DNA from: Actinomycetota bacterium
GTDB lineage: Bacteria; Actinomycetota; Coriobacteriia; Anaerosomatales; Anaerosomataceae
NCBI GenBank assembly: GCA_009773565.1
Contig: WSXY01000003.1
Span: forward strand, 62,001 to 126,000
Direction of reading: 5' to 3'
DNA length: 64,000 nucleotides
Under the pieces are notes generated by a model, which was not told the origin of the DNA, did not search any database, and was given only the letters and a program-made list of their open reading frames with translations. The translations under genes and the position numbers were made by a program. Of this stretch, positions 1 to 64,000 are shown one piece after another (positions within the stretch are counted from its first letter, which is position 1; each line of letters starts with the position of its first letter).

Positions 1-778
1 CCTCGGCAGACTTCAAATAGAACTGGTCCGAGGAGAACTTCATTCGGCTGACGTCATCAAGCGTCTTGCCCGTCTGGATACACACGAGCATGTCTTGCGC
101 CTGCGCGTGCGAAGCCTGAACGTAGTGGATGTCGTTGGTGGCGACGATTGGCAGCCCCAGCTCGTTCGCGAGCCCGACGATTGCGCGGTTGATATCCTTT
201 TGCGAGACGCCATTATCGGCGACGATGCCCTGCTCCTGGATCTCCAGGTAGAAGTTCTCCTCGCCGAAGATCTGCGCGTACGTCTCGGCCCAGCGGCGGG
301 CTTCCTCGGGCTGATTGTGCTCGAACGCCTTGCTGACGATGCCGCTCATACACGCGGACGTTGCGATGATGCCTTCTGAGTACCGGCGCAGAAGCTCCTC
401 GTCGACCTGGGGCTTGTAGTAGAAGCCGGTCGTCCATGCCTCGGAGACCATCGCCATGAGGTTGCGGTAGCCGGTCTGATTGCGCGCGAGCAAGAGAAGG
501 TGGTTGAGTTTGGGCTTGCCGTCGCGCTTGCGTCGCGAATCCGGCGTGAAGTAGATCTCGCAGCCGAGCACGGGCTTTATGGGCGCGCGACCGGTCTTCT
601 CGTTGCCTTTGGTGGCGGCCCGGTAGAACTCCACCGCACCGAACATGACGCCGTGGTCGGTGAGCGCGAGCGCCGGCATGTCGAGCTGCGCCGCGCGGTC
701 GAGCAACCCCTCGATCTTGGCGTGCCCGTCGAGAAGCGAGTATTCGGAATGAGTGTGCAGGTGGACGAACCCCGACAT
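1..778 (-). CDS. dnaE: DNA polymerase III alpha subunit, N-terminal PHP part (runs off window)
   Basis: The reverse strand from the ATG at 778 to the window edge is open and encodes about 259 residues of the replicative polymerase catalytic subunit. The start MSGFVHLHTHSEYSLLDG is the classic N-terminus of the DnaE PHP domain (metal-binding HLHTHSEYS, then LTDHGVMFG, then GCEIYF). Further along come LLARNQTGYRNLM and LPIVATNDIHY, also typical of this family. The polymerase, HhH and OB domains would lie beyond position 1, so only the first quarter is present. It follows yerC with a 5-base gap and is probably cotranscribed with it. The reading frame is intact; the identification is very secure. 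Confidence 0.95.
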   Translation of the reverse strand, partial: MSGFVHLHTHSEYSLLDGHAKIEGLLDRAAQLDMPALALTDHGVMFGAVEFYRAATKGNEKTGRAPIKPVLGCEIYFTPDSRRKRDGKPKLNHLLLLARNQTGYRNLMAMVSEAWTTGFYYKPQVDEELLRRYSEGIIATSACMSGIVSKAFEHNQPEEARRWAETYAQIFGEENFYLEIQEQGIVADNGVSQKDINRAIVGLANELGLPIVATNDIHYVQASHAQAQDMLVCIQTGKTLDDVSRMKFSSDQFYLKSAE

Positions 779-783
779 GGGCG

Positions 784-1095
784 CTACTCGCCCGCTTCCG
801 CTGATGTGTCGCCGATCCGACCGATGATGCGGGTGTAGCCGTCGGCACCGTAGTTGAGACTACGGCTCACCCGGCTGATAGTCGTGGTTGAGGCACCGGT
901 CACTTCCTGGATGCGTGTGTAGTGCTCGCCGGCGGCAAGCATACGCGCCACAGCAAGGCGCTGAGCGAGTTCCTGCAGCTCACGGATGGTACACACATCC
1001 TGCAAAAACGCGTACGCCTCATCGGCGTCCTCCAAAGCAAGCAAGGCCCTGAGAAGGGCCTCGACTTCGGGCGTTCGAAGACGGTCTGAAGACAT
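784..1095 (-). CDS. yerC: YerC/YecD-type TrpR-related DNA-binding regulator
   Basis: A 103-residue protein of the TrpR-like YerC/YecD family, small helix-turn-helix repressors whose ligand is mostly unknown. The middle of the protein, RELQELAQRLAVARMLAAG followed by YTRIQEVTGASTTTISRVSR, is the Trp-repressor-like HTH with the TGAS/TTISR recognition helix. The length fits the family. The ATG at 1095 has a GGGGAG Shine-Dalgarno sequence about 10 bases upstream. An inverted repeat lies about 40 bases upstream of the start and may be its own operator. The downstream neighbour is dnaE. Confidence 0.88.
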   Translation of the reverse strand: MSSDRLRTPEVEALLRALLALEDADEAYAFLQDVCTIRELQELAQRLAVARMLAAGEHYTRIQEVTGASTTTISRVSRSLNYGADGYTRIIGRIGDTSAEAGE

Positions 1096-1130
1096 CTGTG
1101 ATGATCTCCCCGTGTGATCAGTTGGTGTGT

Positions 1131-1145
1131 ATGGTGAGCCACCAT
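1131..1145. promoter_or_regulatory. Inverted repeat upstream of yerC, possible operator
   Basis: ATGGTG-AGC-CACCAT is a perfect 6-base dyad with a 3-base spacer, 36 bases upstream of the yerC start. Extra GGTG and CCACC elements lie just outside it on both sides. Its position in the putative promoter of a small HTH regulator suggests autoregulation, but binding is inference. Confidence 0.35.
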
Positions 1146-1218
1146 CGTACCACCAGGACCCGATGTCACGGATGCCTTCCGGCGGACGGCGGGGCGAACG
1201 TGACAGGCGGCGCGGCCG

Positions 1219-1854
1219 CTACAACACACCCGAAGAGCGAACAAGCGTGCCCACCAGGGAGTACGCCGGGATGTACCACAACACGCCTCCAACGAGATAG
1301 GAGACCTGATCTTTGCGGAGCAGATCGGAAAGCTTCCCCTGCTGCGAGAGAATCACCCACCCAATCCATGTGAACGCCGCAATCGCACACAGCACGACAG
1401 CTGCTTCAGCAAGCGCGCCAACGCGGAATCTGCGCACCAAGGAGACGGCTGTCAGCACAAGTGGCAGCACAAAGAGCACCATGATGACGCCGATTCCCAC
1501 CTGCAGCGGACCAAAATTGCGAGCCTCGAACGCCGGACCGAGAAACACGAGAAGAAAGCTCGTCGACAGGAAGAGGGCCGCACCGCCGATCATGCTCGTA
1601 ACGGCAAACAGGAGCGCCTTGCCGATGGTCCGCAACCAACGTGCGGATGGGTCATGAACGAGCACAAGCGTGACCATCGCAAGGATCGGCGGAAGTGTCA
1701 TGAACGCGAGGTACGCCGGGGTGTACGAGTAGTACGGCTGTGTTCGAAGCGCAACAATCGCAGGCACGTAGAACGCGAGCGTGAACGCGTACAGCAGCGC
1801 ATATGACTCACCGAACGAGATCTGGTGGTCGGCCTCGATGGTCAGCGCGTCCAT
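1219..1854 (-). CDS. Polytopic membrane protein, Yip1-like
   Basis: A 211-residue hydrophobic protein with about five to six predicted membrane spans, at roughly residues 20-42, 48-68, 82-106, 115-140, 150-172 and 190-210, and no recognisable catalytic motif. The layout is reminiscent of the Yip1/YIPF superfamily but I could not confirm this. The ATG at 1854 is preceded by GGGAGAGG at 6 bases; the frame is open for another 26 codons upstream, but that extension is charged and lacks a ribosome site. It lies between the CWB2 wall protein and yerC on the same strand, with no functional clue from context. Confidence 0.6.
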   Translation of the reverse strand: MDALTIEADHQISFGESYALLYAFTLAFYVPAIVALRTQPYYSYTPAYLAFMTLPPILAMVTLVLVHDPSARWLRTIGKALLFAVTSMIGGAALFLSTSFLLVFLGPAFEARNFGPLQVGIGVIMVLFVLPLVLTAVSLVRRFRVGALAEAAVVLCAIAAFTWIGWVILSQQGKLSDLLRKDQVSYLVGGVLWYIPAYSLVGTLVRSSGVL

Positions 1855-1944
1855 CGCCATCCTCTCCCGCGGTCGGGTCATCCCAGACGCAGCGTAACTC
1901 CGGGAGCGGTCGAGTACCTTGACCGAGGTCAAGCCGCCAAGAAG

Positions 1945-4287
1945 CTACTTGGCGAGATACGAGATGATCTCGTTCGCCACTGATCGGGCCACGGCGGCAT
2001 CGCCGCCGATCACGTACCACTTGAGGGTGCTAGGGCGCCTCGACAAGATCGCTGCCGTATCCGGGGAGAGTTGCCATGGCTCTGTGAGTAGCAACGCCGC
2101 GTTGAAACGCGACGCAAGCACGCCACCCGTGAGCGCATCGGGATAGTCCATTCCGGTGCAGACGACAAAGCGCTCCAGCGAGAAACCATTCGCGAGTGCA
2201 TAATCGGCAACAACCCGCGCCGTCTCCCAGCGATCGGTTCCCTGGAGCCGAAGTGGCCGAGCATCGGGAACGAGTGCCGCAACCGACTCCTCGACCGCCT
2301 CAGAGACCGCACCATAGCCGCCAACGATGATTGTGGAAGAAGCCCCGATCGACGCAAGAGCGTCGGCCGTGGCCGTCGTGAGCGTGGCAGTATCGGTCAG
2401 GAGTATCGGCATGTTCTTTCGCGCGGCAATCGGCGACATCGCAAGGGCGTCCGGGAAGTTCATACCGGATGCCACGACGACCGTCTTTGGCGTGCCGCGC
2501 ACAAGAGCGAGCTCCTGTTGGATCTTCACTGACGTTTCATACCGGCTCGAACCTCCGAGGCGCTTGACGTTCGCCCGACCGAGAAGGCTCTCAAGCTGGC
2601 GATAGGTGCTCGCCGAGACGGCGCCCTCGCCTCCGAGGACGACCGCCTTCATCGTGCCGTACGTTCGCTTCGAACCCCAGAGCCGCCGGATCTCTTCGGT
2701 AACCGAGGCCTCAAGCGAGCGGGGCGACGTGAGTAAGACGGGCGCGCGTAGCGCGTGCGCGAGCGGGGCACCGCACAGAGCATCGGGGAAGTTGTCGCGT
2801 GAGGCGATGACGACGGCGTTCGACCCGGAGGGATATGCCTCCTTAGAGACCTCAACCGCGGTACCGACACGTGCATTTCCAGCAAGTCTCACGCCCACGG
2901 GAGTGAACTCGCGCTGCGCAAATCCGTTCCGTCCCCACAAGTAGACCTTGTGTACATAGTTCGTGAAGTCGTTGTTCCACTCGGAGAAGAAGACGCGCGG
3001 CCCGCCGTCATACCCGTCGACGATCTGCGGGTCGTTATAGCGCGCCCAGGGACCCGGCGACGCCTTGAGCGTCTCGCGCCTCTTGAAGCTCGCCCCACCG
3101 TTGGCTGACGTAAAGCGAACGATGTCTCCGCCACGAGCTGCGATGAACGTCTCCGCAAGGGTCGCATTCTCATCCGGGTAGCCGCCCGTCGTGAGAAACG
3201 CCTCGACCGTGCCGTCAGGGAGCACCTGGAAGGTACCGGCGTCGAAGAAGTGATCGGTTTCAACAATGTCGACAGGGGTCGTCCAGGTGTTTTCAACGGC
3301 GGACCACCGCATGAACTTCCAGGTGTACGCCGGGGTGGGGTCATCGGTGCCGCACACGAAGAGGATGCATGGACCGTCTGCCGAGTCGCGAATCACCACC
3401 TGGTTGACGAATTGCGAGCCAGAATCGTAGACACGGCACGCGACATCAAGCGTCCCTTTTGTCATCGTGCTTGGGACAGACTCGCCGATGGCGTTGAACC
3501 ACGTACCCGATACGACATCCCTACGCATGTAGTACACGTTGGTTCGAAGGAAGTAGTCAGTCTGCGAGTCGGTGAAGGCCAGCGACAAGAAGCCGGTGTG
3601 GATATCCCCGTCCGCACCCTGGGCGAAGTTGGCGTACCACCCCTCAAGGCCCCGGGTACCCTTCAGCGCGGCCTCGCGAGACTCCCACACGCCAACGCCA
3701 TCCGTGGAGACCACGCTGTACCAGTTTCCGTTGGTCGCGTCGTTCTCAGAGCTTCGATAGAAGAGCCTGATGCGATTATCGAGACCAAGGAATGGCTGAG
3801 GGTAGGTCGCCGGAATCGCGCCTGAAACAGTCGTTTCCCCGGAAGCCCACTCAGCGGTTATCGGGCCGAGATCATCCCATGCGGAGATGTCATGAGGCCG
3901 GGTACTTCTCGCCTGGAGCATGGAGCCCAGGTGCGCGCCATAAAAGACGTGGATGTAACCTGCCGAGTCGATAATCAGTGACGGACCACCATGCGCATCC
4001 TCGTTGAGTGGGTTCGTCCCCACCTGGAACGGACCTTCCCAGATGCCCGTCGCCTGGTCATATGCGGCGATGCAGGGGTGCATGCCGAAGCCCTGGTAGA
4101 CCACGATCGTCTTGCCCGTCTCGGCGTCATAGATCGCCTCGGGGCGAATGACCATGTCCTCGTAGACAGCATTGCCAGACGCGGATCCGTCAAAGAACTC
4201 CGCCCAGAATCCGAATGCGGATGAGAGCGGCGAGAACGCCAGCACGCAGGCGACAACAACCATCCATCGAAGTATGCGACGCGACAA
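1945..4287 (-). CDS. Secreted protein with beta-propeller-like region and three cell-wall-binding repeats (CWB2)
   Basis: A 780-residue exported surface protein. I place the start at TTG 4287, which has GGGAG 5 bases upstream and begins with a good signal peptide (SRRILRWMVVVACVLAFSP, then SSAFG); the open frame extends further upstream but overlaps the neighbouring gene. Residues of roughly 30-460 are rich in short W/Y-containing strands with DG-containing turns, resembling a sialidase/BNR-like propeller. About residues 466-780 hold three tandem cell-wall-binding repeat 2 units, recognisable by VVIASRDNFPDAL, VVVASGMNFPDAL and VVCTGMDYPDAL, each followed by LLT and a VVLGG, IIVGG or YVIGG strand. 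CWB2 triplets anchor proteins non-covalently to secondary wall polymers in Gram-positive bacteria. The substrate of the N-terminal half is unknown. Confidence 0.85.
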   Translation of the reverse strand: MSRRILRWMVVVACVLAFSPLSSAFGFWAEFFDGSASGNAVYEDMVIRPEAIYDAETGKTIVVYQGFGMHPCIAAYDQATGIWEGPFQVGTNPLNEDAHGGPSLIIDSAGYIHVFYGAHLGSMLQARSTRPHDISAWDDLGPITAEWASGETTVSGAIPATYPQPFLGLDNRIRLFYRSSENDATNGNWYSVVSTDGVGVWESREAALKGTRGLEGWYANFAQGADGDIHTGFLSLAFTDSQTDYFLRTNVYYMRRDVVSGTWFNAIGESVPSTMTKGTLDVACRVYDSGSQFVNQVVIRDSADGPCILFVCGTDDPTPAYTWKFMRWSAVENTWTTPVDIVETDHFFDAGTFQVLPDGTVEAFLTTGGYPDENATLAETFIAARGGDIVRFTSANGGASFKRRETLKASPGPWARYNDPQIVDGYDGGPRVFFSEWNNDFTNYVHKVYLWGRNGFAQREFTPVGVRLAGNARVGTAVEVSKEAYPSGSNAVVIASRDNFPDALCGAPLAHALRAPVLLTSPRSLEASVTEEIRRLWGSKRTYGTMKAVVLGGEGAVSASTYRQLESLLGRANVKRLGGSSRYETSVKIQQELALVRGTPKTVVVASGMNFPDALAMSPIAARKNMPILLTDTATLTTATADALASIGASSTIIVGGYGAVSEAVEESVAALVPDARPLRLQGTDRWETARVVADYALANGFSLERFVVCTGMDYPDALTGGVLASRFNAALLLTEPWQLSPDTAAILSRRPSTLKWYVIGGDAAVARSVANEIISYLAK

Positions 4288-4381
4288 CGGGTCTCCCTCA
4301 ATGGACTGGCGACACACGGAAACAGCGTCCCCGTGGAGCGTTCTGTGAGCCAGTATAGCGCACGGCCACTCTCGGCCCGCG

Positions 4382-5131
4382 CTAAACGACCTGGTTGATG
4401 AGGCTCCCGACGCCCTCGATGCGCACCTCGACGACGTCGCCTCGCCGCATCGGGCCGATGCCGGAAGGGGTACCCGTGAGCACAAGATCGCCCGGAAGCA
4501 ACGTCATGACGCCGCTCACGAAACTCACCAGCTCGAACGGGTTGAAGACCATGTCAGACGTGCGAGCCGACTGTCGCTGCTCGCCATTGAGATACGTTTC
4601 GATCTTGAGATCGAGCGGGTCGATATCGGTCTCGACCCACGGTCCGACCGGACAGAAGCTGTCGAAGCCCTTGGCGCGAGTCCACTGCCCGTCGATCTTC
4701 TGCAGATCGCGCGCGGTAACGTCGTTGGCACAGAGATAGCCGAGAACGTGTGCTCTCGCAGCTTCGGGGGTGACCTTGTGTGTGCGGCGCCCGATAACGA
4801 CGGCAAGCTCACCTTCGTAGTCGACACTATTCATACTTTCGGGGATCCTGATGTCACCGTGAGGGCCGTTTATCGCGGTGGGTGGCTTGAGGAACAGGAC
4901 CGGCTCCTTCGGGATCTGGTGACCCATCTCCCGGGCATGATCGCGGTAGTTGATGCCCACGCAGACGATCTTTGTGGGGATGACCGGCGAGAGAAGCTGC
5001 GCCTGGCTCAGCGGCACGATGCCCTCGGTCTCCCAGGCGGCAAACGGCTCGTCGGAGATAAGCGTGATGGTGGTATCGTCCGCCAGACCGTAGCGAACGT
5101 CCTCGTCCTGGAATATGCGGACAACCCTCAC
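4382..5131 (-). CDS. Fumarylacetoacetate hydrolase (FAH) family protein
   Basis: A 249-residue cytosolic enzyme of the FAH superfamily, which cleaves or isomerises (or decarboxylates) 2-oxo-acid-type substrates using a divalent metal. Family landmarks are KIVCVGINYRDHAREMG, the metal-binding VDYEGELAVVIGR (E-x-E), and the C-terminal LVLTGTPSGIGPMRRGD. I start at GTG 5131, with GGGAG at 6 bases and a conventional VRIF-type N-terminus; the frame continues to a TTG/ATG pair at 5161/5158. It is 50 bases downstream of cimA and may be cotranscribed. The exact substrate cannot be read from sequence. Confidence 0.82.
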   Translation of the reverse strand: MRVVRIFQDEDVRYGLADDTTITLISDEPFAAWETEGIVPLSQAQLLSPVIPTKIVCVGINYRDHAREMGHQIPKEPVLFLKPPTAINGPHGDIRIPESMNSVDYEGELAVVIGRRTHKVTPEAARAHVLGYLCANDVTARDLQKIDGQWTRAKGFDSFCPVGPWVETDIDPLDLKIETYLNGEQRQSARTSDMVFNPFELVSFVSGVMTLLPGDLVLTGTPSGIGPMRRGDVVEVRIEGVGSLINQVV

Positions 5132-5181
5132 GAGCGACTCCCGTGGCAAGAAACACATCAACCTCTAGTGATTCAGTTCCA

Positions 5182-6756
5182 CTAAGGCTTCGGATTCTCC
5201 TGCTTCGGGTGCGAAAGTCCGTACTCGACGGAGTCGACGAGCGCCTCCCAGGAGGCCTCGATGATGTTCTGCGAGACGCCGACGGTCCCCCAGGACTTCT
5301 CGCCGTCGGCCGACTCGATGAGCACGCGCGTGACCGCGCCGGTGCCCTTCTTCTCGTCGAGGACGCGGACCTTGAAGTCAGTGAGTTCGATCGGCTCGAG
5401 GGCCGGATAGAAGCGTCCGATTGCGATTCGGAGCGCCCGGTCAAGTGCGTTGACGGGGCCGTTGCCCTCGGCGGTCGCGATAAAGCGGTGGCCTTCGACG
5501 TGCACCTTGATGGTCGCCTCGGTCATGACGCGGCCGTCCTCGCGCTTCTCCATGATGCACCGGAAAGATTCCAGCCGGAAGAACGGCGAATGGGTCCCCA
5601 TCGCTTTGCGGAGCATGATCTCGAGCGACGCATCGGCCGCCTCGAAAGAGTAGCCGCGGTGCTCCTTCTCCTTGATGCCGTCGAGAACCGCCGTCAGCGC
5701 CTCGTCCCCGGTCGAGAGCGTGATGCCCATCTCCTGCGCCTTCATGACGAGACTTGCACGGCCTGCCAGCTCGCTCACGACGACGCGCGCGAGATTACCG
5801 ACGGTCGCGGGCTCGACGTGCTCGTACGCTTCGGGCAGGCGCGCGGCCGCGCTCGCGTGCACGCCGCCCTTGTGCGCAAACGCGCTCGCGCCCACGTACG
5901 GCTGCTGCGGGTACGGCGAGATGTTCGCCGTCTCAGCCACAAAATGCGACGCCTCGGTGAGGAGCCGCAACTGGTCGTCTGTGACACACTCGATACCCAT
6001 CTTGAGCTTGAGGCCCGGGATGATCGAGGTGAGGTCGGCGTTACCCGCGCGCTCACCGTAGCCGTTCATCGTGCCCTGGACGTGTACGCATCCCGCCTCG
6101 ACTGCGACAAGCGAGTTCGCAACAGCGCACGCGCCGTCGTTGTGCGCGTGGATGCCGAGCGGAGCCGGAATAACCTCACTGAGCTCGGCGACGATACGCG
6201 CGACTTCGTGCGGCAGCGTGCCGCCGTTCGTGTCGCAGAGGACGACCGCATCGGCACCTGCATCGGCTGCTGCGCGGCAGACCTCGAGCGCATACGCCGC
6301 GTTGTGCTTGTAGCCGTCGAAGAAGTGCTCGGCGTCGAAGAACACCGTGCGGTCGGCAGCCTTCAAGAATGCCACCGAGTCGCGCACCATGCGTACGTTC
6401 TCGTCGAGCGTCGTCTGGAGCGTCTCGGTGACATGGACGTCCCACGTCTTGCCGAAGATGCAGATGGCCGCGCAGCCGGTCTCGAGAAGCGCCTGGAGCC
6501 CCGCGTCATCGGCCGCAGCAGTGTCCTTGCGACACGTGGTGCCGAACGCGCTGATGACGGCGTTCGTGAGCTTGAGCGTCTTGGCGCGCTCGAAGAACTC
6601 GATGTCCTTCGGGTTGCTGCCCGGGAAGCCGCCCTCGATGTAAGCGATGCCAAGGTCGTCCAGGCGCAGCGCGATGCGCACCTTGTCCTCGACGGAGAGC
6701 GACATCCCTTCTCGCTGGGTGCCGTCCCTGAGCGTCGTATCGTAGAGCGTGAACAT
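5182..6756 (-). CDS. cimA: (R)-citramalate synthase
   Basis: A 524-residue enzyme that condenses acetyl-CoA with pyruvate to (R)-citramalate, the first step of threonine-independent isoleucine synthesis. The N-terminus LYDTTLRDGTQREGMSLS is diagnostic of the CimA/isopropylmalate synthase-like branch. The TIM barrel has VFFDAEHFFDGYK and the metal-site IHAHNDGACAVANS, then GTMNGYGERAGNADL. The C-terminal 130 or so residues form the LeuA-type allosteric domain, which usually senses isoleucine. It follows ilvE by 21 bases in the same direction and has GGAGG ahead of the ATG. LeuCD and LeuB, both in this window, would complete the route to 2-oxobutyrate. Confidence 0.93.
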   Translation of the reverse strand: MFTLYDTTLRDGTQREGMSLSVEDKVRIALRLDDLGIAYIEGGFPGSNPKDIEFFERAKTLKLTNAVISAFGTTCRKDTAAADDAGLQALLETGCAAICIFGKTWDVHVTETLQTTLDENVRMVRDSVAFLKAADRTVFFDAEHFFDGYKHNAAYALEVCRAAADAGADAVVLCDTNGGTLPHEVARIVAELSEVIPAPLGIHAHNDGACAVANSLVAVEAGCVHVQGTMNGYGERAGNADLTSIIPGLKLKMGIECVTDDQLRLLTEASHFVAETANISPYPQQPYVGASAFAHKGGVHASAAARLPEAYEHVEPATVGNLARVVVSELAGRASLVMKAQEMGITLSTGDEALTAVLDGIKEKEHRGYSFEAADASLEIMLRKAMGTHSPFFRLESFRCIMEKREDGRVMTEATIKVHVEGHRFIATAEGNGPVNALDRALRIAIGRFYPALEPIELTDFKVRVLDEKKGTGAVTRVLIESADGEKSWGTVGVSQNIIEASWEALVDSVEYGLSHPKQENPKP

Positions 6757-6777
6757 GCTTCCTCCGCCTGCCGGTCG

Positions 6778-7692
6778 CTACACGCGCGCCAGCCAGTCTT
6801 CGAAGTCGGGTTCCTCGCCATGGACGACGCGGAAGAAGATTCTCTGCAGCTCGAGCGTGATGGGGCCAGCATCGCCGATGACATGACCGTCCACCGAACG
6901 GACGGGCACGAGCTCTGCGGCCGAGCCGGTCATGAACATCTCATCGCACGTGTAGAGGTCGGTGCGCACGAGCGACTCTTCGATGACCGGGTAGTCCAGG
7001 TTGTCAGCGATGACCATGATCGAGTCACGCGTGATGCCTTCGAGCAGGCCGTCGGAGACCGGCGGCGTCGAGATCACGCCGTCGCGCACGATGAAGAGGT
7101 TCTCGCCGGTTCCTTCGCAGACCTTGCCTTCCTCGTTCAGCAAGATGGCCTCGTTGTAGCCGTGGCGGTTGGCCTCGATGCGGGCGAGCGAGGAGTTGAG
7201 GTAGTTGCCGGTCGCCTTGATCGCAGGCGGCAGCGAGTTGATGCCGCGCTGGCGCCACGAGGAGATGCCAACATCGACGCCCTTGGTAAGCGCCTCGGCG
7301 CCCATGTAGGTCTCCCACGGCCAGACCGCGATGATGACTTGCACCGGCGCGGGAATCGGGTCGAGGCCCATGACGCCGTAGCCGCGAAACGCGAGCGGGC
7401 GGATGTAGCACGACTGGAGCTTGTTGACGCGGATGGTCTCCTTGACGGCCTCAACCATCTCTTCGACCGAGTACGGCAGCTCCATAAAGAGCATGCTCGC
7501 GGAGCGCGCGAAGCGCTGCATGTGCTCGGTGAGGCGGAAGACGGCAGGACCATCGGCCGTCTCGTAGCAGCGGATGCCTTCAAAGACGCCGGAGCCGTAG
7601 TGGAGCGCGTGCGTAAGTACGTGGACCTGGGCTTTGTCCCAGTCCACGAGGGTGCCGTCCATCCAGATCTTGTCGGTCTTTGGCAGTGCCAT
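6778..7692 (-). CDS. ilvE: Branched-chain amino acid aminotransferase
   Basis: A 304-residue fold-type IV PLP enzyme that transaminates the 2-oxo acids of isoleucine, valine and leucine with glutamate. Motifs: HALHYGSGVFEGIRCYE near the N-terminus, YIRPLAFRGYG, the lysine of IKATGNYLNSSLAR that binds PLP, and EGTGENLFIVRDG with a later MTGSAAELVPV. Length and motif order match IlvE of the BCAT-I group. It lies between leuB (57-base gap) and cimA on the same strand. GGGGAG is 4-5 bases before the ATG. Confidence 0.94.
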   Translation of the reverse strand: MALPKTDKIWMDGTLVDWDKAQVHVLTHALHYGSGVFEGIRCYETADGPAVFRLTEHMQRFARSASMLFMELPYSVEEMVEAVKETIRVNKLQSCYIRPLAFRGYGVMGLDPIPAPVQVIIAVWPWETYMGAEALTKGVDVGISSWRQRGINSLPPAIKATGNYLNSSLARIEANRHGYNEAILLNEEGKVCEGTGENLFIVRDGVISTPPVSDGLLEGITRDSIMVIADNLDYPVIEESLVRTDLYTCDEMFMTGSAAELVPVRSVDGHVIGDAGPITLELQRIFFRVVHGEEPDFEDWLARV

Positions 7693-7749
7693 GTCGCTCC
7701 CCTTCCGTAAGCGCTCGCCCCCGGGCGCCGCGCGTGTTCACCTAGGATA

Positions 7750-8874
7750 CTACTCGGCGGCCGCAAGCCGCCCGGTAACGAGGTCACCCATCGCGCTGGT
7801 GCCGACGGTCTTCTGCGGCAACGTGCTCGCATCCGCGATGTCAGCGGTGCGCCATCCGTCGGCGAGAACGCCTTCGATCGCCGTGGAAAGCGCGTCGGCC
7901 GCCTCGTTCATCGAGAAGCTGTAGCGAAGCATCATCTCGACCGAGAGCAGCATCGCAAGCGGATTCGCGATGCCCTGACCGGCGATATCGGGCGCCGAAC
8001 CGTGGCTTGGCTCGTAGAGTGCGGTGCTGTCGCCAAGCGATGCGCTCGCGAGCATGCCGAGCGAACCGGTGAGCATGGACGCCTCGTCAGAGAGAATGTC
8101 GCCGAACATGTTCTCGGTCACGACGACGTCGAACTGGGCCGGCCGGCGGATGAGCTGCATGGCGGTGTTGTCGACGAGTTGGTCGAGAAGCTCGACGTCC
8201 GCGAACTCGGCGGCATGCAGACGGTGAACGACCTCGCGCCACAGACGGCTGCTCTCAAGCACGTTCGCCTTGTCGACTGAGTGAACCGTGCCGCCGCGGA
8301 GGCGCGCGGCCTCGAATGCGGTCCTCGCGATACGCTCAATCTCGTACTCGCGATACTCCATCGTGTCGTATGCGCGCATGCCGACGCCGCCGCCGGTCGC
8401 CGCGCCTTCGACGCCCGTCTCGCGCGCCCGCGCGCCAAAGTACAGGCCGCCGGTGAGTTCTCGCACGATGAGCATGTCGACGCCCTCGAGGAACTCGGGC
8501 TTGAGCGTGCTCGCATCCTTGAGCGCCTCGAAGATCTTGACGGGCCGCAGGTTCGCGTACAGACCGAGCGCCTTGCGGATGCCGAGAAGGCCCTGCTCGG
8601 GCCGCGGCTTCGCCGGGTCGGTCGTGTCCCACTTGGGACCACCGATGGCCGCCAGGAGCACCGCGTCGGCTGCGTGCGCCTTCGTGAGCGTCTCTTCGGG
8701 CAGCGGCGACCCGGTCGCATCGATAGCCGCACCGCCGAGAAGCGCCTCGGTGAACTCGAACGTCGCGCCGAAACGCTCGCCGATGGCGCCGAGAACCTTC
8801 ACGGCCTCGGCGGTGATCTCCGGACCGATGCCGTCGCCCGGAAGCAGGCATATGCGATAGGTTGTGGCGCTCAT
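7750..8874 (-). CDS. leuB: 3-isopropylmalate dehydrogenase
   Basis: A 374-residue NAD-dependent oxidative decarboxylase of leucine synthesis, also able to serve the citramalate route. The ATG at 8874 ([20 protein letters not shown]) has GGGAG 8 bases upstream; 36 extra codons upstream are not protein-like. IPMDH-specific features are [23 protein letters not shown] (rather than the RENTED of isocitrate dehydrogenase), [15 protein letters not shown] and [15 protein letters not shown]. The D-I dipeptide in the last motif indicates NAD preference. It heads leuB-ilvE-cimA and is divergent from the cytochrome genes starting at 9026. It is separated from leuD by 3.6 kb of electron-transfer genes. 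Confidence 0.95.
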
Positions 8875-9025
8875 GCGGGTAGCTCCCGTTCCTGGCCGGA
8901 GAGTATTCGGGATATTGTATCGCGGGCGGCAGGAGCACGCGAGAGCGTGTCCATTACGTGTGGTGGCGCTTCTGGTGTCCACCTGCTCAGCCGTCTATCA
9001 TTGGCGGGTATCACATCCTCGCTGA

Positions 9026-9799
9026 ATGGCTCGACCGAGACCTTCCAACCGAACGGATATCGCCCGCGTGTCGAAAGCGCCCCGACGCATACTCATTCCT
9101 GTGCTGGTGCTGGTCGCCGTCTTGGTGGCTATCGCGTCATTCGTCGGCTCCGCACCCGCAGTGTGCGCCTCCTGTCATGCCATGAAGCCGTATGCGGATG
9201 CTCAGGACTCCACCGCGCACAAGAACATCGACTGCTACGCATGTCACCTTCAGGCGGGCGCATGGGATTGGCCCGCATTCAAGCTCACCGAGGTCACGCG
9301 CATGTACCCGCGGGCGAAGGAAACGAGCCTGACCGGTCCGGCTTCACGTATCGCCACGGCACCGTGCCTCACGTGTCACGAGGATGTGCTTGCAGGCGCC
9401 GTCGTGAGTGGCGGCATCCGGATCAAGCACAGCTCATGCACCCCGGTCGACAGTTGCGACGGTTGCCACGCGGCATCTGCGCACGGCGAGACAATCCGCT
9501 GGACACGCCGGGCAATCATGGAAGAATGCGTCGACTGCCACGTCGAGCAGCACGCAGCACGTGAATGCAACACGTGTCACGGTGCACGCACGCAGGCGGA
9601 GCGACTTGCGAAGGGCGCCTGGAAGGCGACCCATGCTACAGACTGGAAGAGCACGCACGGGATGGGCGATCTTCGCTACTGCCGCACCTGCCATACCGTC
9701 GACGCCTGCATGAAGTGTCATCCGACGGGTGTTCCGTCGCCATCAACGACCGGCACGAGCACAGGTGCACCTACGATACCGGGCGGAGGCGACCAGTGA
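9026..9799 (+). CDS. Membrane-anchored octahaem c-type cytochrome (module B)
   Basis: A 257-residue protein with a short basic N-terminus, one membrane segment at about residues 22-43, and then eight CXXCH haem sites (CASCH, CYACH, CLTCH, CDGCH, CVDCH, CNTCH, CRTCH, CMKCH). It should face the cell exterior and relay electrons. It is a clear paralogue of the first two-thirds of the 12-haem protein at 14470-15432: both share a HSSC...SCDxCH...AHGE...VMEDC-type stretch and THGMG before haem seven. The C-terminal tail is rich in S, T, P and G. No Shine-Dalgarno precedes the ATG at 9026 and a TATCAT box lies 25-30 bases upstream; GTG at 9068 is an alternative start. It overlaps the next gene by 4 bases. 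Confidence 0.86.
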   Translation: MARPRPSNRTDIARVSKAPRRILIPVLVLVAVLVAIASFVGSAPAVCASCHAMKPYADAQDSTAHKNIDCYACHLQAGAWDWPAFKLTEVTRMYPRAKETSLTGPASRIATAPCLTCHEDVLAGAVVSGGIRIKHSSCTPVDSCDGCHAASAHGETIRWTRRAIMEECVDCHVEQHAARECNTCHGARTQAERLAKGAWKATHATDWKSTHGMGDLRYCRTCHTVDACMKCHPTGVPSPSTTGTSTGAPTIPGGGDQ

Positions 9800-10572
9800 G
9801 TCCGCAGTCAGTCATCGAGTCACTTCGCCAACTGGCCCAGAATCCAAACTCGAACCTGGCGGCCACGTCGCTCGGCTTTGCGATCATGGTCGTTGTGGTG
9901 CTCATCCTCATCCTGGTCGTCTTGATGGTATTTGCGCCACGCACGCGGAAGCCGTCCGCCAAGAGCAGCGCTCCCACCAGGGGCACTGACGATGACACCG
10001 GCGAACCCGCAGCGGACCAAGACCCCCGGGCCACGACATTCTTGCGACGACGCCGCACCGCGCTGCTGACGATTCTCGCGCTTATCGCCGTCGGAAGCGC
10101 TTACGTATCGAGCGGGACGAACGACTACTGCGCGCGTACGTGCCACTCGATGACCAACGCCGGGATCAGCTGGACCACGTCACCGCACGCGAATACCGCG
10201 TGCGTGCGTTGCCACGAGAGCTCGCCTGTCGACGCTGTCGCGACCCGCACGCGTCATGTCGTGGGCCAACTGAGAGGCGCCTCGACGTCGCCACGCCGCG
10301 CGGCGGTGTCAAGCCGCCGGTGCCTCGGATGTCATGGCGACATCCTCGACGGGACCATCACCTCCGCGCAGGGTATTCGCGTCGTCCACTCACACATCAT
10401 CGCGGCCGGTGCCGATTGCCTGCGCTGCCACGGGACGATAGGCCACTCAACGACAGCGGCCACGCGCCCGGGCACGATGAACGACTGCATGAGGTGTCAC
10501 GACGGCGAGAAGGCCCTCGGGGCGTGCTTCATCTGCCACGAGAATCGCTCTGCAAGAGCCGCGAGACCTTAG
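9796..10572 (+). CDS. Two-segment membrane multihaem cytochrome (module B)
   Basis: A 258-residue protein starting at a GTG that overlaps the upstream stop (GTGA), with GGAGG-like GGCGGAGG ahead. It has a membrane segment at about residues 22-45, a charged, T/D-rich linker, a second segment at about 85-103, and then haem sites: one CX3CH (CARTCH) followed by CVRCH, CLGCH, CLRCH, CMRCH and CFICH. The motif GTNDYCARTCH right after the second membrane span is mirrored by GTNQYCARVCH in the paralogue at 13178-14473. The arrangement (haem close to a membrane helix) recalls NapC/NrfH-type quinol-linked cytochromes, but that role is inference. The 3' end overlaps the convergent NHL gene by 4 bases. 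Confidence 0.82.
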   Translation: MSPQSVIESLRQLAQNPNSNLAATSLGFAIMVVVVLILILVVLMVFAPRTRKPSAKSSAPTRGTDDDTGEPAADQDPRATTFLRRRRTALLTILALIAVGSAYVSSGTNDYCARTCHSMTNAGISWTTSPHANTACVRCHESSPVDAVATRTRHVVGQLRGASTSPRRAAVSSRRCLGCHGDILDGTITSAQGIRVVHSHIIAAGADCLRCHGTIGHSTTAATRPGTMNDCMRCHDGEKALGACFICHENRSARAARP

Positions 10573-11750
10573 CGCTCTGAAGCGCGACGACGCGTGACGA
10601 AGAGAATCGCGAGCGCTGCCAGCAGCGCAGCAAGCGGTATCGCACAGACCCGGAAGGGACTCGAAAGCGCCCGCGAGGCAGCCTGGCCGGGTCCGCCACC
10701 GGAACCCTCGATTCGCACGATCTGCAAGCGATTGTTCGAAGTGTCCGCCACAACGAACCAGTCACGCTTCGCGTCATACGCAAGGCTCGAGGGATAGACG
10801 AACTGCCCGTCGCCCGTGCCCTCTTGCCCGAAGCTGTTCTCGATCGCGCCTGAAGTCGCGTTCATGACGAGAATGCTGAAGTTGAATGCATCGACAGCGA
10901 CAAGCCGCCCTGCAGCGTCCAGAACGACATCCTGCGGTAGGTCCAGCACGACGTTGCTGCCCTCGGTGATGGGTGCAGTCGCCTCAGCTGAGGAACTTGT
11001 CTCGGAAGCATTCTTCGGTGTCGCCCATAAGAGCGAACCCGCAGGATCGAAGGCCTTGATGCTCCGGTTGAGTGGATCGGCGACATAGATGCGCTCGGCG
11101 TCAGCCGTGATGCCGCCGGCCGGCTCGATGGCCGCACCGGTGCCGCGACCGCGCTTACCGGCCCGCGACTTCTCGATGCCGTCAAGTCCGAACTGGATGA
11201 CCTCGCCGCCACTACGCACGTACACGGTCTCGTCGAGCACCGTGATGCCCAGCGCCTGCGGCACCTTCCACTCCCGGACGAACGCAAATCGATCATCAAA
11301 TACGATGACCTTGCCGTTCTTGAAGTCCGAGATGTAGACGAAGCCGTCGGCGTCGACTGCCACGTCGGCCGGCCGCCCGATCTGGCCCTTGGCCGCTCCG
11401 CCGGCCCCCGTCTGGATGGGACCCCTGAATGTGCCGTCCGGATTGAACGCCAACACGCGTGCACGCTGCGGATCCGTCGCGTAGATTGTGCCGTTCGGTG
11501 CCACGGCGACGGCGGTGGGTCCGAGCAGCTGCTCGCCCGCGGAAGGGCCGTAGCCGTAGATGGAGCGCACCCAGGTCATGCCGCCGGCTGCGGCAGTCTG
11601 CTGGGGCAGCCCCGCGGGCACCAGAAACCGAATGAAGAAGTAGCTCACGCCACAAAGCACGAGCACGAGGATCACGAGGATCGCAACAAGGGCAGCGGTC
11701 CAGTTCTGGCCCATACCGCCGTCGTTCGAGGTCTCTATCGGTGTGCTCAC
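10569..11750 (-). CDS. Membrane-anchored NHL-repeat beta-propeller protein (module B)
   Basis: A 393-residue protein with an N-terminal membrane anchor (about residues 18-42), an extracytoplasmic NHL/six-bladed propeller (about 65-350) and a second hydrophobic helix near the C-terminus followed by basic residues. Propeller blades show the usual pattern VAVAPNGTIYATD, VAVDADGFVYISD, ITADAERIYVAD, VVLDAAGRLVAVD, LAYDAKRDWFVVAD, each followed by a hydrophobic strand. It is paralogous to the protein at 16887-18125: both have GGMTWVRSIYGYG or DGITWVRSLYAWG after the anchor and end in a single hydrophobic helix. It is cotranscribed with the TPR gene (1-base overlap). Function unknown; likely a scaffold or assembly factor for the cytochromes. 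Confidence 0.85.
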   Translation of the reverse strand: MSTPIETSNDGGMGQNWTAALVAILVILVLVLCGVSYFFIRFLVPAGLPQQTAAAGGMTWVRSIYGYGPSAGEQLLGPTAVAVAPNGTIYATDPQRARVLAFNPDGTFRGPIQTGAGGAAKGQIGRPADVAVDADGFVYISDFKNGKVIVFDDRFAFVREWKVPQALGITVLDETVYVRSGGEVIQFGLDGIEKSRAGKRGRGTGAAIEPAGGITADAERIYVADPLNRSIKAFDPAGSLLWATPKNASETSSSAEATAPITEGSNVVLDLPQDVVLDAAGRLVAVDAFNFSILVMNATSGAIENSFGQEGTGDGQFVYPSSLAYDAKRDWFVVADTSNNRLQIVRIEGSGGGPGQAASRALSSPFRVCAIPLAALLAALAILFVTRRRASER

Positions 11751-12502
11751 TACTCGCCCCCTACCTTCGCAAGGCCTTTCAGGGCCTCAGGCATGTCCGG
11801 TATGAAACGAAGTGCGGCATTGTAGTCCGCGCGCGCACCAGCCAGATCGCCGAGCGCCGCCTTCACGTCGGCTTGCTCGACAAGGACATCCGCCATTCGC
11901 GGATCGACTTTCAGGGCGATCGCATACTCCTCGAGTGCGGCCGCCCCCTCGCCTTGCTTCGCGAGGAGCCGCGCCTTGAAGATCGCCGCATCGGCAAGCT
12001 CAGAGTTCGACGCCACATAGGTGGCACCCTTTGCGCTTGCCGCCTTCACGCGCTCGTCGTAGTACTCGATCGCGCGCTTCTTGGCAGCCTCGTATGCCGC
12101 GATGGCCTCGGCCATCTTGCCCTGCTTCTCCAGCATATAGGCGTCTGCCATGTAGAAAGCAGGCAGATTCGCCACCCTCTTGCCGTTCGCGCTCGCACTC
12201 CGCGCATCCGCATAACGATCGGCCGCGACGTATGCGTACGTGAGGTCAACCCAGCTCTGCGCGACCTTCGGCTGTTCTTGCGTGGCAGTCTCGGCCGTTG
12301 CAACAGCGCGCTCAACGACCGTACGCGGCGCCTTCGAGACCTCCAGGCCATACAGCACGATCGTGGCGACAACCGCGAGAATCACAATGATGGTTGCGAG
12401 AACCGCTGTGAGCATGAACTGCTGATCAACGACGAACCTGCGCGACCGGGGCTGTGCTTCCGGCTCCGCGCTAGGAATGGGCTCCGCAATTTCCTCGCTC
12501 AA
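11750..12502 (-). CDS. Membrane-anchored TPR protein (module B)
   Basis: A 250-residue protein with a cytoplasmic N-terminus of about 28 residues, a membrane helix at about 30-52 and an extracytoplasmic helical domain built of tetratricopeptide-like pairs. The C-terminus AALEEYAIALKVDPRMADV then ARADYNAALRFIPDMPEAL is a clear TPR signature. Its paralogue at 18179-18943 ends with the near-identical ARADFEAALKFIPDFQPAL. It starts 33 bases after leuD in the same direction and overlaps the NHL gene by one base, so translation is probably coupled. The likely role is a protein-interaction partner for cytochrome assembly; inference from context. Confidence 0.82.
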   Translation of the reverse strand: MSEEIAEPIPSAEPEAQPRSRRFVVDQQFMLTAVLATIIVILAVVATIVLYGLEVSKAPRTVVERAVATAETATQEQPKVAQSWVDLTYAYVAADRYADARSASANGKRVANLPAFYMADAYMLEKQGKMAEAIAAYEAAKKRAIEYYDERVKAASAKGATYVASNSELADAAIFKARLLAKQGEGAAALEEYAIALKVDPRMADVLVEQADVKAALGDLAGARADYNAALRFIPDMPEALKGLAKVGGE

Positions 12503-12535
12503 GAAGTGCTCCTCTGAGAATCCGACAGTCGTTGG

Positions 12536-13030
12536 CTAGCGAAGAAGCTTCTGCTTGACCGATTCGACAAGTCCACCCTGCTCGATCATGTCCTTGATGA
12601 ACGGGGGGAACGGCTGGGCCTGAAAGGACGCACCTGTCGTCTCGTTCGTGATCGTGCCGGTATCGGCGTCGACCGAGAGGAGGTCACCATCGCTGATAGC
12701 GTCGACAGCCTCCGGGGATTCCATGATGGGCAGCCCTGTATTGATCGCGTTGCGATAGAAGATGCGCGCGAAGGACTTTGCGATGATGACACTGACGCCC
12801 GCAGCCTTGATCGAGATGGGCGCGTGCTCCCGTGACGACCCGCAGCCGAAGTTCTCCTCGGCGACGAGGATGTCACCCGGCTGGACCTTGCCGACGAAAC
12901 CGGCATCAAGATCCTCCATGCAGTGCTTCGCAAGCTCTTCAGGAATGCTCGTATTGAGATAGCGAGCCGGGATGATGACATCTGTGTCGATATCGCGACC
13001 GTACTTGTGGGTCGTGCCTGAGAACTTCAC
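12536..13030 (-). CDS. leuD: 3-isopropylmalate dehydratase small subunit
   Basis: A 164-residue swivelling-domain subunit that pairs with LeuC to isomerise 2- to 3-isopropylmalate (and probably citramalate to 3-methylmalate). Motifs: YGRDIDTDVIIPARYLNTS (the YLNT stretch is in the substrate-specificity loop), ENFGCGSSREHAPISIKAAG and IAKSFARIFYRNAINTGLP. The start is GTG 13030, with GGGAGG 9 bases upstream. Its natural partner leuC lies 7.9 kb away, beyond cytochrome module A, and a TPR gene follows it. It therefore needs its own promoter or readthrough from module A. Confidence 0.93.
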   Translation of the reverse strand: MKFSGTTHKYGRDIDTDVIIPARYLNTSIPEELAKHCMEDLDAGFVGKVQPGDILVAEENFGCGSSREHAPISIKAAGVSVIIAKSFARIFYRNAINTGLPIMESPEAVDAISDGDLLSVDADTGTITNETTGASFQAQPFPPFIKDMIEQGGLVESVKQKLLR

Positions 13031-13163
13031 AGTGTGCAGCCTCCCTGGTGCGTGCGAATAACGCGTACTTGGGCACGAATCCTAGCATATCGAGAGCGAA
13101 GAACGCGCGGGGACACCGCCGACTGGGCGTCGTGCAAGAATCAAGCGTCTACTCCCAATCTAC

Positions 13164-13177
13164 AGCCCCCGGGGGCT
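13164..13177. terminator. GC palindrome abutting the end of cytochrome module A
   Basis: AGCCCCCGGGGGCT is a perfect 14-base palindrome immediately after the stop codon of the gene ending at 13178. It could fold as a short hairpin ending the module A transcript before leuD. There is no T-run behind it on either strand, so termination is uncertain. Confidence 0.3.
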
Positions 13178-14473
13178 CTAGAAGTTGTGGCAGAGACTGC
13201 ACATGGGTTCGGTTCGATCAGTCCGCCCGGCATGACACGCGCATCCGGAATCACGCGGCGCCGCTCGGTGCTCGAGCCTCCAATTGCCAGCGTGACCGGG
13301 GAATCCGGTGTGGCAACCCGAGGAACACCAATTCCTCTCGTGACACTTGTAGCAGGACTCTTTGCGTTCCCAGGCAGCATCGCGCGCGTGTGTTCCTTTG
13401 ATGAAAGCAGCACTGTGCGGAAGGCGCAGCCCGTGGCAGCTATCGCAATCGCGCTTCTCATCGTGGCAACCCCCGCACGAGATATCCCCGATTTCCGTCA
13501 TCGGGTACAGGACGTCTCCAGAGCCCAGGGTTGCTGTCGACTCCTTGGTCTCTGACAGCAGCGAGGAGTCATACGGATCACCGACGTGACACGTGGTGCA
13601 TGAGGTCGGGGCATTCTGGCCGCCATGACATGCGAGACACGAAGACATCGAGTAGGTACGGCGTTTCGAATGACCGACGGTTGAGTGACACGAAACGCAT
13701 GTCATACCGGCTGCAGACGGCTGCGAGTGGGACATCCGGATTCCCCGTGGACTCTGGGTTGTCGAGCGGATGCCCTTCTCGTGACAACGGATGCATGACG
13801 CAGCGGTAACCACCGCTCGACCATCGGGACGTCCGCCAGCAACGTACGTCGCTGCCATATCTACGCGCCCAAACACCCCCGTGACAATGCCCGCAATACC
13901 CGGCTCTTCATGACACGAGACACAGCGCGAGTGATCAAGATCAACCGCCGCATTTACCTTCGACTGCCCTGCATGACACACGCGGGCGCAGTACTGATTG
14001 GTCCCGGTGACAAGGTAGCCAGAAACAAGGGCCATCAGAATCAGCGCAGGCGTGGCGATGCTGACTAGAACAGACCTGGATATGAACCAGCGTCCCGTAA
14101 ACATCTCTTTGTCACTACCCAAACGCCCAGTGCCATCGACCGGCTCAACATCACTTTCGCTGTCTGGACCCAAAGCCAGATCTACCGCACTTCCGTCATC
14201 AATTGCCCCGACGGTGGCAGTATCCGCGACGAGCGGGACCATATCCGACTCATTGTCATCATCAGCCGGAGTATCAGCATCATTGACCCGGTAGCGACGT
14301 ATCTTGACCACGCGGCGCTTACCGGGTGTTAGAACGAGCAGCAGGCCGAGCACGGCTATCAGCGCAACGAGAAAGATCGCACTCATGATGAGGGCTGACA
14401 CCGTCGGGTTTGCCGCAGGATTCCGAATCGCCAGCGTCACCGCATCCCAAAGTATGCGAACATACGCCATCAT
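13178..14473 (-). CDS. Two-segment membrane multihaem cytochrome with non-standard haem sites (module A)
   Basis: A 431-residue enlarged paralogue of the 9796-10572 protein. Order: membrane segment (about 25-48), acidic linker, second segment (about 133-155), then CARVCH (CX3CH), CVSCH, CIRCH, CVSCH, CLACH, CTTCH, CGGCH, CDSCH, CYKCH, CSSGCH (CX3CH), a CACH stretch that lacks one spacer residue, and CSLCH at the extreme C-terminus. That gives nine canonical sites, two CX3CH and one degenerate. The second half (about residue 300 on) has no counterpart in the module B protein. Its ATG overlaps the upstream 12-haem gene by 4 bases (ATGA), so the two are translationally coupled. Probably extracytoplasmic electron relay anchored near the quinone pool; inference. 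Confidence 0.85.
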   Translation of the reverse strand: MMAYVRILWDAVTLAIRNPAANPTVSALIMSAIFLVALIAVLGLLLVLTPGKRRVVKIRRYRVNDADTPADDDNESDMVPLVADTATVGAIDDGSAVDLALGPDSESDVEPVDGTGRLGSDKEMFTGRWFISRSVLVSIATPALILMALVSGYLVTGTNQYCARVCHAGQSKVNAAVDLDHSRCVSCHEEPGIAGIVTGVFGRVDMAATYVAGGRPDGRAVVTAASCIRCHEKGIRSTTQSPRGIRMSHSQPSAAGMTCVSCHSTVGHSKRRTYSMSSCLACHGGQNAPTSCTTCHVGDPYDSSLLSETKESTATLGSGDVLYPMTEIGDISCGGCHDEKRDCDSCHGLRLPHSAAFIKGTHARDAAWERKESCYKCHERNWCSSGCHTGFPGHAGNWRLEHRAAPRDSGCACHAGRTDRTEPMCSLCHNF

Positions 14474-15432
14474 TTGGAGTCACCCTTTACTCGCCCGGGA
14501 AAGGATGGTCCATTCTTGCCACCGGGACCTCCAGGGTGTATGTGACGGGCGTGGCACCGCTCACATGTCTGCTTCGTATGACAACGCGTACACCGGGGGT
14601 CGCTCGTGGATGACGTTTCCCCGGAGTGCTTTGCCAGATACCCCGGAATGTGCGGCATCACGATCCCGTGACACGAGTCACAGAACGCCCGGGACTTGTG
14701 GCACTTCTCGCACGATGCGCGATCGGCTACCGCCGCAGGCCCATGCTCGGAACCGAACGTCACAGGATGTGGGATTGAAACCTTATGGCAGCGTTTGCAG
14801 TAGTCGTCCGGGTGACACGTGACACACGAATCAAGCTTGCCCATTCCGTGAGTCTGACGCCACAGCGGCCCATGTGTGACCTGCCATGGACCGGCAGCAA
14901 GCCGGGCGGTCTTCAACGCGCCTTCGTGACACGCGTCGCACTCGAGCACGGCCTTCTCTCGCTGATGACATGCCGTGCAATCCTCCATGACAGCCTGGCG
15001 CTTCCATCTGACTTCTTCGCCATGAGCCGTGGTGGAGTGGCAAGAATCGCACGACGAGCCAAGCGCACAGGACGAGTGCAGTATCCGGATGCCCGTCCTG
15101 CCGGGAGTACGCTCATTCGATCCGTCATGGCATGCATTGCATCCGACAGTTGACGTCTCGCGAACCGGTCCCTGAGGTTTTCCGCCCAACAGAGCGTTGG
15201 GATACATCCGAAGTAGCTCGTTTGCCTTGAACGACACCAACGACGCCCCCGGAGCATGACATTTGTAGCAGCCGACAGACGCGTGGCTCGACTTGTTCTG
15301 AGCGAGAACGACTTCGCTGTGACAGAGCCTGCAGGCTACTGCAGACGAGCCCCCCGTAAGAACCCCCACCAGTAACGTCATGAGAATCCCGCCGATAGCG
15401 AGAGACAGACCCTGACGACGTCTCAACTTCAT
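14470..15432 (-). CDS. Membrane-anchored dodecahaem c-type cytochrome (module A)
   Basis: A 320-residue protein with one N-terminal membrane helix (about residues 9-31) and twelve CXXCH sites: CRLCH, CYKCH, CNACH, CDSCH, CTACH, CDACH, CVTCH, CKRCH, CEKCH, CDSCH, CTRCH, CERCH. The ATG at 15432 has AAGGAG 10 bases upstream; an earlier in-frame start at 15528 would cross the terminator hairpin of the upstream gene. The first eight haems align with the octahaem protein at 9026-9799; four more are added at the C-terminus, ending in a P/G-rich tail. Likely a membrane-tethered relay in the envelope. Confidence 0.87.
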   Translation of the reverse strand: MKLRRRQGLSLAIGGILMTLLVGVLTGGSSAVACRLCHSEVVLAQNKSSHASVGCYKCHAPGASLVSFKANELLRMYPNALLGGKPQGPVRETSTVGCNACHDGSNERTPGRTGIRILHSSCALGSSCDSCHSTTAHGEEVRWKRQAVMEDCTACHQREKAVLECDACHEGALKTARLAAGPWQVTHGPLWRQTHGMGKLDSCVTCHPDDYCKRCHKVSIPHPVTFGSEHGPAAVADRASCEKCHKSRAFCDSCHGIVMPHIPGYLAKHSGETSSTSDPRCTRCHTKQTCERCHARHIHPGGPGGKNGPSFPGRVKGDSK

Positions 15433-15520
15433 AAAACGGGGGCTCCTTAATGATGGCGAAAAACTGCCAGGGACGCTCATGTACGATAGCAAATCCGCTG
15501 CCGGACGGCGAGTTGAATCT

Positions 15521-15559
15521 GAAAACACAGGGCGACCCCCGTTTCCGGGAGCCGCCCTG
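15521..15559 (-). terminator. Rho-independent terminator after the hexahaem cytochrome
   Basis: On the minus strand a CAGGGCG...CGCCCTG outer stem (15528-15534 with 15553-15559) and an inner CCCG/CGGG stem around a short loop are followed by TGTTTTC. It lies 35 bases downstream of the hexahaem cytochrome stop, so this gene can be transcribed as a single-gene unit or at higher level than the genes after it. Confidence 0.75.
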
Positions 15560-15593
15560 ATCGTGCTGCGAACTACGCTAGGTCAGTATCACT

Positions 15594-16625
15594 CTAGTAG
15601 GTGATATTGATACCAGCGTCCTGTGCGGAGTTGATGTGGCACTTGAGGCACAGACCATCCACTGCGGTAGCGCTCGTGGATGAAGCCACGGCCGACGCAG
15701 TCGCGTAGGCACCAGACTTCTGGAACCGGTAGTAACCATTGGTGTAGTGCGGGAACGAGTCGAACGTAACACCGGTCTGGTCAACGCCACCGGCGTCATG
15801 GCACTTGCGGCACGTGTCAGAATCGACCCATGCGGCCTGAACGCTGATGCTGTCGCCAGCGGCCGAGAAGCCACCAACTTCGGCGAGCTTCATCGGGTGG
15901 CCCTTGTACTCGCTGCCAGCGATGTAGCCGCTGCCGTCGTAGTAGCCGGGACCGCCAGTGATGGTCGACTCGGAGGCATCCGTATACTCTGCGTGGCACT
16001 GGCTGCAGAACGCAACCTGCTGCAGGTACTTGTTAGCCGACGAAACGGCTGCAGCCTGGCCCGCGAAGACCGCGGTGATGGCGGCGTTGCCGCCCGCTGC
16101 GCCAATAACTTCCGGCTGAATCGGACGATCCGCACGGACGCGCAGGATCTTGGTCACGTTGCCGCCCTGGAAGGTGCCAGCACCATGAACTGCGTGGCAG
16201 CCAGCGCAAGAGGCGCTCGAAGAGTTGTGAGCAAAGCTGTTGCTGACCGTGTAATTAGCAGCGATGCCACCGTAAAGCTGAACGCCACCGACTGCCGTCT
16301 GGATGTGGCAGTAGTTGCAGGCGTTGCCAACAGACGAACGGAGAAGCATCTCGGTTGGCTCCGAACCAGAGGTCCAGGCATTGGCGCCAGTGCCAGCGGT
16401 GTCAGGCCACGTGAAGGCCGACGTTGCGGCATAGTGAACCGAGTGGCACACTGCGCACTTCGACGTGCCAGTGGTGTAGCCAGCGTGCGGAGTAGGAACA
16501 GCGGCATTCGCGCCAGTTGCGCTCCACTCGATGTAGATATTGCCGTTCGGCCGGGCCATGGCGACGCCTGCGAAGGAAAGGGCGAGGGCGACTGCCAGGG
16601 CCACGACGATGAAGGTCTTCTTCAT
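15594..16625 (-). CDS. Secreted hexahaem c-type cytochrome, OmcS-like nanowire candidate
   Basis: A 343-residue exported protein. The signal peptide MKKTFIVVALAVALALS ends at about AMA|R (residue 24), with no further membrane segment or wall anchor. Haem sites begin at C57, C103, C140, C207, C272 and C326. There are exactly six other histidines (H47, H64, H133, H147, H243, H293), just enough for bis-histidine ligation of all six haems. CAVCHSVH and CAGCHAVHG, the MLL stretch just before haem two, KGHP between haems four and five, and a last haem at the extreme C-terminus match the order I recall for OmcS of Geobacter sulfurreducens. Two ribosome sites precede it: AAGGAG 9 bases before ATG 16625 and GGAAGGAGG before an in-frame ATG at 16667. 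Own promoter and terminator suggest high expression. Role as a filament subunit is inference. Confidence 0.88.
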   Translation of the reverse strand: MKKTFIVVALAVALALSFAGVAMARPNGNIYIEWSATGANAAVPTPHAGYTTGTSKCAVCHSVHYAATSAFTWPDTAGTGANAWTSGSEPTEMLLRSSVGNACNYCHIQTAVGGVQLYGGIAANYTVSNSFAHNSSSASCAGCHAVHGAGTFQGGNVTKILRVRADRPIQPEVIGAAGGNAAITAVFAGQAAAVSSANKYLQQVAFCSQCHAEYTDASESTITGGPGYYDGSGYIAGSEYKGHPMKLAEVGGFSAAGDSISVQAAWVDSDTCRKCHDAGGVDQTGVTFDSFPHYTNGYYRFQKSGAYATASAVASSTSATAVDGLCLKCHINSAQDAGINITY

Positions 16626-16798
16626 GGTGTGTGACTCCTTATTGGATGAGTAAGGGTTTCTTGTCATGTTAATTCACTCACCTCCTTCCGCGACAGAATA
16701 TCGTTGCGAAGCGCGTGCTTCGATCAACCCGGATGATGTGATGACTTCTATGGCTTTCAAATTATCATTATCTGATGTTGATTGCTATCTCAAAGACC

Positions 16799-16826
16799 AG
16801 TTAACAATTGCTAATTATTCTGTCAA
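16799..16826 (-). promoter_or_regulatory. Putative promoter of the hexahaem cytochrome
   Basis: A perfect minus-strand TTGACA (16821-16826) is followed after 16 bases by TTAACT (16799-16804), a weak -10 box. The surrounding stretch (16740-16830) is markedly AT-rich compared with the rest of the window. The predicted transcript would have a leader of about 165 bases ahead of ATG 16625. Confidence 0.45.
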
Positions 16827-16834
16827 GCACATAC

Positions 16835-16870
16835 CGTGCCGACCCGCTAGTGTAGCGAGCCATCGGCACG
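16835..16870 (-). terminator. Hairpin between the NHL gene and the hexahaem cytochrome
   Basis: CGTGCCGA and TCGGCACG (16835-16842, 16863-16870) form a perfect outer stem, with an inner CGCT/AGCG pair. It starts 17 bases after the NHL stop and directly precedes the TTGACA of the cytochrome promoter. There is no clear T-run, so it may be a weak terminator or an RNA-processing/stabilising hairpin. Confidence 0.4.
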
Positions 16871-16886
16871 ACTACTGTCGAGGTTC

Positions 16887-18125
16887 CTACGCGCCCGGAA
16901 CAGCAGCGTCGGCCTGCTGCCGTCGCCGACGGGCCACCCGAAGGACAATCGCAGCCACGAGCAGTGCAAGCGGAATTCCGCACAGCCAGAGCGGACGATC
17001 GGTCGCGGCAGCAAACGTACGACTCACAGCGTTACCACCGGTGCCGGAGAGGCGGATCAGTTGGACACGGTTGTTGGCCGTGTCAGCAACGGCAAGAAGG
17101 TCCCTGGCTGCATCGTATGAGATTCCTGTGGGGTAGCCGAAGCTACCGTCCTGCGACCCATACTCCCCGTAGCGCGCCACAACCTGCCCCTTGCGCGTCG
17201 GATCCAGTACGAGGATTTGAAACTCGAACGGATCTACGACGAGCAAACGGCCAGCTCCATCGATTGTCATACCTGCGGGCAGCTGCATGCTTTGTGAAAC
17301 ACCATCAACCGTCTGGGTCGCCGAGGTAGCCGTTAGGTCGGCTCGGTCCGCCACGGCTCGAATCCATAGCAGTTTGCCTTCTTGACTGTAGGCTTTGACC
17401 CGGTTGTTCTGCGTATCGGAGACGTAGACCGTGCCGTCGTCCGCAATCGCAACTCCATGCGGAAGATCAACATCGTCATCACCGGTGCCGCGCTGGCTCC
17501 ATTTGTTGATGAGATTGCCTTCTGTATCGAATACTCCGATTCCGTAAGCGGCAGCAACCGCAACGCGACCGTTTCTTACGTCGATCTCCATCGGCAACTG
17601 AACGCCCCACTCACGAATGATCTCGCCTTCGGGCGAGATGACCATGACTGCGTTCTTGCCGAAGTCGCAAACATATATATCGCCGTTTTCATCTACCGCA
17701 AGGCCCTCAAGCGAGACGAACTTACCGGCCTCTTGTCCTAGATCCCTCGTGATCACCCTTGACACACGTCCGTCTGGGTTGAAACCAACGACCCATCGCT
17801 TATTGGTGACGACCCAGATTGTGCCATCGGGTGCAATCGCAACATCAACGGGCGCGACCATAGCCTGATCGGCCGTGCTGCCCCAGGCGTACAAAGAGCG
17901 TACCCAGGTTATTCCATCAGGCAATGCAGCCTTCTCGGGAGCGCCAACGGGCTCAACAAGTCCCGCTACGACCCACGCAACTGCCGCTAGCAGCAGCACG
18001 AGAAGTAGGAGTACGACGGCAAGAGCCATTCGACTTCTCCGATTGTCGACATATTCAACAACCGTCTCCGTATAGCCCTGCTGCTCCGAATCGCTCAATG
18101 ATTCGCTCTTTCGGTCTATCGTCAT
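16887..18125 (-). CDS. Membrane-anchored NHL-repeat beta-propeller protein (module A)
   Basis: A 412-residue paralogue of the protein at 10569-11750. N-terminal acidic tail, membrane helix (about residues 33-55), then an extracytoplasmic propeller with blade motifs VAIAPDGTIWVVT, LAVDENGDIYVCD, VAIADDGTVYVSD, MTIDGAGRLLVVD and ISYDAARDLLAVAD, and a terminal hydrophobic helix followed by an R-rich stretch. Start ATG 18125 has GAGG 8 bases upstream; a TTG at 18149 in the same frame lacks a ribosome site. It follows the TPR gene by 53 bases and precedes the hexahaem cytochrome. NHL proteins also neighbour nanowire cytochrome genes in Geobacter as far as I recall, which supports an assembly role; inference. 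Confidence 0.85.
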   Translation of the reverse strand: MTIDRKSESLSDSEQQGYTETVVEYVDNRRSRMALAVVLLLLVLLLAAVAWVVAGLVEPVGAPEKAALPDGITWVRSLYAWGSTADQAMVAPVDVAIAPDGTIWVVTNKRWVVGFNPDGRVSRVITRDLGQEAGKFVSLEGLAVDENGDIYVCDFGKNAVMVISPEGEIIREWGVQLPMEIDVRNGRVAVAAAYGIGVFDTEGNLINKWSQRGTGDDDVDLPHGVAIADDGTVYVSDTQNNRVKAYSQEGKLLWIRAVADRADLTATSATQTVDGVSQSMQLPAGMTIDGAGRLLVVDPFEFQILVLDPTRKGQVVARYGEYGSQDGSFGYPTGISYDAARDLLAVADTANNRVQLIRLSGTGGNAVSRTFAAATDRPLWLCGIPLALLVAAIVLRVARRRRQQADAAVPGA

Positions 18126-18178
18126 GGATTGATCCTCATCGGTTCGCAAAAGGATAGGAAGACTGCATGACTGCGCGA

Positions 18179-18943
18179 CTATTTGTCCTTAAGCTGCTTC
18201 AAGCCGTCCAGGGCAGGCTGAAAATCTGGAATGAACTTGAGGGCTGCTTCAAAGTCAGCCCGAGCCTTGTCCTTCTCGCCATGCTCCGCATAAGCCTGGG
18301 CACGCAATACAAACAGATCTGCACCTTGAGGACTGAAAGTCAAAGCTGTAGAAAGACCCTCTATAGCCTTGTCCCAGTCCTTGAGCGCGCCACGAGACCT
18401 CGCTCCGAACACAAGAATGTCAACAACGGCCTGCGAATCCATATCTACGACGGACGACTTAATACCCTTGCCCGTCATCTCCTTGACCCACGCCTCCCTG
18501 GCGCCAAGGTCGGACTTGTAAGCGGCGTCGGCAAGCTTCGCCGCTCCCGCATAGTCACTATCAGCGAAAGCCATGGCGACTTCGGCCGCTAGAACCTCCG
18601 AGAGTTCTACGCCCTTGAGGGATTCCTTGGCCAGCTTGAGTTGCTTCTTTGCAGCGCCTGCCTGCCCGGAGGCGACAAGAGTATCGATATACTCACGCTG
18701 CGCTCTTCCAGAGCCTGGATTGGTCCGAACGGTGCTCTCAAGTACAACCAACCGAGCCTCAACTGCAGTCCTCGGAGTTGTCGGATTCAGGATGCCTACG
18801 GAGAGCAAGTAGATGATTCCGACAAGTGCAATGACTACCAGGAGCGCTATTGCAAACTTCATCCACCAAATCAGTGAATCATCTCCGCCAGAAACGGTGA
18901 CGGTGTCATAATCGGTTTCCACTACGCTAGCATTTTCACGCAT
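18179..18943 (-). CDS. Membrane-anchored TPR protein (module A)
   Basis: A 254-residue protein with a short acidic N-terminus, one membrane helix (about residues 28-52) and an extracytoplasmic helical-repeat domain. Clear TPR stretches are WDKAIEGLSTALTFSPQGAD, then AQAYAEHGEKDKARADFEAA. Paralogue of the protein at 11750-12502 with the same topology and similar last repeat. It is the first gene of the minus-strand module A. A possible promoter (TTGCTT, 16 bases, TATTCC) lies in the 108-base gap to the divergent ligase-like gene. Confidence 0.8.
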   Translation of the reverse strand: MRENASVVETDYDTVTVSGGDDSLIWWMKFAIALLVVIALVGIIYLLSVGILNPTTPRTAVEARLVVLESTVRTNPGSGRAQREYIDTLVASGQAGAAKKQLKLAKESLKGVELSEVLAAEVAMAFADSDYAGAAKLADAAYKSDLGAREAWVKEMTGKGIKSSVVDMDSQAVVDILVFGARSRGALKDWDKAIEGLSTALTFSPQGADLFVLRAQAYAEHGEKDKARADFEAALKFIPDFQPALDGLKQLKDK

Positions 18944-19051
18944 GAGGCGAAGACCCCTTCTTTAGTGAAGAGAGAAACGGAATAGGCGACTGCCAGTCCA
19001 AAGCAAAACGCATACCGAACCCGCAACTATCACTCGAAAGGCTACCACACT

Positions 19052-20827
19052 ATGGCCGTGCTGCCAGGCCCACTTGCCAAGTACTCACAGCCCATTGGTC
19101 TGGCCCTGATCTTGACGGCCACGATGCTGGTTCCCGCCGGCGCCAGCGCGGCAATCACACTCTCTGTGGCGCTTGGTAGCGCTGGAATCGCAAGTCTTCT
19201 TGCCGCTTGGACACTAGCGAACACCTCCCTGCCCCTGCGGCATCGGGTCGCGCTTGGGCTCACTGGATGCGCCGGGCTCGTCCTCGCCTATGCCACATTG
19301 AGGGCCGACAGCCCCCTCATTTCTCTCTACGGTATGACCGGTCAACATGCGGGGCTCGCGCTTTGGATTGGGGCCGCCGCATGGCTGTTGGCAAGCATGC
19401 TTGCCGGAACTCGCACCTCCCTGCGCGCGCTCATCATCGTGACAGCCATGAGTACCGGCTTCCTCAGCGCCCTCGCGGTACTCCAGCAGATTCAGGGGCG
19501 CGTACCGCTCTGGGGTCACACAGCCGGGGCCTTCGAGAACTCGCTCTCGCTTGCTCAACTCCTTGTGTTGGGAATTGCCTCCGGCATAGCTTGGCTCGTG
19601 TCTGCCCGCTCAACAGCCTCTCGGCTCCTCGCGGCTAGCGCCCTTGCATTCACAGCCGCGGGACTTCTCGTCGCACAGTCGAGAGCCGCATTCCTGGGCA
19701 TCGCAGTCGGCGTGCTCTTTACGCTCCTGACACTGGGCGCGAGAACTAGCCTGTCGCGGCGCCTGCTCGCATGGGGCACTGTCACCGCCGCCGCGCTGAT
19801 AACAGCTGCCATTGCCATCGCATCTTCCCTGCGGGTCGACGCTAGCATGCTGACCACGCTGAACACACTTGGAACGGACCGACTGACAATATGGAGGTCT
19901 GCGACAGCGGCGTTTTTGCAGCACCCCATTTTTGGACGGGGACTTGAACAGTTTAGCTGTTGGGTCACGTGGGGGCTCAGCGACGGAGGCCTGTCGTACG
20001 GTGGCGCCTACGACCCCCATAACATGGTGTTCGCACTGCTGGTCGGAGGAGGGTTGGCTGGGTGCACGTTGGCGCTTCTCGCGTTTGGCGCGCTACTTGA
20101 CGCCGCACTCACTTCGTACGCTGAGGCTGGCTCCCCTGTACTGATTGCGGTACTCATCGGCGGCGTGGTAGCAATGGGCACCGCAGCGATGTTCGCCTGG
20201 ATTAGCCCGTCGGCTTTCATCACTGCGGCAATTCTGCTCGGCACGGTTATCGCAGTCGGTACAAATCGCGCGGTTTCCGAAAACAGAGTACCTACGCGTG
20301 GCCTGAAACTCATCCTCAGTTTGAGCGCAGCACTCGCTTTCGCACTTTGTATGGGCTCCCTGACACCGCTGCGCGCAGACATAGATTTCGCACGACTAAC
20401 CCGCACGAACTCCGACGAAACAGCGGCTCTTATGCAGCTATCCTCAGCATGGCCCGATCCGGCATTTGCTGTGAAAGCGAGTGCCACAGGAACCGGCGAC
20501 CCTCGCAGGTTCGCCGTTGTGCCGACGGTCACGCCGCGTTTCAACCGTGATCGATTCTGGCACGTCGACCTGGTCATCCAACGGCTTGTGCTCGATCAGG
20601 CCGTGTCTGTCTCGAGTAATCGCGATACGTGGAGCGACTTCCGTGAATCGGTCGAGGCCGGACGCCAAGCCGATCCCTCTAGCGGGGTATGGGATGTCCT
20701 CGGGACCATGGAGGCCCAGCGCCTAGGCAAGAAGAGTGAAGCGAGAGCTTACGCTCGACGCGCACTTGGCTATCGCCTTGGAGCGCAGGAACGAGCATCG
20801 ATGGTCGAGCAAGCCGGAGTTCGCTAG
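19052..20827 (+). CDS. O-antigen ligase/polymerase-like polytopic membrane protein (Wzy_C family)
   Basis: A 591-residue protein with about 11-12 membrane segments in residues 10-440 and a soluble C-terminal region with TPR-like helices at its end. The family signature is visible: RAAFLGIAVG in the middle, then a large external loop with HPIFGRGLEQFSCW and DPHNMVFALLVGGG, whose histidine is typical of the Wzy_C/WaaL active-site region. Such enzymes transfer or polymerise lipid-linked glycans, or O-glycosylate proteins outside the membrane. It is divergent from module A. AAAGG lies about 9 bases before the ATG. Substrate unknown; glycosylation of an envelope protein or of surface polymer are both possible. 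Confidence 0.8.
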   Translation: MAVLPGPLAKYSQPIGLALILTATMLVPAGASAAITLSVALGSAGIASLLAAWTLANTSLPLRHRVALGLTGCAGLVLAYATLRADSPLISLYGMTGQHAGLALWIGAAAWLLASMLAGTRTSLRALIIVTAMSTGFLSALAVLQQIQGRVPLWGHTAGAFENSLSLAQLLVLGIASGIAWLVSARSTASRLLAASALAFTAAGLLVAQSRAAFLGIAVGVLFTLLTLGARTSLSRRLLAWGTVTAAALITAAIAIASSLRVDASMLTTLNTLGTDRLTIWRSATAAFLQHPIFGRGLEQFSCWVTWGLSDGGLSYGGAYDPHNMVFALLVGGGLAGCTLALLAFGALLDAALTSYAEAGSPVLIAVLIGGVVAMGTAAMFAWISPSAFITAAILLGTVIAVGTNRAVSENRVPTRGLKLILSLSAALAFALCMGSLTPLRADIDFARLTRTNSDETAALMQLSSAWPDPAFAVKASATGTGDPRRFAVVPTVTPRFNRDRFWHVDLVIQRLVLDQAVSVSSNRDTWSDFRESVEAGRQADPSSGVWDVLGTMEAQRLGKKSEARAYARRALGYRLGAQERASMVEQAGVR

Positions 20828-20880
20828 GGTCTAGCAAGCACCACTGATGTCATGCCGACCGTTGCGCAACCGTCTTTTGG

Positions 20881-22149
20881 CTACGCCAGGTCCTCCGGGA
20901 GCGCGATATGCCCTGCAACCGCAGTCGCGGCGGCAACCGCCGGTGATGCGAGGTACACCTCGCTGGTGGGATCGCCCATGCGGCCGACGAAGTTGCGGTT
21001 GGTGGTCGCAACCGCGCGCTCCCCTGCTGCGAGGATGCCCATATGGCCGCCAAGGCACGGCCCGCACGTCGGGGTGGAGATCGCCGCGCCCGCGTCGAGG
21101 AAGATGTCGAACAGCCCCTCGTGCATAGCCTCGCGATAGATCTGCTGCGTCGCTGGCAGGATGATGAGGCGCACGTTCTCGTGCACCTTCCGACCCTTCA
21201 GGATCTCGCCGGCTACCCGCAAGTCTTCGAGACGGCCGTTCGTGCAGGAACCGATGATGACCTGGTCGACCCAGATGTCGCGGGCGTCCTCCGCCGCGCG
21301 AGTGTTGCTCGGCAGATGCGGGAACGAGACCGTCGGCTTGATACTCGACGCGTCGATCTCGTAGACATGCGCGTACTCGGCATCTGCGTCCGAGAAGTAC
21401 TCGGTCCACGGACGCTCGGTACGACCGTCCATGTACGCGCGGGTGATGTCATCGACGGCGATGATGCCGCTCTTGCCGCCGGCCTCGATCGCCATGTTGC
21501 AGATTGTCATGCGGCCTTCGATGCTGAGCGCATCGATGGTGTCACCGGTGAACTCCATCGCCTGGTAGAGCGCGCCGTCGACGCCGATCATGCCGATGAT
21601 GTGCAGGATGATGTCCTTCGCGCTCACCCACGGGCCAAGCTTGCCACTCACGTTGAACTTGAGGCTGGACGGCACCTTGAACCAGGCCTCGCCCGTGGCC
21701 ATCCCAACAGCTGCGTCTGTGGAGCCGACGCCGGTCGCGAACGCGCCGAGCGCACCGTACGTGCACGTGTGGCTGTCGGCGCCGATGATGACGTCACCGG
21801 CACCCACGACGCCTTGCTCCGGCAGCAGCGCATGCTCGACGCCCATGCAGCCAATCTCGTAGTAGTGCGAGATGCCCTGCTCGCGCACGAACTCGCGCAT
21901 CATCTTCGCCTGCTCGGCACTCTTGATGTCTTTGTTCGGCGTGTAGTGGTCGGGCACAAGCGCGATCTTCTCCGCGTCCCAGACCGTATCGACGCCGATC
22001 TTGCGGAACTCCTTGATCGCGATAGGGGCAGTCACGTCGTTCGCGAGGACAAGATCAAGCGCGCAGTTGATGAGCTGTCCGGGCTCGACCTCGTCCAGCC
22101 CGGCGTGCGCGGCAAGGATCTTCTCGGTGATAGTCATGGATCGAGTCAT
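20881..22149 (-). CDS. leuC: 3-isopropylmalate dehydratase large subunit
   Basis: A 422-residue aconitase-superfamily subunit carrying a [4Fe-4S] cluster. Cluster ligands are the cysteine of [13 protein letters not shown] and the CxxC of [10 protein letters not shown]. Other landmarks are [20 protein letters not shown] and [13 protein letters not shown]. The length is that of the short, two-subunit LeuC type. It follows leuA with a 3-base gap and has GAGGAG 9 bases before ATG 22149. The partner leuD is at 12536-13030, across cytochrome module A. It probably also isomerises citramalate for isoleucine synthesis. Confidence 0.94.
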
Positions 22150-22152
22150 GGG

Positions 22153-23697
22153 CTAGATCTCCTCGTGTGCTGCGGGTATCTGCGAGACAAGCAAGCGGTT
22201 GAGCGCGTTCGTATACGCCTTGGCTGAAGCTACGATGATATCGGAGTGCGCGCCCCGGCCGGTGAAGATCCTGCCGTCAGCGCTCTTAACGCGGATGGTG
22301 ACCTCGCCAAGAGCGTCAATACCTCGTGTGACGGCCTCGACGCGGAACTCGGTCAGGTCGTTCTCGACGTCGACGATGCGGTTGATCGCCTTGTAGACGG
22401 CGTCGACCGGACCGGTGCCGTGGCTCGAATCGATAAGATGCTCGCCCTCTTGCGTGACGAGCTCCACGGTCGCAGTCGGGATTCCCGGCTCGCCGCTCGT
22501 GAAGTGCACCTGTGCGAGGTGATAGACCTCGTTCACGGTCCGCTCACTCTCGCCGACAAGCGCCTCGAGGTCTTCGTCGAAGACTTCCTTCTTCTTGTCG
22601 GCAAGGTCGAGGAATGCCACGTGAACGCGCTCGAACTCCTCGTCCGGCAGGTTGTAGCCAAGCTCCTCGAGCCGGTGCTTGAGCGCGTGACGACCGCTTC
22701 GTGCCGTGAGCACGATCGAGGAGCCACCAAGGCCCACCTCGACCGGGTCGATGATCTCGTATGTGGAGCGCTCCTTGAGGACACCGTCCTGGTGAATGCC
22801 CGAGGAGTGCGCGAACGCGTTCGCTCCAACGATCGCCTTATTCGGCTGGACGCGGATGCCCGTGATGCTGGAGACCAGGCGCGAGGTGCGCGTGATCTCC
22901 CGCGTGTGGATGCCGGTCGTGACGCCGAAGATGTCCGGCCGCTGGTGAAGCGCCATCGCAACTTCTTCAAGCGCGGTGTTGCCCGCCCGCTCGCCGATAC
23001 CGTTCACGGTGCATTCGATCTGCCGCGCGCCCGCCTTCACGCCCGCAAGCGCGTTCGCGGTCGCCATGCCGAGGTCGTTGTGGCAGTGCACCGAGATGAC
23101 CGCGTTCTCAATCCCCTTCACGTGTTCTTTAAGGCCGCCGATGAGCGCGCCGAAGGCCTCCGGGTACGCGTAGCCGGTCGTGTCGGGAATGTTCACGACC
23201 GTCGCCCCTGCGGCGATGGCCGCCTCGATCATGCGATAGAGGAACGCCGGCTCGGCGCGTCCGGCATCCTCGGCGTAGAACTCGACGTCTCCCACAAACG
23301 AACGCGCCAGCTTGACCGCCGCGACCGCACGTTCGATCGCCTCGTCGCCGCTGATGCGAAGCTTGTCGCGCAGGTGACTTTCGGAGACGCCGATGCCCGT
23401 GTGGATTCTCGGTCGCTTCGCGGTTGCGAGCGCGTCGGCGGCCACTTCGATGTCCTTCGCGATTGCGCGCGAGAGCGCGCACACGACTGCAGCGTCGCCG
23501 ACCTCAGCGCCGATGCGCCTGACGCTCTCGAAGTCGCCGGGGCTCGAAATCGGGAAGCCAGCCTCGATGACGTCGACTCCGAGCCGCACAAGCTGGCGGG
23601 CGATCTCGAGCTTCTCCTCGGCGTTCATGCTCGCGCCGGGAGACTGCTCGCCATCGCGAAGCGTCGTGTCGAATATGGCGACTCTGTCGATGCTCAT
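22153..23697 (-). CDS. leuA: 2-isopropylmalate synthase
   Basis: A 514-residue enzyme condensing acetyl-CoA with 2-oxoisovalerate, the committed step of leucine synthesis. Start ATG 23697 ([20 protein letters not shown]) has GGAGG 5 bases upstream; in-frame TTG/ATG codons lie up to 15 bases earlier. The TIM barrel shows the metal-site [18 protein letters not shown] and [16 protein letters not shown]; then [15 protein letters not shown]. The C-terminal regulatory domain (about residues 385-510) is present, so leucine feedback is likely. It lies between serA and leuC in the T-box-led operon. Confidence 0.95.
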
Positions 23698-23739
23698 GGC
23701 TTCCTCCATCAAAGCCGACGCTCATGCGCCGGCCGGGTG

Positions 23740-25323
23740 CTACAGCTCGATACTCCAGGCGTCGTCCATCTCGGCAGATGCCTTGATGCGGGCGAGCACG
23801 TCTTCGGAAAGCGCCGTGTCGACCACGAGGCCCATGAGCGCGGTGCCGCCGGCAGCGGTACGGCCGACCTGCATCGACGCGATGTTGATGCCCTCGTCGC
23901 CGAGGATCGTGCCGACCTTGCCGATCATGCCCGGGCGGTCGGGATAGCGGAAGAACGCCATGAACTCGCCGGGCGCCATGTCGAGGTCGTAGCCGAACAG
24001 CGACACGAGCCGCGGCTCGTTGTTCTTACCGATAAGCGCCGCCGCAATCTCAACGGGCTCGCTCGCGGTCGTTGCGCGCACGACCAGCATGTTGGTGTAG
24101 TCGTGTGTCTCGGCGCGCTTGGTCTCGGTGACCTTCAGGCCGCGCTGCTCGGCGAAATAGCCGGCATTTACGAAGTTGACGGGCTCGTCGGTCACGCGAC
24201 CGAGAAGACCCTTGAGGACCGCCGTCTTGAGGATGCGTGTGTCGGTGTCGGCAAGCTGGCCGATTGTGAGCACGTCGACTTCGGTGATGCCGCCAGTGGC
24301 GAACTGCGCAAGCGCGGTACCCAGGCTCTCGGCCAACGCAATGTACGGACCGACCTTCTCCATGACGTCCGGAGCGACGGGCGCGATGTTGACGGCCGTC
24401 GGCACCATGTCGCCGTTGAGTCCGGCGATGACGAGCTCGGCGATCTGGTCGCCTGCGCGGTCCTGCGCCTCGTCGGTCGACGCGCCCAGGTGCGGCGTGA
24501 GGATGACGTTCTCAAGCTGGTGCAGCGCGGACTCGGTGCACGGCTCGACCTCGAAGACGTCGATAGCCGCCGACGCGACCTTGCCGCTCTTGAGCGCGGC
24601 CACAAGCGCATCTTCCTGGTAGATGCCGCCACGTGCGGTGTTGATGAGGCGCACGCCGGTCTTCATCTTCGCGAACTGCTCGGCACCGAACATGCCGATG
24701 GTCTCCTTCGTCTTCGGCAGGTGCACCGTGATGAAGTCGGCTTTCGGGAGTAGCGCATCAACGCTTGGCACGAGCTCGACGCCAAGTGCAGCCGCGCGCT
24801 CCTCGGAGAGGTACGGGTCGTAGCCGACGAGCTTCATCCCGAGCCCGCGTGCGCGCTCGGCCACAAGCGTGCCGATGCGACCGAGACCCACGATGCCGAG
24901 CGTCTTCTCGTAGACCTCGGTGCCGGTGAACTTGGAGCGCTCCCACTTGCACGCGTGCATGCTCTGGTTCGCCTGTGCGGTGTTGCGCGCGCTCGCGAGC
25001 ATGAGCGTGATCGTCTGCTCGGCGGCCGACACGATGTTGCTCGTGGGGGCGTTGCAGACGACAACGCCGCGCTCGGTGGCTGCAACGACATCGACGTTGT
25101 CGACGCCCACGCCCGCGCGGCCGATGATCTTCAGGTTCTCGGCGGCCTCGATGATCGGGCGCGTCGCCTTCGTCGCCGAGCGCACGACAAGCGCGTCATA
25201 CGGCGCGATGATGGCCACGAGCTCGGCCTCGGCCAGCCCGGTCTTGATGTCGACCTCAAGCCCCGCCTCGCGAAGCTTCTCGATACCGGTGTCGGAGATC
25301 TTGTCAGCGATCAGTACCTTCAT
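23740..25323 (-). CDS. serA: D-3-phosphoglycerate dehydrogenase, long form
   Basis: A 527-residue NAD-dependent enzyme starting serine synthesis. Substrate/NAD domain motifs: IGRAGVGVDNVDV, LGIVGLGRIGTLVAERARG, INTARGGIYQEDAL and the catalytic histidine in LTPHLGASTDEAQ. Residues of about 315-450 are the intervening (ASB) domain of actinobacterial long-form enzymes, and the last 75 or so are an ACT domain (FFRYPDRPGMIGKVG). It starts 2 bases after the class V aminotransferase stop, with its ribosome site GGGGGAG overlapping that stop. serB was not seen in the window. Confidence 0.95.
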   Translation of the reverse strand: MKVLIADKISDTGIEKLREAGLEVDIKTGLAEAELVAIIAPYDALVVRSATKATRPIIEAAENLKIIGRAGVGVDNVDVVAATERGVVVCNAPTSNIVSAAEQTITLMLASARNTAQANQSMHACKWERSKFTGTEVYEKTLGIVGLGRIGTLVAERARGLGMKLVGYDPYLSEERAAALGVELVPSVDALLPKADFITVHLPKTKETIGMFGAEQFAKMKTGVRLINTARGGIYQEDALVAALKSGKVASAAIDVFEVEPCTESALHQLENVILTPHLGASTDEAQDRAGDQIAELVIAGLNGDMVPTAVNIAPVAPDVMEKVGPYIALAESLGTALAQFATGGITEVDVLTIGQLADTDTRILKTAVLKGLLGRVTDEPVNFVNAGYFAEQRGLKVTETKRAETHDYTNMLVVRATTASEPVEIAAALIGKNNEPRLVSLFGYDLDMAPGEFMAFFRYPDRPGMIGKVGTILGDEGINIASMQVGRTAAGGTALMGLVVDTALSEDVLARIKASAEMDDAWSIEL

Positions 25324-25325
25324 CT

Positions 25326-26471
25326 CTACTCCCCCATGAAGACGGCTTCGGCGGCTTTGATGCCGGCGCCGCGCTCGAATGTGTACCCTAGCCCGGCAAG
25401 CGTCATCTCGAGCGCCGCGAGCGTGGTGATGATGTCGAACTCACCGAAGTAGCCGAGGTGCCCCACGCGGAAGATGCGACCCGCGTAGTCGTCCTGGCCG
25501 CCGGCGATCGTCACGCCGTACTTGCTCTTCATGATCTTGACGATGGCCTTGCCGTCGACGCCCTCGGGTACCCAGACCGGCGTGACCGCGCTGCCGCGAC
25601 CCTCTGCCGGCGCGAAGAGCTTGAGGCCGAGCGCCTCACAGCCCTTGCGGGTGGCCTCGGCGAGCATGCTGTGCCGGGCGATGACGTTCTCGATGCCCTC
25701 TTCACGGATCATCTTGAGCGCCTCGTTGAGGCCGAGCACGAGCGTGACGGCCGGGGTGAACGGCGTGGTGTCCTGCTCGATGTTCTTCTTGTACTTCTTC
25801 CAGTCGAAGTAGAACTTCGGGAGCGTGGAGCGCTCGTACGCCTTCCACGCCTTCGCGCTCACGGTGCAGGCAGCGACGCCCGGCGGGAGCATGAGACCCT
25901 TCTGCGAGCCGGTCATGACCACATCGAGACCCCACTCGTCGGTCTTGCAGTCCACGGCACCGATACCGGTGATGGAGTCGACGATAAGCACCGTCTCGGG
26001 ATACGCCTTCACGATCTCGCCGATGGCCTGGATGTCGTTGAGCACGCCGGTCGATGTCTCCGACTGCGTCACGATGACGCCGCGAACGCCGGGGTTCTCG
26101 GCAAGCGTCTTCGCGACGTCGGCGGTGCTCACGACCTCTTCCCATCCGTACTTGAGGTCGATGACGTTCACGCCGTACGCCTCGCAGATGTTCTTCTGTC
26201 GGTCGCCGAACTTGCCGTTGCGGCATACGATGACGGTGTCACCCGCCGAGAAGCAGTTCACGATCGCGGACTCCATGACGCCCGTGCCCGAGCATGCGAA
26301 CAGCAGCGCGTCGCCCTCGGTCTGGAACACGTACTTGAGGCCCTCGATCGCGTCCTTGAAGGCCGCCGAGAAATCCGGCGTCCGGTGATGGATGATCGGC
26401 GCCGCCATCTTGAGCATGACCTCTGCAGGTACCGGGGTCGGCCCCGGCGTCATCAGGTACTGCTTCTTCAT
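25326..26471 (-). CDS. Class V aminotransferase (serine/phosphoserine or alanine-glyoxylate type)
   Basis: A 381-residue fold-type I PLP enzyme of the alanine-glyoxylate/serine-pyruvate aminotransferase group. Motifs: LMTPGPTPVPAEV at the N-terminus, FACSGTGVMESAI, IVTQSETSTGVLNDI, LIVDSITGIGAVD, and the PLP lysine in VVMTGSQKGLMLPPG. Because it is tightly coupled to serA (2-base gap), I infer that it supplies the 3-phosphohydroxypyruvate transamination step in place of a classical SerC; a glyoxylate or pyruvate specificity remains possible. GGGAG lies 8 bases before the ATG. Confidence 0.87.
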   Translation of the reverse strand: MKKQYLMTPGPTPVPAEVMLKMAAPIIHHRTPDFSAAFKDAIEGLKYVFQTEGDALLFACSGTGVMESAIVNCFSAGDTVIVCRNGKFGDRQKNICEAYGVNVIDLKYGWEEVVSTADVAKTLAENPGVRGVIVTQSETSTGVLNDIQAIGEIVKAYPETVLIVDSITGIGAVDCKTDEWGLDVVMTGSQKGLMLPPGVAACTVSAKAWKAYERSTLPKFYFDWKKYKKNIEQDTTPFTPAVTLVLGLNEALKMIREEGIENVIARHSMLAEATRKGCEALGLKLFAPAEGRGSAVTPVWVPEGVDGKAIVKIMKSKYGVTIAGGQDDYAGRIFRVGHLGYFGEFDIITTLAALEMTLAGLGYTFERGAGIKAAEAVFMGE

Positions 26472-26565
26472 CGTTTACGCTCCCAATCCGCTACATGACT
26501 GCTGCCGTCGCCCGGCATCGACGGCGTTCGTAGCCGGGTAGTGCAGAATCCGTCGCTCTTTGTCC

Positions 26566-27606
<1,041 letters not shown>

Positions 27607-27626
27607 TCAGAGTTGTTGCGCGACGC

Positions 27627-28112
27627 CTATGCGTCTTTCGAGCCGCGAGCGAGTGCGATCTTGCCGGTACGTGCCAGTTCCTTGATGCCATACGCGCGGA
27701 GCAGATCCTCCATCGCGAGGAGCTTATCTCCCGTACCGGTCGCCTCGATGGTGAGGCTCTGCTTGCCGACATCGACGATCTTCGCGCGGAAAACGTTCGC
27801 GATCTCGATGATCTCGTGGCGACGCTCCGGCGGGGCGTTCACCTTGAAGAGCACGAGCTCGCGGTCGGTCATCTCCTTGGGGTCCAGGTCCTGAACCTTG
27901 ATGACGTTGATGAGCTTGTGGAGCTGCTTCGTGACCTGCTCAAGCGGTGTGTCTTCGGCGGCGACGACGATCGTCATGCGAGAGAGCGTCGGGTCCTCCG
28001 TGACGCCGACCGCAAGCGAGTCGATGTTGAACCCGCGCCGCGCGAACAGCGACGCGACACGCATGAGCACACCCGGCTTGTTCTCAACGAGAACGGATAG
28101 CGTATGCGGCAT
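27627..28112 (-). CDS. ilvN: Acetolactate synthase small (regulatory) subunit
   Basis: A 161-residue regulatory subunit with an N-terminal ACT domain (HTLSVLVENKPGVLMRVASL, FARRGFNIDSLAVG) and the family's C-terminal domain. It activates IlvB and confers valine feedback. The ATG at 28112 overlaps the ilvB stop by one base (TAATG), with AGGAGG about 10 bases upstream; a GTG nine bases earlier is too close to the ribosome site. Also called ilvH in some genomes. Confidence 0.94.
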   Translation of the reverse strand: MPHTLSVLVENKPGVLMRVASLFARRGFNIDSLAVGVTEDPTLSRMTIVVAAEDTPLEQVTKQLHKLINVIKVQDLDPKEMTDRELVLFKVNAPPERRHEIIEIANVFRAKIVDVGKQSLTIEATGTGDKLLAMEDLLRAYGIKELARTGKIALARGSKDA

Positions 28113-29863
28113 TACTCCCACACCTCCTCAAGCAGCGAGTCGTCGTCAAGCATCTCGCTCACAGGACCTCCGGGAATGCCGCCGAGCATCTCGTCGATCG
28201 AGCCGCCCGGAGCAACCATCGGGTACACGTTCTCGGTGGCTGGCACCCGACAGTCGACGATGACCGGGCCGTCATACTCGAACGCCTGTAGCAACGCGGC
28301 GTCGAGCTCCTCGGGCGTTCTCACCCGAAGACCGAGGCAGCCGTACGCCTCGGCAAGCTTCACGAAGTCGGGCACATCCTGATCGAGAATCGAAGACGCG
28401 AACCGCCCGCCGTAGAAGAGCTCCTGCCACTGGTGCACCATGCCGAGAACACCGTTGTTGAGGATCACGATCTTGACCGGGATGTGGTTGATCTTCGCCG
28501 TCGCCAGCTCCTGGATGTTCATCTGGATGCTGCCGTCACCAGCGATGTCGATCACCAGGTGCTCCGGCCGGCCGAGCTGTGCGCCCATGGCGGCCGGCAA
28601 CCCGAAGCCCATCGTGCCGAGACCACCGGACGAAACCCACGTGCGCGGCTCGCGGATATGCGTGTACTGGCACGACCACATCTGGTTCTGACCGACCTCG
28701 GTCGTGATGACCGTCGGGCGGTCTTTCGTGAGCTCGCGGATACGCTCGACCACGTACTGGGGCATGAGGACGCCGTCGGGATTGTGATAGTGCAGCGGGT
28801 AGCGGGCCCGCCAGTCGTCGATGACCCGCATCCACGCGTCGGTTCTCGGCTCGGCGGACATCTTGCGGAGCTCGGAGACGATCGCCGAGAGAACGTGTGC
28901 CGCGTCACCGACGATAGGCACATCAGGCGCCTTGTTCTTGCCGATCTCCGCCGGGTCGATATCGATGTGGATGACCTTGGACTTGCTCGCAAAAGTCGCG
29001 AGCTTGCCCGTCACGCGGTCATCGAACCGGACGCCGACCGCGATGAGCAGGTCGGTCTCGGTGATCGAGTAGTTGGTGTACTTGGCGCCGTGCATACCCG
29101 GCATCCCGATGTACAGGTGATGGTCCTCCGGGAAGGCACCTTTGCCCATCAGCGTCGTGACAATCGGCAGCTGCATGAGCTCCGCAAGTTCCTTGAGCTC
29201 TTTCCACGCGCCCGAGGCGAGCACGCCGCCACCCGCATAGAGAAGCGGCTTACGCGCCTTTGCGATGAGTGCCGCGGCCTGCTTGATCTGCTTGGTGTGG
29301 CCCTTAAATGTGGGCTTGTAGCCGGGAAGATTGACGTTCTCCGGATACACGTAGTCGATCTCGCCCTTGCTCACGTCTACCGGGACGTCGATCAGCACGG
29401 GCCCGGGCCGACCCGTTGAGGCGATGTGGTACGCCTCTTTGATGACCTCAGGCAGGTCTTCTGTGCGCTTCACGAGGTAGTTGTGCTTCGTGATAGGAAT
29501 CGTGATACCCGTCATGTCCGACTCCTGGAAGGCGTCGGTGCCGATCACGTGGGTCGCCACCTGCGCGGTGAACACCACGAGCGGTATCGAGTCCATGAAC
29601 GCGTTCGCGATGCCGGTGATGGTGTTGGTCGCACCCGGACCACTCGTCACGATGACCGCACACGGCTTGCCCGTCACGCGCGCATAACCATCAGCCGCGT
29701 GGACTGCCGCCTGCTCGTGACGTACGAGGATCGTGCGAGGACTCTCGACCTCGAAGAGCGCGTCGAAGATCGGGAGAGCGACTCCGCCGGGATAGCCGAA
29801 GACGACCTCGACCCCCTCGTTCTGAAGGGACTTCACCAGGGCCTGAGCGCCGGACATCCTCAT
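28112..29863 (-). CDS. ilvB: Acetolactate synthase large (catalytic) subunit
   Basis: A 583-residue ThDP enzyme, first common step of branched-chain synthesis. The catalytic glutamate is in LVRHEQAAVHAADGYAR; FAD/ThDP regions include SGPGATNTITGIANA and the GDGSIQMNIQEL...NNGVLGMVHQWQ thiamine motif. Start ATG 29863 has AGGAGG 7 bases upstream; 54 earlier in-frame codons are basic and not protein-like. The last 35 or so residues contain a Gly/Pro-rich loop and an acidic tail. It follows ilvD by 40 bases. Confidence 0.96.
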   Translation of the reverse strand: MRMSGAQALVKSLQNEGVEVVFGYPGGVALPIFDALFEVESPRTILVRHEQAAVHAADGYARVTGKPCAVIVTSGPGATNTITGIANAFMDSIPLVVFTAQVATHVIGTDAFQESDMTGITIPITKHNYLVKRTEDLPEVIKEAYHIASTGRPGPVLIDVPVDVSKGEIDYVYPENVNLPGYKPTFKGHTKQIKQAAALIAKARKPLLYAGGGVLASGAWKELKELAELMQLPIVTTLMGKGAFPEDHHLYIGMPGMHGAKYTNYSITETDLLIAVGVRFDDRVTGKLATFASKSKVIHIDIDPAEIGKNKAPDVPIVGDAAHVLSAIVSELRKMSAEPRTDAWMRVIDDWRARYPLHYHNPDGVLMPQYVVERIRELTKDRPTVITTEVGQNQMWSCQYTHIREPRTWVSSGGLGTMGFGLPAAMGAQLGRPEHLVIDIAGDGSIQMNIQELATAKINHIPVKIVILNNGVLGMVHQWQELFYGGRFASSILDQDVPDFVKLAEAYGCLGLRVRTPEELDAALLQAFEYDGPVIVDCRVPATENVYPMVAPGGSIDEMLGGIPGGPVSEMLDDDSLLEEVWE

Positions 29864-29903
29864 CTCGTCACCTCCTGTGCCTGTCGCATCAAACGTGTAC
29901 ACA

Positions 29904-31568
29904 TCACGAGAGCACCGCCCCTTCATCCGCACTTGAAACGAAACGCGCATACCGCGCGAGATAGCCTTCCGTGATCTTCGGTGCTGGTGCCGTCCACGCA
30001 TTGCGACGCATCGCGAGGCGCTCATCGGTCACATCGAGCGTGAGCTTACCAGCGTCGATGTCGATCTCGATGACGTCGCCCTCCTCGACGAAAGCCATCG
30101 GGCCGCCCTCGGCCGCTTCGGGGCTGACGTGCCCGATCGAGGCGCCGGACGTGGCGCCGGAGAACCTGCCGTCGGTGATAAGCGCGACGCTGCCGCCAAG
30201 CCCCATCCCTTTAACCGCCGAGGTCGGGCTCAGCATCTCGCGCATTCCCGGGCCACCCTTGGGTCCCTCGTAGCGGATGACGACGACGTCTCCCGCAACG
30301 ATCTTCCCTCCGAGAATCGCTTCAACTGCCGCCTCCTCGGAGTCAAAGACCCGCGCAGGGCCGCTGTGCTGCCGCATACCGGCCGACACTGCGGATTGCT
30401 TCACGATGGCACCCTTCGGGGCAAGGTTGCCTCTCAGGACGCGCAGACCGCCTTCAGTGTGATACGGCTCGTCGATCGAGTGGATGATCCGACCGTCCGC
30501 ACCCTTGACGCCCCTGAGGTCGTGATGGAGCTTCTTGCCCGTCACGGTGAGAACACCATCGTCGATGAGACCACGCTTGGCGAGTTCGGCCATAATCGCC
30601 GGAATCCCGCCCGCGAAGTAGAGGTCCTCCATGTGGAAGTCGCTCGCCGGCGAGATACGGACGAGGTTCGGGGTGCGAGCGCTCACCTCGGACCAGTCGT
30701 CGAGTGTGATGTCGGCGCCGGCCTCATGCGCGATCGCGGTGAGGTGCAGCACGGTGTTGCTCGAACCGCCGAATGCCATGTCGAGCGTCATCGCATTGCG
30801 AATCGCAGCCGGCGTCATGATGTCACGCGCCGTGATGCCCTTCTTGAGGAGCTCCATGACCTGCATGCCGGCATGCTTCGCAAGGCGGATGCGCTCGCTG
30901 TAGACGGCGGGAATCGTGCCGTTTCCGGGGAGACCCATGCCGATCGCCTCGGTCAGGCAGTTCATAGAGTTCGCCGTGAAGAGGCCCGCGCAGCTACCGC
31001 ACGTCGGACAGGCTGCGTTCTCGAGGTCGCACAGCTCCTCTTCGGTCACCGTGCCCGCGCGAACCGCCCCGACCGTCGAGAAGACGGTATCGAGGTCCAC
31101 GTCGCGGCCCTTCCACTTGCCCGCGAGCATCGGACCTCCGGATACGACGACGGTCGGGATGTCGAGGCGAGCGGCAGCCATGAGCATACCGGGGATGATC
31201 TTGTCGCAGTTCGGGATCATGACCATCGCGTCAAAAGCGTGGCCCTGAATGACGAGCTCAACCGAGTCGGCGATGATCTCGCGCGACGCGAGCGAGTAGC
31301 GCATGCCCGCGTGGCCCATGGCGATGCCGTCACAGACGCCGATCGTCGAGAACTCAAGAGGTGTGCCACCGGCGATACGGATGCCCGCCTTGACGGCGTC
31401 AGCTATCGCGCCAAGCTGGATGTGACCCGGGATGATCTCGTTCGAGGAGTTGACGACGGCGATGATCGGCCGCGATATCTCCTCATCGGTCAGACCGTCA
31501 GCCTTGAGCAGGCTGCGGTGGGGCGCCCGGGTGAGGCCCTTCTTCATGCGGTCGCTGCGAAGCTCCAT
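29904..31568 (-). CDS. ilvD: Dihydroxy-acid dehydratase
   Basis: A 554-residue iron-sulfur dehydratase making 2-oxoisovalerate and 2-oxo-3-methylvalerate. Cluster-associated cysteines occur in [14 protein letters not shown] and [34 protein letters not shown] is the C-terminal signature. Start ATG 31568 ([19 protein letters not shown]) has AAGG 7 bases upstream and agrees with the family N-terminus. The frame extends upstream into the T-box leader to an ATG at 31688, which I reject as a start. It is the first gene of the T-box-controlled operon ilvD-ilvB-ilvN-ilvC-aminotransferase-serA-leuA-leuC. Confidence 0.96.
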
Positions 31569-31664
31569 GCGTCCACCTTCTCCAGGGGACGGCGGATCCG
31601 CCGGTGCCGCATGCAACGCGAGGTTCGGGTGACCGGAAACGACAGAACCGCGCAGACAACGCTT

Positions 31665-31953
31665 CGCCCCGGCCAGGGACGAGAGCATTGCTCCCGCGGT
31701 ACCACCCCGTTTGGTGCCATGTCCTCTCGGACAAGCACCCTCTCATGCGGCAGGTAACGGATGCCACCGACCCGACCTACTTGTCCCGGCTGTCGCGAAG
31801 GTCGTTCGCGATCGTTCACCGGTCCGTTCTTCCGGGTGGCTCGAGGGTGAGTTTCGAAGCGTCCCGCGCCGGGTTTCCACCGTCCCCGACTCTCTGCTGC
31901 TGGGATTGGCCTCTAGTTTCCCTGTCAACGCCATTGCGCTTTGTAACTGTGTA
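31665..31953 (-). promoter_or_regulatory. T-box leader RNA, leucine-type, upstream of ilvD
   Basis: This explains the 466-base gap between ilvD and the next gene. On the minus strand the core T-box GGGGTGGTACCGCGG is at 31694-31708; its UGGU (31701-31704) can pair with a tRNA ending ACCA. Upstream are the Stem I features AGAGAG (31890-31895) and GGTGGAAACC (31872-31881). The specifier region reads GAAACTCACC, giving codon CUC (leucine) at 31849-31851 followed by the usual A. A CGTCCC/GGGGCG hairpin (31665-31681) follows the T-box but has no T-run, so control may not be by a standard terminator. tRNA-Leu has discriminator A, consistent with the pairing. Confidence 0.88.
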
Positions 31954-31960
31954 AGCCGCG

Positions 31961-31989
31961 AGTATACGTGAGCCTCTGCGAGGCGGCAA
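31961..31989 (-). promoter_or_regulatory. Promoter of the T-box/ilvD operon
   Basis: Minus-strand TTGCCG (31984-31989), a 17-base spacer and TATACT (31961-31966) form a good vegetative promoter. Transcription would begin near 31953, at the start of the T-box Stem I. It lies 46 bases beyond the stop of the preceding gene. Confidence 0.65.
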
Positions 31990-32034
31990 CCGGCGTAAGC
32001 CGTCGGTCGCGGACAATCCCTTGGTTCTCTTGCC

Positions 32035-33222
32035 TCAGCGTCCGGCGCCCTCGACGACAACGACCCGCCCAGTGCCATCAGCCGCTACCGCCATGAGCTT
32101 CGTGGCCTCACCCTGGATCGCGTTTCCCTCCATGAAGTAGAGGCGACCGTCGCAGCCCCAGCCAAGAGGGTAGTCGTCCCGGCGTACCGAAAGGCTTCTC
32201 TCGCCGCCGCCGTCGACGCCCATCACGAACAGGCGCGAGTAACCGTCATCACCTGTCTCCGTGAACGCGATCATCGTGCCGACAGACGTTAGTAGCAGGT
32301 CCTGGAATGACGCTCGAGCGCCTGCCTGCGGACCCACGCGGATTGAGCGATTCTCGCCACCGCTCAAGGTCATCGAGTGGATGCTTGACTCGGCACCATC
32401 ATCGCCAGCGAGCGAGTAGAAGACGCGAGCACCTGAGCATGCGACATCCGTCACGTAGCCGGAGATCGGGAGCGAGACTGCTTTCCCGCTCCGGTACAGC
32501 TTCACCACTGATGAACCGCTCGCGTCATGCGCTATTCCGCACACCACGGCGCCATCAGCTGAAGCCGCCGCCTCCGCGCCATCGAAGAGGACCTTCGGAT
32601 TGCGGCCGTCTCGATCGACGCGACGCACACGCGCAGACGTCCCGCTCCCCGAAGAGTAGACAACCCATGCCGAGGCACTCGGCCACGACGGCGTCTCCTG
32701 GTTCGCGGGACCGACGGCGATACGCTTCCCGGTCGCGACATCGAAGAGCGCAAGCGTGCCTGAACCAACGTCGATAAGCGCGAGCGTTCGCCCATCGGGC
32801 GCGACCGAGAAGACGCCCTCGGCCGATGCTGCGACGCGACGTTCCCCGGAGCCGTCAGCATTCGCGACGTACACCGACCCGGCTCGCCGGTAGGCGATGA
32901 GGCACGGCCCCTGCGCGCCCGGGGCGGTGTCGCTTGGGGCCGCGCCGGTGGAGCTGGACGAGCCGCCCGGGGTCGAGGTACTCCCGACGCTGTCCGTCTC
33001 GCTTGACGACCCGGCCGTAACTGAACTCTCATCCCCGCGATCGACCGGCTGGAACGTCGCTGAGCTCGAGGTATCGCTCCCCGCCCGGATCACGAGCGCG
33101 ACGATGATACCGATCGCCAACAGAACTGCCAGCCCGATTCCGCTCCACACGAGAATGCGGCGTCTGCGCGCGATCCGCGCCCATTCGCTTGCACTCGTCG
33201 GTTCTGGCGGACGCTCGTTCAT
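32035..33222 (-). CDS. Membrane-anchored WD40/TolB-like beta-propeller protein
   Basis: A 395-residue protein with a basic N-terminus, one membrane helix (about residues 24-46), a long S/T/G-rich linker (about 50-105) and an extracytoplasmic propeller. Strand-turn motifs such as SVYVANADGSGERRV, FSVAPDGRTLALIDVGSG, RLFVMGVDGGGERSLSV and KLMAVAADGTGR resemble TolB/WD40-like (PD40) repeats. It starts 21 bases after the isocitrate-dehydrogenase-like gene and may be read with it, though no functional link is apparent. Not closely similar to the NHL proteins of the cytochrome modules. Function unknown. Confidence 0.72.
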   Translation of the reverse strand: MNERPPEPTSASEWARIARRRRILVWSGIGLAVLLAIGIIVALVIRAGSDTSSSATFQPVDRGDESSVTAGSSSETDSVGSTSTPGGSSSSTGAAPSDTAPGAQGPCLIAYRRAGSVYVANADGSGERRVAASAEGVFSVAPDGRTLALIDVGSGTLALFDVATGKRIAVGPANQETPSWPSASAWVVYSSGSGTSARVRRVDRDGRNPKVLFDGAEAAASADGAVVCGIAHDASGSSVVKLYRSGKAVSLPISGYVTDVACSGARVFYSLAGDDGAESSIHSMTLSGGENRSIRVGPQAGARASFQDLLLTSVGTMIAFTETGDDGYSRLFVMGVDGGGERSLSVRRDDYPLGWGCDGRLYFMEGNAIQGEATKLMAVAADGTGRVVVVEGAGR

Positions 33223-33243
33223 GCCGGTCCCCCGGTCGCCGTG

Positions 33244-34332
33244 CTACAGCTTCGCGATGATTGCGTCGGCGTACGCCTGCGTGCCGACCGCGCCTTCGGT
33301 CGAACCCGTATTCGTGCGCTTGATGTCATACGTCACGTCTGTTCCCTCGGCGAGCACTGTCTTCACCGCAGCGAGGATCCGCTCGGCCGCGTCATGCTCG
33401 CCCAGGTGCTGGAGCATAAGAACAGCGGTGAGGATCTCGGCCGTCGGATTCGCCATGTCCTTGCCGGTGTACTTGGGCGCGCTACCGTGGACTGGCTCGA
33501 AGACGGCACAGTCGGCGCCGATGTTCGCGCCGGGCGCCATGCCGAGACCACCGATGAGTCCGGCCGCCAGGTCGGAGATGATGTCGCCATAAAGGTTTGG
33601 GAGCACCAGGACGTCAAAGTCCTCGGGATAGAGCACGAGCCCCATGCACGTCATGTCCACGATTCTGTCCTCGAAGTCGACGCGACCCTCGTACTCGGCC
33701 GCAACCTTGCGAGCAACGTCGAGGTAGAGGCCATCGGAGTACTTGAGGATGTTGGCCTTGTGGACAGCGGTGACCTTCTTGCGCCCGTTGGCGAGCGCGT
33801 ATTCGAATGCATAGCGCACGATTCGCTCGGAACCCATGATCGAGATCGGCTTGAGCGAGATTCCCGAGTCGGGACGGATCGTACCAGCGCCGTGATCCGC
33901 CACGAACTTGATGAGCTCGGCGGTCTCAGGCTTGCCCTGCTCGAACTCGACCCCCGCGTAAAGGTCCTCGGTGTTCTCGCGCACGATGACCATGTCGATG
34001 TTCTCGTAGCGCGCGCCGGTCCCCGGGATCGAGAAAGCGGGACGCATGTTGACGTAGAGGTCGAGTGCCTTGCGAAGTGCGACGTTCACGCTGCGGAACC
34101 CGGTGCCGACCGGCGTCGTGACCGGGCCCTTGATGGCCACCTTGTTCTTGCGAACCGACTCGATGACGTGATCCGGAAGCGGCGTGCCGTACTCGGCCAT
34201 GACGTGCTCGCCGGCGTCAGCGATCTCCCACTCGATGTCGACGCCGGTCGCCTCGACGACGCGCCGCATGGCTGTCGTGATCTCCGGTCCGATGCCGTCG
34301 CCGGGGATGAGTGTAACGGTGTGCTTGGCCAT
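33244..34332 (-). CDS. icd: Isocitrate dehydrogenase-like beta-decarboxylating dehydrogenase
   Basis: A 362-residue enzyme of the isocitrate/isopropylmalate dehydrogenase family. Isocitrate-type features are FRSVNVALRKALDLYVNMRP (S, N and R that contact isocitrate in E. coli Icd) and IVRENTEDLYAGVEF; the isopropylmalate enzyme at 7750 has clearly different motifs. HGSAPKYTGKDMANP carries a K-Y pair as in NADP-dependent E. coli Icd rather than the D-I of NAD enzymes. Start ATG 34332 has GAGGAGG 4-5 bases upstream. With the aconitase-like pair and the synthase at 37000-38211 it would make 2-oxoglutarate. Homoisocitrate dehydrogenase is the alternative. Confidence 0.85.
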   Translation of the reverse strand: MAKHTVTLIPGDGIGPEITTAMRRVVEATGVDIEWEIADAGEHVMAEYGTPLPDHVIESVRKNKVAIKGPVTTPVGTGFRSVNVALRKALDLYVNMRPAFSIPGTGARYENIDMVIVRENTEDLYAGVEFEQGKPETAELIKFVADHGAGTIRPDSGISLKPISIMGSERIVRYAFEYALANGRKKVTAVHKANILKYSDGLYLDVARKVAAEYEGRVDFEDRIVDMTCMGLVLYPEDFDVLVLPNLYGDIISDLAAGLIGGLGMAPGANIGADCAVFEPVHGSAPKYTGKDMANPTAEILTAVLMLQHLGEHDAAERILAAVKTVLAEGTDVTYDIKRTNTGSTEGAVGTQAYADAIIAKL

Positions 34333-34440
34333 GGGGCCTCCTCGGAATCGTGGGCGGCTCACAGTGGCTCGCCCGCAGGGGTGATTGTACGCGAGCGCAC
34401 GGGCGCGCGTAAGGGCAGACACGCGGTGGGATGTCGTGTC

Positions 34441-34479
34441 GGGTAAGGATTTGGTAACACAATGGTATACTCCTGGTAA
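34441..34479 (+). promoter_or_regulatory. Operator-like GGTAA repeats over the toxin-antitoxin promoter
   Basis: GGTAA/T occurs at 34442, 34453, 34464 and 34475, that is four copies at an exact 11-base period. The third copy overlaps TATACT (34466-34471), a good -10 box for the antitoxin gene starting at 34517. One-turn spacing puts all copies on one DNA face, as expected for cooperative binding by the AbrB-type antitoxin. Binding is inference. Confidence 0.5.
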
Positions 34480-34516
34480 GTACATTCCTCCATGCTGGTG
34501 CGTGGAGGTGAGACGA

Positions 34517-34765
34517 ATGGGATGTGCGACTGAGATGCGCAAACGACTCGTGAAGCACGGTAACAGTAGGGCGCTCGTCATCGACAAGACGATTCTGGAG
34601 TTGCTTCGGATTGACGATGACACGCCGCTTGAGATTTCGACTGATGGACGATCGCTCAGAATCACGCCTGTCGGAGTTGCAGAAGAGCGGCGAGCGAGGC
34701 TTGACGCTGCCCTGGATCGACTTGAAGCGGACTACCCCGAGACCCTCCGTAGGCTAGCGGAATGA
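34517..34765 (+). CDS. AbrB/MazE-type antitoxin
   Basis: An 82-residue protein with the swapped-hairpin DNA-binding fold of AbrB/MazE/SpoVT proteins: RKRLVKHGNSRALVIDKTIL, then LLRIDDDTPLEISTDGRSLR. The acidic C-terminal helix (LDAALDRLEADYPETLRRLAE) would wrap the toxin. ATG 34517 has GGAGG 8 bases upstream. Its stop overlaps the toxin start by 4 bases (ATGA), the classic antitoxin-first layout. Likely autoregulated through the upstream GGTAA repeats. Confidence 0.85.
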   Translation: MGCATEMRKRLVKHGNSRALVIDKTILELLRIDDDTPLEISTDGRSLRITPVGVAEERRARLDAALDRLEADYPETLRRLAE

Positions 34766-35163
34766 ACGCCCCCGTATTCCTTACCATCGAGGAAGTACTC
34801 CACATACACGAGCGCGAGGTTGCCCGGCAGGGCGGATCATTCGGCGTGCGCGACATCCATCTGCTTGAGTCGGCACTCGCGATGCCCGAGTCGGGATTCG
34901 GCCAGGAGTATCTACACAAGGACATCTTCGAGATGGCGGCAGCATACCTGTTCCATGTCGTAATGAACCATCCATTTGTCGACGGAAACAAGCGCGCCGG
35001 CTTTGCGACCGCGCTGGTGTTTCTGGACATCAATGGAGTACGAATTCGGATGAGTCAGGACGCCGCGTACGACCTCGTGATCGGCGTCTGTGAAGGCACT
35101 GTCACCAAGCGTCAGGTCGCGACCGTCCTCCGGGACAACTCGGAGCCGCTCGACGGCGCGTGA
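34762..35163 (+). CDS. doc: Doc-family (Fic fold) toxin
   Basis: A 133-residue death-on-curing type protein. The Fic-fold catalytic motif is HPFVDGNKRAGFATALVFL; the upstream YLFHVVMN helix and the N-terminal HIHEREVARQGGSFGVRD are Doc-like. Doc proteins phosphorylate EF-Tu using ATP. The K in GNKR (instead of G in true AMPylating Fic proteins) fits the Doc branch. Paired with an AbrB-type rather than Phd-type antitoxin. The pair lies on the opposite strand inside an otherwise co-directional minus-strand group (aconitase pair and icd). Confidence 0.9.
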   Translation: MNAPVFLTIEEVLHIHEREVARQGGSFGVRDIHLLESALAMPESGFGQEYLHKDIFEMAAAYLFHVVMNHPFVDGNKRAGFATALVFLDINGVRIRMSQDAAYDLVIGVCEGTVTKRQVATVLRDNSEPLDGA

Positions 35164-35187
35164 AGACTGATCGCTGGCCGCGCTCTA

Positions 35188-35688
35188 CTACAGCGCGAAA
35201 CCGCCGTGCTTCTTGAAGTGCTCCACGAGTCCGCCATCGGCAAGCAGTTGCGCCATCACGGGCGGCAGCGGCTTGATGGCGATGTCGATGCCCTGCGTGA
35301 CGTTGCGGAGCACGCCGCCGGTCAGGTCGAGGACGAGTTCGTCACCGTCACCGATGAGGTCGGTGTCGCACTCCACGACGGGAAGTCCCGTGTTGATCGC
35401 GTTGCGGTAGAAGATGCGCGCGAAGGTCATGGCGAGCACGGCCTTCGTGTTGCTATGAATGAGCACGAGCGGGGCCTGCTCGCGGCTGCTCCCCATACCG
35501 AAGTTCGTGCCGGCGACGAGGAATCCACCGTTCGGCTTCACCTTGTTGAAGTACTCGGGATCAAGCTCCTCCATCGCGTGGACGGCCATGGCCTCCATGT
35601 CGGTGGACTTGAACTTGTACTTGCCGCTGATGATGTAGTCGGTGTTGATGTCGTCGCCGTACTTGAACGCTTTTGCGGTGATTTCCAT
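35188..35688 (-). CDS. Aconitase/homoaconitase-type dehydratase small subunit
   Basis: A 166-residue LeuD-like swivelling subunit: KYGDDINTDYIISGKYKF, then FGMGSSREQAPLVLIHSN and MTFARIFYRNAINTGLP. The specificity loop reads KYKFKSTD, unlike the RYLNTS of the LeuD at 12536, so substrate preference probably differs. It follows the large subunit by 14 bases, with GGGGAG before ATG 35688. From neighbours I infer a cis-aconitate/isocitrate (or homologue) hydratase rather than a second isopropylmalate isomerase. Confidence 0.82.
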   Translation of the reverse strand: MEITAKAFKYGDDINTDYIISGKYKFKSTDMEAMAVHAMEELDPEYFNKVKPNGGFLVAGTNFGMGSSREQAPLVLIHSNTKAVLAMTFARIFYRNAINTGLPVVECDTDLIGDGDELVLDLTGGVLRNVTQGIDIAIKPLPPVMAQLLADGGLVEHFKKHGGFAL

Positions 35689-35702
35689 AGTCTCGTTCTC
35701 CC

Positions 35703-36971
35703 CTACCCGAAGTACTTACGGGGATCGGTGATCTTGCCTTCGATAACAGACGCGGCCACGGTGGCCGGGCTGCCAAGGTACACGAAGGCGTTGCTGTTAC
35801 CCATACGACCCTTGAAGTTGCGGTTCGCCGTCGAGATGACGTTCTCGCCGTCACTCGGCACGCCATTGTGGGTGCCGACGCACGGACCGCAGCCCGGCGT
35901 GACGATGATCGCGCCCGCCTCGACGAGGTCGCGGATGTACCCCGCCTCCATCGCGTCCAGGAAGATCTGCTTACTTGCCGCCGCGACGATGAAGCGCACG
36001 TCGGCGTGCACCTTCTTGCCGCGAAGGATATCCGCCGCGATCTTCAGGTCCTCGAGGCGCCCGTTCGTGCAGGTACCGAGATACCCCTGCGCGATCGGTG
36101 TCCCGACGACCTCTTCGATCGGCGAGACGTTGTCGACCGCGTGCGGCTTGGCAATCTGGGGGCCGATAGCCGTCGCGTCGAACGTGAGCGACTTCGCGTA
36201 CACCGCGTCTGCATCCGGATCCACTGGAGCAGGCACGCGCTCGCCGCGTCCCGCATACCACGCAAGCGTCTTCGCATCGGCCTTCATCAGACCGGCCTTT
36301 GCGCCGACTTCGATCGCCATGTTGGAGATCGTCATACGGGCATCGACCGAGAGCTCGTCGATGACCGCTCCGTGGAACTCGATTGCCTCGTACGTCGCGC
36401 CATCGGCACCGATCTGCCCGGCGAGGTAGAGGATGAGGTCCTTGCTGAAGACGCCAGGCTGCAGCGCGCCCTCGTAGGTGACTTTCATCGAGTCGGGCAC
36501 CTTGAACCACAGCTTGCCCGACGCCATCGCAGCGGCGCCATCGGTGCTACCGACGCCGGTCGAGAACACGTTGACCGCACCGTACGTGCACGTGTGAGAG
36601 TCGCAGCCGACCATGAGGTCGCCCGGAACGACGTGCCCGGCCTCGGGAATGAGCTGGTGGCAGACCCCGCAGCCGACGTCGTAGATCTTCGCGCCGGTCT
36701 TCTTGCCGAACTCACGCATGATCGTGTGGAGTGCGCTCACGCCCTCGATCGGGCTCGGCGAGGAGTGATCCATGACGAGCGCGACCTTCGCGGGATCGAA
36801 GACCTTCTCGACACCCATGCGCTCAAGTGCGCGTATGGCGAGCGGCGACGTGCCGTCCTGGCCCATCACGAAATCGACGTCAGCGACGACGATGTCGCCC
36901 GCGTGGGCATCGGTCCCAGAGTGCGCCGAGAAGATCTTCTCGGCGATAGTCTTGCCGGGCAGAGGAATCAC
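35703..36971 (-). CDS. Aconitase/homoaconitase-type dehydratase large subunit
   Basis: A 422-residue LeuC-like [4Fe-4S] subunit. Landmarks: [40 protein letters not shown], and the cluster cysteines in [13 protein letters not shown] and TPGCGPCVGTHNG. The start is uncertain: GTG 36971 is only one base from AAGGAG, while a CTG at 36962 would have 10-base spacing. It lies 28 bases after the synthase gene. Two complete LeuCD-type pairs in one window, with this one beside a synthase and icd, argue for a different tricarboxylic substrate. Confidence 0.84.
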   Translation of the reverse strand: MIPLPGKTIAEKIFSAHSGTDAHAGDIVVADVDFVMGQDGTSPLAIRALERMGVEKVFDPAKVALVMDHSSPSPIEGVSALHTIMREFGKKTGAKIYDVGCGVCHQLIPEAGHVVPGDLMVGCDSHTCTYGAVNVFSTGVGSTDGAAAMASGKLWFKVPDSMKVTYEGALQPGVFSKDLILYLAGQIGADGATYEAIEFHGAVIDELSVDARMTISNMAIEVGAKAGLMKADAKTLAWYAGRGERVPAPVDPDADAVYAKSLTFDATAIGPQIAKPHAVDNVSPIEEVVGTPIAQGYLGTCTNGRLEDLKIAADILRGKKVHADVRFIVAAASKQIFLDAMEAGYIRDLVEAGAIIVTPGCGPCVGTHNGVPSDGENVISTANRNFKGRMGNSNAFVYLGSPATVAASVIEGKITDPRKYFG

Positions 36972-36999
36972 ACTCCTTTGTTCTCGCAGAAAAGAGGCG

Positions 37000-38211
37000 C
37001 TACTTGGCCGAAGCTCCGGCGTCACGCGCATCGGTGAAGTCCTTGTAGATCTTCACGAGTTCCTTGTCGAAGAGCGACCGGTTGAACTCGACGGCCTTCG
37101 CGCGCACCGAAGGCAGAAGTGCCGCAGCGTCCTCGCGCGAGATGATCAGGCCGAACTCGGCGAGCTTCATCTCGATCGTCTTAGATCCGGAGTGCTTGCC
37201 GACGACGATCTGGCGCTCAAGGCCGACCTCGTCGGGCGGGAAGATCTCGTACGTCTTCGGGTTCTTCATGACGCCGTCGGCGTGGATGCCGCTCTCGTGC
37301 GCGAAGATGTTGCTGCCGACGATCGGCTTCCAGGCCGGAATGGTACGGCCCGCCGCGCGCATCACGAAGTCGGTGACCTCGTGGAAGATCGTCGTGTCGG
37401 TGCCGAGATCGACGCCCTCAAGGTACTTGAGCGCCATGATGACTTCGTCGAGCGCCGCATTTCCTGCGCGCTCGCCAAGCCCACCGACCGTCACGTTCAC
37501 CCAGTTCGCACCGGCGTGAATACCGGCGAGTGCGTTCGCGACAGCCATGCCGAAGTCGTTGTGCGTGTGCATCTCGACTTCAAGACCGGTCTCCTCGATG
37601 AGCGCCTTGACGACCTGGTAGGTACGGAATGGCTCCATCGCACCGATGGTGTCGCAGAACCGGATGCGGTCCGCGCCCTCGGCCTGGGCTGCCTTCGCGT
37701 ACTCGATAAGGAAGCCAAGCTCCGTGCGGGATGCGTCTTCAGCGTTGACTGAGACGTACACGTTGTTGCTCTTGGCGAATGCGACGCACTCCCGGATCGA
37801 CTTGAGAACCCACGGGCGATCCTTCTGGAGCTTCGTCTTGATGTGGATATCGCTCGTCGCAAGCGATATGGCCACGGCGTCACAGCCGCAGTCGAGCGAT
37901 GTCTGGATGTCCGGAATCGCGGCACGGTTCCACCCGAGAATCGAGGCCTTGAGCCCAAGATGGGCGATCTCCTCGATGACTTCGCGCTCGTCGCCACCCA
38001 TGACCGGGATGCCAGCTTCGATCTGCTGGACGCCGAGCCGGTCGAGCATCTTGGCGATCTTGACCTTCTCGTCGTTCGTGAACACGACCCCGGCAGTCTG
38101 CTCGCCGTCGCGAAGTGTCGTGTCATCGATCTTAATCTGGACGTCGTGCATCTTGCTGTCGATCGGCAGCAGTGGCGCGTCCAGGTCTTTGACAACTACG
38201 TGCTCTAGCAA
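37000..38211 (-). CDS. Homocitrate synthase family; proposed Re-citrate synthase
   Basis: A 403-residue acyl-CoA/2-oxoacid condensing enzyme of the NifV/LeuA family without the C-terminal LeuA allosteric domain. Motifs: [32 protein letters not shown], metal-site MHTHNDFGMAVANALAGIHA and VGGLGERAGNAALDE. Start TTG 38211 has GAGGAGG 5 bases upstream; ATG 38151 would remove 20 residues. It is followed by aconitase-like subunits and an isocitrate-dehydrogenase-like gene. Re-citrate synthases known from Clostridium kluyveri and Dehalococcoides belong to this family, so oxaloacetate plus acetyl-CoA to citrate is my preferred reaction; homocitrate synthase is the alternative. Confidence 0.8.
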   Translation of the reverse strand: MLEHVVVKDLDAPLLPIDSKMHDVQIKIDDTTLRDGEQTAGVVFTNDEKVKIAKMLDRLGVQQIEAGIPVMGGDEREVIEEIAHLGLKASILGWNRAAIPDIQTSLDCGCDAVAISLATSDIHIKTKLQKDRPWVLKSIRECVAFAKSNNVYVSVNAEDASRTELGFLIEYAKAAQAEGADRIRFCDTIGAMEPFRTYQVVKALIEETGLEVEMHTHNDFGMAVANALAGIHAGANWVNVTVGGLGERAGNAALDEVIMALKYLEGVDLGTDTTIFHEVTDFVMRAAGRTIPAWKPIVGSNIFAHESGIHADGVMKNPKTYEIFPPDEVGLERQIVVGKHSGSKTIEMKLAEFGLIISREDAAALLPSVRAKAVEFNRSLFDKELVKIYKDFTDARDAGASAK

Positions 38212-38416
38212 TCTGGCCTCCTCATGCATGCGGCCCGCATTCGGACTCACATGACCCACTCAATCGTTCGATAAATGCGGCACACCGTGCCGGTCGTGAT
38301 TCGAGGAAACGCTAGTGTACGCTAACCACTACAGGTGCTACAACGACGAAATGACGATTCACGCACATGCATCGACGACGATGAGTAACGAGAAGAATCC
38401 GCGAAAGGACCCGCAC

Positions 38417-38917
38417 ATGCCACTCTCGATTCGCCCGGCAGCAATCTCGGACGCAGCCGCAGTCGCGCGCATCTATAACCAGGCTGTCGCTCGCACCACG
38501 GCGACCTTCGATACCGAACTCAAGACTGAAGATGACCGCCGCTTGTGGCTTACGAGACGCGCGAAAGAGCATCCCGCTATCGTCGCAACCGTCGACGTGG
38601 GGGTCGCGGGCTGGGGCGCGTTCCTCCCCTGGTCTGATCGATGCGCCTACCGGAGCACTGTCGAGATGTCGGTCTACGTGGACGAGCAGCATCACCGCGG
38701 CGGAGTCGGGGCCGCTCTGTCCCGCGAGCTACTCCGGCTGGCTCCGGAGGTCGGCATCCATTCAATACTTGCCCGGGTCTGCTCGGAGAACACGGCAAGC
38801 CTGGCGATGGCTGAGCGCCTGGGGTTCCGAGAAGTGGGCACGATGCACGAAGTCGGCCGCAAGTTCGACCGATGGCTGGATGTTGTCGTTCTCGAACTAC
38901 TCGTTCAGGGCGACTAG
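38417..38917 (+). CDS. GNAT acetyltransferase, Pat/phosphinothricin-like
   Basis: A 166-residue N-acetyltransferase. SIRPAAISDAAAVARIYNQA, EMSVYVDEQHHRGGVGAAL (acetyl-CoA loop) and ENTASLAMAERLGFREVG, MHEVGRKFDRWLDVVVLE match the phosphinothricin/methionine-sulfoximine N-acetyltransferase group. AAAGGA is 7 bases before ATG 38417; the frame extends upstream to 38315. Divergent from the citrate-synthase-like gene. The true substrate may be an amino-acid analogue or a housekeeping amine. Confidence 0.85.
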   Translation: MPLSIRPAAISDAAAVARIYNQAVARTTATFDTELKTEDDRRLWLTRRAKEHPAIVATVDVGVAGWGAFLPWSDRCAYRSTVEMSVYVDEQHHRGGVGAALSRELLRLAPEVGIHSILARVCSENTASLAMAERLGFREVGTMHEVGRKFDRWLDVVVLELLVQGD

Positions 38918-38977
38918 ATTCACGCGCACGCGAGAACGAAGCATGCGTGGGTGCGCACGAGTACCTAGCTGCGCGGT

Positions 38978-40288
38978 CTAGCTTCCCGCGCACGCCGCCG
39001 CATAGCAGTAGAGCCGCTCGATCTCGTCGACGACAATCTTCAAGTCGTGCTGCATAACGTCTTGACGACACGCTTCGCCGAAGCGGCGCCGTAGGGGCTC
39101 CTCTACGATGATTCTCTCTATCGCCCTCGCGAGAGACTGCACATCAAACGGTGCGACCACAATGCCATCCCGCCCGGTGCGCACGATCTCAGGGATTGCG
39201 AGCGCGCGAACGCCGACGACCGGCAGTCCTGCCGCCATCGCCTCCAGGAGCACGATCCCCTGCGTCTCGATCGTACTTGCCGTGGCGAAGCAGTCGTACT
39301 CTCGGTACATATGTGCGAGCGAGCTACGATCGACGAACCCGAGGAAATGCACCCGATCCTGCAGTCCGAGGTGCGCGACCAACTTCTCGAGACCCTCACG
39401 CGCAGGGCCGTCACCGGCGATATCCAGGGACGCCGTCGGCTGCGACTCGGCGATGCGCGCGAACGCCTTGATGAGCACGTCGACGTTCTTCTCTTTGCCA
39501 AGCCGGCCAGCATGAAGCACGCGACCCGTACCGGCGTATGACTCCTTCACGGCCATGAGGCCTAGATCGATACCGTTGCTCACGTGGTCGACAGGCGATG
39601 TCACACCATGGCGCATCAGCTCTCGCTTGAGGGTTGCCGACGGCGTGAAGACCTGGTCGGCCCGGTTGTAGAGCATGCGCGTATAGCGCCAGGCAAACCG
39701 GGCCGTAAACTCCGGTCGGTCCGCTGCGACCTGATCCGAAATACCGAGGAGGGTATCGAGAACCTCGTCGGCACGCTCCTCGATGACCGCCCTCGACCGC
39801 ACCATCCGCTGCCATGAGCCGGACTCGAAGACACGCTCCATGACCATCGAACTCACGATCCGCTCCTGTAGGTCATCGATGCCCAGTAGCCGGGACAGCT
39901 CGACATACTGCATGAAGTCAGGAATATACGTGTGATACGTCTGCACATTTGGCAGCCGAAGCGACTTGGCGGCAAGCAAGCCAACAACACCCATGCTCAG
40001 CGGCGTGTGTATATGGACGAGATCCGGGCCGAACTTTCGCAGCTGGTTTGCCACGGACATGATGGACGGCAGAGCTATCCGCGTGGCCTTGTTCGTGACG
40101 AAGCTGAAGCTGGCGTATCGCCGGATCGTGATGCCCTTCGGCGGGTCATCGTGGTGGTCCCCGTACTTCGGGCAGATGATGAGGATCTCGTGCCCGCGTT
40201 CGGCAAGAAGTCTCGTGTGGGCGTCGATGCTTGTGACGACACCGTTGACCTCCGGCAGAAAAGTGTCGGTCACATAGGCGATACGCAC
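38978..40288 (-). CDS. GT4 family glycosyltransferase
   Basis: A 436-residue GT-B retaining glycosyltransferase. N-terminal RIAYVTDTFLPEVNGVVTSI, then DLVHIHTPLSMGVVGL and NVQTYHTYIPDFMQY; the C-terminal nucleotide-sugar half has VLHAGRLGKEKNVDVLIKAF, LDIAGDGPAREGLEKL, VHFLGFVDRSSLAHMY and ASTIETQGIVLLEAMAAGLPV. These resemble diacylglycerol glucosyltransferases and PimB-like enzymes of Gram-positives. Start GTG 40288, with GGAGG 9 bases upstream. It follows a GNAT gene by 4 bases. Likely a glycolipid or envelope glycan enzyme. Confidence 0.88.
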   Translation of the reverse strand: MRIAYVTDTFLPEVNGVVTSIDAHTRLLAERGHEILIICPKYGDHHDDPPKGITIRRYASFSFVTNKATRIALPSIMSVANQLRKFGPDLVHIHTPLSMGVVGLLAAKSLRLPNVQTYHTYIPDFMQYVELSRLLGIDDLQERIVSSMVMERVFESGSWQRMVRSRAVIEERADEVLDTLLGISDQVAADRPEFTARFAWRYTRMLYNRADQVFTPSATLKRELMRHGVTSPVDHVSNGIDLGLMAVKESYAGTGRVLHAGRLGKEKNVDVLIKAFARIAESQPTASLDIAGDGPAREGLEKLVAHLGLQDRVHFLGFVDRSSLAHMYREYDCFATASTIETQGIVLLEAMAAGLPVVGVRALAIPEIVRTGRDGIVVAPFDVQSLARAIERIIVEEPLRRRFGEACRQDVMQHDLKIVVDEIERLYCYAAACAGS

Positions 40289-40292
40289 AGTC

Positions 40293-41111
40293 TCATCCCT
40301 CCGTTTGAACCATGTCCACGCGTGTATAGACGATCTTGAATCCCAAGCGCTCCATATTACGCTGTGATGCGCTACCTGGTCGGGATTCTGTGACTGCGAG
40401 GTCGCAACCTGCCTCTTGCGCGAGTCGTAACCTTCTCCGCTGGAGGGCCGTCTGCAAACCCCTGCCCCGATATGCCGGAAGCGTTGTGTCTGCCGAGAGC
40501 CAACCGAGTCCGTCACCCACAGCAAGTTCTGCGGTCGCAACGGGTTCCTCATCAAGCAGTGCGAGGAGCTCGATTGTGCCTTCCTGCGCGGCCATCATAC
40601 GGGCGACCTGCTCCTCGGCATCGGTCAGCAACCCTGTTGCCGAGAAGCCACGCGCGACCGCACGCGACCACACCGCGCGCTCGCTCTGCTTGACGACGCG
40701 AATAGCGACTAACGGGTCGGGTGCAGGCAGCACCTCTTCGGGATCGAGCGCCCGGACGAGCACGTTCTCGAACTCTGCAACGCGATAGCCGCGGCACGAA
40801 AGCTCACCGGGAAGGCTTTCGTGGGCGAACGGGCACACGTTCACGCGAACGGGCTCTCCGCGCTCGCCAAAGAACGCCTCGAGCTGATCGATCTCCTCCG
40901 GTCCGACAGGGCCGTGAAGACCGAGGCCGGTGGCCTGGTTGAAAGGCGCACCAGGCAGGCAGAATGCAGCGACTCCGCCGGCAACTTCAAGCACCCCCGC
41001 GTGACACTCGGGGAAGACACGACGTGCCGCATCAACGAAGCGCTGAAGCTCAATGGCCGCGAAGGATTCGAGACGCACAGCAAGGGCAACATCCGCGAAC
41101 GGACCATCCAT
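40293..41111 (-). CDS. GNAT family acetyltransferase (tandem-type)
   Basis: A 272-residue protein whose C-terminal half is a clear GNAT domain: WLSADTTLPAYRGRGLQTAL (acetyl-CoA site), RRRLRLAQEAGCDLAVTESR and SQRNMERLGFKIVYTR. The N-terminal half has the profile of a degenerate second GNAT-like domain. I start at ATG 41111 because residues upstream in the open frame are not protein-like; the ribosome site is weak. It sits between the NYN gene (16-base gap) and the glycosyltransferase (4-base gap). Substrate unknown. Confidence 0.75.
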   Translation of the reverse strand: MDGPFADVALAVRLESFAAIELQRFVDAARRVFPECHAGVLEVAGGVAAFCLPGAPFNQATGLGLHGPVGPEEIDQLEAFFGERGEPVRVNVCPFAHESLPGELSCRGYRVAEFENVLVRALDPEEVLPAPDPLVAIRVVKQSERAVWSRAVARGFSATGLLTDAEEQVARMMAAQEGTIELLALLDEEPVATAELAVGDGLGWLSADTTLPAYRGRGLQTALQRRRLRLAQEAGCDLAVTESRPGSASQRNMERLGFKIVYTRVDMVQTEG

Positions 41112-41127
41112 CAGCGCAGGCTCTCGC

Positions 41128-41943
41128 TCACTGCTTCTCCGCGAAGCCAACAACCACCCACGTGCCGGATCGGGTGTCCGTGCGCAGCGTGATGAGCCCA
41201 AGCTTCTCGGCATCCTGCAACAGGTCCGAGAACGACCGGTAGCCGTACGACGATTCCGAGAACTGCGGCTGCTTGCGCTTCATGGTGTCTTTGACCATCG
41301 ACGAGTACATGACGTCCTTGTTCTCGCGTTGGAGCGCCTGGATCGACTCCGTGAGTAGCGCAATCGCGGGCCGCTTTGCCTCCGGGATGGTTGTTGCGGA
41401 CACGCTCGATGCCACTGAACCAGCCACGATATCTTCGTAGTAGATGAACTCATCGCAGTTCGCGGCGAGAAGATCGCTCGTGGAGTCCTTCATGCCAACC
41501 CCGATAACGGCCTTGCCGTTCTCCTTGAGTTTGGCGACCAGCGGTGTGAAGTCGGAGTCGCCCGAAACCACCACGAACGTGTCGATGTGCTCCTTGGCGT
41601 AGCAGAGATCGAGCGCGTCAACAGCAAGCTGGATGTCTGCGTAATTCTTGCCGGTCATACCGCGCTCGGGTATCTCCATCATCTGGATGCCGAGGTCGTG
41701 CATGACCTCGCGGTACTTCGAGAAGCGGCCCCAGTCGGCATAGGCACGCTTGACAATGACCTTGCCCTTCTCCACGAGCCGCTCAATGACAAGGCGGATC
41801 TCAAAGCCGGCATCACCCGTCGGCTTTGGGAGGCGACGACCGCGACCGCCGGACGAGTTTGCCGGTGCGCCAGAACGTTCGTATCCAAGCGCGAGGTTCT
41901 CAAAGTCGATCAGAACCGCGAGCGAATGTGCTTCGTCAGCCAT
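41128..41943 (-). CDS. NYN-domain putative ribonuclease with OST-HTH/LOTUS domain
   Basis: A 271-residue protein. Residues of about 8-165 form a NYN/LabA (PIN-like) domain: AVLIDFENLALG with the first acidic site, KNYADIQLAVDALDL, and FVVVSGDSDFTPLVAKLKENG with the D-x-D cluster. Residues of about 190-265 resemble the OST-HTH (LOTUS) RNA-binding domain: LLTESIQALQRENKDVMYSSM and FSDLLQDAEKLGLITL. The combination suggests an RNA nuclease or RNA-binding protein; the target is unknown. It leads the NYN-GNAT-GT4 gene string. Confidence 0.88.
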   Translation of the reverse strand: MADEAHSLAVLIDFENLALGYERSGAPANSSGGRGRRLPKPTGDAGFEIRLVIERLVEKGKVIVKRAYADWGRFSKYREVMHDLGIQMMEIPERGMTGKNYADIQLAVDALDLCYAKEHIDTFVVVSGDSDFTPLVAKLKENGKAVIGVGMKDSTSDLLAANCDEFIYYEDIVAGSVASSVSATTIPEAKRPAIALLTESIQALQRENKDVMYSSMVKDTMKRKQPQFSESSYGYRSFSDLLQDAEKLGLITLRTDTRSGTWVVVGFAEKQ

Positions 41944-42022
41944 GGATTCCTCCTGGTAGATGTAGAGCGACGCTCATGGTCGCCCCCTTGCCCATCGTAC
42001 ACCACCGAGAGGCCCGGAGACG

Positions 42023-42046
42023 CACAAAGGCGACCCGAAGGCCGCC
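42023..42046 (-). terminator. Terminator after the pilin-like operon, UUCG tetraloop
   Basis: On the minus strand GGCGGCC-TTCG-GGTCGCC forms a 7-base-pair stem (one G-U pair) with a stable UUCG loop, followed by TTTGTG. It lies 26 bases downstream of the last pilin-like gene. The stem sequence recurs at 15528-15559 and 45648-45673. Confidence 0.6.
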
Positions 42047-42071
42047 CTTGAAGTCACACATAACGCGTGAG

Positions 42072-43361
42072 TTACTGCTCGACCCAGGTCGAGACTTTGA
42101 GAGCTCCGGTCCGCACCCGCGGGTAGAACGGCGGCGGATAGATATTCAGACGCTGGCTGTACGTGTACGACCTCGATAGGAAACCTGCCGAGTTGTCTGA
42201 GTACACAAAACCACCCATCTTGTAGTCCGCCATCGAACCGTTGATGACAAGCGACGACTTCGTCTTCGGAATAACCAATTCGGCCCTAACACTCCCCGTC
42301 TGCGCAAGCATTGCGGCCTCGATGATCATATTGGTCGGCATACCCGCGTACCAACTCATCACAAGGACTTCGTTTCCTGCAATTAAGCCGCAGGTGAACG
42401 GCCTGTCGGCATACGTCGCCTGAATGAGGTTCGGAATCTTGATGTTCGCGGAGCTGGCCACCGTCACCATGGCGGCATAGTTGCCAGAAACCCAAACATC
42501 CTGATCGAAGAAGAGAACTCCGCTTGCCGGAATCGCGACCGTCACCGCACCCGTCAGGGTGCGCACGCCAGTCGACGACACGCCGGTCACCTTACTCACC
42601 ACAGCGCTTGTGCCCTGAAGAACAACTTCGTAGCCGCTGTAGGTGATGCTGGTGGTATTGGTGAGCTTCGGATAATTAGTACCCGATGCAATCGCGACGG
42701 TCTTTATGTCAGCCATATCTTGCGTGATCTGAGAGTAGTCCACCCTCACGGAACCGGGGTACTTGGTTCCTTCAAAGGTGCCGGAGCCGGTAATCGTCCC
42801 AACTGCATACGATTCATTCTTGAAGGTACCCGCATTTATTATGTAGCTATTGCTCCGAACCTTACCGTAAACGACTGCCGCGGAGCCGAAGTTCAAGTAA
42901 TCGTTTGAAAGGAACATATAGTCGGCGTACGTAGGGAACCTCACCGTCGCCTGAACCACCCTGACAGTGTTAAGCGATGCAACCGTTCCGACAGCCCTCA
43001 GCTTGAGTGGCTCGGTGCCGACCGGTGCAGTCGAAGTGACCTCCCAAACGGTGTCGCCAAGTGTCGTCGGCCCAAGCGTGGGGTTACTGACGAAATAGGA
43101 CGGATTCCGACGAAGCTCGAAGAGATACGCGTTCAGTCCGGCATCAGCAGCATGAAGAGCCTTAGTGCGACCCTCCTGAGACCTCGTGTTCGTCATCAAG
43201 TTGCTCGAGAGCATGAGAATCATGGTCGTCAGCATGAAGAGGATGGAGGCCACAGCCATGACGGTCGCGAGGGTGATTCCCTCGTCGTCACGATGCCGCG
43301 CTACCATCTTCGATAGGGCACACCCAAAGATGCGTGCCGGGAGTCGAACTGGACGCATCAT
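42072..43361 (-). CDS. PilX-like pilus assembly/export protein
   Basis: A 429-residue protein with a cytoplasmic basic N-terminus and a membrane helix (GITLATVMAVASILFMLTTM, about residues 30-55) followed by an LHAADAGLNAYLFELRR stretch, the layout of PilX-type proteins of type IV pilus gene sets. The remainder is T/S/V-rich beta structure with repeated polar strands, suggestive of an exposed adhesin-like domain. GAGG lies 5-8 bases before ATG 43361/43358. It follows the PilW-like gene by 7 bases. Whether the DEGITLA site is cleaved by prepilin peptidase is uncertain, as there is no glutamate at +5. Confidence 0.72.
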   Translation of the reverse strand: MMRPVRLPARIFGCALSKMVARHRDDEGITLATVMAVASILFMLTTMILMLSSNLMTNTRSQEGRTKALHAADAGLNAYLFELRRNPSYFVSNPTLGPTTLGDTVWEVTSTAPVGTEPLKLRAVGTVASLNTVRVVQATVRFPTYADYMFLSNDYLNFGSAAVVYGKVRSNSYIINAGTFKNESYAVGTITGSGTFEGTKYPGSVRVDYSQITQDMADIKTVAIASGTNYPKLTNTTSITYSGYEVVLQGTSAVVSKVTGVSSTGVRTLTGAVTVAIPASGVLFFDQDVWVSGNYAAMVTVASSANIKIPNLIQATYADRPFTCGLIAGNEVLVMSWYAGMPTNMIIEAAMLAQTGSVRAELVIPKTKSSLVINGSMADYKMGGFVYSDNSAGFLSRSYTYSQRLNIYPPPFYPRVRTGALKVSTWVEQ

Positions 43362-43368
43362 CCTCACC

Positions 43369-43989
43369 TCAGTCAATCGTATTATGGACGGATCGTATCT
43401 TGATCCAGGTCTGCTGTGTCACAGCATACGTACTCCTGTTGACCGTGACAGCGTTCACGAGCTTCACCGATACCGCAGATACGTCACCGTAGTTCGGGCT
43501 TGCCACCAAAGCCGGCGGATCTGCGTTGTTATAGTACGCGAACAGGGCGCCCGTCCAGGTCGGGTCGACAGTAGACATCACTACCTCAGTACTGGGCGTC
43601 GTGCTGAAAGTATATGGAGGAACGGCATTCGTCGGGTCCGTAACCGACCGGATGAGATTGTTTGTAGAAACGCGGTAACTGATGCGCTCCGGTCGACCAT
43701 CTTGATTGACATCAGCATAGAACGTGCACTGGCGCGTACCCATAACGGTGAATACACCCGCGCCGTCTGAGACCTCCATGGCCTGGCGCAGTTCTCGCGT
43801 CATTCGATCCATCGCATGTCGACCGTCATCCGTCGCGACCGTGCGGGCCTCCATGCCATCAGCCATCTTTGTTACCGCGCCCATCATCATGAACACAAGA
43901 CTCAAGACCATTCCCATGAGCATGGTGACGACGAGTAACTCCGTAAGAGTCGTTCCTTCGTCCCTGCGTATCAACGACCTGAACATCAT
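43369..43989 (-). CDS. PilW-like type IV minor pilin
   Basis: A 206-residue protein with a prepilin peptidase site RRDEG|TTLTELLVVTMLMG (glutamate at +5) and the following hydrophobic helix. VATDDGRHAMDRMTRELRQA is the alpha-helical spine typical of PilW/PilJ-type minor pilins; the C-terminal half is beta-rich. I place the start at ATG 43989, 6 bases after AAGG. It is the middle gene of a three-gene pilin-like operon, 8 bases after the PilV-like gene. Confidence 0.82.
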   Translation of the reverse strand: MMFRSLIRRDEGTTLTELLVVTMLMGMVLSLVFMMMGAVTKMADGMEARTVATDDGRHAMDRMTRELRQAMEVSDGAGVFTVMGTRQCTFYADVNQDGRPERISYRVSTNNLIRSVTDPTNAVPPYTFSTTPSTEVVMSTVDPTWTGALFAYYNNADPPALVASPNYGDVSAVSVKLVNAVTVNRSTYAVTQQTWIKIRSVHNTID

Positions 43990-43997
43990 ATACACCC

Positions 43998-45497
43998 TTA
44001 GTGGCTCTTGATGTAGACAAGGACTTGCGTCTCACCACCGACGGTTACGGTGAAGTAAACCTTGTCCGGATCACCTTGCCAGCTATCCATGTCGACCGAC
44101 ACCCTGTAGTCACCCGGCGCGACACCACTCAGGTAGGCGTAGCCATAGGCATCAGTTTTGACCGTCGTATAATCGGTGTAAGAACCGTCGCTCTTCTTCT
44201 TCTTTACCTTGAGCGTAGCATTGGGGAATATTGCATTCCCCGATTTGTAACGAGCTTCGAACTTCACACTTCCTGTGCTCGAAGTAGGAGCGACGAGCAC
44301 CAGAGTAGTAACGCCCTGCGTCCCGTCGTATATGACGTTCTTTGTAGCGGTCAAAGTACCCTTGGTGGCGGTCACGGTGTAGGTGCCGTTAGCGAGGCCC
44401 GTGAAGGTGATTTCGCCGTTGTTGACGGGAGTGAGCCCACTTCCCACGGTGGCCGTACTCGTTAATGGCCCCTGAACCGTCACGTTCGCCCCTGAGATGA
44501 TGGCGTTAGCGCCGTCAACAACGAGAACAGTGAGCCCCACGCGAGTGGACATTGAAAGCTGCAACTGGTGCTCAACCCCCGGTGTCACTACTGTAACGGT
44601 ACCGCTCGCCGGACCATATCCGGTCAACGTCGCACTTATCGAATAGTCTCCCGAAACAAGCTCAGTGAACACCACGGATCCGTCCGTGCCGGTCGTGCCC
44701 GACAGCGTCGCGAATCCGGTCTTCTTGGCTGTCACAGACACACCTGATAGCGGCGTGGTGGTTCCATCGCTCGCCGTCACGACTGTCGTAACGCGCATAC
44801 TACTGGCCAACTGCGCGTATGCGGTCACCGAGGCCAGAGTGTCGGCAGTGACGGTGACTGCGGTCAGCGCACTCACGTCGACGATGTAGCCCGAGACGGC
44901 AGCCGTCACAGCATATGTTCCTGACGGAATGAAGCCGAAGAACGCTTCACCGGACTCATCAGTTCGGACGCTAACGGCAGTTCCGGTCGTCGGGGTGATG
45001 GTCACGAGTGTATTGGCAACAGGTCCGTTTCCTACCTGATACAGGATGTGAACCGACATATCTCCGGTGTTAACAAGATTGCTCTTGCCGAATATGTTCG
45101 TCGACACGTTGACGGAGCCCGTTTCCCACGCAACGTCCACGCGCACTTTCTTGTAGAGCGCGCGATTCGTGCTGGGATCCCGCGCCCAGGTAACACTCGT
45201 CGTGACCTGATATGCGCCGTCAACGGTACTTGTAGCGGGCAGAGTCCCGGCTGGACTTCCGTGACTACCGTCGAGATAGACGATCCCCACGGAGTCATAG
45301 GGCATACTCCTGGCTTTCTCCAGCTGCTCGGTTGCGACATTGAGCGCCGTTACTCGCGCGGCAGACCTGCGCGTGCTCTCGGCGGCGAAATTGAGTGCGC
45401 CAATAACGCCCATGGCCACGACCAGCAGGATTGCGGCCGACCAGACCAACTCCAAGACGGTGAAGCCGTCTTCACGACTCGCATTTGGCCTCAACAT
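43998..45497 (-). CDS. PilV-like pilin fused to Cna-B/carboxypeptidase-regulatory-like repeats
   Basis: A 499-residue protein. N-terminal prepilin motif REDG|FTVLELVWSAAILLVV with E at +5, then a pilin helix ending with ALNVATEQLEKARSMPYDSV, as in PilV minor pilins. From about residue 150 there are four or five Ig-like repeats of the transthyretin/Cna-B kind, each with a G(E/D)-x-x-F-x-x-(L/I)-x-x-G-x-Y turn: SGEAFFGFIPSGTYAV, DGSVVFTELVSGDYSI, NGEITFTGLANGTYTV, YGYAYLSGVAPGDYRV. This would give a pilus tip or surface protein with a long stalk. ATG 45497 is 7 bases after GGGGTG. First gene of the operon. Confidence 0.84.
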   Translation of the reverse strand: MLRPNASREDGFTVLELVWSAAILLVVAMGVIGALNFAAESTRRSAARVTALNVATEQLEKARSMPYDSVGIVYLDGSHGSPAGTLPATSTVDGAYQVTTSVTWARDPSTNRALYKKVRVDVAWETGSVNVSTNIFGKSNLVNTGDMSVHILYQVGNGPVANTLVTITPTTGTAVSVRTDESGEAFFGFIPSGTYAVTAAVSGYIVDVSALTAVTVTADTLASVTAYAQLASSMRVTTVVTASDGTTTPLSGVSVTAKKTGFATLSGTTGTDGSVVFTELVSGDYSISATLTGYGPASGTVTVVTPGVEHQLQLSMSTRVGLTVLVVDGANAIISGANVTVQGPLTSTATVGSGLTPVNNGEITFTGLANGTYTVTATKGTLTATKNVIYDGTQGVTTLVLVAPTSSTGSVKFEARYKSGNAIFPNATLKVKKKKSDGSYTDYTTVKTDAYGYAYLSGVAPGDYRVSVDMDSWQGDPDKVYFTVTVGGETQVLVYIKSH

Positions 45498-45647
45498 GAT
45501 CATTCACCCCATACACACGACGACAACGGACGAGTCCGTCCATACAATGTGAGTATCGTAACCCAGGGAGACCGACTTTAGCCCTTTCTTGCGCGCTCCA
45601 TTTCGCGTCTTCTATATATACCCGCCTGTATCGATCCACCATCGCAC

Positions 45648-45673
45648 GAAGGGCGACCGCGTGGCCGCCCTTC
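45648..45673 (-). terminator. Hairpin between the DUF2680-like gene and pilin operon
   Basis: GAAGGGCG and CGCCCTTC form an 8-base-pair perfect stem, extended inwards by CC/GG pairs, 22 bases downstream of the stop at 45696. It lacks a T-run but its stem matches the two other terminators in this window, so I call it a terminator of the same type. Confidence 0.5.
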
Positions 45674-45695
45674 AATGCAGTTCCCGTGAGACTGT

Positions 45696-46220
45696 TTACG
45701 GAGCGACCACGCACGTCCCTCTACCGCCGCCCATGCCTCGTCCGCCCATGCCAGCAGCGCCACCGCGGCCGCCACCAGCCCAACTCGGGGGCCCAACCTG
45801 GGTCGTGTTAACGCGCTCTTCAAGCCGCGTCTTCATCTGTGCGAGCGATGCGTCGGCGTCTGCCTTGGAAAGTGTGCCGTCGGCAACGCGGGCGTCGATG
45901 ATCGTCTTGCGTGCTTCGAGTGCCTTAGCGACAACAGCATCCGGATCCACACCCTTCGACTCGGCGATGGTCGCAACCGAATTGCCAGCGGCGCGCTCAG
46001 TGGCGATCTGCTCAGTTGTGAGTCCGGTGAGGCTCGCGAGAATATCTACCATCCGGCCGCCAGCCGCGCGAATCGAGCGACTCATGTGGAGTCCGGCGGC
46101 TGCAACGGGGCTGGTCGGTGCGGCGTCCGCTGGCGCAGCTACAGCGTATCCAATACTGCCGAGCACAAGACCGGCGACAAGTCCTGCTGATACCAGTGCA
46201 AGTGACCTGCTTCGCTTCAT
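45696..46220 (-). CDS. Secreted DUF2680-like protein
   Basis: A 174-residue exported protein with a signal peptide (KRSRSLALVSAGLVAGLVLGS, cleavage near AVA|A). The core MVDILASLTGLTTEQIATER...AGNSVATIAESKGVD and TLSKADADASLAQMKTRLEERV matches DUF2680-type proteins of clostridia and actinobacteria. The last 25 residues are G/R/M-rich with GRGMGGGRG. GGAGG is 9 bases before the ATG. Function of the family is unknown. Confidence 0.75.
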   Translation of the reverse strand: MKRSRSLALVSAGLVAGLVLGSIGYAVAAPADAAPTSPVAAAGLHMSRSIRAAGGRMVDILASLTGLTTEQIATERAAGNSVATIAESKGVDPDAVVAKALEARKTIIDARVADGTLSKADADASLAQMKTRLEERVNTTQVGPPSWAGGGRGGAAGMGGRGMGGGRGTCVVAP

Positions 46221-46372
46221 GTGGTTCTACCTCCTAGAGTGACTGCGTACCTTCATCGGTACGCTTAGGAGTATCCGATCGCCATGTGCAGGACCCGTGA
46301 ACAGGGCGTCGGGCTTTCGTGAATACGATAACGGACTCAGGCTGCCGATAACCGGACAAGTCTCTGGCCGCC

Positions 46373-46705
46373 CTACTCGTCATCCCAAAGGCTCGGCGGG
46401 CCCGGCTCGCGCTCGGGCGGAGGGTCGAGGCTTCCCCGACCGGTCGTCAGTCCACGACCGTACTTAAGTCCGGTGAGAGACGACACGATGAACGCGATCG
46501 CGCCTACCCACAGCCATGCCTTTCCCGCTGAGAGACCGGCAACGTTCAGTAGTCCCCCAATCACGAGTGCCAGAAAGTTGAGTGTCCAGTAGCGCCAGGC
46601 TCCAAGTTCGCGCACCCGCGTACCAAGCACGTATCCAGCAAGCCCGCCCAAGGTGAAACCACCTGCCGTGCCGAGCACCACATCGACGACCTCCACGCAC
46701 ACCAT
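46373..46705 (-). CDS. Small membrane protein of unknown function
   Basis: A protein of about 110 residues with two to three hydrophobic segments: VVLGTAGGFTLGGLAGYVLG, WTLNFLALVIGGLLNVAGL, WLWVGAIAFIVSSLTGL. An acidic/proline C-terminal tail follows (PPPEREPGPPSLWDDE). The start is unclear; ATG 46705 or one of several GTG codons just inside it. No neighbour suggests a role: it lies alone between the DUF2680-like gene and the divergent cyclic diphosphoglycerate synthetase-like gene. Confidence 0.5.
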   Translation of the reverse strand: MVCVEVVDVVLGTAGGFTLGGLAGYVLGTRVRELGAWRYWTLNFLALVIGGLLNVAGLSAGKAWLWVGAIAFIVSSLTGLKYGRGLTTGRGSLDPPPEREPGPPSLWDDE

Positions 46706-46899
46706 CCTCAATCGCACCGTTAACAACATCGTGTCACAGCACAGCGGTATTCCGAAACGGTCTCCCGGGCCGACTGAAAACAGTATGCTATTGGAGGGTT
46801 CACCATTCGGGCATATATTCGAATGACACTGAACTCTATGCAGTTCGTGTACACGGGTGAACTACACGGTCACGAAACCGAACGCAAGGGAGATTCGCT

Positions 46900-48240
46900 A
46901 TGGCTCGCACGCGCACGGTCATCATGGGCGCCGCAGGACGCGACTTCCATAACTTCCAGGTCTGTTACAAGAACGACGAGTCGACAGAGATAATCGCCTT
47001 CACGGCGACGCAAATCCCCGGTATCGACGACCGCACCTTCCCGGCCGAGATCGCCGGTCCGCTCTACCCGAACGGCATCCCGATCGTTCCTGAAGATGAC
47101 CTCGTTTCCCTCATACGCGAACAAGGCGTCGAGAAGGTCGTCTTCGCCTACAGCGATATCGCACACGTTGACCTCATGCACAAAGCATCACTCGTTGTGG
47201 CTGAAGGCGCCGAATTCTCGCTCCTCGGGTCGACGCCAACGATGATTCCGTCGACCAAACCGGTCATCTCGGTGTGCGCGGTGCGCACGGGTGTCGGCAA
47301 GAGCGGCATCTCCAAGCGCGTCGTCGCGGCGCTCAAGGCCCGCGGTCTGCGAGCTGTCGACGTGCGTCACCCGATGCCTTATCGCGACCTGCTCAAAATG
47401 CGCGTTGAGCGCTACGCAAGTATCGAAGACCTCGATAACTACGGCGTCACCATCGAGGAGCGCGAAGAATACGAACACCTCGTCATCGAAGGGGTCGTCG
47501 TGTTTGCGGGCGTGGACTACGAGGCGATTCTCCGTGAAGCGGAGAAGGAGGCTGACGTCGTCATATGGGACGGCGGCAACAACGATCTCCCCTTCTACGC
47601 CTCGGATCTCGAGATCGTCGCGCTTGATCCGCATCGCGCGGGCCACGAGCGCCTGTATTTCCCGGGTGAGTCCAACTACCTACGCGCAGACGTGCTCGTC
47701 ATCAACAAGGTGAACACGGCTGACCCGGTCGTCGTCGAAGAGATGGCCGCAGCGGCGGCGCGCTTCAACCACAGCGCGATTCTCGTGAAGACCGGGTCGA
47801 CGATCACGCTCGATGACCCCGACGCTGTTCGTGGCAAGCGAGTGCTGGTCATCGAAGACGGTCCCACGGTTACCCACGGCGGGATGGGATATGGCGCCGG
47901 AGCGATCGCTGCGCGCGAGCACGGCGCTGCCACGCTTGTGGATCCGCGACCGTCTGCGGTCGGCTCGATCGCCTCGACGCTGAAGCAGTACTCGCACCTC
48001 ACCGAGGTGCTGCCCGCTATGGGGTACTCTGCGCAGCAGTTGGCAGATCTCGAGGAGACGGTTCGCAACGCGGAGTGCGATGTCGTTCTCGTTGCGACGC
48101 CCATCGACCTCTCGCGGCTTATCAGCATTCCGCACCCGACGGTGAGGGCGACCTACGCGGTCACCGACGCGAGCGAGCCAACACTCGACGATATCGTCGG
48201 GGCGTTCTGTGAGCAGCACGGGATCGTGGCCGGGGCCTAG
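46900..48240 (+). CDS. Cyclic 2,3-diphosphoglycerate synthetase-like GTPase/ATPase
   Basis: A 446-residue protein resembling archaeal cyclic 2,3-diphosphoglycerate synthetase: TVIMGAAGRDFHNFQVCYKN at the N-terminus, FAYSDIAHVDLMHKASLV, a P-loop VRTGVGKSGISKRV, then VVIWDGGNNDLPFYASDLEI and GGMGYGAGAIAAREHGAATL. In methanogens the enzyme closes 2,3-diphosphoglycerate into a cyclic anhydride with ATP. Bacterial members are common but little studied, so the product here is uncertain. AAGGGAG lies 7 bases before ATG 46900. It is alone on this strand. Confidence 0.8.
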   Translation: MARTRTVIMGAAGRDFHNFQVCYKNDESTEIIAFTATQIPGIDDRTFPAEIAGPLYPNGIPIVPEDDLVSLIREQGVEKVVFAYSDIAHVDLMHKASLVVAEGAEFSLLGSTPTMIPSTKPVISVCAVRTGVGKSGISKRVVAALKARGLRAVDVRHPMPYRDLLKMRVERYASIEDLDNYGVTIEEREEYEHLVIEGVVVFAGVDYEAILREAEKEADVVIWDGGNNDLPFYASDLEIVALDPHRAGHERLYFPGESNYLRADVLVINKVNTADPVVVEEMAAAAARFNHSAILVKTGSTITLDDPDAVRGKRVLVIEDGPTVTHGGMGYGAGAIAAREHGAATLVDPRPSAVGSIASTLKQYSHLTEVLPAMGYSAQQLADLEETVRNAECDVVLVATPIDLSRLISIPHPTVRATYAVTDASEPTLDDIVGAFCEQHGIVAGA

Positions 48241-48301
48241 CCGCTAGAGACACCACGCAAACAGGTATTCACGAGAGGGGTGCACCACGGCGTATCCCTC
48301 T

Positions 48302-49177
48302 TTAGCGCTCCTGGCCCCAGAAGCTAACGGCGACCATGCCCGGACCGACGTGGGCTCCGATAACCGGTCCTATCTCAAGCATGAGAACCTCAGCGGGCGC
48401 CATGCGCGCCATAACCATACCGCGAACGCGCTCGGCGTCCTCAAGCGCATCAGCGTGTCCGATTGCGACAACGCCACCTGTGACGAGACCATCCGCTCGC
48501 TCCGCCATGATGTCGACGAGCGCCGAAAGCGACTTCTTGCGGCCGCGCACGCTGCGCTTGAGAACGAGCTTGCCCTCGGGGTCGAGGGTAAGAATCGGCC
48601 TGATGTCAAGCATCGCACCCGCTGCAGCCGCCACGTCAGAAATGCGGCCGCCCCGACGAAGCGACTCGAACGACTCGAGGGTGAAGAAGCCGTTGATGCG
48701 CAGGCGCTCGCGCTCCGCCCACTCGACCAGAGCGTCCGCATCCCAGCCCTCTTGGAGATGCCGGGCGGCCTCGTACACGAAGAGTCCCTCCGCAATCGAT
48801 GCCGAGAACGTATCGACCAGACGGATATCAGCATCCGGATACTCGGCTACGACCGTCTCGCGCGACAGAAACGCGCTGTCAAAGGTGGCCGAGAGTCCCG
48901 ACGAGAAGCCAAGATAGACGACACTCCGTCCCTGCTCGACTGCGGAACGGAACACCGCTTCGAACGCCGGGCGGGGTATCTGTGCAGTGCTGGGCTGATC
49001 GCCGTCGCGCATGGCCTGAAAGAACGCCGCGTGCGGCAGGGTACGTCCGAAGTCGTCCTCGCGATCCTGATCACCTAAATGGAACGGGAAATGAATCTCC
49101 TCAACACCGAGGCTCTCGACAATTGCAGGTGTCAAGTCTGAGCACGAGTCGACCACGAGCACCGGACGCTGTGCCAT
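48302..49177 (-). CDS. DegV family fatty-acid-binding protein
   Basis: A 291-residue DegV/FakB-like protein. VLVVDSCSDLTPAIVESLGV, then LGFSSGLSATFDSA (fatty-acid carboxylate loop), ESLRRGGRISDVAAAAGAML and IGPVIGAHVGPGMVAVSFWG. FakB proteins present fatty acids to the kinase FakA; no fakA-like gene is in the window. Its ATG overlaps the upstream DegV stop by one base (TAATG). The pair probably differs in lipid preference. Confidence 0.93.
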   Translation of the reverse strand: MAQRPVLVVDSCSDLTPAIVESLGVEEIHFPFHLGDQDREDDFGRTLPHAAFFQAMRDGDQPSTAQIPRPAFEAVFRSAVEQGRSVVYLGFSSGLSATFDSAFLSRETVVAEYPDADIRLVDTFSASIAEGLFVYEAARHLQEGWDADALVEWAERERLRINGFFTLESFESLRRGGRISDVAAAAGAMLDIRPILTLDPEGKLVLKRSVRGRKKSLSALVDIMAERADGLVTGGVVAIGHADALEDAERVRGMVMARMAPAEVLMLEIGPVIGAHVGPGMVAVSFWGQER

Positions 49178-50061
49178 TACTGCCCACTTCCGACCGATGA
49201 CTTATTCATCTCTTCAAGCGTGTGATACACGAGGGCAGCCGTGCCTGGACCAACGTGCATGCCAATGGTGGGGCCGATAGGGATGATTCGCACGGGCACT
49301 GAGACGACGGCCTCAACGAGCGCCGCAAGCTCTGCGCCCTCGGCTTCATCCACGATGTGGTGTACGGCAACGCCGCCGAATCCCTTCGCTTCTATGTCGC
49401 GCGAGAAGGCCGCGACCATCTCCGTCAGTGCCTTGCGCTTGGTGCGAACCTTGGCGAACACCTGGGTGCGGCCATCGGCGACAGTGAGAATCGGGCGAAT
49501 CTGCAACAAGGTACCAAGCAGCGCCTGCGCGCCACCCATTCGACCACCGCGACGCAAGTACTCAAGTGTATCGGGCACAAAGAGGAATCGGGTGCGTGCG
49601 ACCATGCGTTTCGCAGCGTCTGCAGCACCAGCCGCGTCAGCACCGCCTGCAACGGCTTCGGCAGCAGCAAGCACTGCGTAGCCGAGTTCCATGCAATTCG
49701 AACGCGAGTCCACGATCTCGATCACCGCACCTGGATGCTCGGCAAGCACCATGTCCCTCGCGAGCAGCGCCGTCGAGTACGTGCCGCTCATCTCCGAGGA
49801 CAGGAACACTCCGACGACTTCGTCACCGCGCGCGACAGGCGCGGTGAATGCATCGACGAAGTCGCTGATTGACGGCTGTGAGGACGTCGGGAACGCCTTT
49901 GACGCCGCAAGCGCCGCGAAGAAGCCTTCGGCAAACGGCGTGCCTTCCACGTACGTGACGCCGTCGAGGATGACGGATAGCGGCACCACAGTGATGTTGT
50001 ACTTCTCGCGATCCTCTTGCGGGAGATACGAGGTCGAATCCGTGACGATGCTAACGGACAT
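49177..50061 (-). CDS. DegV family fatty-acid-binding protein
   Basis: A 294-residue paralogue of the downstream DegV protein. SIVTDSTSYLPQEDREKYNITVVPL, FLSSEMSGTYSTALLARDM, LEYLRRGGRMGGAQALLGTLLQIRPIL and IGPTIGMHVGPGTAALVYH. GAGGAGG is 7 bases before the ATG. The 191-base gap upstream (50062-50252) holds only the promoter region of the divergent phosphodiesterase. Confidence 0.93.
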   Translation of the reverse strand: MSVSIVTDSTSYLPQEDREKYNITVVPLSVILDGVTYVEGTPFAEGFFAALAASKAFPTSSQPSISDFVDAFTAPVARGDEVVGVFLSSEMSGTYSTALLARDMVLAEHPGAVIEIVDSRSNCMELGYAVLAAAEAVAGGADAAGAADAAKRMVARTRFLFVPDTLEYLRRGGRMGGAQALLGTLLQIRPILTVADGRTQVFAKVRTKRKALTEMVAAFSRDIEAKGFGGVAVHHIVDEAEGAELAALVEAVVSVPVRIIPIGPTIGMHVGPGTAALVYHTLEEMNKSSVGSGQ

Positions 50062-50252
50062 GTACGCTCCTCCTCTGAACTCCTGCGGGGCAATCTCTTA
50101 TGGTCGCGCTTCATGGGCCGTGCGTCCAGAGCTGGCCGATGTTCGAGGTACTTCGCTGATCGCCTTGCCGTCTCCTTCGCGCGCAAAGACATACTTGCTC
50201 TCGCGGGCGGCGGTGTTCACACTCGCATCAGAAGCCGGCCGAGGAGGGTCAC

Positions 50253-51953
50253 ATGATGGCGCAGGAAATCGAAGCGACCGAGACAACAGCCGCGAAACGG
50301 AAAACTCCGCCCACGGCCTGGTTGCTCCTACTCGCAGGGCTTGTCGTCGCACTTGGTGTGTCGTATGCCGCCTATACCCTCGCGGGCTACTCGTGGGCAC
50401 AGGTCGTCGATTACGACAGCCCTTTCATCACAGCGGCAAACGGCGTCTTGAAGAGCTCGCGCCCCGCACTTGATACGCCCATTCCCGGCGCCACATCACG
50501 TCGAACGGTCCTTGTCGTCATCGACGGCCTGACTGACGCGACTTCGCGCACGATGCCTTCGATCGAGGCGCTTAGGAAGCGCGGCAACGACGTGGCGTTG
50601 ACGGTTCCCCAGCCGAGCCTCTCCTACCCCACCTGGACGACCATCCTCACCGGCGCGACGCCGCAGATAAGCGGCGTCACCACGAACTGGTACGAGAAGC
50701 GCGTACCGCTTGAGACGCTCATGGACGTGGCAGCTGTTTCGGGTCGCTCCGTCGTCGTGGCGAGCCCGAAGGACATCGAGACCCTCTATAGCGCATCGAA
50801 GGTTGCTTCCACCGCATACACCGACTGGGTCGAGGGCGACTACGTGACCGACACCATCGTCGATGACGCGCTGTCGCTCGCGGCTGAGAAGAAGGCGGAC
50901 TTCGTGTTCGCGCTCTTCCCTGATGTCGACGAAGCAGGACACTCGTTCGGCCAGACCTCGGAGCAGTATGCCGCAACGGCCGCACAGGTCGATGCGGATC
51001 TCGCGCGACTCATCGACGGCCTTGACGACGGCAACACCGTCTTTGTGGTGCTCCCCGACCATGGACACGTACCCGCAGGCGGACATGGCGGCTGGGAAGA
51101 CCCGGTCATCCACACCTTCGCGGCGTTCGCCGGCCCCGGAGTGAAGCCCGGCAACGCTGAAGGTCGACTCCAGGATGTCGCACCCACCGTGGCTCTGCTC
51201 GCAGGCTTCCAGGCACCCTCCGGCACGAGCGGCGTGACGATCGACGGGCTCTTGGCCGATTCGAACGGCCAGGCGCAGGTGCTCGACACCGAGCGCTGGC
51301 AGCGGTTTGAGAACGCGTACTCCGCAACCGTGACGGGTTCCTCGACAACGGTCGAACTCGCCGACGCACAGCGACTCGCCAGCGATCGGCTGGATCGCCT
51401 TCCGCTCGCACTCGGTCTCCTGGCGATCGCACTCGCCGTTCTCGCGGCGATCGGCATCGCCTCGTGGCGCGCGCTCGTAGCCGCGCTTTCGGGTGCGCTC
51501 GCGTACGTAGCCGTCTACAACGGCTTCTTCTTCCTCGCCCACCGCTATGCCTGGTCGCTCTCGACCTTCAATGAGGAATCGATGATCCAGGCGTTCTTCA
51601 ACGGACGCATGATCGAAGCAGTGATCGCGGGCGTCATCGCATGCGCAGTCGCTGGCGATATCTACTTGCTGATGCGACCGGAGCCACGGGGCGTGCGTGC
51701 CGGATTCAACGTCGAATGGATTTCGCTTGGAGTCGCAACCGCACTCGCGATCCAGGTGATTCTCGGGCTTCAGGTCGCGTGGTTCCTCTGGAAGTGGGGT
51801 GCCGAGACTGTATGGCGCCTACCCGACCTCATGTGGGGATTCAAGTATGACCTCGACCTCATCCAGATGACGGCGATTGCGGGGGTCGCGATTCTCGGAC
51901 CGGTTGTGACGTACCTCATAGGTCGCTTCCACCCGCGGATTCGTGCGACCTAG
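50253..51953 (+). CDS. Membrane-bound alkaline-phosphatase-superfamily phosphodiesterase
   Basis: A 566-residue protein. N-terminal membrane helix (about residues 20-42), an extracytoplasmic catalytic domain of the type I phosphodiesterase/nucleotide pyrophosphatase family, then five or so C-terminal membrane segments (from about 390). Metal-site motifs: TVLVVIDGLTDATS, the nucleophile threonine in SLSYPTWTTILTGATPQ, FALFPDVDEAGHSFG and VLPDHGHVPAGGHGG. Such proteins hydrolyse phosphodiester or phospholipid headgroup bonds at the surface. GAGGAGGG lies 4-5 bases before the ATG. Substrate unknown. Confidence 0.86.
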   Translation: MMAQEIEATETTAAKRKTPPTAWLLLLAGLVVALGVSYAAYTLAGYSWAQVVDYDSPFITAANGVLKSSRPALDTPIPGATSRRTVLVVIDGLTDATSRTMPSIEALRKRGNDVALTVPQPSLSYPTWTTILTGATPQISGVTTNWYEKRVPLETLMDVAAVSGRSVVVASPKDIETLYSASKVASTAYTDWVEGDYVTDTIVDDALSLAAEKKADFVFALFPDVDEAGHSFGQTSEQYAATAAQVDADLARLIDGLDDGNTVFVVLPDHGHVPAGGHGGWEDPVIHTFAAFAGPGVKPGNAEGRLQDVAPTVALLAGFQAPSGTSGVTIDGLLADSNGQAQVLDTERWQRFENAYSATVTGSSTTVELADAQRLASDRLDRLPLALGLLAIALAVLAAIGIASWRALVAALSGALAYVAVYNGFFFLAHRYAWSLSTFNEESMIQAFFNGRMIEAVIAGVIACAVAGDIYLLMRPEPRGVRAGFNVEWISLGVATALAIQVILGLQVAWFLWKWGAETVWRLPDLMWGFKYDLDLIQMTAIAGVAILGPVVTYLIGRFHPRIRAT

Positions 51954-52047
51954 AACCGACCGTTCGTCACCTCAGGTCATACCGACACTCAAGAGACGCC
52001 CGCGCGCGCCGATGACACAGGTGTAACCGCGTTCAGAGGATGTCACC

Positions 52048-52623
52048 ATGGTCAGCGCGCTCGCAACACTTCCCCTGCTTCGCCAGCACATCGCTGCCGA
52101 GGAGGACTTGCTCACCGTCGTCGTGAACGCGCGATCGCGGGTGGAAGCGAACCTCGCGCTTGGCATCTTGCGCGAGAAGCTCCCCGAGAAAGTCCTTGTC
52201 GCAGCGCTCAACTTGCGAGAAGTGCTCGACTCGCTCCCCGCTTACCCGTGTTCGATGGCCGTCGACGAGGCTATGCTCGCCCGGGTGTCGGGCCTTAAGA
52301 AGATTCGCTCAGCCTGGACCAAGACTCTCGCTGACGATGACGGCATCGCCCTCAACGTCACCACAGCCGGAAACTTCTGCTTCGACCTCGTGCTCGAGAT
52401 CGACGGCACCACGTACTTCTGGACACCATCGACCGCCGACGAAGACATCGTCAACCCCGGACTTCTGGCGATGCTTCTCGACCGCAAGGCACTCCTACCA
52501 GCCGTCATCGCACTTGCCAAGGATATGGGACTCGTATTCAACCCGCGGTTCTACATGTCGCTCGACGACTGGAACCTTGACCACCTACAGGACAGCTTCG
52601 AGGATCTTCAGTCGCTGTTCTGA
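52048..52623 (+). CDS. Conserved-looking protein of unknown function
   Basis: A 191-residue soluble protein I do not recognise. It begins SALATLPLLRQHIAAEEDLLTVV, includes NVTTAGNFCFDLVLEIDGTTYFW in the middle, and ends with an acidic LDDWNLDHLQDSFEDLQSLF. No signal peptide, membrane segment or clear catalytic motif. AGAGGA is 7 bases before ATG 52048, and base composition matches neighbours, so it is probably a real gene. It is convergent with the flavoprotein gene. Confidence 0.65.
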   Translation: MVSALATLPLLRQHIAAEEDLLTVVVNARSRVEANLALGILREKLPEKVLVAALNLREVLDSLPAYPCSMAVDEAMLARVSGLKKIRSAWTKTLADDDGIALNVTTAGNFCFDLVLEIDGTTYFWTPSTADEDIVNPGLLAMLLDRKALLPAVIALAKDMGLVFNPRFYMSLDDWNLDHLQDSFEDLQSLF

Positions 52624-52632
52624 GGTCTGCGA

Positions 52633-53208
52633 TCAGCTCGCAAGCCGCTTCATGAGCCACGCCATATTCACGCCAAGCGTCGCCATCGTGCGCAGACCCT
52701 CCTCGTCGGATTCGACTGAGCCGGCTGCCCCGCCGATACCGAGGTTCCAGTACGAGGACCCCGGAACGATCATCTCCGAGATGAAGAACAGGTGGTTGAT
52801 CGTGTCGAGCGCATGGATCGCGCCCGCGCGCCGCACGGCCGCGACCCCCGCACCGACCTTGCGTCGGAGCATCTCCGGATTCGCACGACCGACATAGCCG
52901 AGGCGATCGATGAACGCTTTCGTCTCGGCGGTCACGTCTGAGAAGTAAACCGGCGAACCGATGAGGATGCCGTCTGCAGCATCGGCCGCAGCGATGCACT
53001 CGTTGCCGAAATCATTCAGCCCCGCGCAACGGTGGTCTTTTGTCTCGCGACACTTCATGCACGCAGTACAGCCGTGTATCTTCTTGCCCGCAAACTGAAT
53101 GAGCTCGGTTTCGATGCCCTCTGCGCGGAGTTCGCTCAGAACCCGCTCGAGCAAGATCGCGGTATTGCCGTCCTTGCGCGCGCTCCCGTTGAATGCAACG
53201 ACTTTCAT
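52633..53208 (-). CDS. Iron-sulfur flavoprotein / NADPH-dependent FMN reductase
   Basis: A 191-residue flavodoxin-fold protein. [21 protein letters not shown] is the FMN-phosphate loop; [18 protein letters not shown] has the C-x2-C-x2-C plus one further cysteine of iron-sulfur flavoproteins (Isf) that bind a [4Fe-4S] cluster; [20 protein letters not shown] follows. Isf proteins act in anaerobe redox or oxygen/peroxide detoxification. GGAGG lies 6 bases before the ATG. It is upstream of no clear partner; pncA-pncB lie on the same strand 25 bases away. Confidence 0.88.
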
Positions 53209-53232
53209 AGCGTTCCTCCTGTTTGAGCCTGA

Positions 53233-53844
53233 TCAGACGTGTGAACTCTCGACGACTCGAACACCCGCGGCGTGCATCTCAGCAATGGCACGGTCCCCGT
53301 CGCCAGGCGTAGCATCGACGGCGCGACAGCCGTCGGTCACAAGCGTCACACCGAAGCCGAGGCCGACTGCGTCAAGCACCGTCGCACGCACACAATAGTC
53401 GGTTGCAAGGCCGAGCACCACGATCTCATCGACTGCGTGCGACTCGAGAAACTCACCGAGACCGGTCGCGGTACGGTGATCGTTGTCGAAGAAGCCGCTG
53501 TACGAATCGATCGCCGGGTCCGAACCCTTTCGCACGACCCGGTCGATTCCCGCCACATCAAGCGCGGAATGGAAGCTCGCGCCCGGCGTACCCTGCACGC
53601 AATGATCGGGCCAGAGCATCTGGTCGATACCGCCGAGTAGAACCCGGTCGCCGGGCGATGCACCCACATGGGCGGAAGCAAAAGAACCATGCTCCACAGG
53701 ATGCCAATCCTGGGTGGCAACGACGAGACCTGAACGAAGAATCAGCGCGTTGGCAACGGGCACGATTTCGTCACCACCCGCCACCGGCAACGCGCCGAAC
53801 GGCATGAAGTCGTTCTGGATATCCACCAGCAGGAGCGCTCTCAC
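53233..53844 (-). CDS. pncA: Nicotinamidase
   Basis: A 203-residue cysteine hydrolase deamidating nicotinamide to nicotinate. Catalytic triad: D in LLLVDIQNDFMP, K in VVRKGSDPAIDSYSGFFDND, C in GLATDYCVRATVLDAV. Metal ligands lie in TQDWHPVEHGSF; HCVQGTPGASFH follows. Start GTG 53844 overlaps the pncB stop (GTGA), with GGAGG about 10 bases upstream. With pncB it forms a NAD salvage operon. Confidence 0.94.
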   Translation of the reverse strand: MRALLLVDIQNDFMPFGALPVAGGDEIVPVANALILRSGLVVATQDWHPVEHGSFASAHVGASPGDRVLLGGIDQMLWPDHCVQGTPGASFHSALDVAGIDRVVRKGSDPAIDSYSGFFDNDHRTATGLGEFLESHAVDEIVVLGLATDYCVRATVLDAVGLGFGVTLVTDGCRAVDATPGDGDRAIAEMHAAGVRVVESSHV

Positions 53845-55322
53845 GGCGTAGTCCCTCCTTCATTCTCGAGCCCACGAGCCTTCAGAATGAGCTGCTTTCG
53901 AAGATCATACAGGGACTGCTCGACACCGACGGTGTAACGATGCGGGTTGAGGAACCGCTTCACGCTCGGATCGAGCATGGCGAGTTGCTCCGCCGTACGG
54001 GCGCGCGAAGCCTCGATGCCCGGCAGCACACTGACGAGCTCACCGCCTCGGAGCACCGGCTCTAGAACGTCGTCGGCAGGTTCGCCGCAGAACGACTTCC
54101 GTCGCGTCGAATCCTCCGGATCCACCATCACGCACTCACAGGGCGGACTCGTGAGCTCGTTGTACAGCATGTCGCCCGCGAACACACCGTCGCGCACGAA
54201 GCGACGCACCTGCAGAATGCCCGGCATGGTCACCTTGGCCGACTGCTCGGACACCTTGATGCGAGACTCCCACTCCCCGCCCGGTGGACGCACCGCGGAT
54301 AGCTTATAGACGCCGCCGAGCGAGCCTTCACCATCTGCAGTCGCAAGGCGCGTTCCGACTCCCCAGACATCGATTGCAGCGCCCTGGTCCTTGAGGCTCT
54401 CGATCAGGTACTCATCGAGCTCGTTGCTCGCGTAGATCTTCACGTCGCGGAGCCCGCCGTCGTCAAGAATCTCCCGCGCGCGCCGCGAGAGCCACGCGAG
54501 GTCACCCGAGTCGATTCGAATGCCGATCATCTTATGACCGCGCTTCGCCAGCCAGCGACCCGCTGTCACCGCATTGCGGACACCATCAAGCGTGTCGTAG
54601 GTGTCGACCAGGAGCGTCGCATTGTTCGGCATCGCATCCGCGTACGCCATGAACGCTTCGAGTTCGGTGTCGAACGCCATCACCCAACTGTGCGCGTGCG
54701 TGCCGCCGACGGGAATTCCGTAGCGTTGACCAGCGAGTACATTGCTCGTCCCCGCACACCCGCCGATGTACGCCGCCCTACTCGCCGAGAGACCACCGTC
54801 CGGACCCTGTGCGCGGCGAAGCCCGAACTCGATCACCGGATCTCCCGCTGCCGCGATGCAGACCCGCGCGGCCTTCGTCGCAACAAGCGTCTGGAAGTTG
54901 ATGATGTTGAGCAGCGCCGTCTCGATGACCTGGCACTGGACGATGGGGCCGGTGACCCGGACGAGAGGTTCTCTCGGGAAGACGACGGTCCCCTCCGGCA
55001 CAGCCTCGACATCACAGGTGAACCGAAACTCCTTCAGCCACACGAGGAATTCCTCCGGGAAGAGCCGGGACCCATCGTTGCCGACAAGCGTGCGAAGGTA
55101 GGCGATGTCCTCCTCGGCGAAGTGAAGGCCGAGCAGATAGTCGACGACTTGCTCAAGCCCGCACGCGACGGCGTACCCACCGTCGAAGGGGCTGCGACGG
55201 AACGACGCATGGAAGCACGCATCGAGCTCCGCAGTACCGGAGCGCCAGTACGCGTGGGCCATCGTAAGCTGGTAGAGGTCGGTCAGCATGGCGGGAACAT
55301 GCGATCGGGCTTCTGGTGCCAT
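53841..55322 (-). CDS. pncB: Nicotinate phosphoribosyltransferase
   Basis: A 493-residue enzyme forming nicotinate mononucleotide from nicotinate and PRPP. MLTDLYQLTMAHAYWRSG is the conserved N-terminus; GGTHAHSWVMAF contains the histidine that is autophosphorylated in the family; IRIDSGDLAWLSRRAREIL and VGTRLATADGEGSLGGVYKL follow. Start ATG 55322 has GGAGG 5 bases upstream. Translationally coupled to pncA by a 4-base overlap. Confidence 0.95.
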   Translation of the reverse strand: MAPEARSHVPAMLTDLYQLTMAHAYWRSGTAELDACFHASFRRSPFDGGYAVACGLEQVVDYLLGLHFAEEDIAYLRTLVGNDGSRLFPEEFLVWLKEFRFTCDVEAVPEGTVVFPREPLVRVTGPIVQCQVIETALLNIINFQTLVATKAARVCIAAAGDPVIEFGLRRAQGPDGGLSASRAAYIGGCAGTSNVLAGQRYGIPVGGTHAHSWVMAFDTELEAFMAYADAMPNNATLLVDTYDTLDGVRNAVTAGRWLAKRGHKMIGIRIDSGDLAWLSRRAREILDDGGLRDVKIYASNELDEYLIESLKDQGAAIDVWGVGTRLATADGEGSLGGVYKLSAVRPPGGEWESRIKVSEQSAKVTMPGILQVRRFVRDGVFAGDMLYNELTSPPCECVMVDPEDSTRRKSFCGEPADDVLEPVLRGGELVSVLPGIEASRARTAEQLAMLDPSVKRFLNPHRYTVGVEQSLYDLRKQLILKARGLENEGGTTP

Positions 55323-55490
55323 GGATTCCTCCGTCGGCCGGGTTCTTACAACGGTACCCCGAACCGGCACGCCTCGCACGTCTGATCGGGCGACACAGAG
55401 GCCCTGTGCGCGCTAGACTCGACAGTGAACACGAGCAGCCGATAGCGGCATCTTGGCGAGAGACGCACAATTCACCCTTCTGGAGGATCC

Positions 55491-56747
55491 ATGGCACGCA
55501 AGCGCGACATCGCACGGGTTGTCGCGGCCCGCTACCTTTCCCGCGCCGGCAGCGAGGCTGCCTTCTTCGTCGGCGTCTGGGGCAAGGCGGCCTTCGACTT
55601 CAACGCGACGGCATCGCAGATCGCCGTCTTGATGTTCGTGCTGAGTGTCGTGTCCATCGCCGGCAGCGTCGTCGGCGGCGTCCTGGTTGACCGCTACGGT
55701 CCCCGCAACGTGCTCATCGGTGCAGAGGTGCTCTTCGTACCTGCCTCGCTCGCGATCGCGTTCTCGCACGACCTTACCTCGCTGACAGCTCTGGTCGCTT
55801 TCTGGGGACTCGTGGGTGCACCGGTTATGACGGCCGGAGCCTCGTTCGCACCATTCCTCGCGGGCGACGACGGCGACTTGCGGAAGATCAACTCGTGGAT
55901 CGAGTCGGCGGGCTCGGCAGCGTTCGTCACCGGTCCGGCATTGGGGTCTCTCATCGTTCACTACGCCAATGTCGACTGGGTCTTCTTCATCGACGCGCTG
56001 ACATCACTCATCGCCGCAGCCCTCGTTGCGCGAACAGTGCTCCATCACCCGAAACGCGAAGAGGGTCACGGCAGTGCACTCGGCGAGGTCCGCGAGGGAA
56101 TCCGGGCCGTCTATCGCGTGAGATCGCTCCGCTTCTACGTCCTCGCTGGTTCAGTCGTATGGCTCGGATTCGGCGCCTTCAGTGCGCTTGAACCGCTCTT
56201 CTATCGCGACGTCCTCAAGACCGGCGTCGAGGCGATCGGTTATATGAACTCCATCTTCGGTGCGGGAATCCTCGCCGGTGCTCTGCTCTTGCAGCGACTG
56301 CCCAAGAGGATCGTCTCGGCGCGCGGGCTGTGTCTCATGGTGGTTCTAACGGGCCTCGGGAGCATCGCATACGTAGGCACCGACAACATCCGCGTCGTCG
56401 CCATCGGGTCGATCGTCTGGGGCATGGTCATAGGGATTCTCGAGCCGCTCCTCCGTACACTCCTTCACCGAGACTCGCCTGAAGGCATGGTCGGCAGGAT
56501 CACCGGGACCGCCCAGGTACACCGCCAGGCTGGCGAGCTTGTTCCGCTCGCTTTCGCGCCCGCACTAGCGGCGCTCTTTGGCGTTCAGGTGACGCTGATC
56601 GGCGGCGGCGTGCTCGTGGCGATCGTGGCCGCGCTCGCGTTCTCCGAGGCGAACAAGATCGACCGGGAGAGTGCTTCCCGGCCACCGGTCGAGGTCGAAC
56701 TGGCGACGCTTCTGACCTCGGACGAGCCCATCTCGCCGAACCGGTAG
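55491..56747 (+). CDS. MFS transporter
   Basis: A 418-residue major facilitator with about 12 membrane segments. The loop between helices 2 and 3, GGVLVDRYGPRNVLIG, is the MFS motif A. ARYLSRAGSEAAFFVGVWGK at the N-terminus and the overall order resemble the MFS_3/enterobactin-exporter-like group, which export drugs or metabolites. GGAGG lies 4-5 bases before the ATG. It is divergent from pncB and upstream of the methionine leader; substrate unknown. Confidence 0.85.
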   Translation: MARKRDIARVVAARYLSRAGSEAAFFVGVWGKAAFDFNATASQIAVLMFVLSVVSIAGSVVGGVLVDRYGPRNVLIGAEVLFVPASLAIAFSHDLTSLTALVAFWGLVGAPVMTAGASFAPFLAGDDGDLRKINSWIESAGSAAFVTGPALGSLIVHYANVDWVFFIDALTSLIAAALVARTVLHHPKREEGHGSALGEVREGIRAVYRVRSLRFYVLAGSVVWLGFGAFSALEPLFYRDVLKTGVEAIGYMNSIFGAGILAGALLLQRLPKRIVSARGLCLMVVLTGLGSIAYVGTDNIRVVAIGSIVWGMVIGILEPLLRTLLHRDSPEGMVGRITGTAQVHRQAGELVPLAFAPALAALFGVQVTLIGGGVLVAIVAALAFSEANKIDRESASRPPVEVELATLLTSDEPISPNR

Positions 56748-56788
56748 GTCCCGGAGCACAGTGGGGAATCCGCGCTTCACGGTGCGGT

Positions 56789-56817
56789 TTGACGCCTGGA
56801 CATGGCACCCCTATCGC
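56789..56817 (+). promoter_or_regulatory. Putative promoter of the methionine operon
   Basis: TTGACG (56789-56794), a 17-base spacer and TATCGC (56812-56817) lie 57 bases before the start of the methionine-rich leader peptide. The -35 box is good, the -10 weak. Confidence 0.4.
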
Positions 56818-56873
56818 TGGTACTGTCTCGTAACTTGAAGTCGAGAGCTCCCGAGGAGGTGAACCGAAGCACC

Positions 56874-56981
56874 ATGGCACCGAACGTGTTTGTGATGATG
56901 ATGGACATGATGATGACCCCGCCCGGGTCTATGCGCGTATGCGCAGACTCCGGGCGACTCCGGCTCCCCGCCGGCCAGTAG
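56874..56981 (+). CDS. Methionine-rich leader peptide, probable attenuator of the met operon
   Basis: A 35-codon open frame starting at ATG 56874, in the gap before metY. It reads MAPNVFVMMMDMMMTPPGSM and then 15 more residues to a TAG at 56979-56981. Eight of the first 20 codons are ATG, in two runs of three, at positions expected for ribosome stalling when charged tRNA-Met is scarce. An AGGAGG lies 14 bases upstream, a rather long spacing. A 15-base-pair hairpin begins four bases after the second Met run. The next genes make homocysteine, so methionine-responsive attenuation is a natural reading. Too short for normal gene calling; inference about function. Confidence 0.72.
   Translation: MAPNVFVMMMDMMMTPPGSMRVCADSGRLRLPAGQ
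56920..56974 (+). promoter_or_regulatory. Attenuator-like hairpins in the metY leader
   Basis: Hairpin 1 (56920-56956) pairs CGCCCGG with CCGGGCG, GTCT with AGAC and GCGC with GCGC around a GTAT loop, with small bulges; about 15 base pairs. Hairpin 2 (56960-56974) is CCGGC-TCCCC-GCCGG. The 3' arm of hairpin 1 and the 5' arm of hairpin 2 share GACTCCGG, so they could compete for the same partner. No T-run follows either, so the mechanism may involve termination by another means or the metY ribosome site. Confidence 0.55.
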
Positions 56982-57026
56982 GTCGCGGGCATCTTCCATC
57001 GCACACAAATACGAGAGGAACCTCCC

Positions 57027-58328
57027 ATGAGCGCTTCGGCACCCCGTTTCGACACCGTCGCCATCCACGGCGGCGCGGCCCCCGATCCCACCACCGGATC
57101 GCGCGCGGTCCCCATCTATCAGACGGTTGCGTACAACTTCAAAGACACCGATCACGCAGCGGACCTCTTCGGTCTGCGAGCATTCGGCAACATCTACTCC
57201 CGCATCATGAACCCCACCACCGACGTGCTCGAGCAGCGTCTCGCAGCACTTCATGGCGGCACCGCTGCTGTCGCGGTCGCATCAGGTCATGCTGCCGAGA
57301 ATCTCGCGCTCCTCAACCTCGCGGGTTCCGGCGACTCGATCGTCGCGTCCACGTCGCTCTACGGTGGCACGTGGAATATCTTCCTACACACCTTCAAGCG
57401 CCTCGGCATCACCGTCCGATTCGTGGAGCCGACCGACATCGCCGGTTTTGTGTCGGCGACTGATGACACCACCAAGGCGTGGTTCATCGAGACGATCGGA
57501 AACCCTCGCCTTGACGTTCCCAACATCAAGGGCCTTTCCGATGCCGGGCGCGAGCTTGGCGTGCCGCTCGTAGTGGACAACACGTTCGCGACGCCGTACC
57601 TGTGTCGTCCCATCGAGCATGGCGCTGCAATCGTCGTCGAGTCGCTCACAAAGTGGATCGGCGGTCACGGAACGTCCCTCGGCGGCGCGGTCATCGACGG
57701 CGGCAACTTCGACTGGGGCAACGGCCGCTTCCCGCAGTTCACGGAGCCCGACGCCTCGTATCACGGGTTGAAGTTCTGGGACGTCTTCGGCGACTTCCCC
57801 GGACTTGGCAACGTGGCGTTCGGCATCCGGTTGCGCGTACAGCTCCTCCGCGACCTCGGCGCCTCGATCTCGCCGTTCAACGCACAGCAGATCCTGCTCG
57901 GCATTGAGACACTTTCTCTGCGAGTGGAGCGCCACAGCACGAACGCGCTTGCGGTCGCGAAGTATCTTGAGGCGCATCCGAAGGTCGCCTGGGTGACGTA
58001 CCCCGGCCTCGACAACCACCCGACGAAGGCGAATGCGGATGAGTACCTGTCGCACGGCCTCTACGGTGGCGTCGTCGTGTTCGGCGTCAAGGGCGGTCAG
58101 GACGCCGGCCGTGCACTCATCGAGGGTGTCGAATTGTTCTCGCACCTAGCAAATGTCGGCGACGCGAAGTCGCTGATCATCCATCCCGCGACGACCACGC
58201 ACTCGCAACTGAACGATGAGGAGCTTGTGCGCGCCGGTATCGGGCCCGACTTCGTGCGGCTTTCGATAGGAATCGAGGACATCGACGACATCATCGCTGA
58301 TCTCGAACAGGCCCTCGAGCGGGCATAG
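57027..58328 (+). CDS. metY: O-acetylhomoserine sulfhydrylase
   Basis: A 433-residue Cys/Met-metabolism PLP enzyme making homocysteine from O-acetylhomoserine and sulfide. FDTVAIHGGAAPDPTTGSRA then PIYQTVAYNFKDTDHAADLF, YSRIMNPTTDVLEQRLAALH, and the PLP lysine in VVESLTKWIGGHGTSLGG; IHPATTTHSQLNDEE is typical for the MetY branch. AGAGGA is 7 bases before the ATG. First structural gene after the methionine-rich leader; metX follows after 2 bases. Direct sulfide use suits an anaerobe. Confidence 0.95.
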   Translation: MSASAPRFDTVAIHGGAAPDPTTGSRAVPIYQTVAYNFKDTDHAADLFGLRAFGNIYSRIMNPTTDVLEQRLAALHGGTAAVAVASGHAAENLALLNLAGSGDSIVASTSLYGGTWNIFLHTFKRLGITVRFVEPTDIAGFVSATDDTTKAWFIETIGNPRLDVPNIKGLSDAGRELGVPLVVDNTFATPYLCRPIEHGAAIVVESLTKWIGGHGTSLGGAVIDGGNFDWGNGRFPQFTEPDASYHGLKFWDVFGDFPGLGNVAFGIRLRVQLLRDLGASISPFNAQQILLGIETLSLRVERHSTNALAVAKYLEAHPKVAWVTYPGLDNHPTKANADEYLSHGLYGGVVVFGVKGGQDAGRALIEGVELFSHLANVGDAKSLIIHPATTTHSQLNDEELVRAGIGPDFVRLSIGIEDIDDIIADLEQALERA

Positions 58329-58330
58329 GA

Positions 58331-59479
58331 ATGGCTGCAAAGAACGACTCCCCGGGGAGCTTCTCGCTCCCCGGGGGTCATACACTTCTCTCGGGTCAAC
58401 GACTCGAGTCCATAGAAGTCGCGTTCGAGACCTTCGGTAAGCTTGATGCCCAGGGCTCGAACGCTGTACTGATCTTCCACGCGCTCTCGGGTGATTCGCA
58501 CGTCGCAAACGGCCCCGACGTAACCGGCCGTCCTCGTGATGGCTGGTGGGCCGACCTGGTGGGTCCGGGGCGCGCCATCGATACGACCCGGTACTTCGTC
58601 GTGTGCGCAAACGTGATTGGCGGTTGCTCCGGGACGACAGGCCCCGGTTCGATCGATCCGGCAACCGGCGCATCGTATGGAACACGTTTTCCGCTCGTGA
58701 CCATAGAGGATATGGCCGACATCCAGGCAGCGCTTCTCGATTCGCTCGGTATCGCTCGTCTCTTGGCGGTCGTCGGCGGCTCGATGGGTGGTATGCAGGC
58801 GCTCGCCTTCGCGCAGCGGTTCCCCGATCGCTGTGCAAGCGTGCTCGCCATCGCAACCACGTGGCGCCTTGGTGCGCAGGCGATCGCCTTCAATGAGGTT
58901 GGTCGCACAGCGATCCTTGGCGATCCGGCATTCTTGGGCGGGGACTACTACGGCTCCGGACAACCGGAAAGCGGTCTTGCCATCGCGCGCATGATCGGAC
59001 ACATCACGTATCTCTCAGATGACTCGATGCGCGAGAAGTTCGGTCGGCGACTGCGCGAACGCGAAGGACACGCCTTCGAGTTTGTGAGCGAGTTCGAGGT
59101 CGAGAGCTACCTCGCCTACCAGGGTCGCAAATTCGTGGAGCGCTTCGACGCCAATACCTACCTCTACATGACCAAAGCTATGGACTACTTCGATCTCAGC
59201 GCCGGCTTTCCAGACCTCGTCGACGCGGTGCGCGGTATCGACGCGCGGTTCCTTGTGCTGTCGTTCAGCAGCGACTGGCTCTTCCCGACGTACCAGGCGA
59301 GAGAACTCGTCGATGCACTCCAGGCCGCCGGTTCCGAGGTCTCATTCGCTGAGATCGAGAGTCCGTACGGCCACGACGCATTTCTCCTCGAGCCCGCCGA
59401 GCAGACCCGTTTCATCGCACCGTTCCTCGCGAGCGTATATGCGGACGGGCGCGACACACGAGGAGATGATGCACGATGA
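58331..59479 (+). CDS. metX: Homoserine O-acetyltransferase
   Basis: A 382-residue alpha/beta-hydrolase that acetylates homoserine. LIFHALSGDSHVAN, WWADLVGPGRAIDT, NVIGGCSGTTGP; the nucleophile serine is in VVGGSMGGMQAL, the acid in SSDWLFPTYQARE and the histidine in SPYGHDAFLLE. Length and motifs match MetX. It overlaps metW by 4 bases and follows metY by 2 bases. Confidence 0.94.
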   Translation: MAAKNDSPGSFSLPGGHTLLSGQRLESIEVAFETFGKLDAQGSNAVLIFHALSGDSHVANGPDVTGRPRDGWWADLVGPGRAIDTTRYFVVCANVIGGCSGTTGPGSIDPATGASYGTRFPLVTIEDMADIQAALLDSLGIARLLAVVGGSMGGMQALAFAQRFPDRCASVLAIATTWRLGAQAIAFNEVGRTAILGDPAFLGGDYYGSGQPESGLAIARMIGHITYLSDDSMREKFGRRLREREGHAFEFVSEFEVESYLAYQGRKFVERFDANTYLYMTKAMDYFDLSAGFPDLVDAVRGIDARFLVLSFSSDWLFPTYQARELVDALQAAGSEVSFAEIESPYGHDAFLLEPAEQTRFIAPFLASVYADGRDTRGDDAR

Positions 59480-60108
59480 CGGCCGCTCAGTTCCTCCGCT
59501 CGGACCTTCGATTCATCGGTGAACTGGTGCCCACGGGAAGCCGCGTGCTCGATCTCGGGTGTGGAAGCGGCGACCTCCTCGCCTACCTGCGAGACGAACG
59601 AGACTGCACCGTGCGCGGTGTTGAGCTTTCGGCCCCAGACATCGCCACAGCTATCGGACGTGGCATCTCCGTGGTACAAGACGACCTCGACCGAGGACTC
59701 GCCGGCTTTGCCGACGGCTCGTTCGATATCGTCATCCTGTCGCAAACGCTGCAGATCGTTCGCAACCCCGCGCTCGTGCTCCGTGAGATGCTCCGCGTGG
59801 GTCGACGCGCGGTGCTATCGTTCCCAAACTTCGGTAACTGGCGAGTGCGAGGTTATCTGGCATTTCGCGGTCGGATGCCCGTTTCACGCTCGATTCCGTA
59901 CAGCTGGTATGACACGCCCAACATCCACCACACCACCCTGAAGGACTTCAGGGACTTCGTTTCCGCAAACGGGGGCGTGATCCTCCGGGAGCTCCCACTT
60001 GCGGCGAACTCCTCAGGCGTGGGCGTTCACCCGGTGCGCTTCGTCCCGAACCTGCGCGCTGAGCTTGCGGTAGCGGTCGTCACAAGGGCAGATGACGTCG
60101 CTCCGTAG
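59476..60108 (+). CDS. metW: MetW, methionine biosynthesis methyltransferase-like protein
   Basis: A 210-residue class I SAM-fold protein. VLDLGCGSGDLLAYLRDE is the SAM-binding motif; VRGVELSAPDIATAIGRGIS, FDIVILSQTLQIVRNPALVL and FPNFGNWRVRGYLAFRGRMP are hallmark MetW stretches, as is SWYDTPNIHHTTLKDFRDF. MetW partners MetX in homoserine acetylation in several bacteria. ATGA overlap with metX. Confidence 0.93.
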   Translation: MTAAQFLRSDLRFIGELVPTGSRVLDLGCGSGDLLAYLRDERDCTVRGVELSAPDIATAIGRGISVVQDDLDRGLAGFADGSFDIVILSQTLQIVRNPALVLREMLRVGRRAVLSFPNFGNWRVRGYLAFRGRMPVSRSIPYSWYDTPNIHHTTLKDFRDFVSANGGVILRELPLAANSSGVGVHPVRFVPNLRAELAVAVVTRADDVAP

Positions 60109-60215
60109 GCATTACTCATATTCTCATCGGATTAGTGCGCTTATACATCTTGCCCGGACACAGGTAGCGGCGTAGGGTTAACTGCAGACGATCACCCGTC
60201 CGGTTGGGAGACACC

Positions 60216-61169
60216 ATGAATGCCTACACCTCTGTTATCGAAACCATCGGCCGCACACCGGTCGTGCAACTGAACCGACTTGCCGAAGGCTTGCCCGCTT
60301 CCGTCGTTATCAAGCTTGAGTCGCGCAATCCTGGCGGCTCGGTCAAGGATCGTATCGGATGGGGCATGGTCGAGGACGCCGAGCAGCGCGGACTCATCAC
60401 GCCCGGGGAGTCCGTTCTCATTGAACCGACATCGGGAAACACCGGCATCGCCCTCGCGATGATCGGCGCGTCCCGCGGATATCGAGTAATCCTGACCATG
60501 CCTGAGTCAATGTCGATCGAGCGACGCAAGCTCCTCGCAGCATACGGCGCTGAACTCGTACTCACCCCTCGCGCCACGGGTATGAAGGGAGCGGTTGACG
60601 CAGCGAACGAACTTGCCGCAGCAACGCCAAACTCCTTCATCCCCGGGCAGTTCGACAACCCCGCCAACCCGGCCTCCCACTACTGCACGACCGGGCCCGA
60701 GATCGAGTCGATTCTCGAAGGGAAGACGCCGGGGGCATTCGTCGCCGGTGTCGGGACAGGTGGCACGATCACGGGCGGCGGACGATATCTCAAGGAGCGC
60801 TTCCCCGGCATACGGCTTGTGGCGGTCGAGCCCGCAGAGTCCCCTATCATCGGGCAGCGCATTCGCGGTGAGGAACTCACCCCGGGTCCTCATCTCATCC
60901 AGGGTATCGGCGCTAACTTCATCCCGACCGTGCTCGATCTCGAGCAACTCGACGAGGTGCTCCCCGTTCCGGGTGAGGTCGCAATCGCCACGGCGCGGCG
61001 ACTCGCCGCCGAAGAAGGCATCTTTGTGGGGATCTCGTCCGGCGCGAACGTGGCAGCTGCGCTCCAACTTGCGGCGCGCCCCGAATTCGCAGGAACGGTC
61101 ATCGTGACGGTCGCCCCGTCGACCGGCGAGCGCTATCTCTCGACGCCGCTCTGGGAAGGCATCACCTGA
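60216..61169 (+). CDS. cysK: Cysteine synthase (O-acetylserine sulfhydrylase A)
   Basis: A 317-residue PLP enzyme. [16 protein letters not shown], the PLP lysine in [54 protein letters not shown], and [19 protein letters not shown]. Start ATG 60216 has GGGAG 5 bases upstream; an in-frame TTG lies 12 bases earlier. The 107-base gap after metW includes TATACA-like sequence, so it may have its own promoter. It is one base upstream of an Rrf2 regulator. Confidence 0.95.
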
Positions 61170-61170
61170 T

Positions 61171-61587
61171 ATGCGCGTTTCACAGCGACTCGACTACTCG
61201 ATCCGCCTGCTCGTTGCGCTCGCCGCGCGACCAGCAGGTGAGTTCGTAGGCGCAGGTGAACTCGCGGAGTCGCTGGGTATGCCCCGACGGTTCCTTGAGT
61301 TGCAGGCTACCGCACTTGCCAAGACCGGCCTCATCACATGCCGTAGAGGCACTGGCGGCGGCTGCGCTCTCGCGAAACCGGCACACTCGGTGACGCTCAC
61401 CCAGGTCATCGAGGCAGTCGAGGGAACGCTTCTCGATGTACCACTGACCAGCGATTCGGCGTCAGCCGAAACGTGGGCGAGTATCGCAACAGTAATCAAG
61501 GAACAACTCTCGTCAGTCACACTCGCTGACCTTGCAGCACGCCAGCGTGAGATCGATGCCGAACGAACTCCCATGTACTTCATCTAA
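61171..61587 (+). CDS. Rrf2-family regulator, CymR-like
   Basis: A 138-residue winged-helix regulator. RVSQRLDYSIRLLVALAARP, LAESLGMPRRFLELQATALAKTGLITCRRGTGGGCALAKP is the Rrf2 DNA-binding region. The three-cysteine iron-sulfur motif of IscR/NsrR is missing (only two scattered cysteines), as in CymR of Bacillus, which represses cysteine genes in complex with CysK. The adjacency to cysK (1-base gap) strongly suggests the same partnership. The stop overlaps the convergent gene by 4 bases. Confidence 0.88.
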   Translation: MRVSQRLDYSIRLLVALAARPAGEFVGAGELAESLGMPRRFLELQATALAKTGLITCRRGTGGGCALAKPAHSVTLTQVIEAVEGTLLDVPLTSDSASAETWASIATVIKEQLSSVTLADLAARQREIDAERTPMYFI

Positions 61588-61976
61588 GTAGTGCTGCCGA
61601 CAACCTCCCTACATGTCGCAGCAAGGCGCGCATGGATGGTGCGCATGAAGGCGACCTTGTCTGGTGCGCTTCGCGCAAGCTGATCGAGCAGTTCGCCGAA
61701 CGCCGATCGCGCGAGATCGGGAACGCCCACACCCAGGCCCTTAAGACCTCGGACGCGGTCACGGGTGAACGAGAAGACCGCGCGCGCATCGGTGCCCAGC
61801 AGAGCGCTGCCCGCGCCCCCGGTACGCGAGAGCGTAACCCGGTACCAATCGGCATCCCGGATGACCAACATCTCAACGCCCTCGTCCGTCAGTGCCACTC
61901 GAACGAGTCGCTCCAGCACGACAATGAGCTCGCTGGTGTCCGCGTCGGACGGGCCGACCGCCCGATGCCCGTTCAT
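61584..61976 (-). CDS. Protein of unknown function
   Basis: A 130-residue soluble protein I do not recognise: SELIVVLERLVRVALTDEGVEMLVIRDADWYRVTLSR then ARAVFSFTRDRVRGLKGLGVGVPDLARSAF. No signal or membrane segment. Its start overlaps the HEAT-repeat gene stop by 4 bases (ATGA), so it is probably real and cotranslated with it. Convergent with the Rrf2 gene. Confidence 0.6.
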   Translation of the reverse strand: MNGHRAVGPSDADTSELIVVLERLVRVALTDEGVEMLVIRDADWYRVTLSRTGGAGSALLGTDARAVFSFTRDRVRGLKGLGVGVPDLARSAFGELLDQLARSAPDKVAFMRTIHARLAATCREVVGSTT

Positions 61977-62500
61977 GCCGGCTCATCAAGTAAGGCGAGG
62001 AGTTCTTCCGCCCATCGTACGAACTCCTGCGGCCGACCTCTGTCGCGCAGTTGTTCCAGAGACTCGCGCGCTGCCGGACCGATCTCCTCGAGCGCTCCCA
62101 ACAAGGCGTGTGTGGCGTCACATGAAGCAAAGACCATCGGCAAGGTGTCCACAAAGACCGCTGCCGTGGCAGCGCCGCCACAACGGCCAAGCGCATGCGT
62201 GATCGTGAAGTACGTACCAGGTTGTCCGACGCCCCACCTCTGGAGAACGACCCTAAACCGCTCCAGCAAGGCACGCTCGACTTCCTCGTCCCGCCCGAAG
62301 CGTGCGAGCGCCAGGTTCGCCGCAAGCACCGGCGCTCTATCCTCGGCAATCAGCCCCCGCAGTATGGGAATCGCACGCGGATCACCACTCGCACCAAGCG
62401 AGTAGACAAGCGCCGTGCGAACGCCAGGGTCGGTCTTCGCGGACCTGATCCTGCGCACCATTGCGGCGAAGTCGTCGGTCGTCGGCTTCTTCTCGGTCAT
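61973..62500 (-). CDS. HEAT-repeat domain protein
   Basis: A 175-residue all-helical protein. Repeats: TDPGVRTALVYSLGASGDPRAIPILRGLIAE, VLAANLALARFGRDEEVERALLERF, GTYFTITHALGRCGGAATAAVFVD, and ATHALLGALEEIGPAARESLEQL, typical of HEAT/PBS-lyase-like scaffolds. Function unknown; the coupled 130-residue protein may be its partner. Confidence 0.72.
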   Translation of the reverse strand: MTEKKPTTDDFAAMVRRIRSAKTDPGVRTALVYSLGASGDPRAIPILRGLIAEDRAPVLAANLALARFGRDEEVERALLERFRVVLQRWGVGQPGTYFTITHALGRCGGAATAAVFVDTLPMVFASCDATHALLGALEEIGPAARESLEQLRDRGRPQEFVRWAEELLALLDEPA

Positions 62501-62585
62501 GTGAGCCTCCCACGGTCGAAGTACATCCGTGCCCCTACTTCAAGCCTACAGGGGAGGTCTGACATGATTGATCGAGCCGAGGTGC

Positions 62586-63473
62586 CTACTCTGCGTAAAG
62601 CCGCCAGAGCGCCTGCGTACCGAGTTCCGCGCCACCATCTTCGGCGAGACGCTCATAGAGGCGCTTTGCAAGGTCGAGCCCGGGCAGGTCGATGCCGGCG
62701 GTCTCAGCTTCGGCCAGCGCGATACGCAGGTCCTTCACAAAGTGCTTCACAAAGAAGCCGGGAGCGAAATCGTCTTGAAGGATCCGTAGACCGAGATTGC
62801 TCATCGACCAGGATCCGGCAGATCCTGCCGCAATTGCTGAATGCACGAGTGCGGGATCGAGACCCTGCCCCTTTGCGTAGACAAGCGCCTCGACGACGCC
62901 GAGCATCGTGCCGGCGATCGCAATCTGGTTGGCCATCTTCGTGTGCTGACCGGTGCCCGCCGGGCCCATGTGGGTCACCGTCTTACCCATGACCTCAAAG
63001 AGCGGCAGCGCGCGCTCAAAAGCCTCATTCTCGCCGCCGACCATGATCGTAAGACGAGCTTCGCGTGCTCCGATATCGCCGCCCGAAACAGGCGCATCAA
63101 GTGCAAGCACTCCTCGCGCAGCAGCAGCCTCGGCGATTCGCTTAGCGAGCGACGGTGTCGACGTGGTCATGTCGACAATGACCGACCCGCGAGGAGATCC
63201 TTGCACGATGCCACCCGGAGCGAGATAGATCTCCTCGACATCGGCAGGGTAGCCGACGATGGTGATCGTGATTTCAGCTCTCGATGCAGCCTCACCAGCG
63301 CTAAATGCCCAACTCGCACCGCGCGACAGCAGGTCCTCGGCCTTGCTCGCGGTCCGGCTGAACAGCACGAGTTGATATCCGGCGTCGAGAAGGTGTCCGG
63401 CCATCGAGCGACCCATCACGCCGAGACCGACGAATGCGACGGTGGGGAGCTGATTCGTCCCCGAACTCAGCAC
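62586..63473 (-). CDS. Beta-hydroxyacid dehydrogenase (3-hydroxyisobutyrate/tartronate semialdehyde reductase family)
   Basis: A 295-residue NAD(P)-dependent enzyme. Rossmann motif VAFVGLGVMGRSMAGHLLDAG, then VSGGDIGAREARLTIMVGG (substrate site), and the catalytic lysine in GTGQHTKMANQIAIAGTMLG; NLGLRILQDDFAPGFFVKHFVKDL later. This is the HIBADH/GlxR/GLYR1 family; the substrate (3-hydroxyisobutyrate, tartronate or succinic semialdehyde) is not readable. Start GTG 63473, with GAGG 7 bases upstream; it overlaps the preceding small gene by 7 bases. Confidence 0.9.
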   Translation of the reverse strand: MLSSGTNQLPTVAFVGLGVMGRSMAGHLLDAGYQLVLFSRTASKAEDLLSRGASWAFSAGEAASRAEITITIVGYPADVEEIYLAPGGIVQGSPRGSVIVDMTTSTPSLAKRIAEAAAARGVLALDAPVSGGDIGAREARLTIMVGGENEAFERALPLFEVMGKTVTHMGPAGTGQHTKMANQIAIAGTMLGVVEALVYAKGQGLDPALVHSAIAAGSAGSWSMSNLGLRILQDDFAPGFFVKHFVKDLRIALAEAETAGIDLPGLDLAKRLYERLAEDGGAELGTQALWRLYAE

Positions 63474-63703
63474 GTGCCCGCCTCACTACCGGTGCTCTTA
63501 TTCTGATGCGCGCCAACCGCCCAATCCGTGACGCCCGCCATACACGACGGACATGGATGCAGCGCGAGCACCTCGAGGGTGCTCAGCAACTCGACGTCTT
63601 CGTCAAGAATCGCGGGAACCAGGTGCGTGAACCGGTGACCGCATGCGTGGTCGACCTGCGCCGGACGCAACGAACCGGGTGCGTTATGAGTGTCAGATGC
63701 CAT
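63467..63703 (-). CDS. Small CGH...CPSC putative zinc-ribbon protein
   Basis: A 78-residue frame with VDHACGHRFTHLVP and, 25 residues later, LALHPCPSCMAG, the spacing of a small zinc ribbon. Its stop overlaps the start of the dehydrogenase by 7 bases, suggesting coupling. No good ribosome site precedes ATG 63703. Possibly real; function unknown. Confidence 0.45.
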   Translation of the reverse strand: MASDTHNAPGSLRPAQVDHACGHRFTHLVPAILDEDVELLSTLEVLALHPCPSCMAGVTDWAVGAHQNKSTGSEAGTC

Positions 63704-63735
63704 GCGACCAGTGTAGCGGAAAGCACCCCGGATGC

Positions 63736-64000
63736 TTAGGCCCTCAACGCCAGCGACACGAGGAAGACCAGCAACACGATAACAATCATCGCAACGTTCA
63801 CGCTCATGTCACGAGCGTAGCGCTGAATCGCACGCCGCGTCCCCACAATGCTTTCCTCGCCGAAATGATCCGCGGCGGGCCAACCCGCGCGTTCCTGTGT
63901 GACACCGGCGACCGCAAGTCGCGTAATGTCGGCTAGCCAGCGTGCGGACTTCTCGAGCCGGGTAAGCCCCTCGCTGCTGTACGCATGCAAGGTCGCTCCA
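63736..64000 (-). CDS. C-terminally membrane-anchored small protein (5' end outside window)
   Basis: The frame is open to the window edge, with a TTG at 63990 as a possible start. It encodes an amphipathic region (LTRLEKSARWLADITRLAVAG, then GTRRAIQRYARDMSVN) followed by a single C-terminal membrane helix VAMIVIVLLVFLVSLALRA. The role cannot be judged and the N-terminus may be missing. Confidence 0.5.
   Translation of the reverse strand, partial: GATLHAYSSEGLTRLEKSARWLADITRLAVAGVTQERAGWPAADHFGEESIVGTRRAIQRYARDMSVNVAMIVIVLLVFLVSLALRA

Follow-up and report, generated by a model that had tools for sequence, protein, structure and literature searches.

The window is the whole 64,000-nucleotide stretch of DNA analysed here and belongs to an uncultured-type actinobacterium that has no outer membrane. 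Positions 7750-23712 hold electron-transfer genes set within leucine biosynthesis genes (leuB, leuD, leuC and leuA), as was likewise observed in several other genera. The features discussed here, among them the gene for a hexahaem cytochrome which we call HEXA, are as follows:

9026-10572, forward strand: 8-haem and 6-haem NrfH-like cytochromes that are paralogous to the 12-/11-haem pair and have no hexahaem partner
10569-12502, reverse strand: second NHL and TPR pair
13178-14473, reverse strand: 11-haem cytochrome (nine CXXCH and two longer motifs) with two membrane segments
14470-15432, reverse strand: 12-haem cytochrome with a membrane segment at its N-terminus; probably begins at 15432, behind an AAGGAG site; adjacency to HEXA conserved
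15528-15559, reverse strand: intrinsic-terminator-like hairpin directly behind HEXA
15597-16625, reverse strand: HEXA, 343 residues, Sec signal peptide at residues 1-24
15594-16667, reverse strand: longer alternative reading of HEXA from an upstream in-frame ATG, 357 residues, with a stronger ribosome site
16887-18149, reverse strand: NHL-repeat beta-propeller with a membrane segment at both ends
18179-18943, reverse strand: TPR protein with a single membrane segment at the N-terminus
19052-20827, forward strand: Wzy_C O-antigen-ligase-like membrane protein, found near the module in several relatives

Six CXXCH motifs are located in the HEXA open reading frame (15594-16625, reverse strand) at residues 57, 103, 140, 207, 272 and 326, together with exactly six other histidines at positions 47, 64, 133, 147, 243 and 293. 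The signal peptide is predicted to be cleaved at GVAMA|RP, and the N-terminal stretch is the single hydrophobic segment of the protein; no second segment or other anchor was found. A sequence-only reading of this DNA had described an exported, unanchored protein with six CXXCH sites and six extra histidines in a Gram-positive-type genome, and each of these points was borne out. The source genome is considered to be of monoderm type because Omp85 was not found in it, and it encodes ResB for c-type cytochrome assembly. The ligand order is H[h1]H[h2]H[h3]H[h4]H[h5]H[h6], where one conserved histidine precedes each motif and none follows the sixth. At the sequence level, every haem interval has an invariant histidine and all haems are therefore potentially bis-His, so that an open catalytic site is not implied.

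Tandem ribosome sites were observed in front of HEXA: GGAGGTG precedes the ATG at 16667, and AAGGAG that at 16625, which is the annotated start. The dual in-frame start recurs in most HEXA relatives, and in nearly all of the module-type ones that were examined. In the window (16625-16690) and in the orthologues, the layout consists of a GGAGGTG-type site and a start codon located 8-17 codons ahead of a second site and an MKK start, while the leader between the two starts is variable in sequence. We also considered a prepilin-like leader on account of the conserved K-E or K-G ahead of MKK; this was rejected as it is these very codons that form the second ribosome site. Directly behind HEXA, the hairpin forms 14 G+C-rich base pairs with a T-rich tail, and under a strict pattern, applied to 20 relatives plus the window, such a terminator was detected in only seven. 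The terminator and the dual ribosome sites are consistent with a high output of HEXA and thus lend support to the earlier suggestion of a highly expressed gene with tandem ribosome sites and a strong terminator. The proposal of its own TTGACA-type promoter stood only in part: the TTGACA hexamer is present upstream of HEXA (16826-16821, reverse strand), but a consensus promoter scan, which listed other candidates matching 9 of 12 positions, gave it no convincing -10 partner.

The HEXA family was found in 43 of the 69 genomes of the order by searches of relatives and GTDB contigs, and the named records that carry it are mostly Coriobacteriia/Anaerosomatales MAGs. A sample of 296 genomes from the phylum gave seven matches, of which four belong to the same family as the window and three to other classes. 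The 45 domains aligned are 29 to 48% identical to the window protein, and the haem-binding cysteines and histidines, both proximal and distal, were observed to be invariant across them; the 29 full-length relatives keep all of these residues except for H133 in one. As judged from these alignments, the conservation of the ligands is far beyond chance. The loops differ by tens to more than 100 residues, and in some relatives haem 5 is bound through CX3CH. Nearly all of the 45 sequences end in a G-[VIA]-[GNS]-x-x-[FYW]-COOH motif (15597-15614 in the window), the last residue being Y, F or W in 44. In several relatives, the HEXA domain is C-terminal within a larger protein, behind FG-GAP repeats (L091:6363-8930) or behind Ig-like and c7-type multihaem regions (L097:11643-15431 and L113:6811-9228), and these N-terminally fused forms also leave the aromatic motif free. 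Such fusions to adhesin-like domains could serve as tips or anchors. Other multihaem proteins were also noticed. The source genome encodes at least five further proteins of 340-400 residues (C8, C12, C16, C18 and C25; L158-L163) that share the N-terminal three-haem module and are other candidate extracellular conductors, while related genomes encode giant 25-haem and 19-haem proteins (L123:4971-8834 and L085:12253-15360).

HEXA belongs to a conserved gene module of the Anaerosomatales, TPR-NHL-HEXA-12-haem-11-haem. In 27 of 40 loci, the gene immediately upstream of HEXA encodes the NHL protein. The 12-haem and 11-haem genes, which encode membrane-anchored, cytochrome c7-like proteins with weak NapC/NrfH similarity, follow HEXA in about 15 of the 40 and face it in about seven; leu genes flank the module in about 11, often as leuA-leuC before it and leuD-leuB after it. 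In Desulfovibrio ferrophilus and Geoalkalibacter, NHL proteins have likewise been reported to adjoin extracellular cytochromes, in the latter with an OmcE homologue (PMC9769857, PMC12016550). In Geobacter, OmcS and OmcE are glycosylated (PMC9473688), and the O-antigen-ligase-like protein (19052-20827) could by analogy modify secreted cytochromes.

Evidence for expression comes from the related actinobacterium EMTCatB1 which, together with a methanogen, dominates a methane-producing cathode (PMC7943316). Five of its multihaem genes, including 1d0125, were within the top 10% of transcripts on the working cathode (PMC7943316). Counting direct-strand genes from a V-ATPase marker places 1d0125 at the HEXA trio (148-151 kb), with a count that is off by about three genes, and no other multihaem open reading frames were found in the first 172 kb of EMTCatB1. 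By this count, 1d0125 would be one of the three cytochromes of the trio, and HEXA, which fits best, is the most likely of them.

In Pfam, HEXA residues 47-147 match MtrC/MtrF domain II/IV (PF22113, 46 bits against a cut-off of 30) and the other parts match Paired_CXXCH; the former was found in 25 of 29 relatives and the latter in all of them. OmcS itself matches Paired_CXXCH and falls just below the MtrC/F cut-off. The decahaem arrangement and split-barrel domains of MtrC/MtrF were not detected in HEXA. Haems 1-3 resemble modules of MtrA and OcwA and none of 80 ligand-preserving shuffles scored as well, a control that is somewhat favourable to these two proteins since their segments were chosen for having matched earlier. 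This resemblance argues for HEXA as a secreted carrier or cell-surface relay, monomeric or oligomeric and non-polymerising, with a role like that of Smh/OmhA of Carboxydothermus; secreted non-polymer cytochromes are reported in this Gram-positive iron reducer (PMC7829351). The exact C-terminal motif and the strong apparent expression would however be unneeded for a simple shuttle, and we regard such a role as a serious prospect that falls a little short of probable. The OcwA-like module would also suit a terminal reductase with catalytic haems, but six invariant distal histidines, one per haem, leave no haem ligand-free and make a reductase very unlikely.

HEXA might instead be a nanowire subunit of the OmcS/OmcE type, in which the N-terminal H64 or H47 would ligate a haem of the next subunit to give an unbroken haem chain. 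The ligand order is that of OmcS, and the sequence-only reading was right in this respect; the homology that it had implied was not supported. HHalign gave an E-value of 6e-7 against OmcS, but the alignment was out of register and ligand-preserving shuffles scored as high in 23 of 120 and 20 of 80 cases, so that this match was rejected as motif-driven. The CXXCHxxH...LL...CXXCH order that had suggested OmcS is also present in MtrA and OcwA. A profile search of the PDB returned OmcS with an E-value of only 0.03, and phmmer of HEXA against the PDB gave nothing. HEXA was modelled twice with AlphaFold, from alignments of 29 and 45 sequences and with no haem in the models, and the model was only fair (pLDDT 71). 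The haem 2-6 core is fairly confident in both models (mostly 70-92) whereas confidence is lowest in the N-terminal arm (haem 1, H47 and H64), with block means of 42-55 in the second. Foldseek and VIA-align searches with the two models found no fold match in the PDB, known nanowires included. Missing sequence similarity to OmcS does not settle the question, as OmcS and OmcE share none themselves (PMC9473688); the nanowire cytochromes, these two included, are also reported not to find each other in Foldseek (PMC9473688). A strongly conserved arm that is poorly modelled beside a confident core is what one would expect of packing against a neighbour, although its weak confidence may simply stem from a shallow alignment, and the free C-terminal aromatic motif also favours this reading. 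Taken together, a nanowire subunit of this type is possible but rather doubtful.

The reading we favour, and hold to be probable, is that HEXA is a secreted conductor with six bis-His c-haems and the outermost part of an extracellular electron-transfer module of monoderm Anaerosomatales. The haem sites and their conservation, the secretion signal, the gene module and, in a relative, the expression of one of its cytochromes are shown, and it is very likely that HEXA carries electrons outside the cell. Electrons would pass from the quinol pool to the membrane-anchored 11- and 12-haem cytochromes, from these to numerous HEXA molecules beyond the membrane, and then to a mineral, an electrode or a partner cell, with the flow presumably reversed on cathodes. 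The NHL and TPR proteins are probably scaffolds or assembly guides. HEXA may also chain head to tail, and the conserved haem-1 arm and the C-terminal tail (G-V-G-x-x-[FY]) are candidates for the contacts, but a homopolymer or filament seems to us rather less probable than not. It is unlikely, if conceivable, that a monoderm actinobacterial order builds its own HEXA nanowire, with FG-GAP, Ig-like and extra-multihaem variants as tips or anchors, evolved from MtrA/OcwA-like modules independently of OmcS. How electrons pass through the thick wall of monoderms is poorly known, and a conserved module of five genes that includes a secreted hexahaem conductor provides a concrete test case, also in an actinobacterium dominating an electromethanogenic cathode. 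If HEXA does polymerise, this would suggest that cytochrome nanowires arose independently once more.

Among known systems, OmhA and Smh of Carboxydothermus ferrireducens, a Gram-positive iron reducer, are likened to HEXA by description as multihaem proteins that are secreted (PMC7829351); their reported gene context differs. OcwA of Thermincola potens (PDB 6i5b) and MtrA (6r2q) share with HEXA the three-haem module CXXCHxxH, LL, CXXCH, CXXCH but contain nine and ten haems respectively against six. OcwA has catalytic haems. Haems of this type, which have no distal ligand, are absent from HEXA as each interval has its histidine, and HEXA also lacks the porin in which MtrA sits. The MtrC/OmcA type requires ten haems and an outer membrane, whereas HEXA has six in a genome without Omp85. 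OmcZ has eight haems and an extended first motif, while all six CXXCH motifs of HEXA are normal, and the 12-haem neighbour shows a distal histidine pattern unlike that of HEXA. OmcS of Geobacter sulfurreducens, the one nanowire cytochrome compared in full (with a sequence identical to PDB 6ef8), fits the ligand scheme but has surplus histidines in two intervals. Both proteins have six c-haems, are secreted and poor in secondary structure and carry the sixth haem near the C-terminus; they differ in mature length (319 residues for HEXA against 407), in host, HEXA's being monoderm, in partner genes and in the C-terminal motif. The parallel between HEXA and OmcS thus appears to hold for the ligand logic and not for ancestry.

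Follow-up and report, generated by a model that had tools for sequence, protein, structure and literature searches.

A methionine-codon leader upstream of metY-metX-metW in Anaerosomatales as a probable translational attenuator

The metY-metX-metW operon of an Actinomycetota bacterium from the order Anaerosomatales (class Coriobacteriia) is preceded by a short methionine-rich open reading frame and a set of RNA stems that together, as judged from sequence comparison and folding calculations, probably constitute a methionine-specific translational attenuator sensing the charging of methionyl-tRNA. The window analysed is a stretch of 64,000 nucleotides (GenBank assembly GCA_009773565.1, contig WSXY01000003.1, positions 62,001 to 126,000), and the leader, its RNA stems and metYXW all lie on its + strand. 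The leader is a conserved feature and not a product of chance, and comparative data greatly strengthen the original observation made in this one sequence. The most important structural element, a stem over the metY start site (here termed P1), had escaped the earlier note on this DNA.

The leader ORF (56874–56981) consists of 35 codons followed by TAG, opens as MAPNVFVMMMDMMMTPPGS and encodes the peptide MAPNVFVMMMDMMMTPPGSMRVCADSGRLRLPAGQ. The features that had first drawn attention to it, two MMM runs and eight Met within the first 20 residues, are present as claimed: Met occupies positions 1, 8–10, 12–14 and 20, and the two runs correspond to codons 8–10 (56895–56903) and 12–14 (56907–56915). 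A Shine-Dalgarno sequence, GGAGGTG (56855–56861), precedes the start codon and is invariant in an alignment of 26 metY leaders. Reading of the sequence suggests TGGTACTGT (56818–56826) as a candidate extended −10 element for the leader transcript, which a simple consensus scan did not flag. The leader RNA is far more stably folded than its dinucleotide shuffles (z=−5.2), none of 200 of which was as stable.

The proposed controlled gene, metY (57027–58328), encodes an O-acetylhomoserine sulfhydrylase (NCBIfam TIGR01326, 649 bits) and is followed by metX (58331–59479), encoding a homoserine O-acetyltransferase (NF001209), and by metW (59476–60108; TIGR02081), both of which score above their NCBIfam cut-offs. 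The metY Shine-Dalgarno sequence, GAGAGGA (57013–57019), lies mostly within P1. Directly behind metYXW, at 60204–61587, are cysK and then a gene for an Rrf2-family, CymR-like regulator (61.7 bits against NCBIfam CymR, under the cut-off), a pair that may possibly represent separate cysteine control. The window's genome contains two copies of the leader, each heading its own complete metY-metX-metW operon. The second copy (L228, G000:C1:29000-36000) has its leader, beginning MARSVFVMAMDMMMTWPGS, at 1037–1140, and its MetY is 81% identical to the first.

Database searches gave the leader no existing identity. The leader peptide corresponds to no family in NCBIfam or Pfam, where it produced one sub-threshold Pfam match (E 0.17), and a search for a phage origin of the leader returned no matches. 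A known RNA family was likewise rejected, as Rfam gave no match to a SAM riboswitch or T-box in window positions 50000–64000 at E values up to 1, and six related loci yielded one chance match only.

Conservation of the leader was assessed using MetY relatives drawn from metagenome genomes of the Coriobacteriia and Anaerosomatales. Twenty-six metY upstream regions, two of them from the window's genome, share the Shine-Dalgarno sequence, the start codon, the motif (M)MMDMMMT-x-PGS and the hairpin that comes next; a metY-type leader is absent from the upstream regions of L026 and L043. When 396 genomes of the class were searched with a leader model (R1), strong matches were confined to the window's order and all adjoined metY. 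A separate protein search located a close metY in 33 of 69 genomes of the order, and comparison of the coordinates from both searches placed the leader directly upstream of metY in all 33. One further genome (G037) has a leader close to the end of a contig but no close match to metY.

All 34 distinct metY leaders have the Met run in the reading frame set by the first ATG downstream of the Shine-Dalgarno sequence, a first internal Met at codon 8–10, and at least four internal Met within codons 2–22. The exact positions of these residues shift, giving Met blocks such as MAMDMLM, MMEMMM, TMMDMMM and MMRGMM that retain the Met richness, as well as an in-frame insertion within the block (L119), while the T-x-P-G-S core that follows is nearly invariant. 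That the frame and the Met count are kept while positions move argues for translation, with Met content as the conserved property, and the expectation that Met codons would be conserved upstream of metY in relatives is borne out. Across the loci examined, Met-codon leaders have no targets other than metYXW and metNIQ. Outside the Coriobacteriia, in phylum samples of ∼396 genomes each that did not have Streptomyces lividans as a named target, R1 and a second model for metN-type leaders (R2, described below) gave background-level scores only.

P1 is predicted to pair leader codons 3–13, including Met codons (5′ strand, 56880–56912), with 29 bases that end with the metY Shine-Dalgarno sequence (3′ strand, 56990–57018), and has 25 pairs in the minimum free energy fold. 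Directly after the Met codons and still within the leader ORF is a 15 bp hairpin, P2 (56920–56956; arms 56920–56936 and 56941–56956), and the leader stop codon is held in a 9 bp hairpin, P3 (56967–56989; arms 56967–56976 and 56981–56989). RNAalifold applied to a MAFFT alignment recovered P2 and, of P1, the pairs at the start codons; the remainder of P1 was missed because sequence alone does not align its 3′ strand, and strands were therefore permuted between species instead. This swap test used 10 leaders that are <72% identical in the tested segments, with 3′ strands permuted among species. With the 5′ strand restricted to codons 2–8, none of 3,000 permutations equalled the native P1 pairing (native mean −17.5 versus permuted −12.4 kcal/mol, sd 1.0). 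The P1 5′ strand showed no effect in the swap test against two control regions.

The hairpin co-variation that had been anticipated in relatives is also found, in the apical stem of P2 (12/3,000 permutations) and in P3 (14/3,000). Pairing of the P2 3′ arm with the P3 5′ arm (c:d, or 2:3, the would-be antiterminator) gave no such signal in metY leaders (586/3,000). Since P1, P2 and P3 co-vary and the 2:3 pairing does not, they can be read as one compatible structure, in which P2 and P3 are predicted arms closed by P1. The 15-base-pair hairpin behind the Met runs thus stands as first described. The second hairpin is present as well, although it coexists with the first and does not compete with it.

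The effect of ribosome position on the metY start site was calculated as opening energies at equilibrium, with neither co-transcriptional folding nor pseudoknots taken into account. On this basis the mean cost of opening the site is 22.1 kcal/mol in the free leader and 21.7 kcal/mol once a ribosome has reached the leader stop; it falls to 15.6 kcal/mol for a ribosome at the first Met run and to 8.2 kcal/mol when a second ribosome is initiating behind it. A ribosome on the last Met gives 20.8 kcal/mol alone and 9.7 kcal/mol with another queued behind it, so that in the model P1 stays closed with a lone ribosome on the last Met and opening requires either a stall at the first run or a queue. The first internal Met is always at codon 8–10, and a ribosome waiting there would therefore cover the P1 5′ strand. 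In each of 10 representatives the native opening cost (20–25 kcal/mol) exceeds that of shuffled leaders (8–14 kcal/mol), and other gene starts in the window cost 10–19 kcal/mol to open. The mean unpaired probability of the metY Shine-Dalgarno sequence (0.44 free versus 0.51 stalled) is a poor measure of this change, for which the opening energy of the whole site is clearer. According to these calculations, the metY start site is hidden by P1, and the block is lifted by a ribosome stalled at the first Met run together with an initiating one, but not by a ribosome at the stop codon.

We propose that with ample charged tRNA-Met, ribosomes would clear the leader and P1 would re-form, so that metY would be translated poorly, as would metX and metW along with it. 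Under a shortage of charged tRNA-Met, ribosomes would stall on the Met runs, P1 would be held open and metY would be translated. P1 pairing extends over the start codon of the leader itself, so that translation of the leader must begin ahead of synthesis of the metY RNA or else use the Shine-Dalgarno sequence, which is left free, and the model assumes that ribosomes load onto the leader during transcription. A translational attenuator is expected to combine a leader ORF carrying signal codons, a stem linked to that ORF that hides a ribosome-binding site, and opening of the stem by a stall but not by transit to the stop codon. The first is apparent in the conservation of the Shine-Dalgarno sequence, start, frame and Met runs; the second in the permutation result for P1 (0/3,000) and in opening energies far above those of shuffles; and the third is the calculated behaviour just described. 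From the sequence comparisons and the folding model together we infer that the leader responds to methionine. Ribosome-mediated attenuation, as the earlier note had envisaged it, is retained in its Met-codon leader with conserved frame, start, Shine-Dalgarno sequence and Met runs, and is given up in its two competing hairpins.

A related leader occurs upstream of a different target. Weaker R1 matches in other families of the class, for example MITTAAHITMMMVMEMPSPGHFAMPRNHRVHGETGRLR, proved to be a related leader located upstream of an ABC transporter, the genes of which have MetN, MetI and MetQ as their best NCBIfam matches at scores under the curated cut-offs. In gut Coriobacteriia a related Met leader, MMMVMEMPSPGH, lies upstream of metNIQ, the methionine importer, and model R2 detects the metN-type leader in about 60 of the 396 class genomes with E values below 1e-15. 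The metN leaders (L123–L186) are apparently leaderless, the ATG lying 7 bases past a TAnnnT box in most of 40. Intermediate forms are represented by L123, L173, L230, L231, L235 and L236, and one genome (G368) has leaders before both metN (L236) and metY (L237). The latter (G368:C11, 458–570; MRNLLATYRMMMP) is a shorter metY-associated form in which the stop follows immediately after the Met run. A third leader type, MSRETTSMMMTMPMPEPGFIGTCACPGLSL, is found ∼290 bases before metNIQ within the window's own family (L229, G119:C212, 161–265).

The metN leaders also differ in their RNA structure. Their stop-codon hairpin co-varies strongly (0/3,000), as does the hairpin after the Met codons (2/3,000), while P1-like pairing is weakly supported (31/3,000) and is not seen with codons 2–8 alone. 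A U-rich tail is present in 7 of 38, a minority. Transcription termination is plausible for these leaders, and the metN branch probably couples the same sensor to a different output that is partly transcription termination. We rate the chances as about even that there is one ancient Coriobacteriia family of Met-codon leaders with two outputs, namely a start-site stem in environmental lineages, at metYXW, and in gut lineages a hairpin of the terminator type at metNIQ.

These observations bear directly on transcription attenuation of the trp type, in which hairpins 1:2, 2:3 and 3:4 would compete, the last would be a terminator, and a ribosome on the Met codons would decide between them. The metY leaders do have a cognate-codon ORF before biosynthesis genes and the segments in the correct order, and the co-varying stop-codon hairpin and occasional U-rich tail of the metN leaders are what such a mechanism would produce. 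However, an intrinsic terminator is not a general property of either group, a terminator-like site being found in 1 of 34 metY leaders and 7 of 38 metN leaders, and the window contains no + strand terminator. Nor is 2:3 an exclusive antiterminator in the metY leaders, given its lack of co-variation; in metN leaders this pairing is invariant and hence uninformative (1,348/3,000), and d:e remains the preferred pairing when a ribosome occupies the last Met. Closure of the start site by P1 is, moreover, far stronger than expected. Attenuation of the trp type is thus an unlikely explanation of the metY leader, and the classical competition between two hairpins put forward initially is abandoned.

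Rho-dependent attenuation, which we consider quite improbable, would have ribosome release at the leader stop lay the C-rich, G-poor RNA ahead of metY open to Rho, RNA that a stalled ribosome would keep structured or covered. Rho has been proposed to act at terminator-less actinobacterial leader peptides (PMC1262725), and the bases past P3 in the window (CATCTTCCATCGCACACAAATACG) are indeed C-rich and G-poor, but these same bases are paired in P1 with co-variation that Rho binding would not select. A nascent-peptide sensor, in which the sequence MMMDMMMTxPGS would cause ribosome arrest by sensing methionine or SAM itself and not uncharged tRNA, is slightly less probable again. The near-invariance of the T-x-P-G-S core in metY leaders is suggestive of a functional peptide, yet Met positions vary from leader to leader with Met richness persisting, and the 5′ arm of P2 is built from the codons that follow the Met run, whose conservation RNA pairing therefore explains. 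Least credible of all is a new riboswitch for SAM, methionine or some other ligand with an incidental reading frame, since the very strongly conserved nucleotide sequence and the stable, junction-like fold that it would account for are accompanied by a conserved Shine-Dalgarno sequence, a start codon that is in frame in all 34 metY leaders, in-frame Met-block insertions (L119), leaderless starts in the metN family and no match in Rfam.

Many amino acids have known leader peptides, but regulation by methionine is usually ascribed to SAM riboswitches, T-boxes or repressors. Methionine stands apart from other amino acids in that a shortage of its tRNA endangers initiation as well. The conserved family of Met-codon leaders offers a computable switch with clear targets, synthesis in one lineage and import in another, and a natural comparison of one sensor with two kinds of output that includes gut Coriobacteriia. 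In the window's genome a SAM-I-like riboswitch lies directly upstream of metK (L227, G000:C17:41300-45300, 256–394). It is the sole such match there, at 35.7 bits and below the Rfam cut-off, and one SAM-I-like match per genome was found in 53 of the 61 genomes of the order that were searched. With this element on metK and a Met leader on metY, SAM and Met-tRNA charging may have separate sensors. If the leaders are one family with two outputs, they would form a well-supported natural methionine leader-peptide regulon alongside the metK SAM riboswitch, and the cell would read Met-tRNA charging and SAM separately.

Direct literature searches for a methionine leader peptide gave nothing relevant. 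A survey of Actinobacteria published in 2005 detected no conserved RNA structure ahead of methionine operons (PMC1262725), in keeping with the statement in the earlier note that no Met leader is well described in actinobacteria. That statement needs qualifying for one weak candidate, the metL leader proposed before metNIQ in a reannotation of S. lividans, for which termination was unclear (PMC8079986). Like the Coriobacteriia metN leaders, metL is a leaderless, proposed methionine leader in front of metNIQ, but it contains just two internal Met, with no run of them (MSTTSDRTPATEATTTPGARCMCRRMCAF), and PMC8079986 shows neither conservation nor structure for it. The sole actinobacterial methionine leader in the papers searched is therefore a thin case.

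Closer parallels exist for other signals. The polycysteine leaderless short-ORF attenuators of mycobacteria (Canestrari et al. 2020, as cited in PMC9031893), in the citing paper's account, resemble the metY leader in that the amino-acid-specific elongation rate on a small ORF controls translation of downstream biosynthesis genes with no obvious terminator; as described there they differ in being leaderless and in responding to cysteine, whereas the metY leaders use methionine and a strong Shine-Dalgarno sequence. The LEU element before leuA in Actinobacteria (PMC1262725) is similar in architecture, as its regulatory codon run pairs with the Shine-Dalgarno sequence of the next gene and closes a structured element. 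It concerns leucine, contains an internal pseudoknot and has no sequence likeness to the Met leader that we could see, and translation of the LEU leader was doubted because Leu-codon mutations left regulation unaffected (PMC1262725). The SAM-I (S-box) riboswitch likewise controls methionine and SAM genes, as its counterpart before metK in the window's genome may do, but it is a ligand-binding aptamer without a leader peptide and has no match at metY. Drug-responsive translational attenuators are classical: in ermC, ribosome stalling on the leader ORF frees the downstream ribosome-binding site from a stem that covers it, as is proposed here for the metY leader. In the macrolide-type ermC and ermB attenuators (PMC8274638) the signal is a drug and not amino-acid supply. 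The class of mechanism is known; the amino acid, the RNA architecture and the family appear to be new within the searchable papers.
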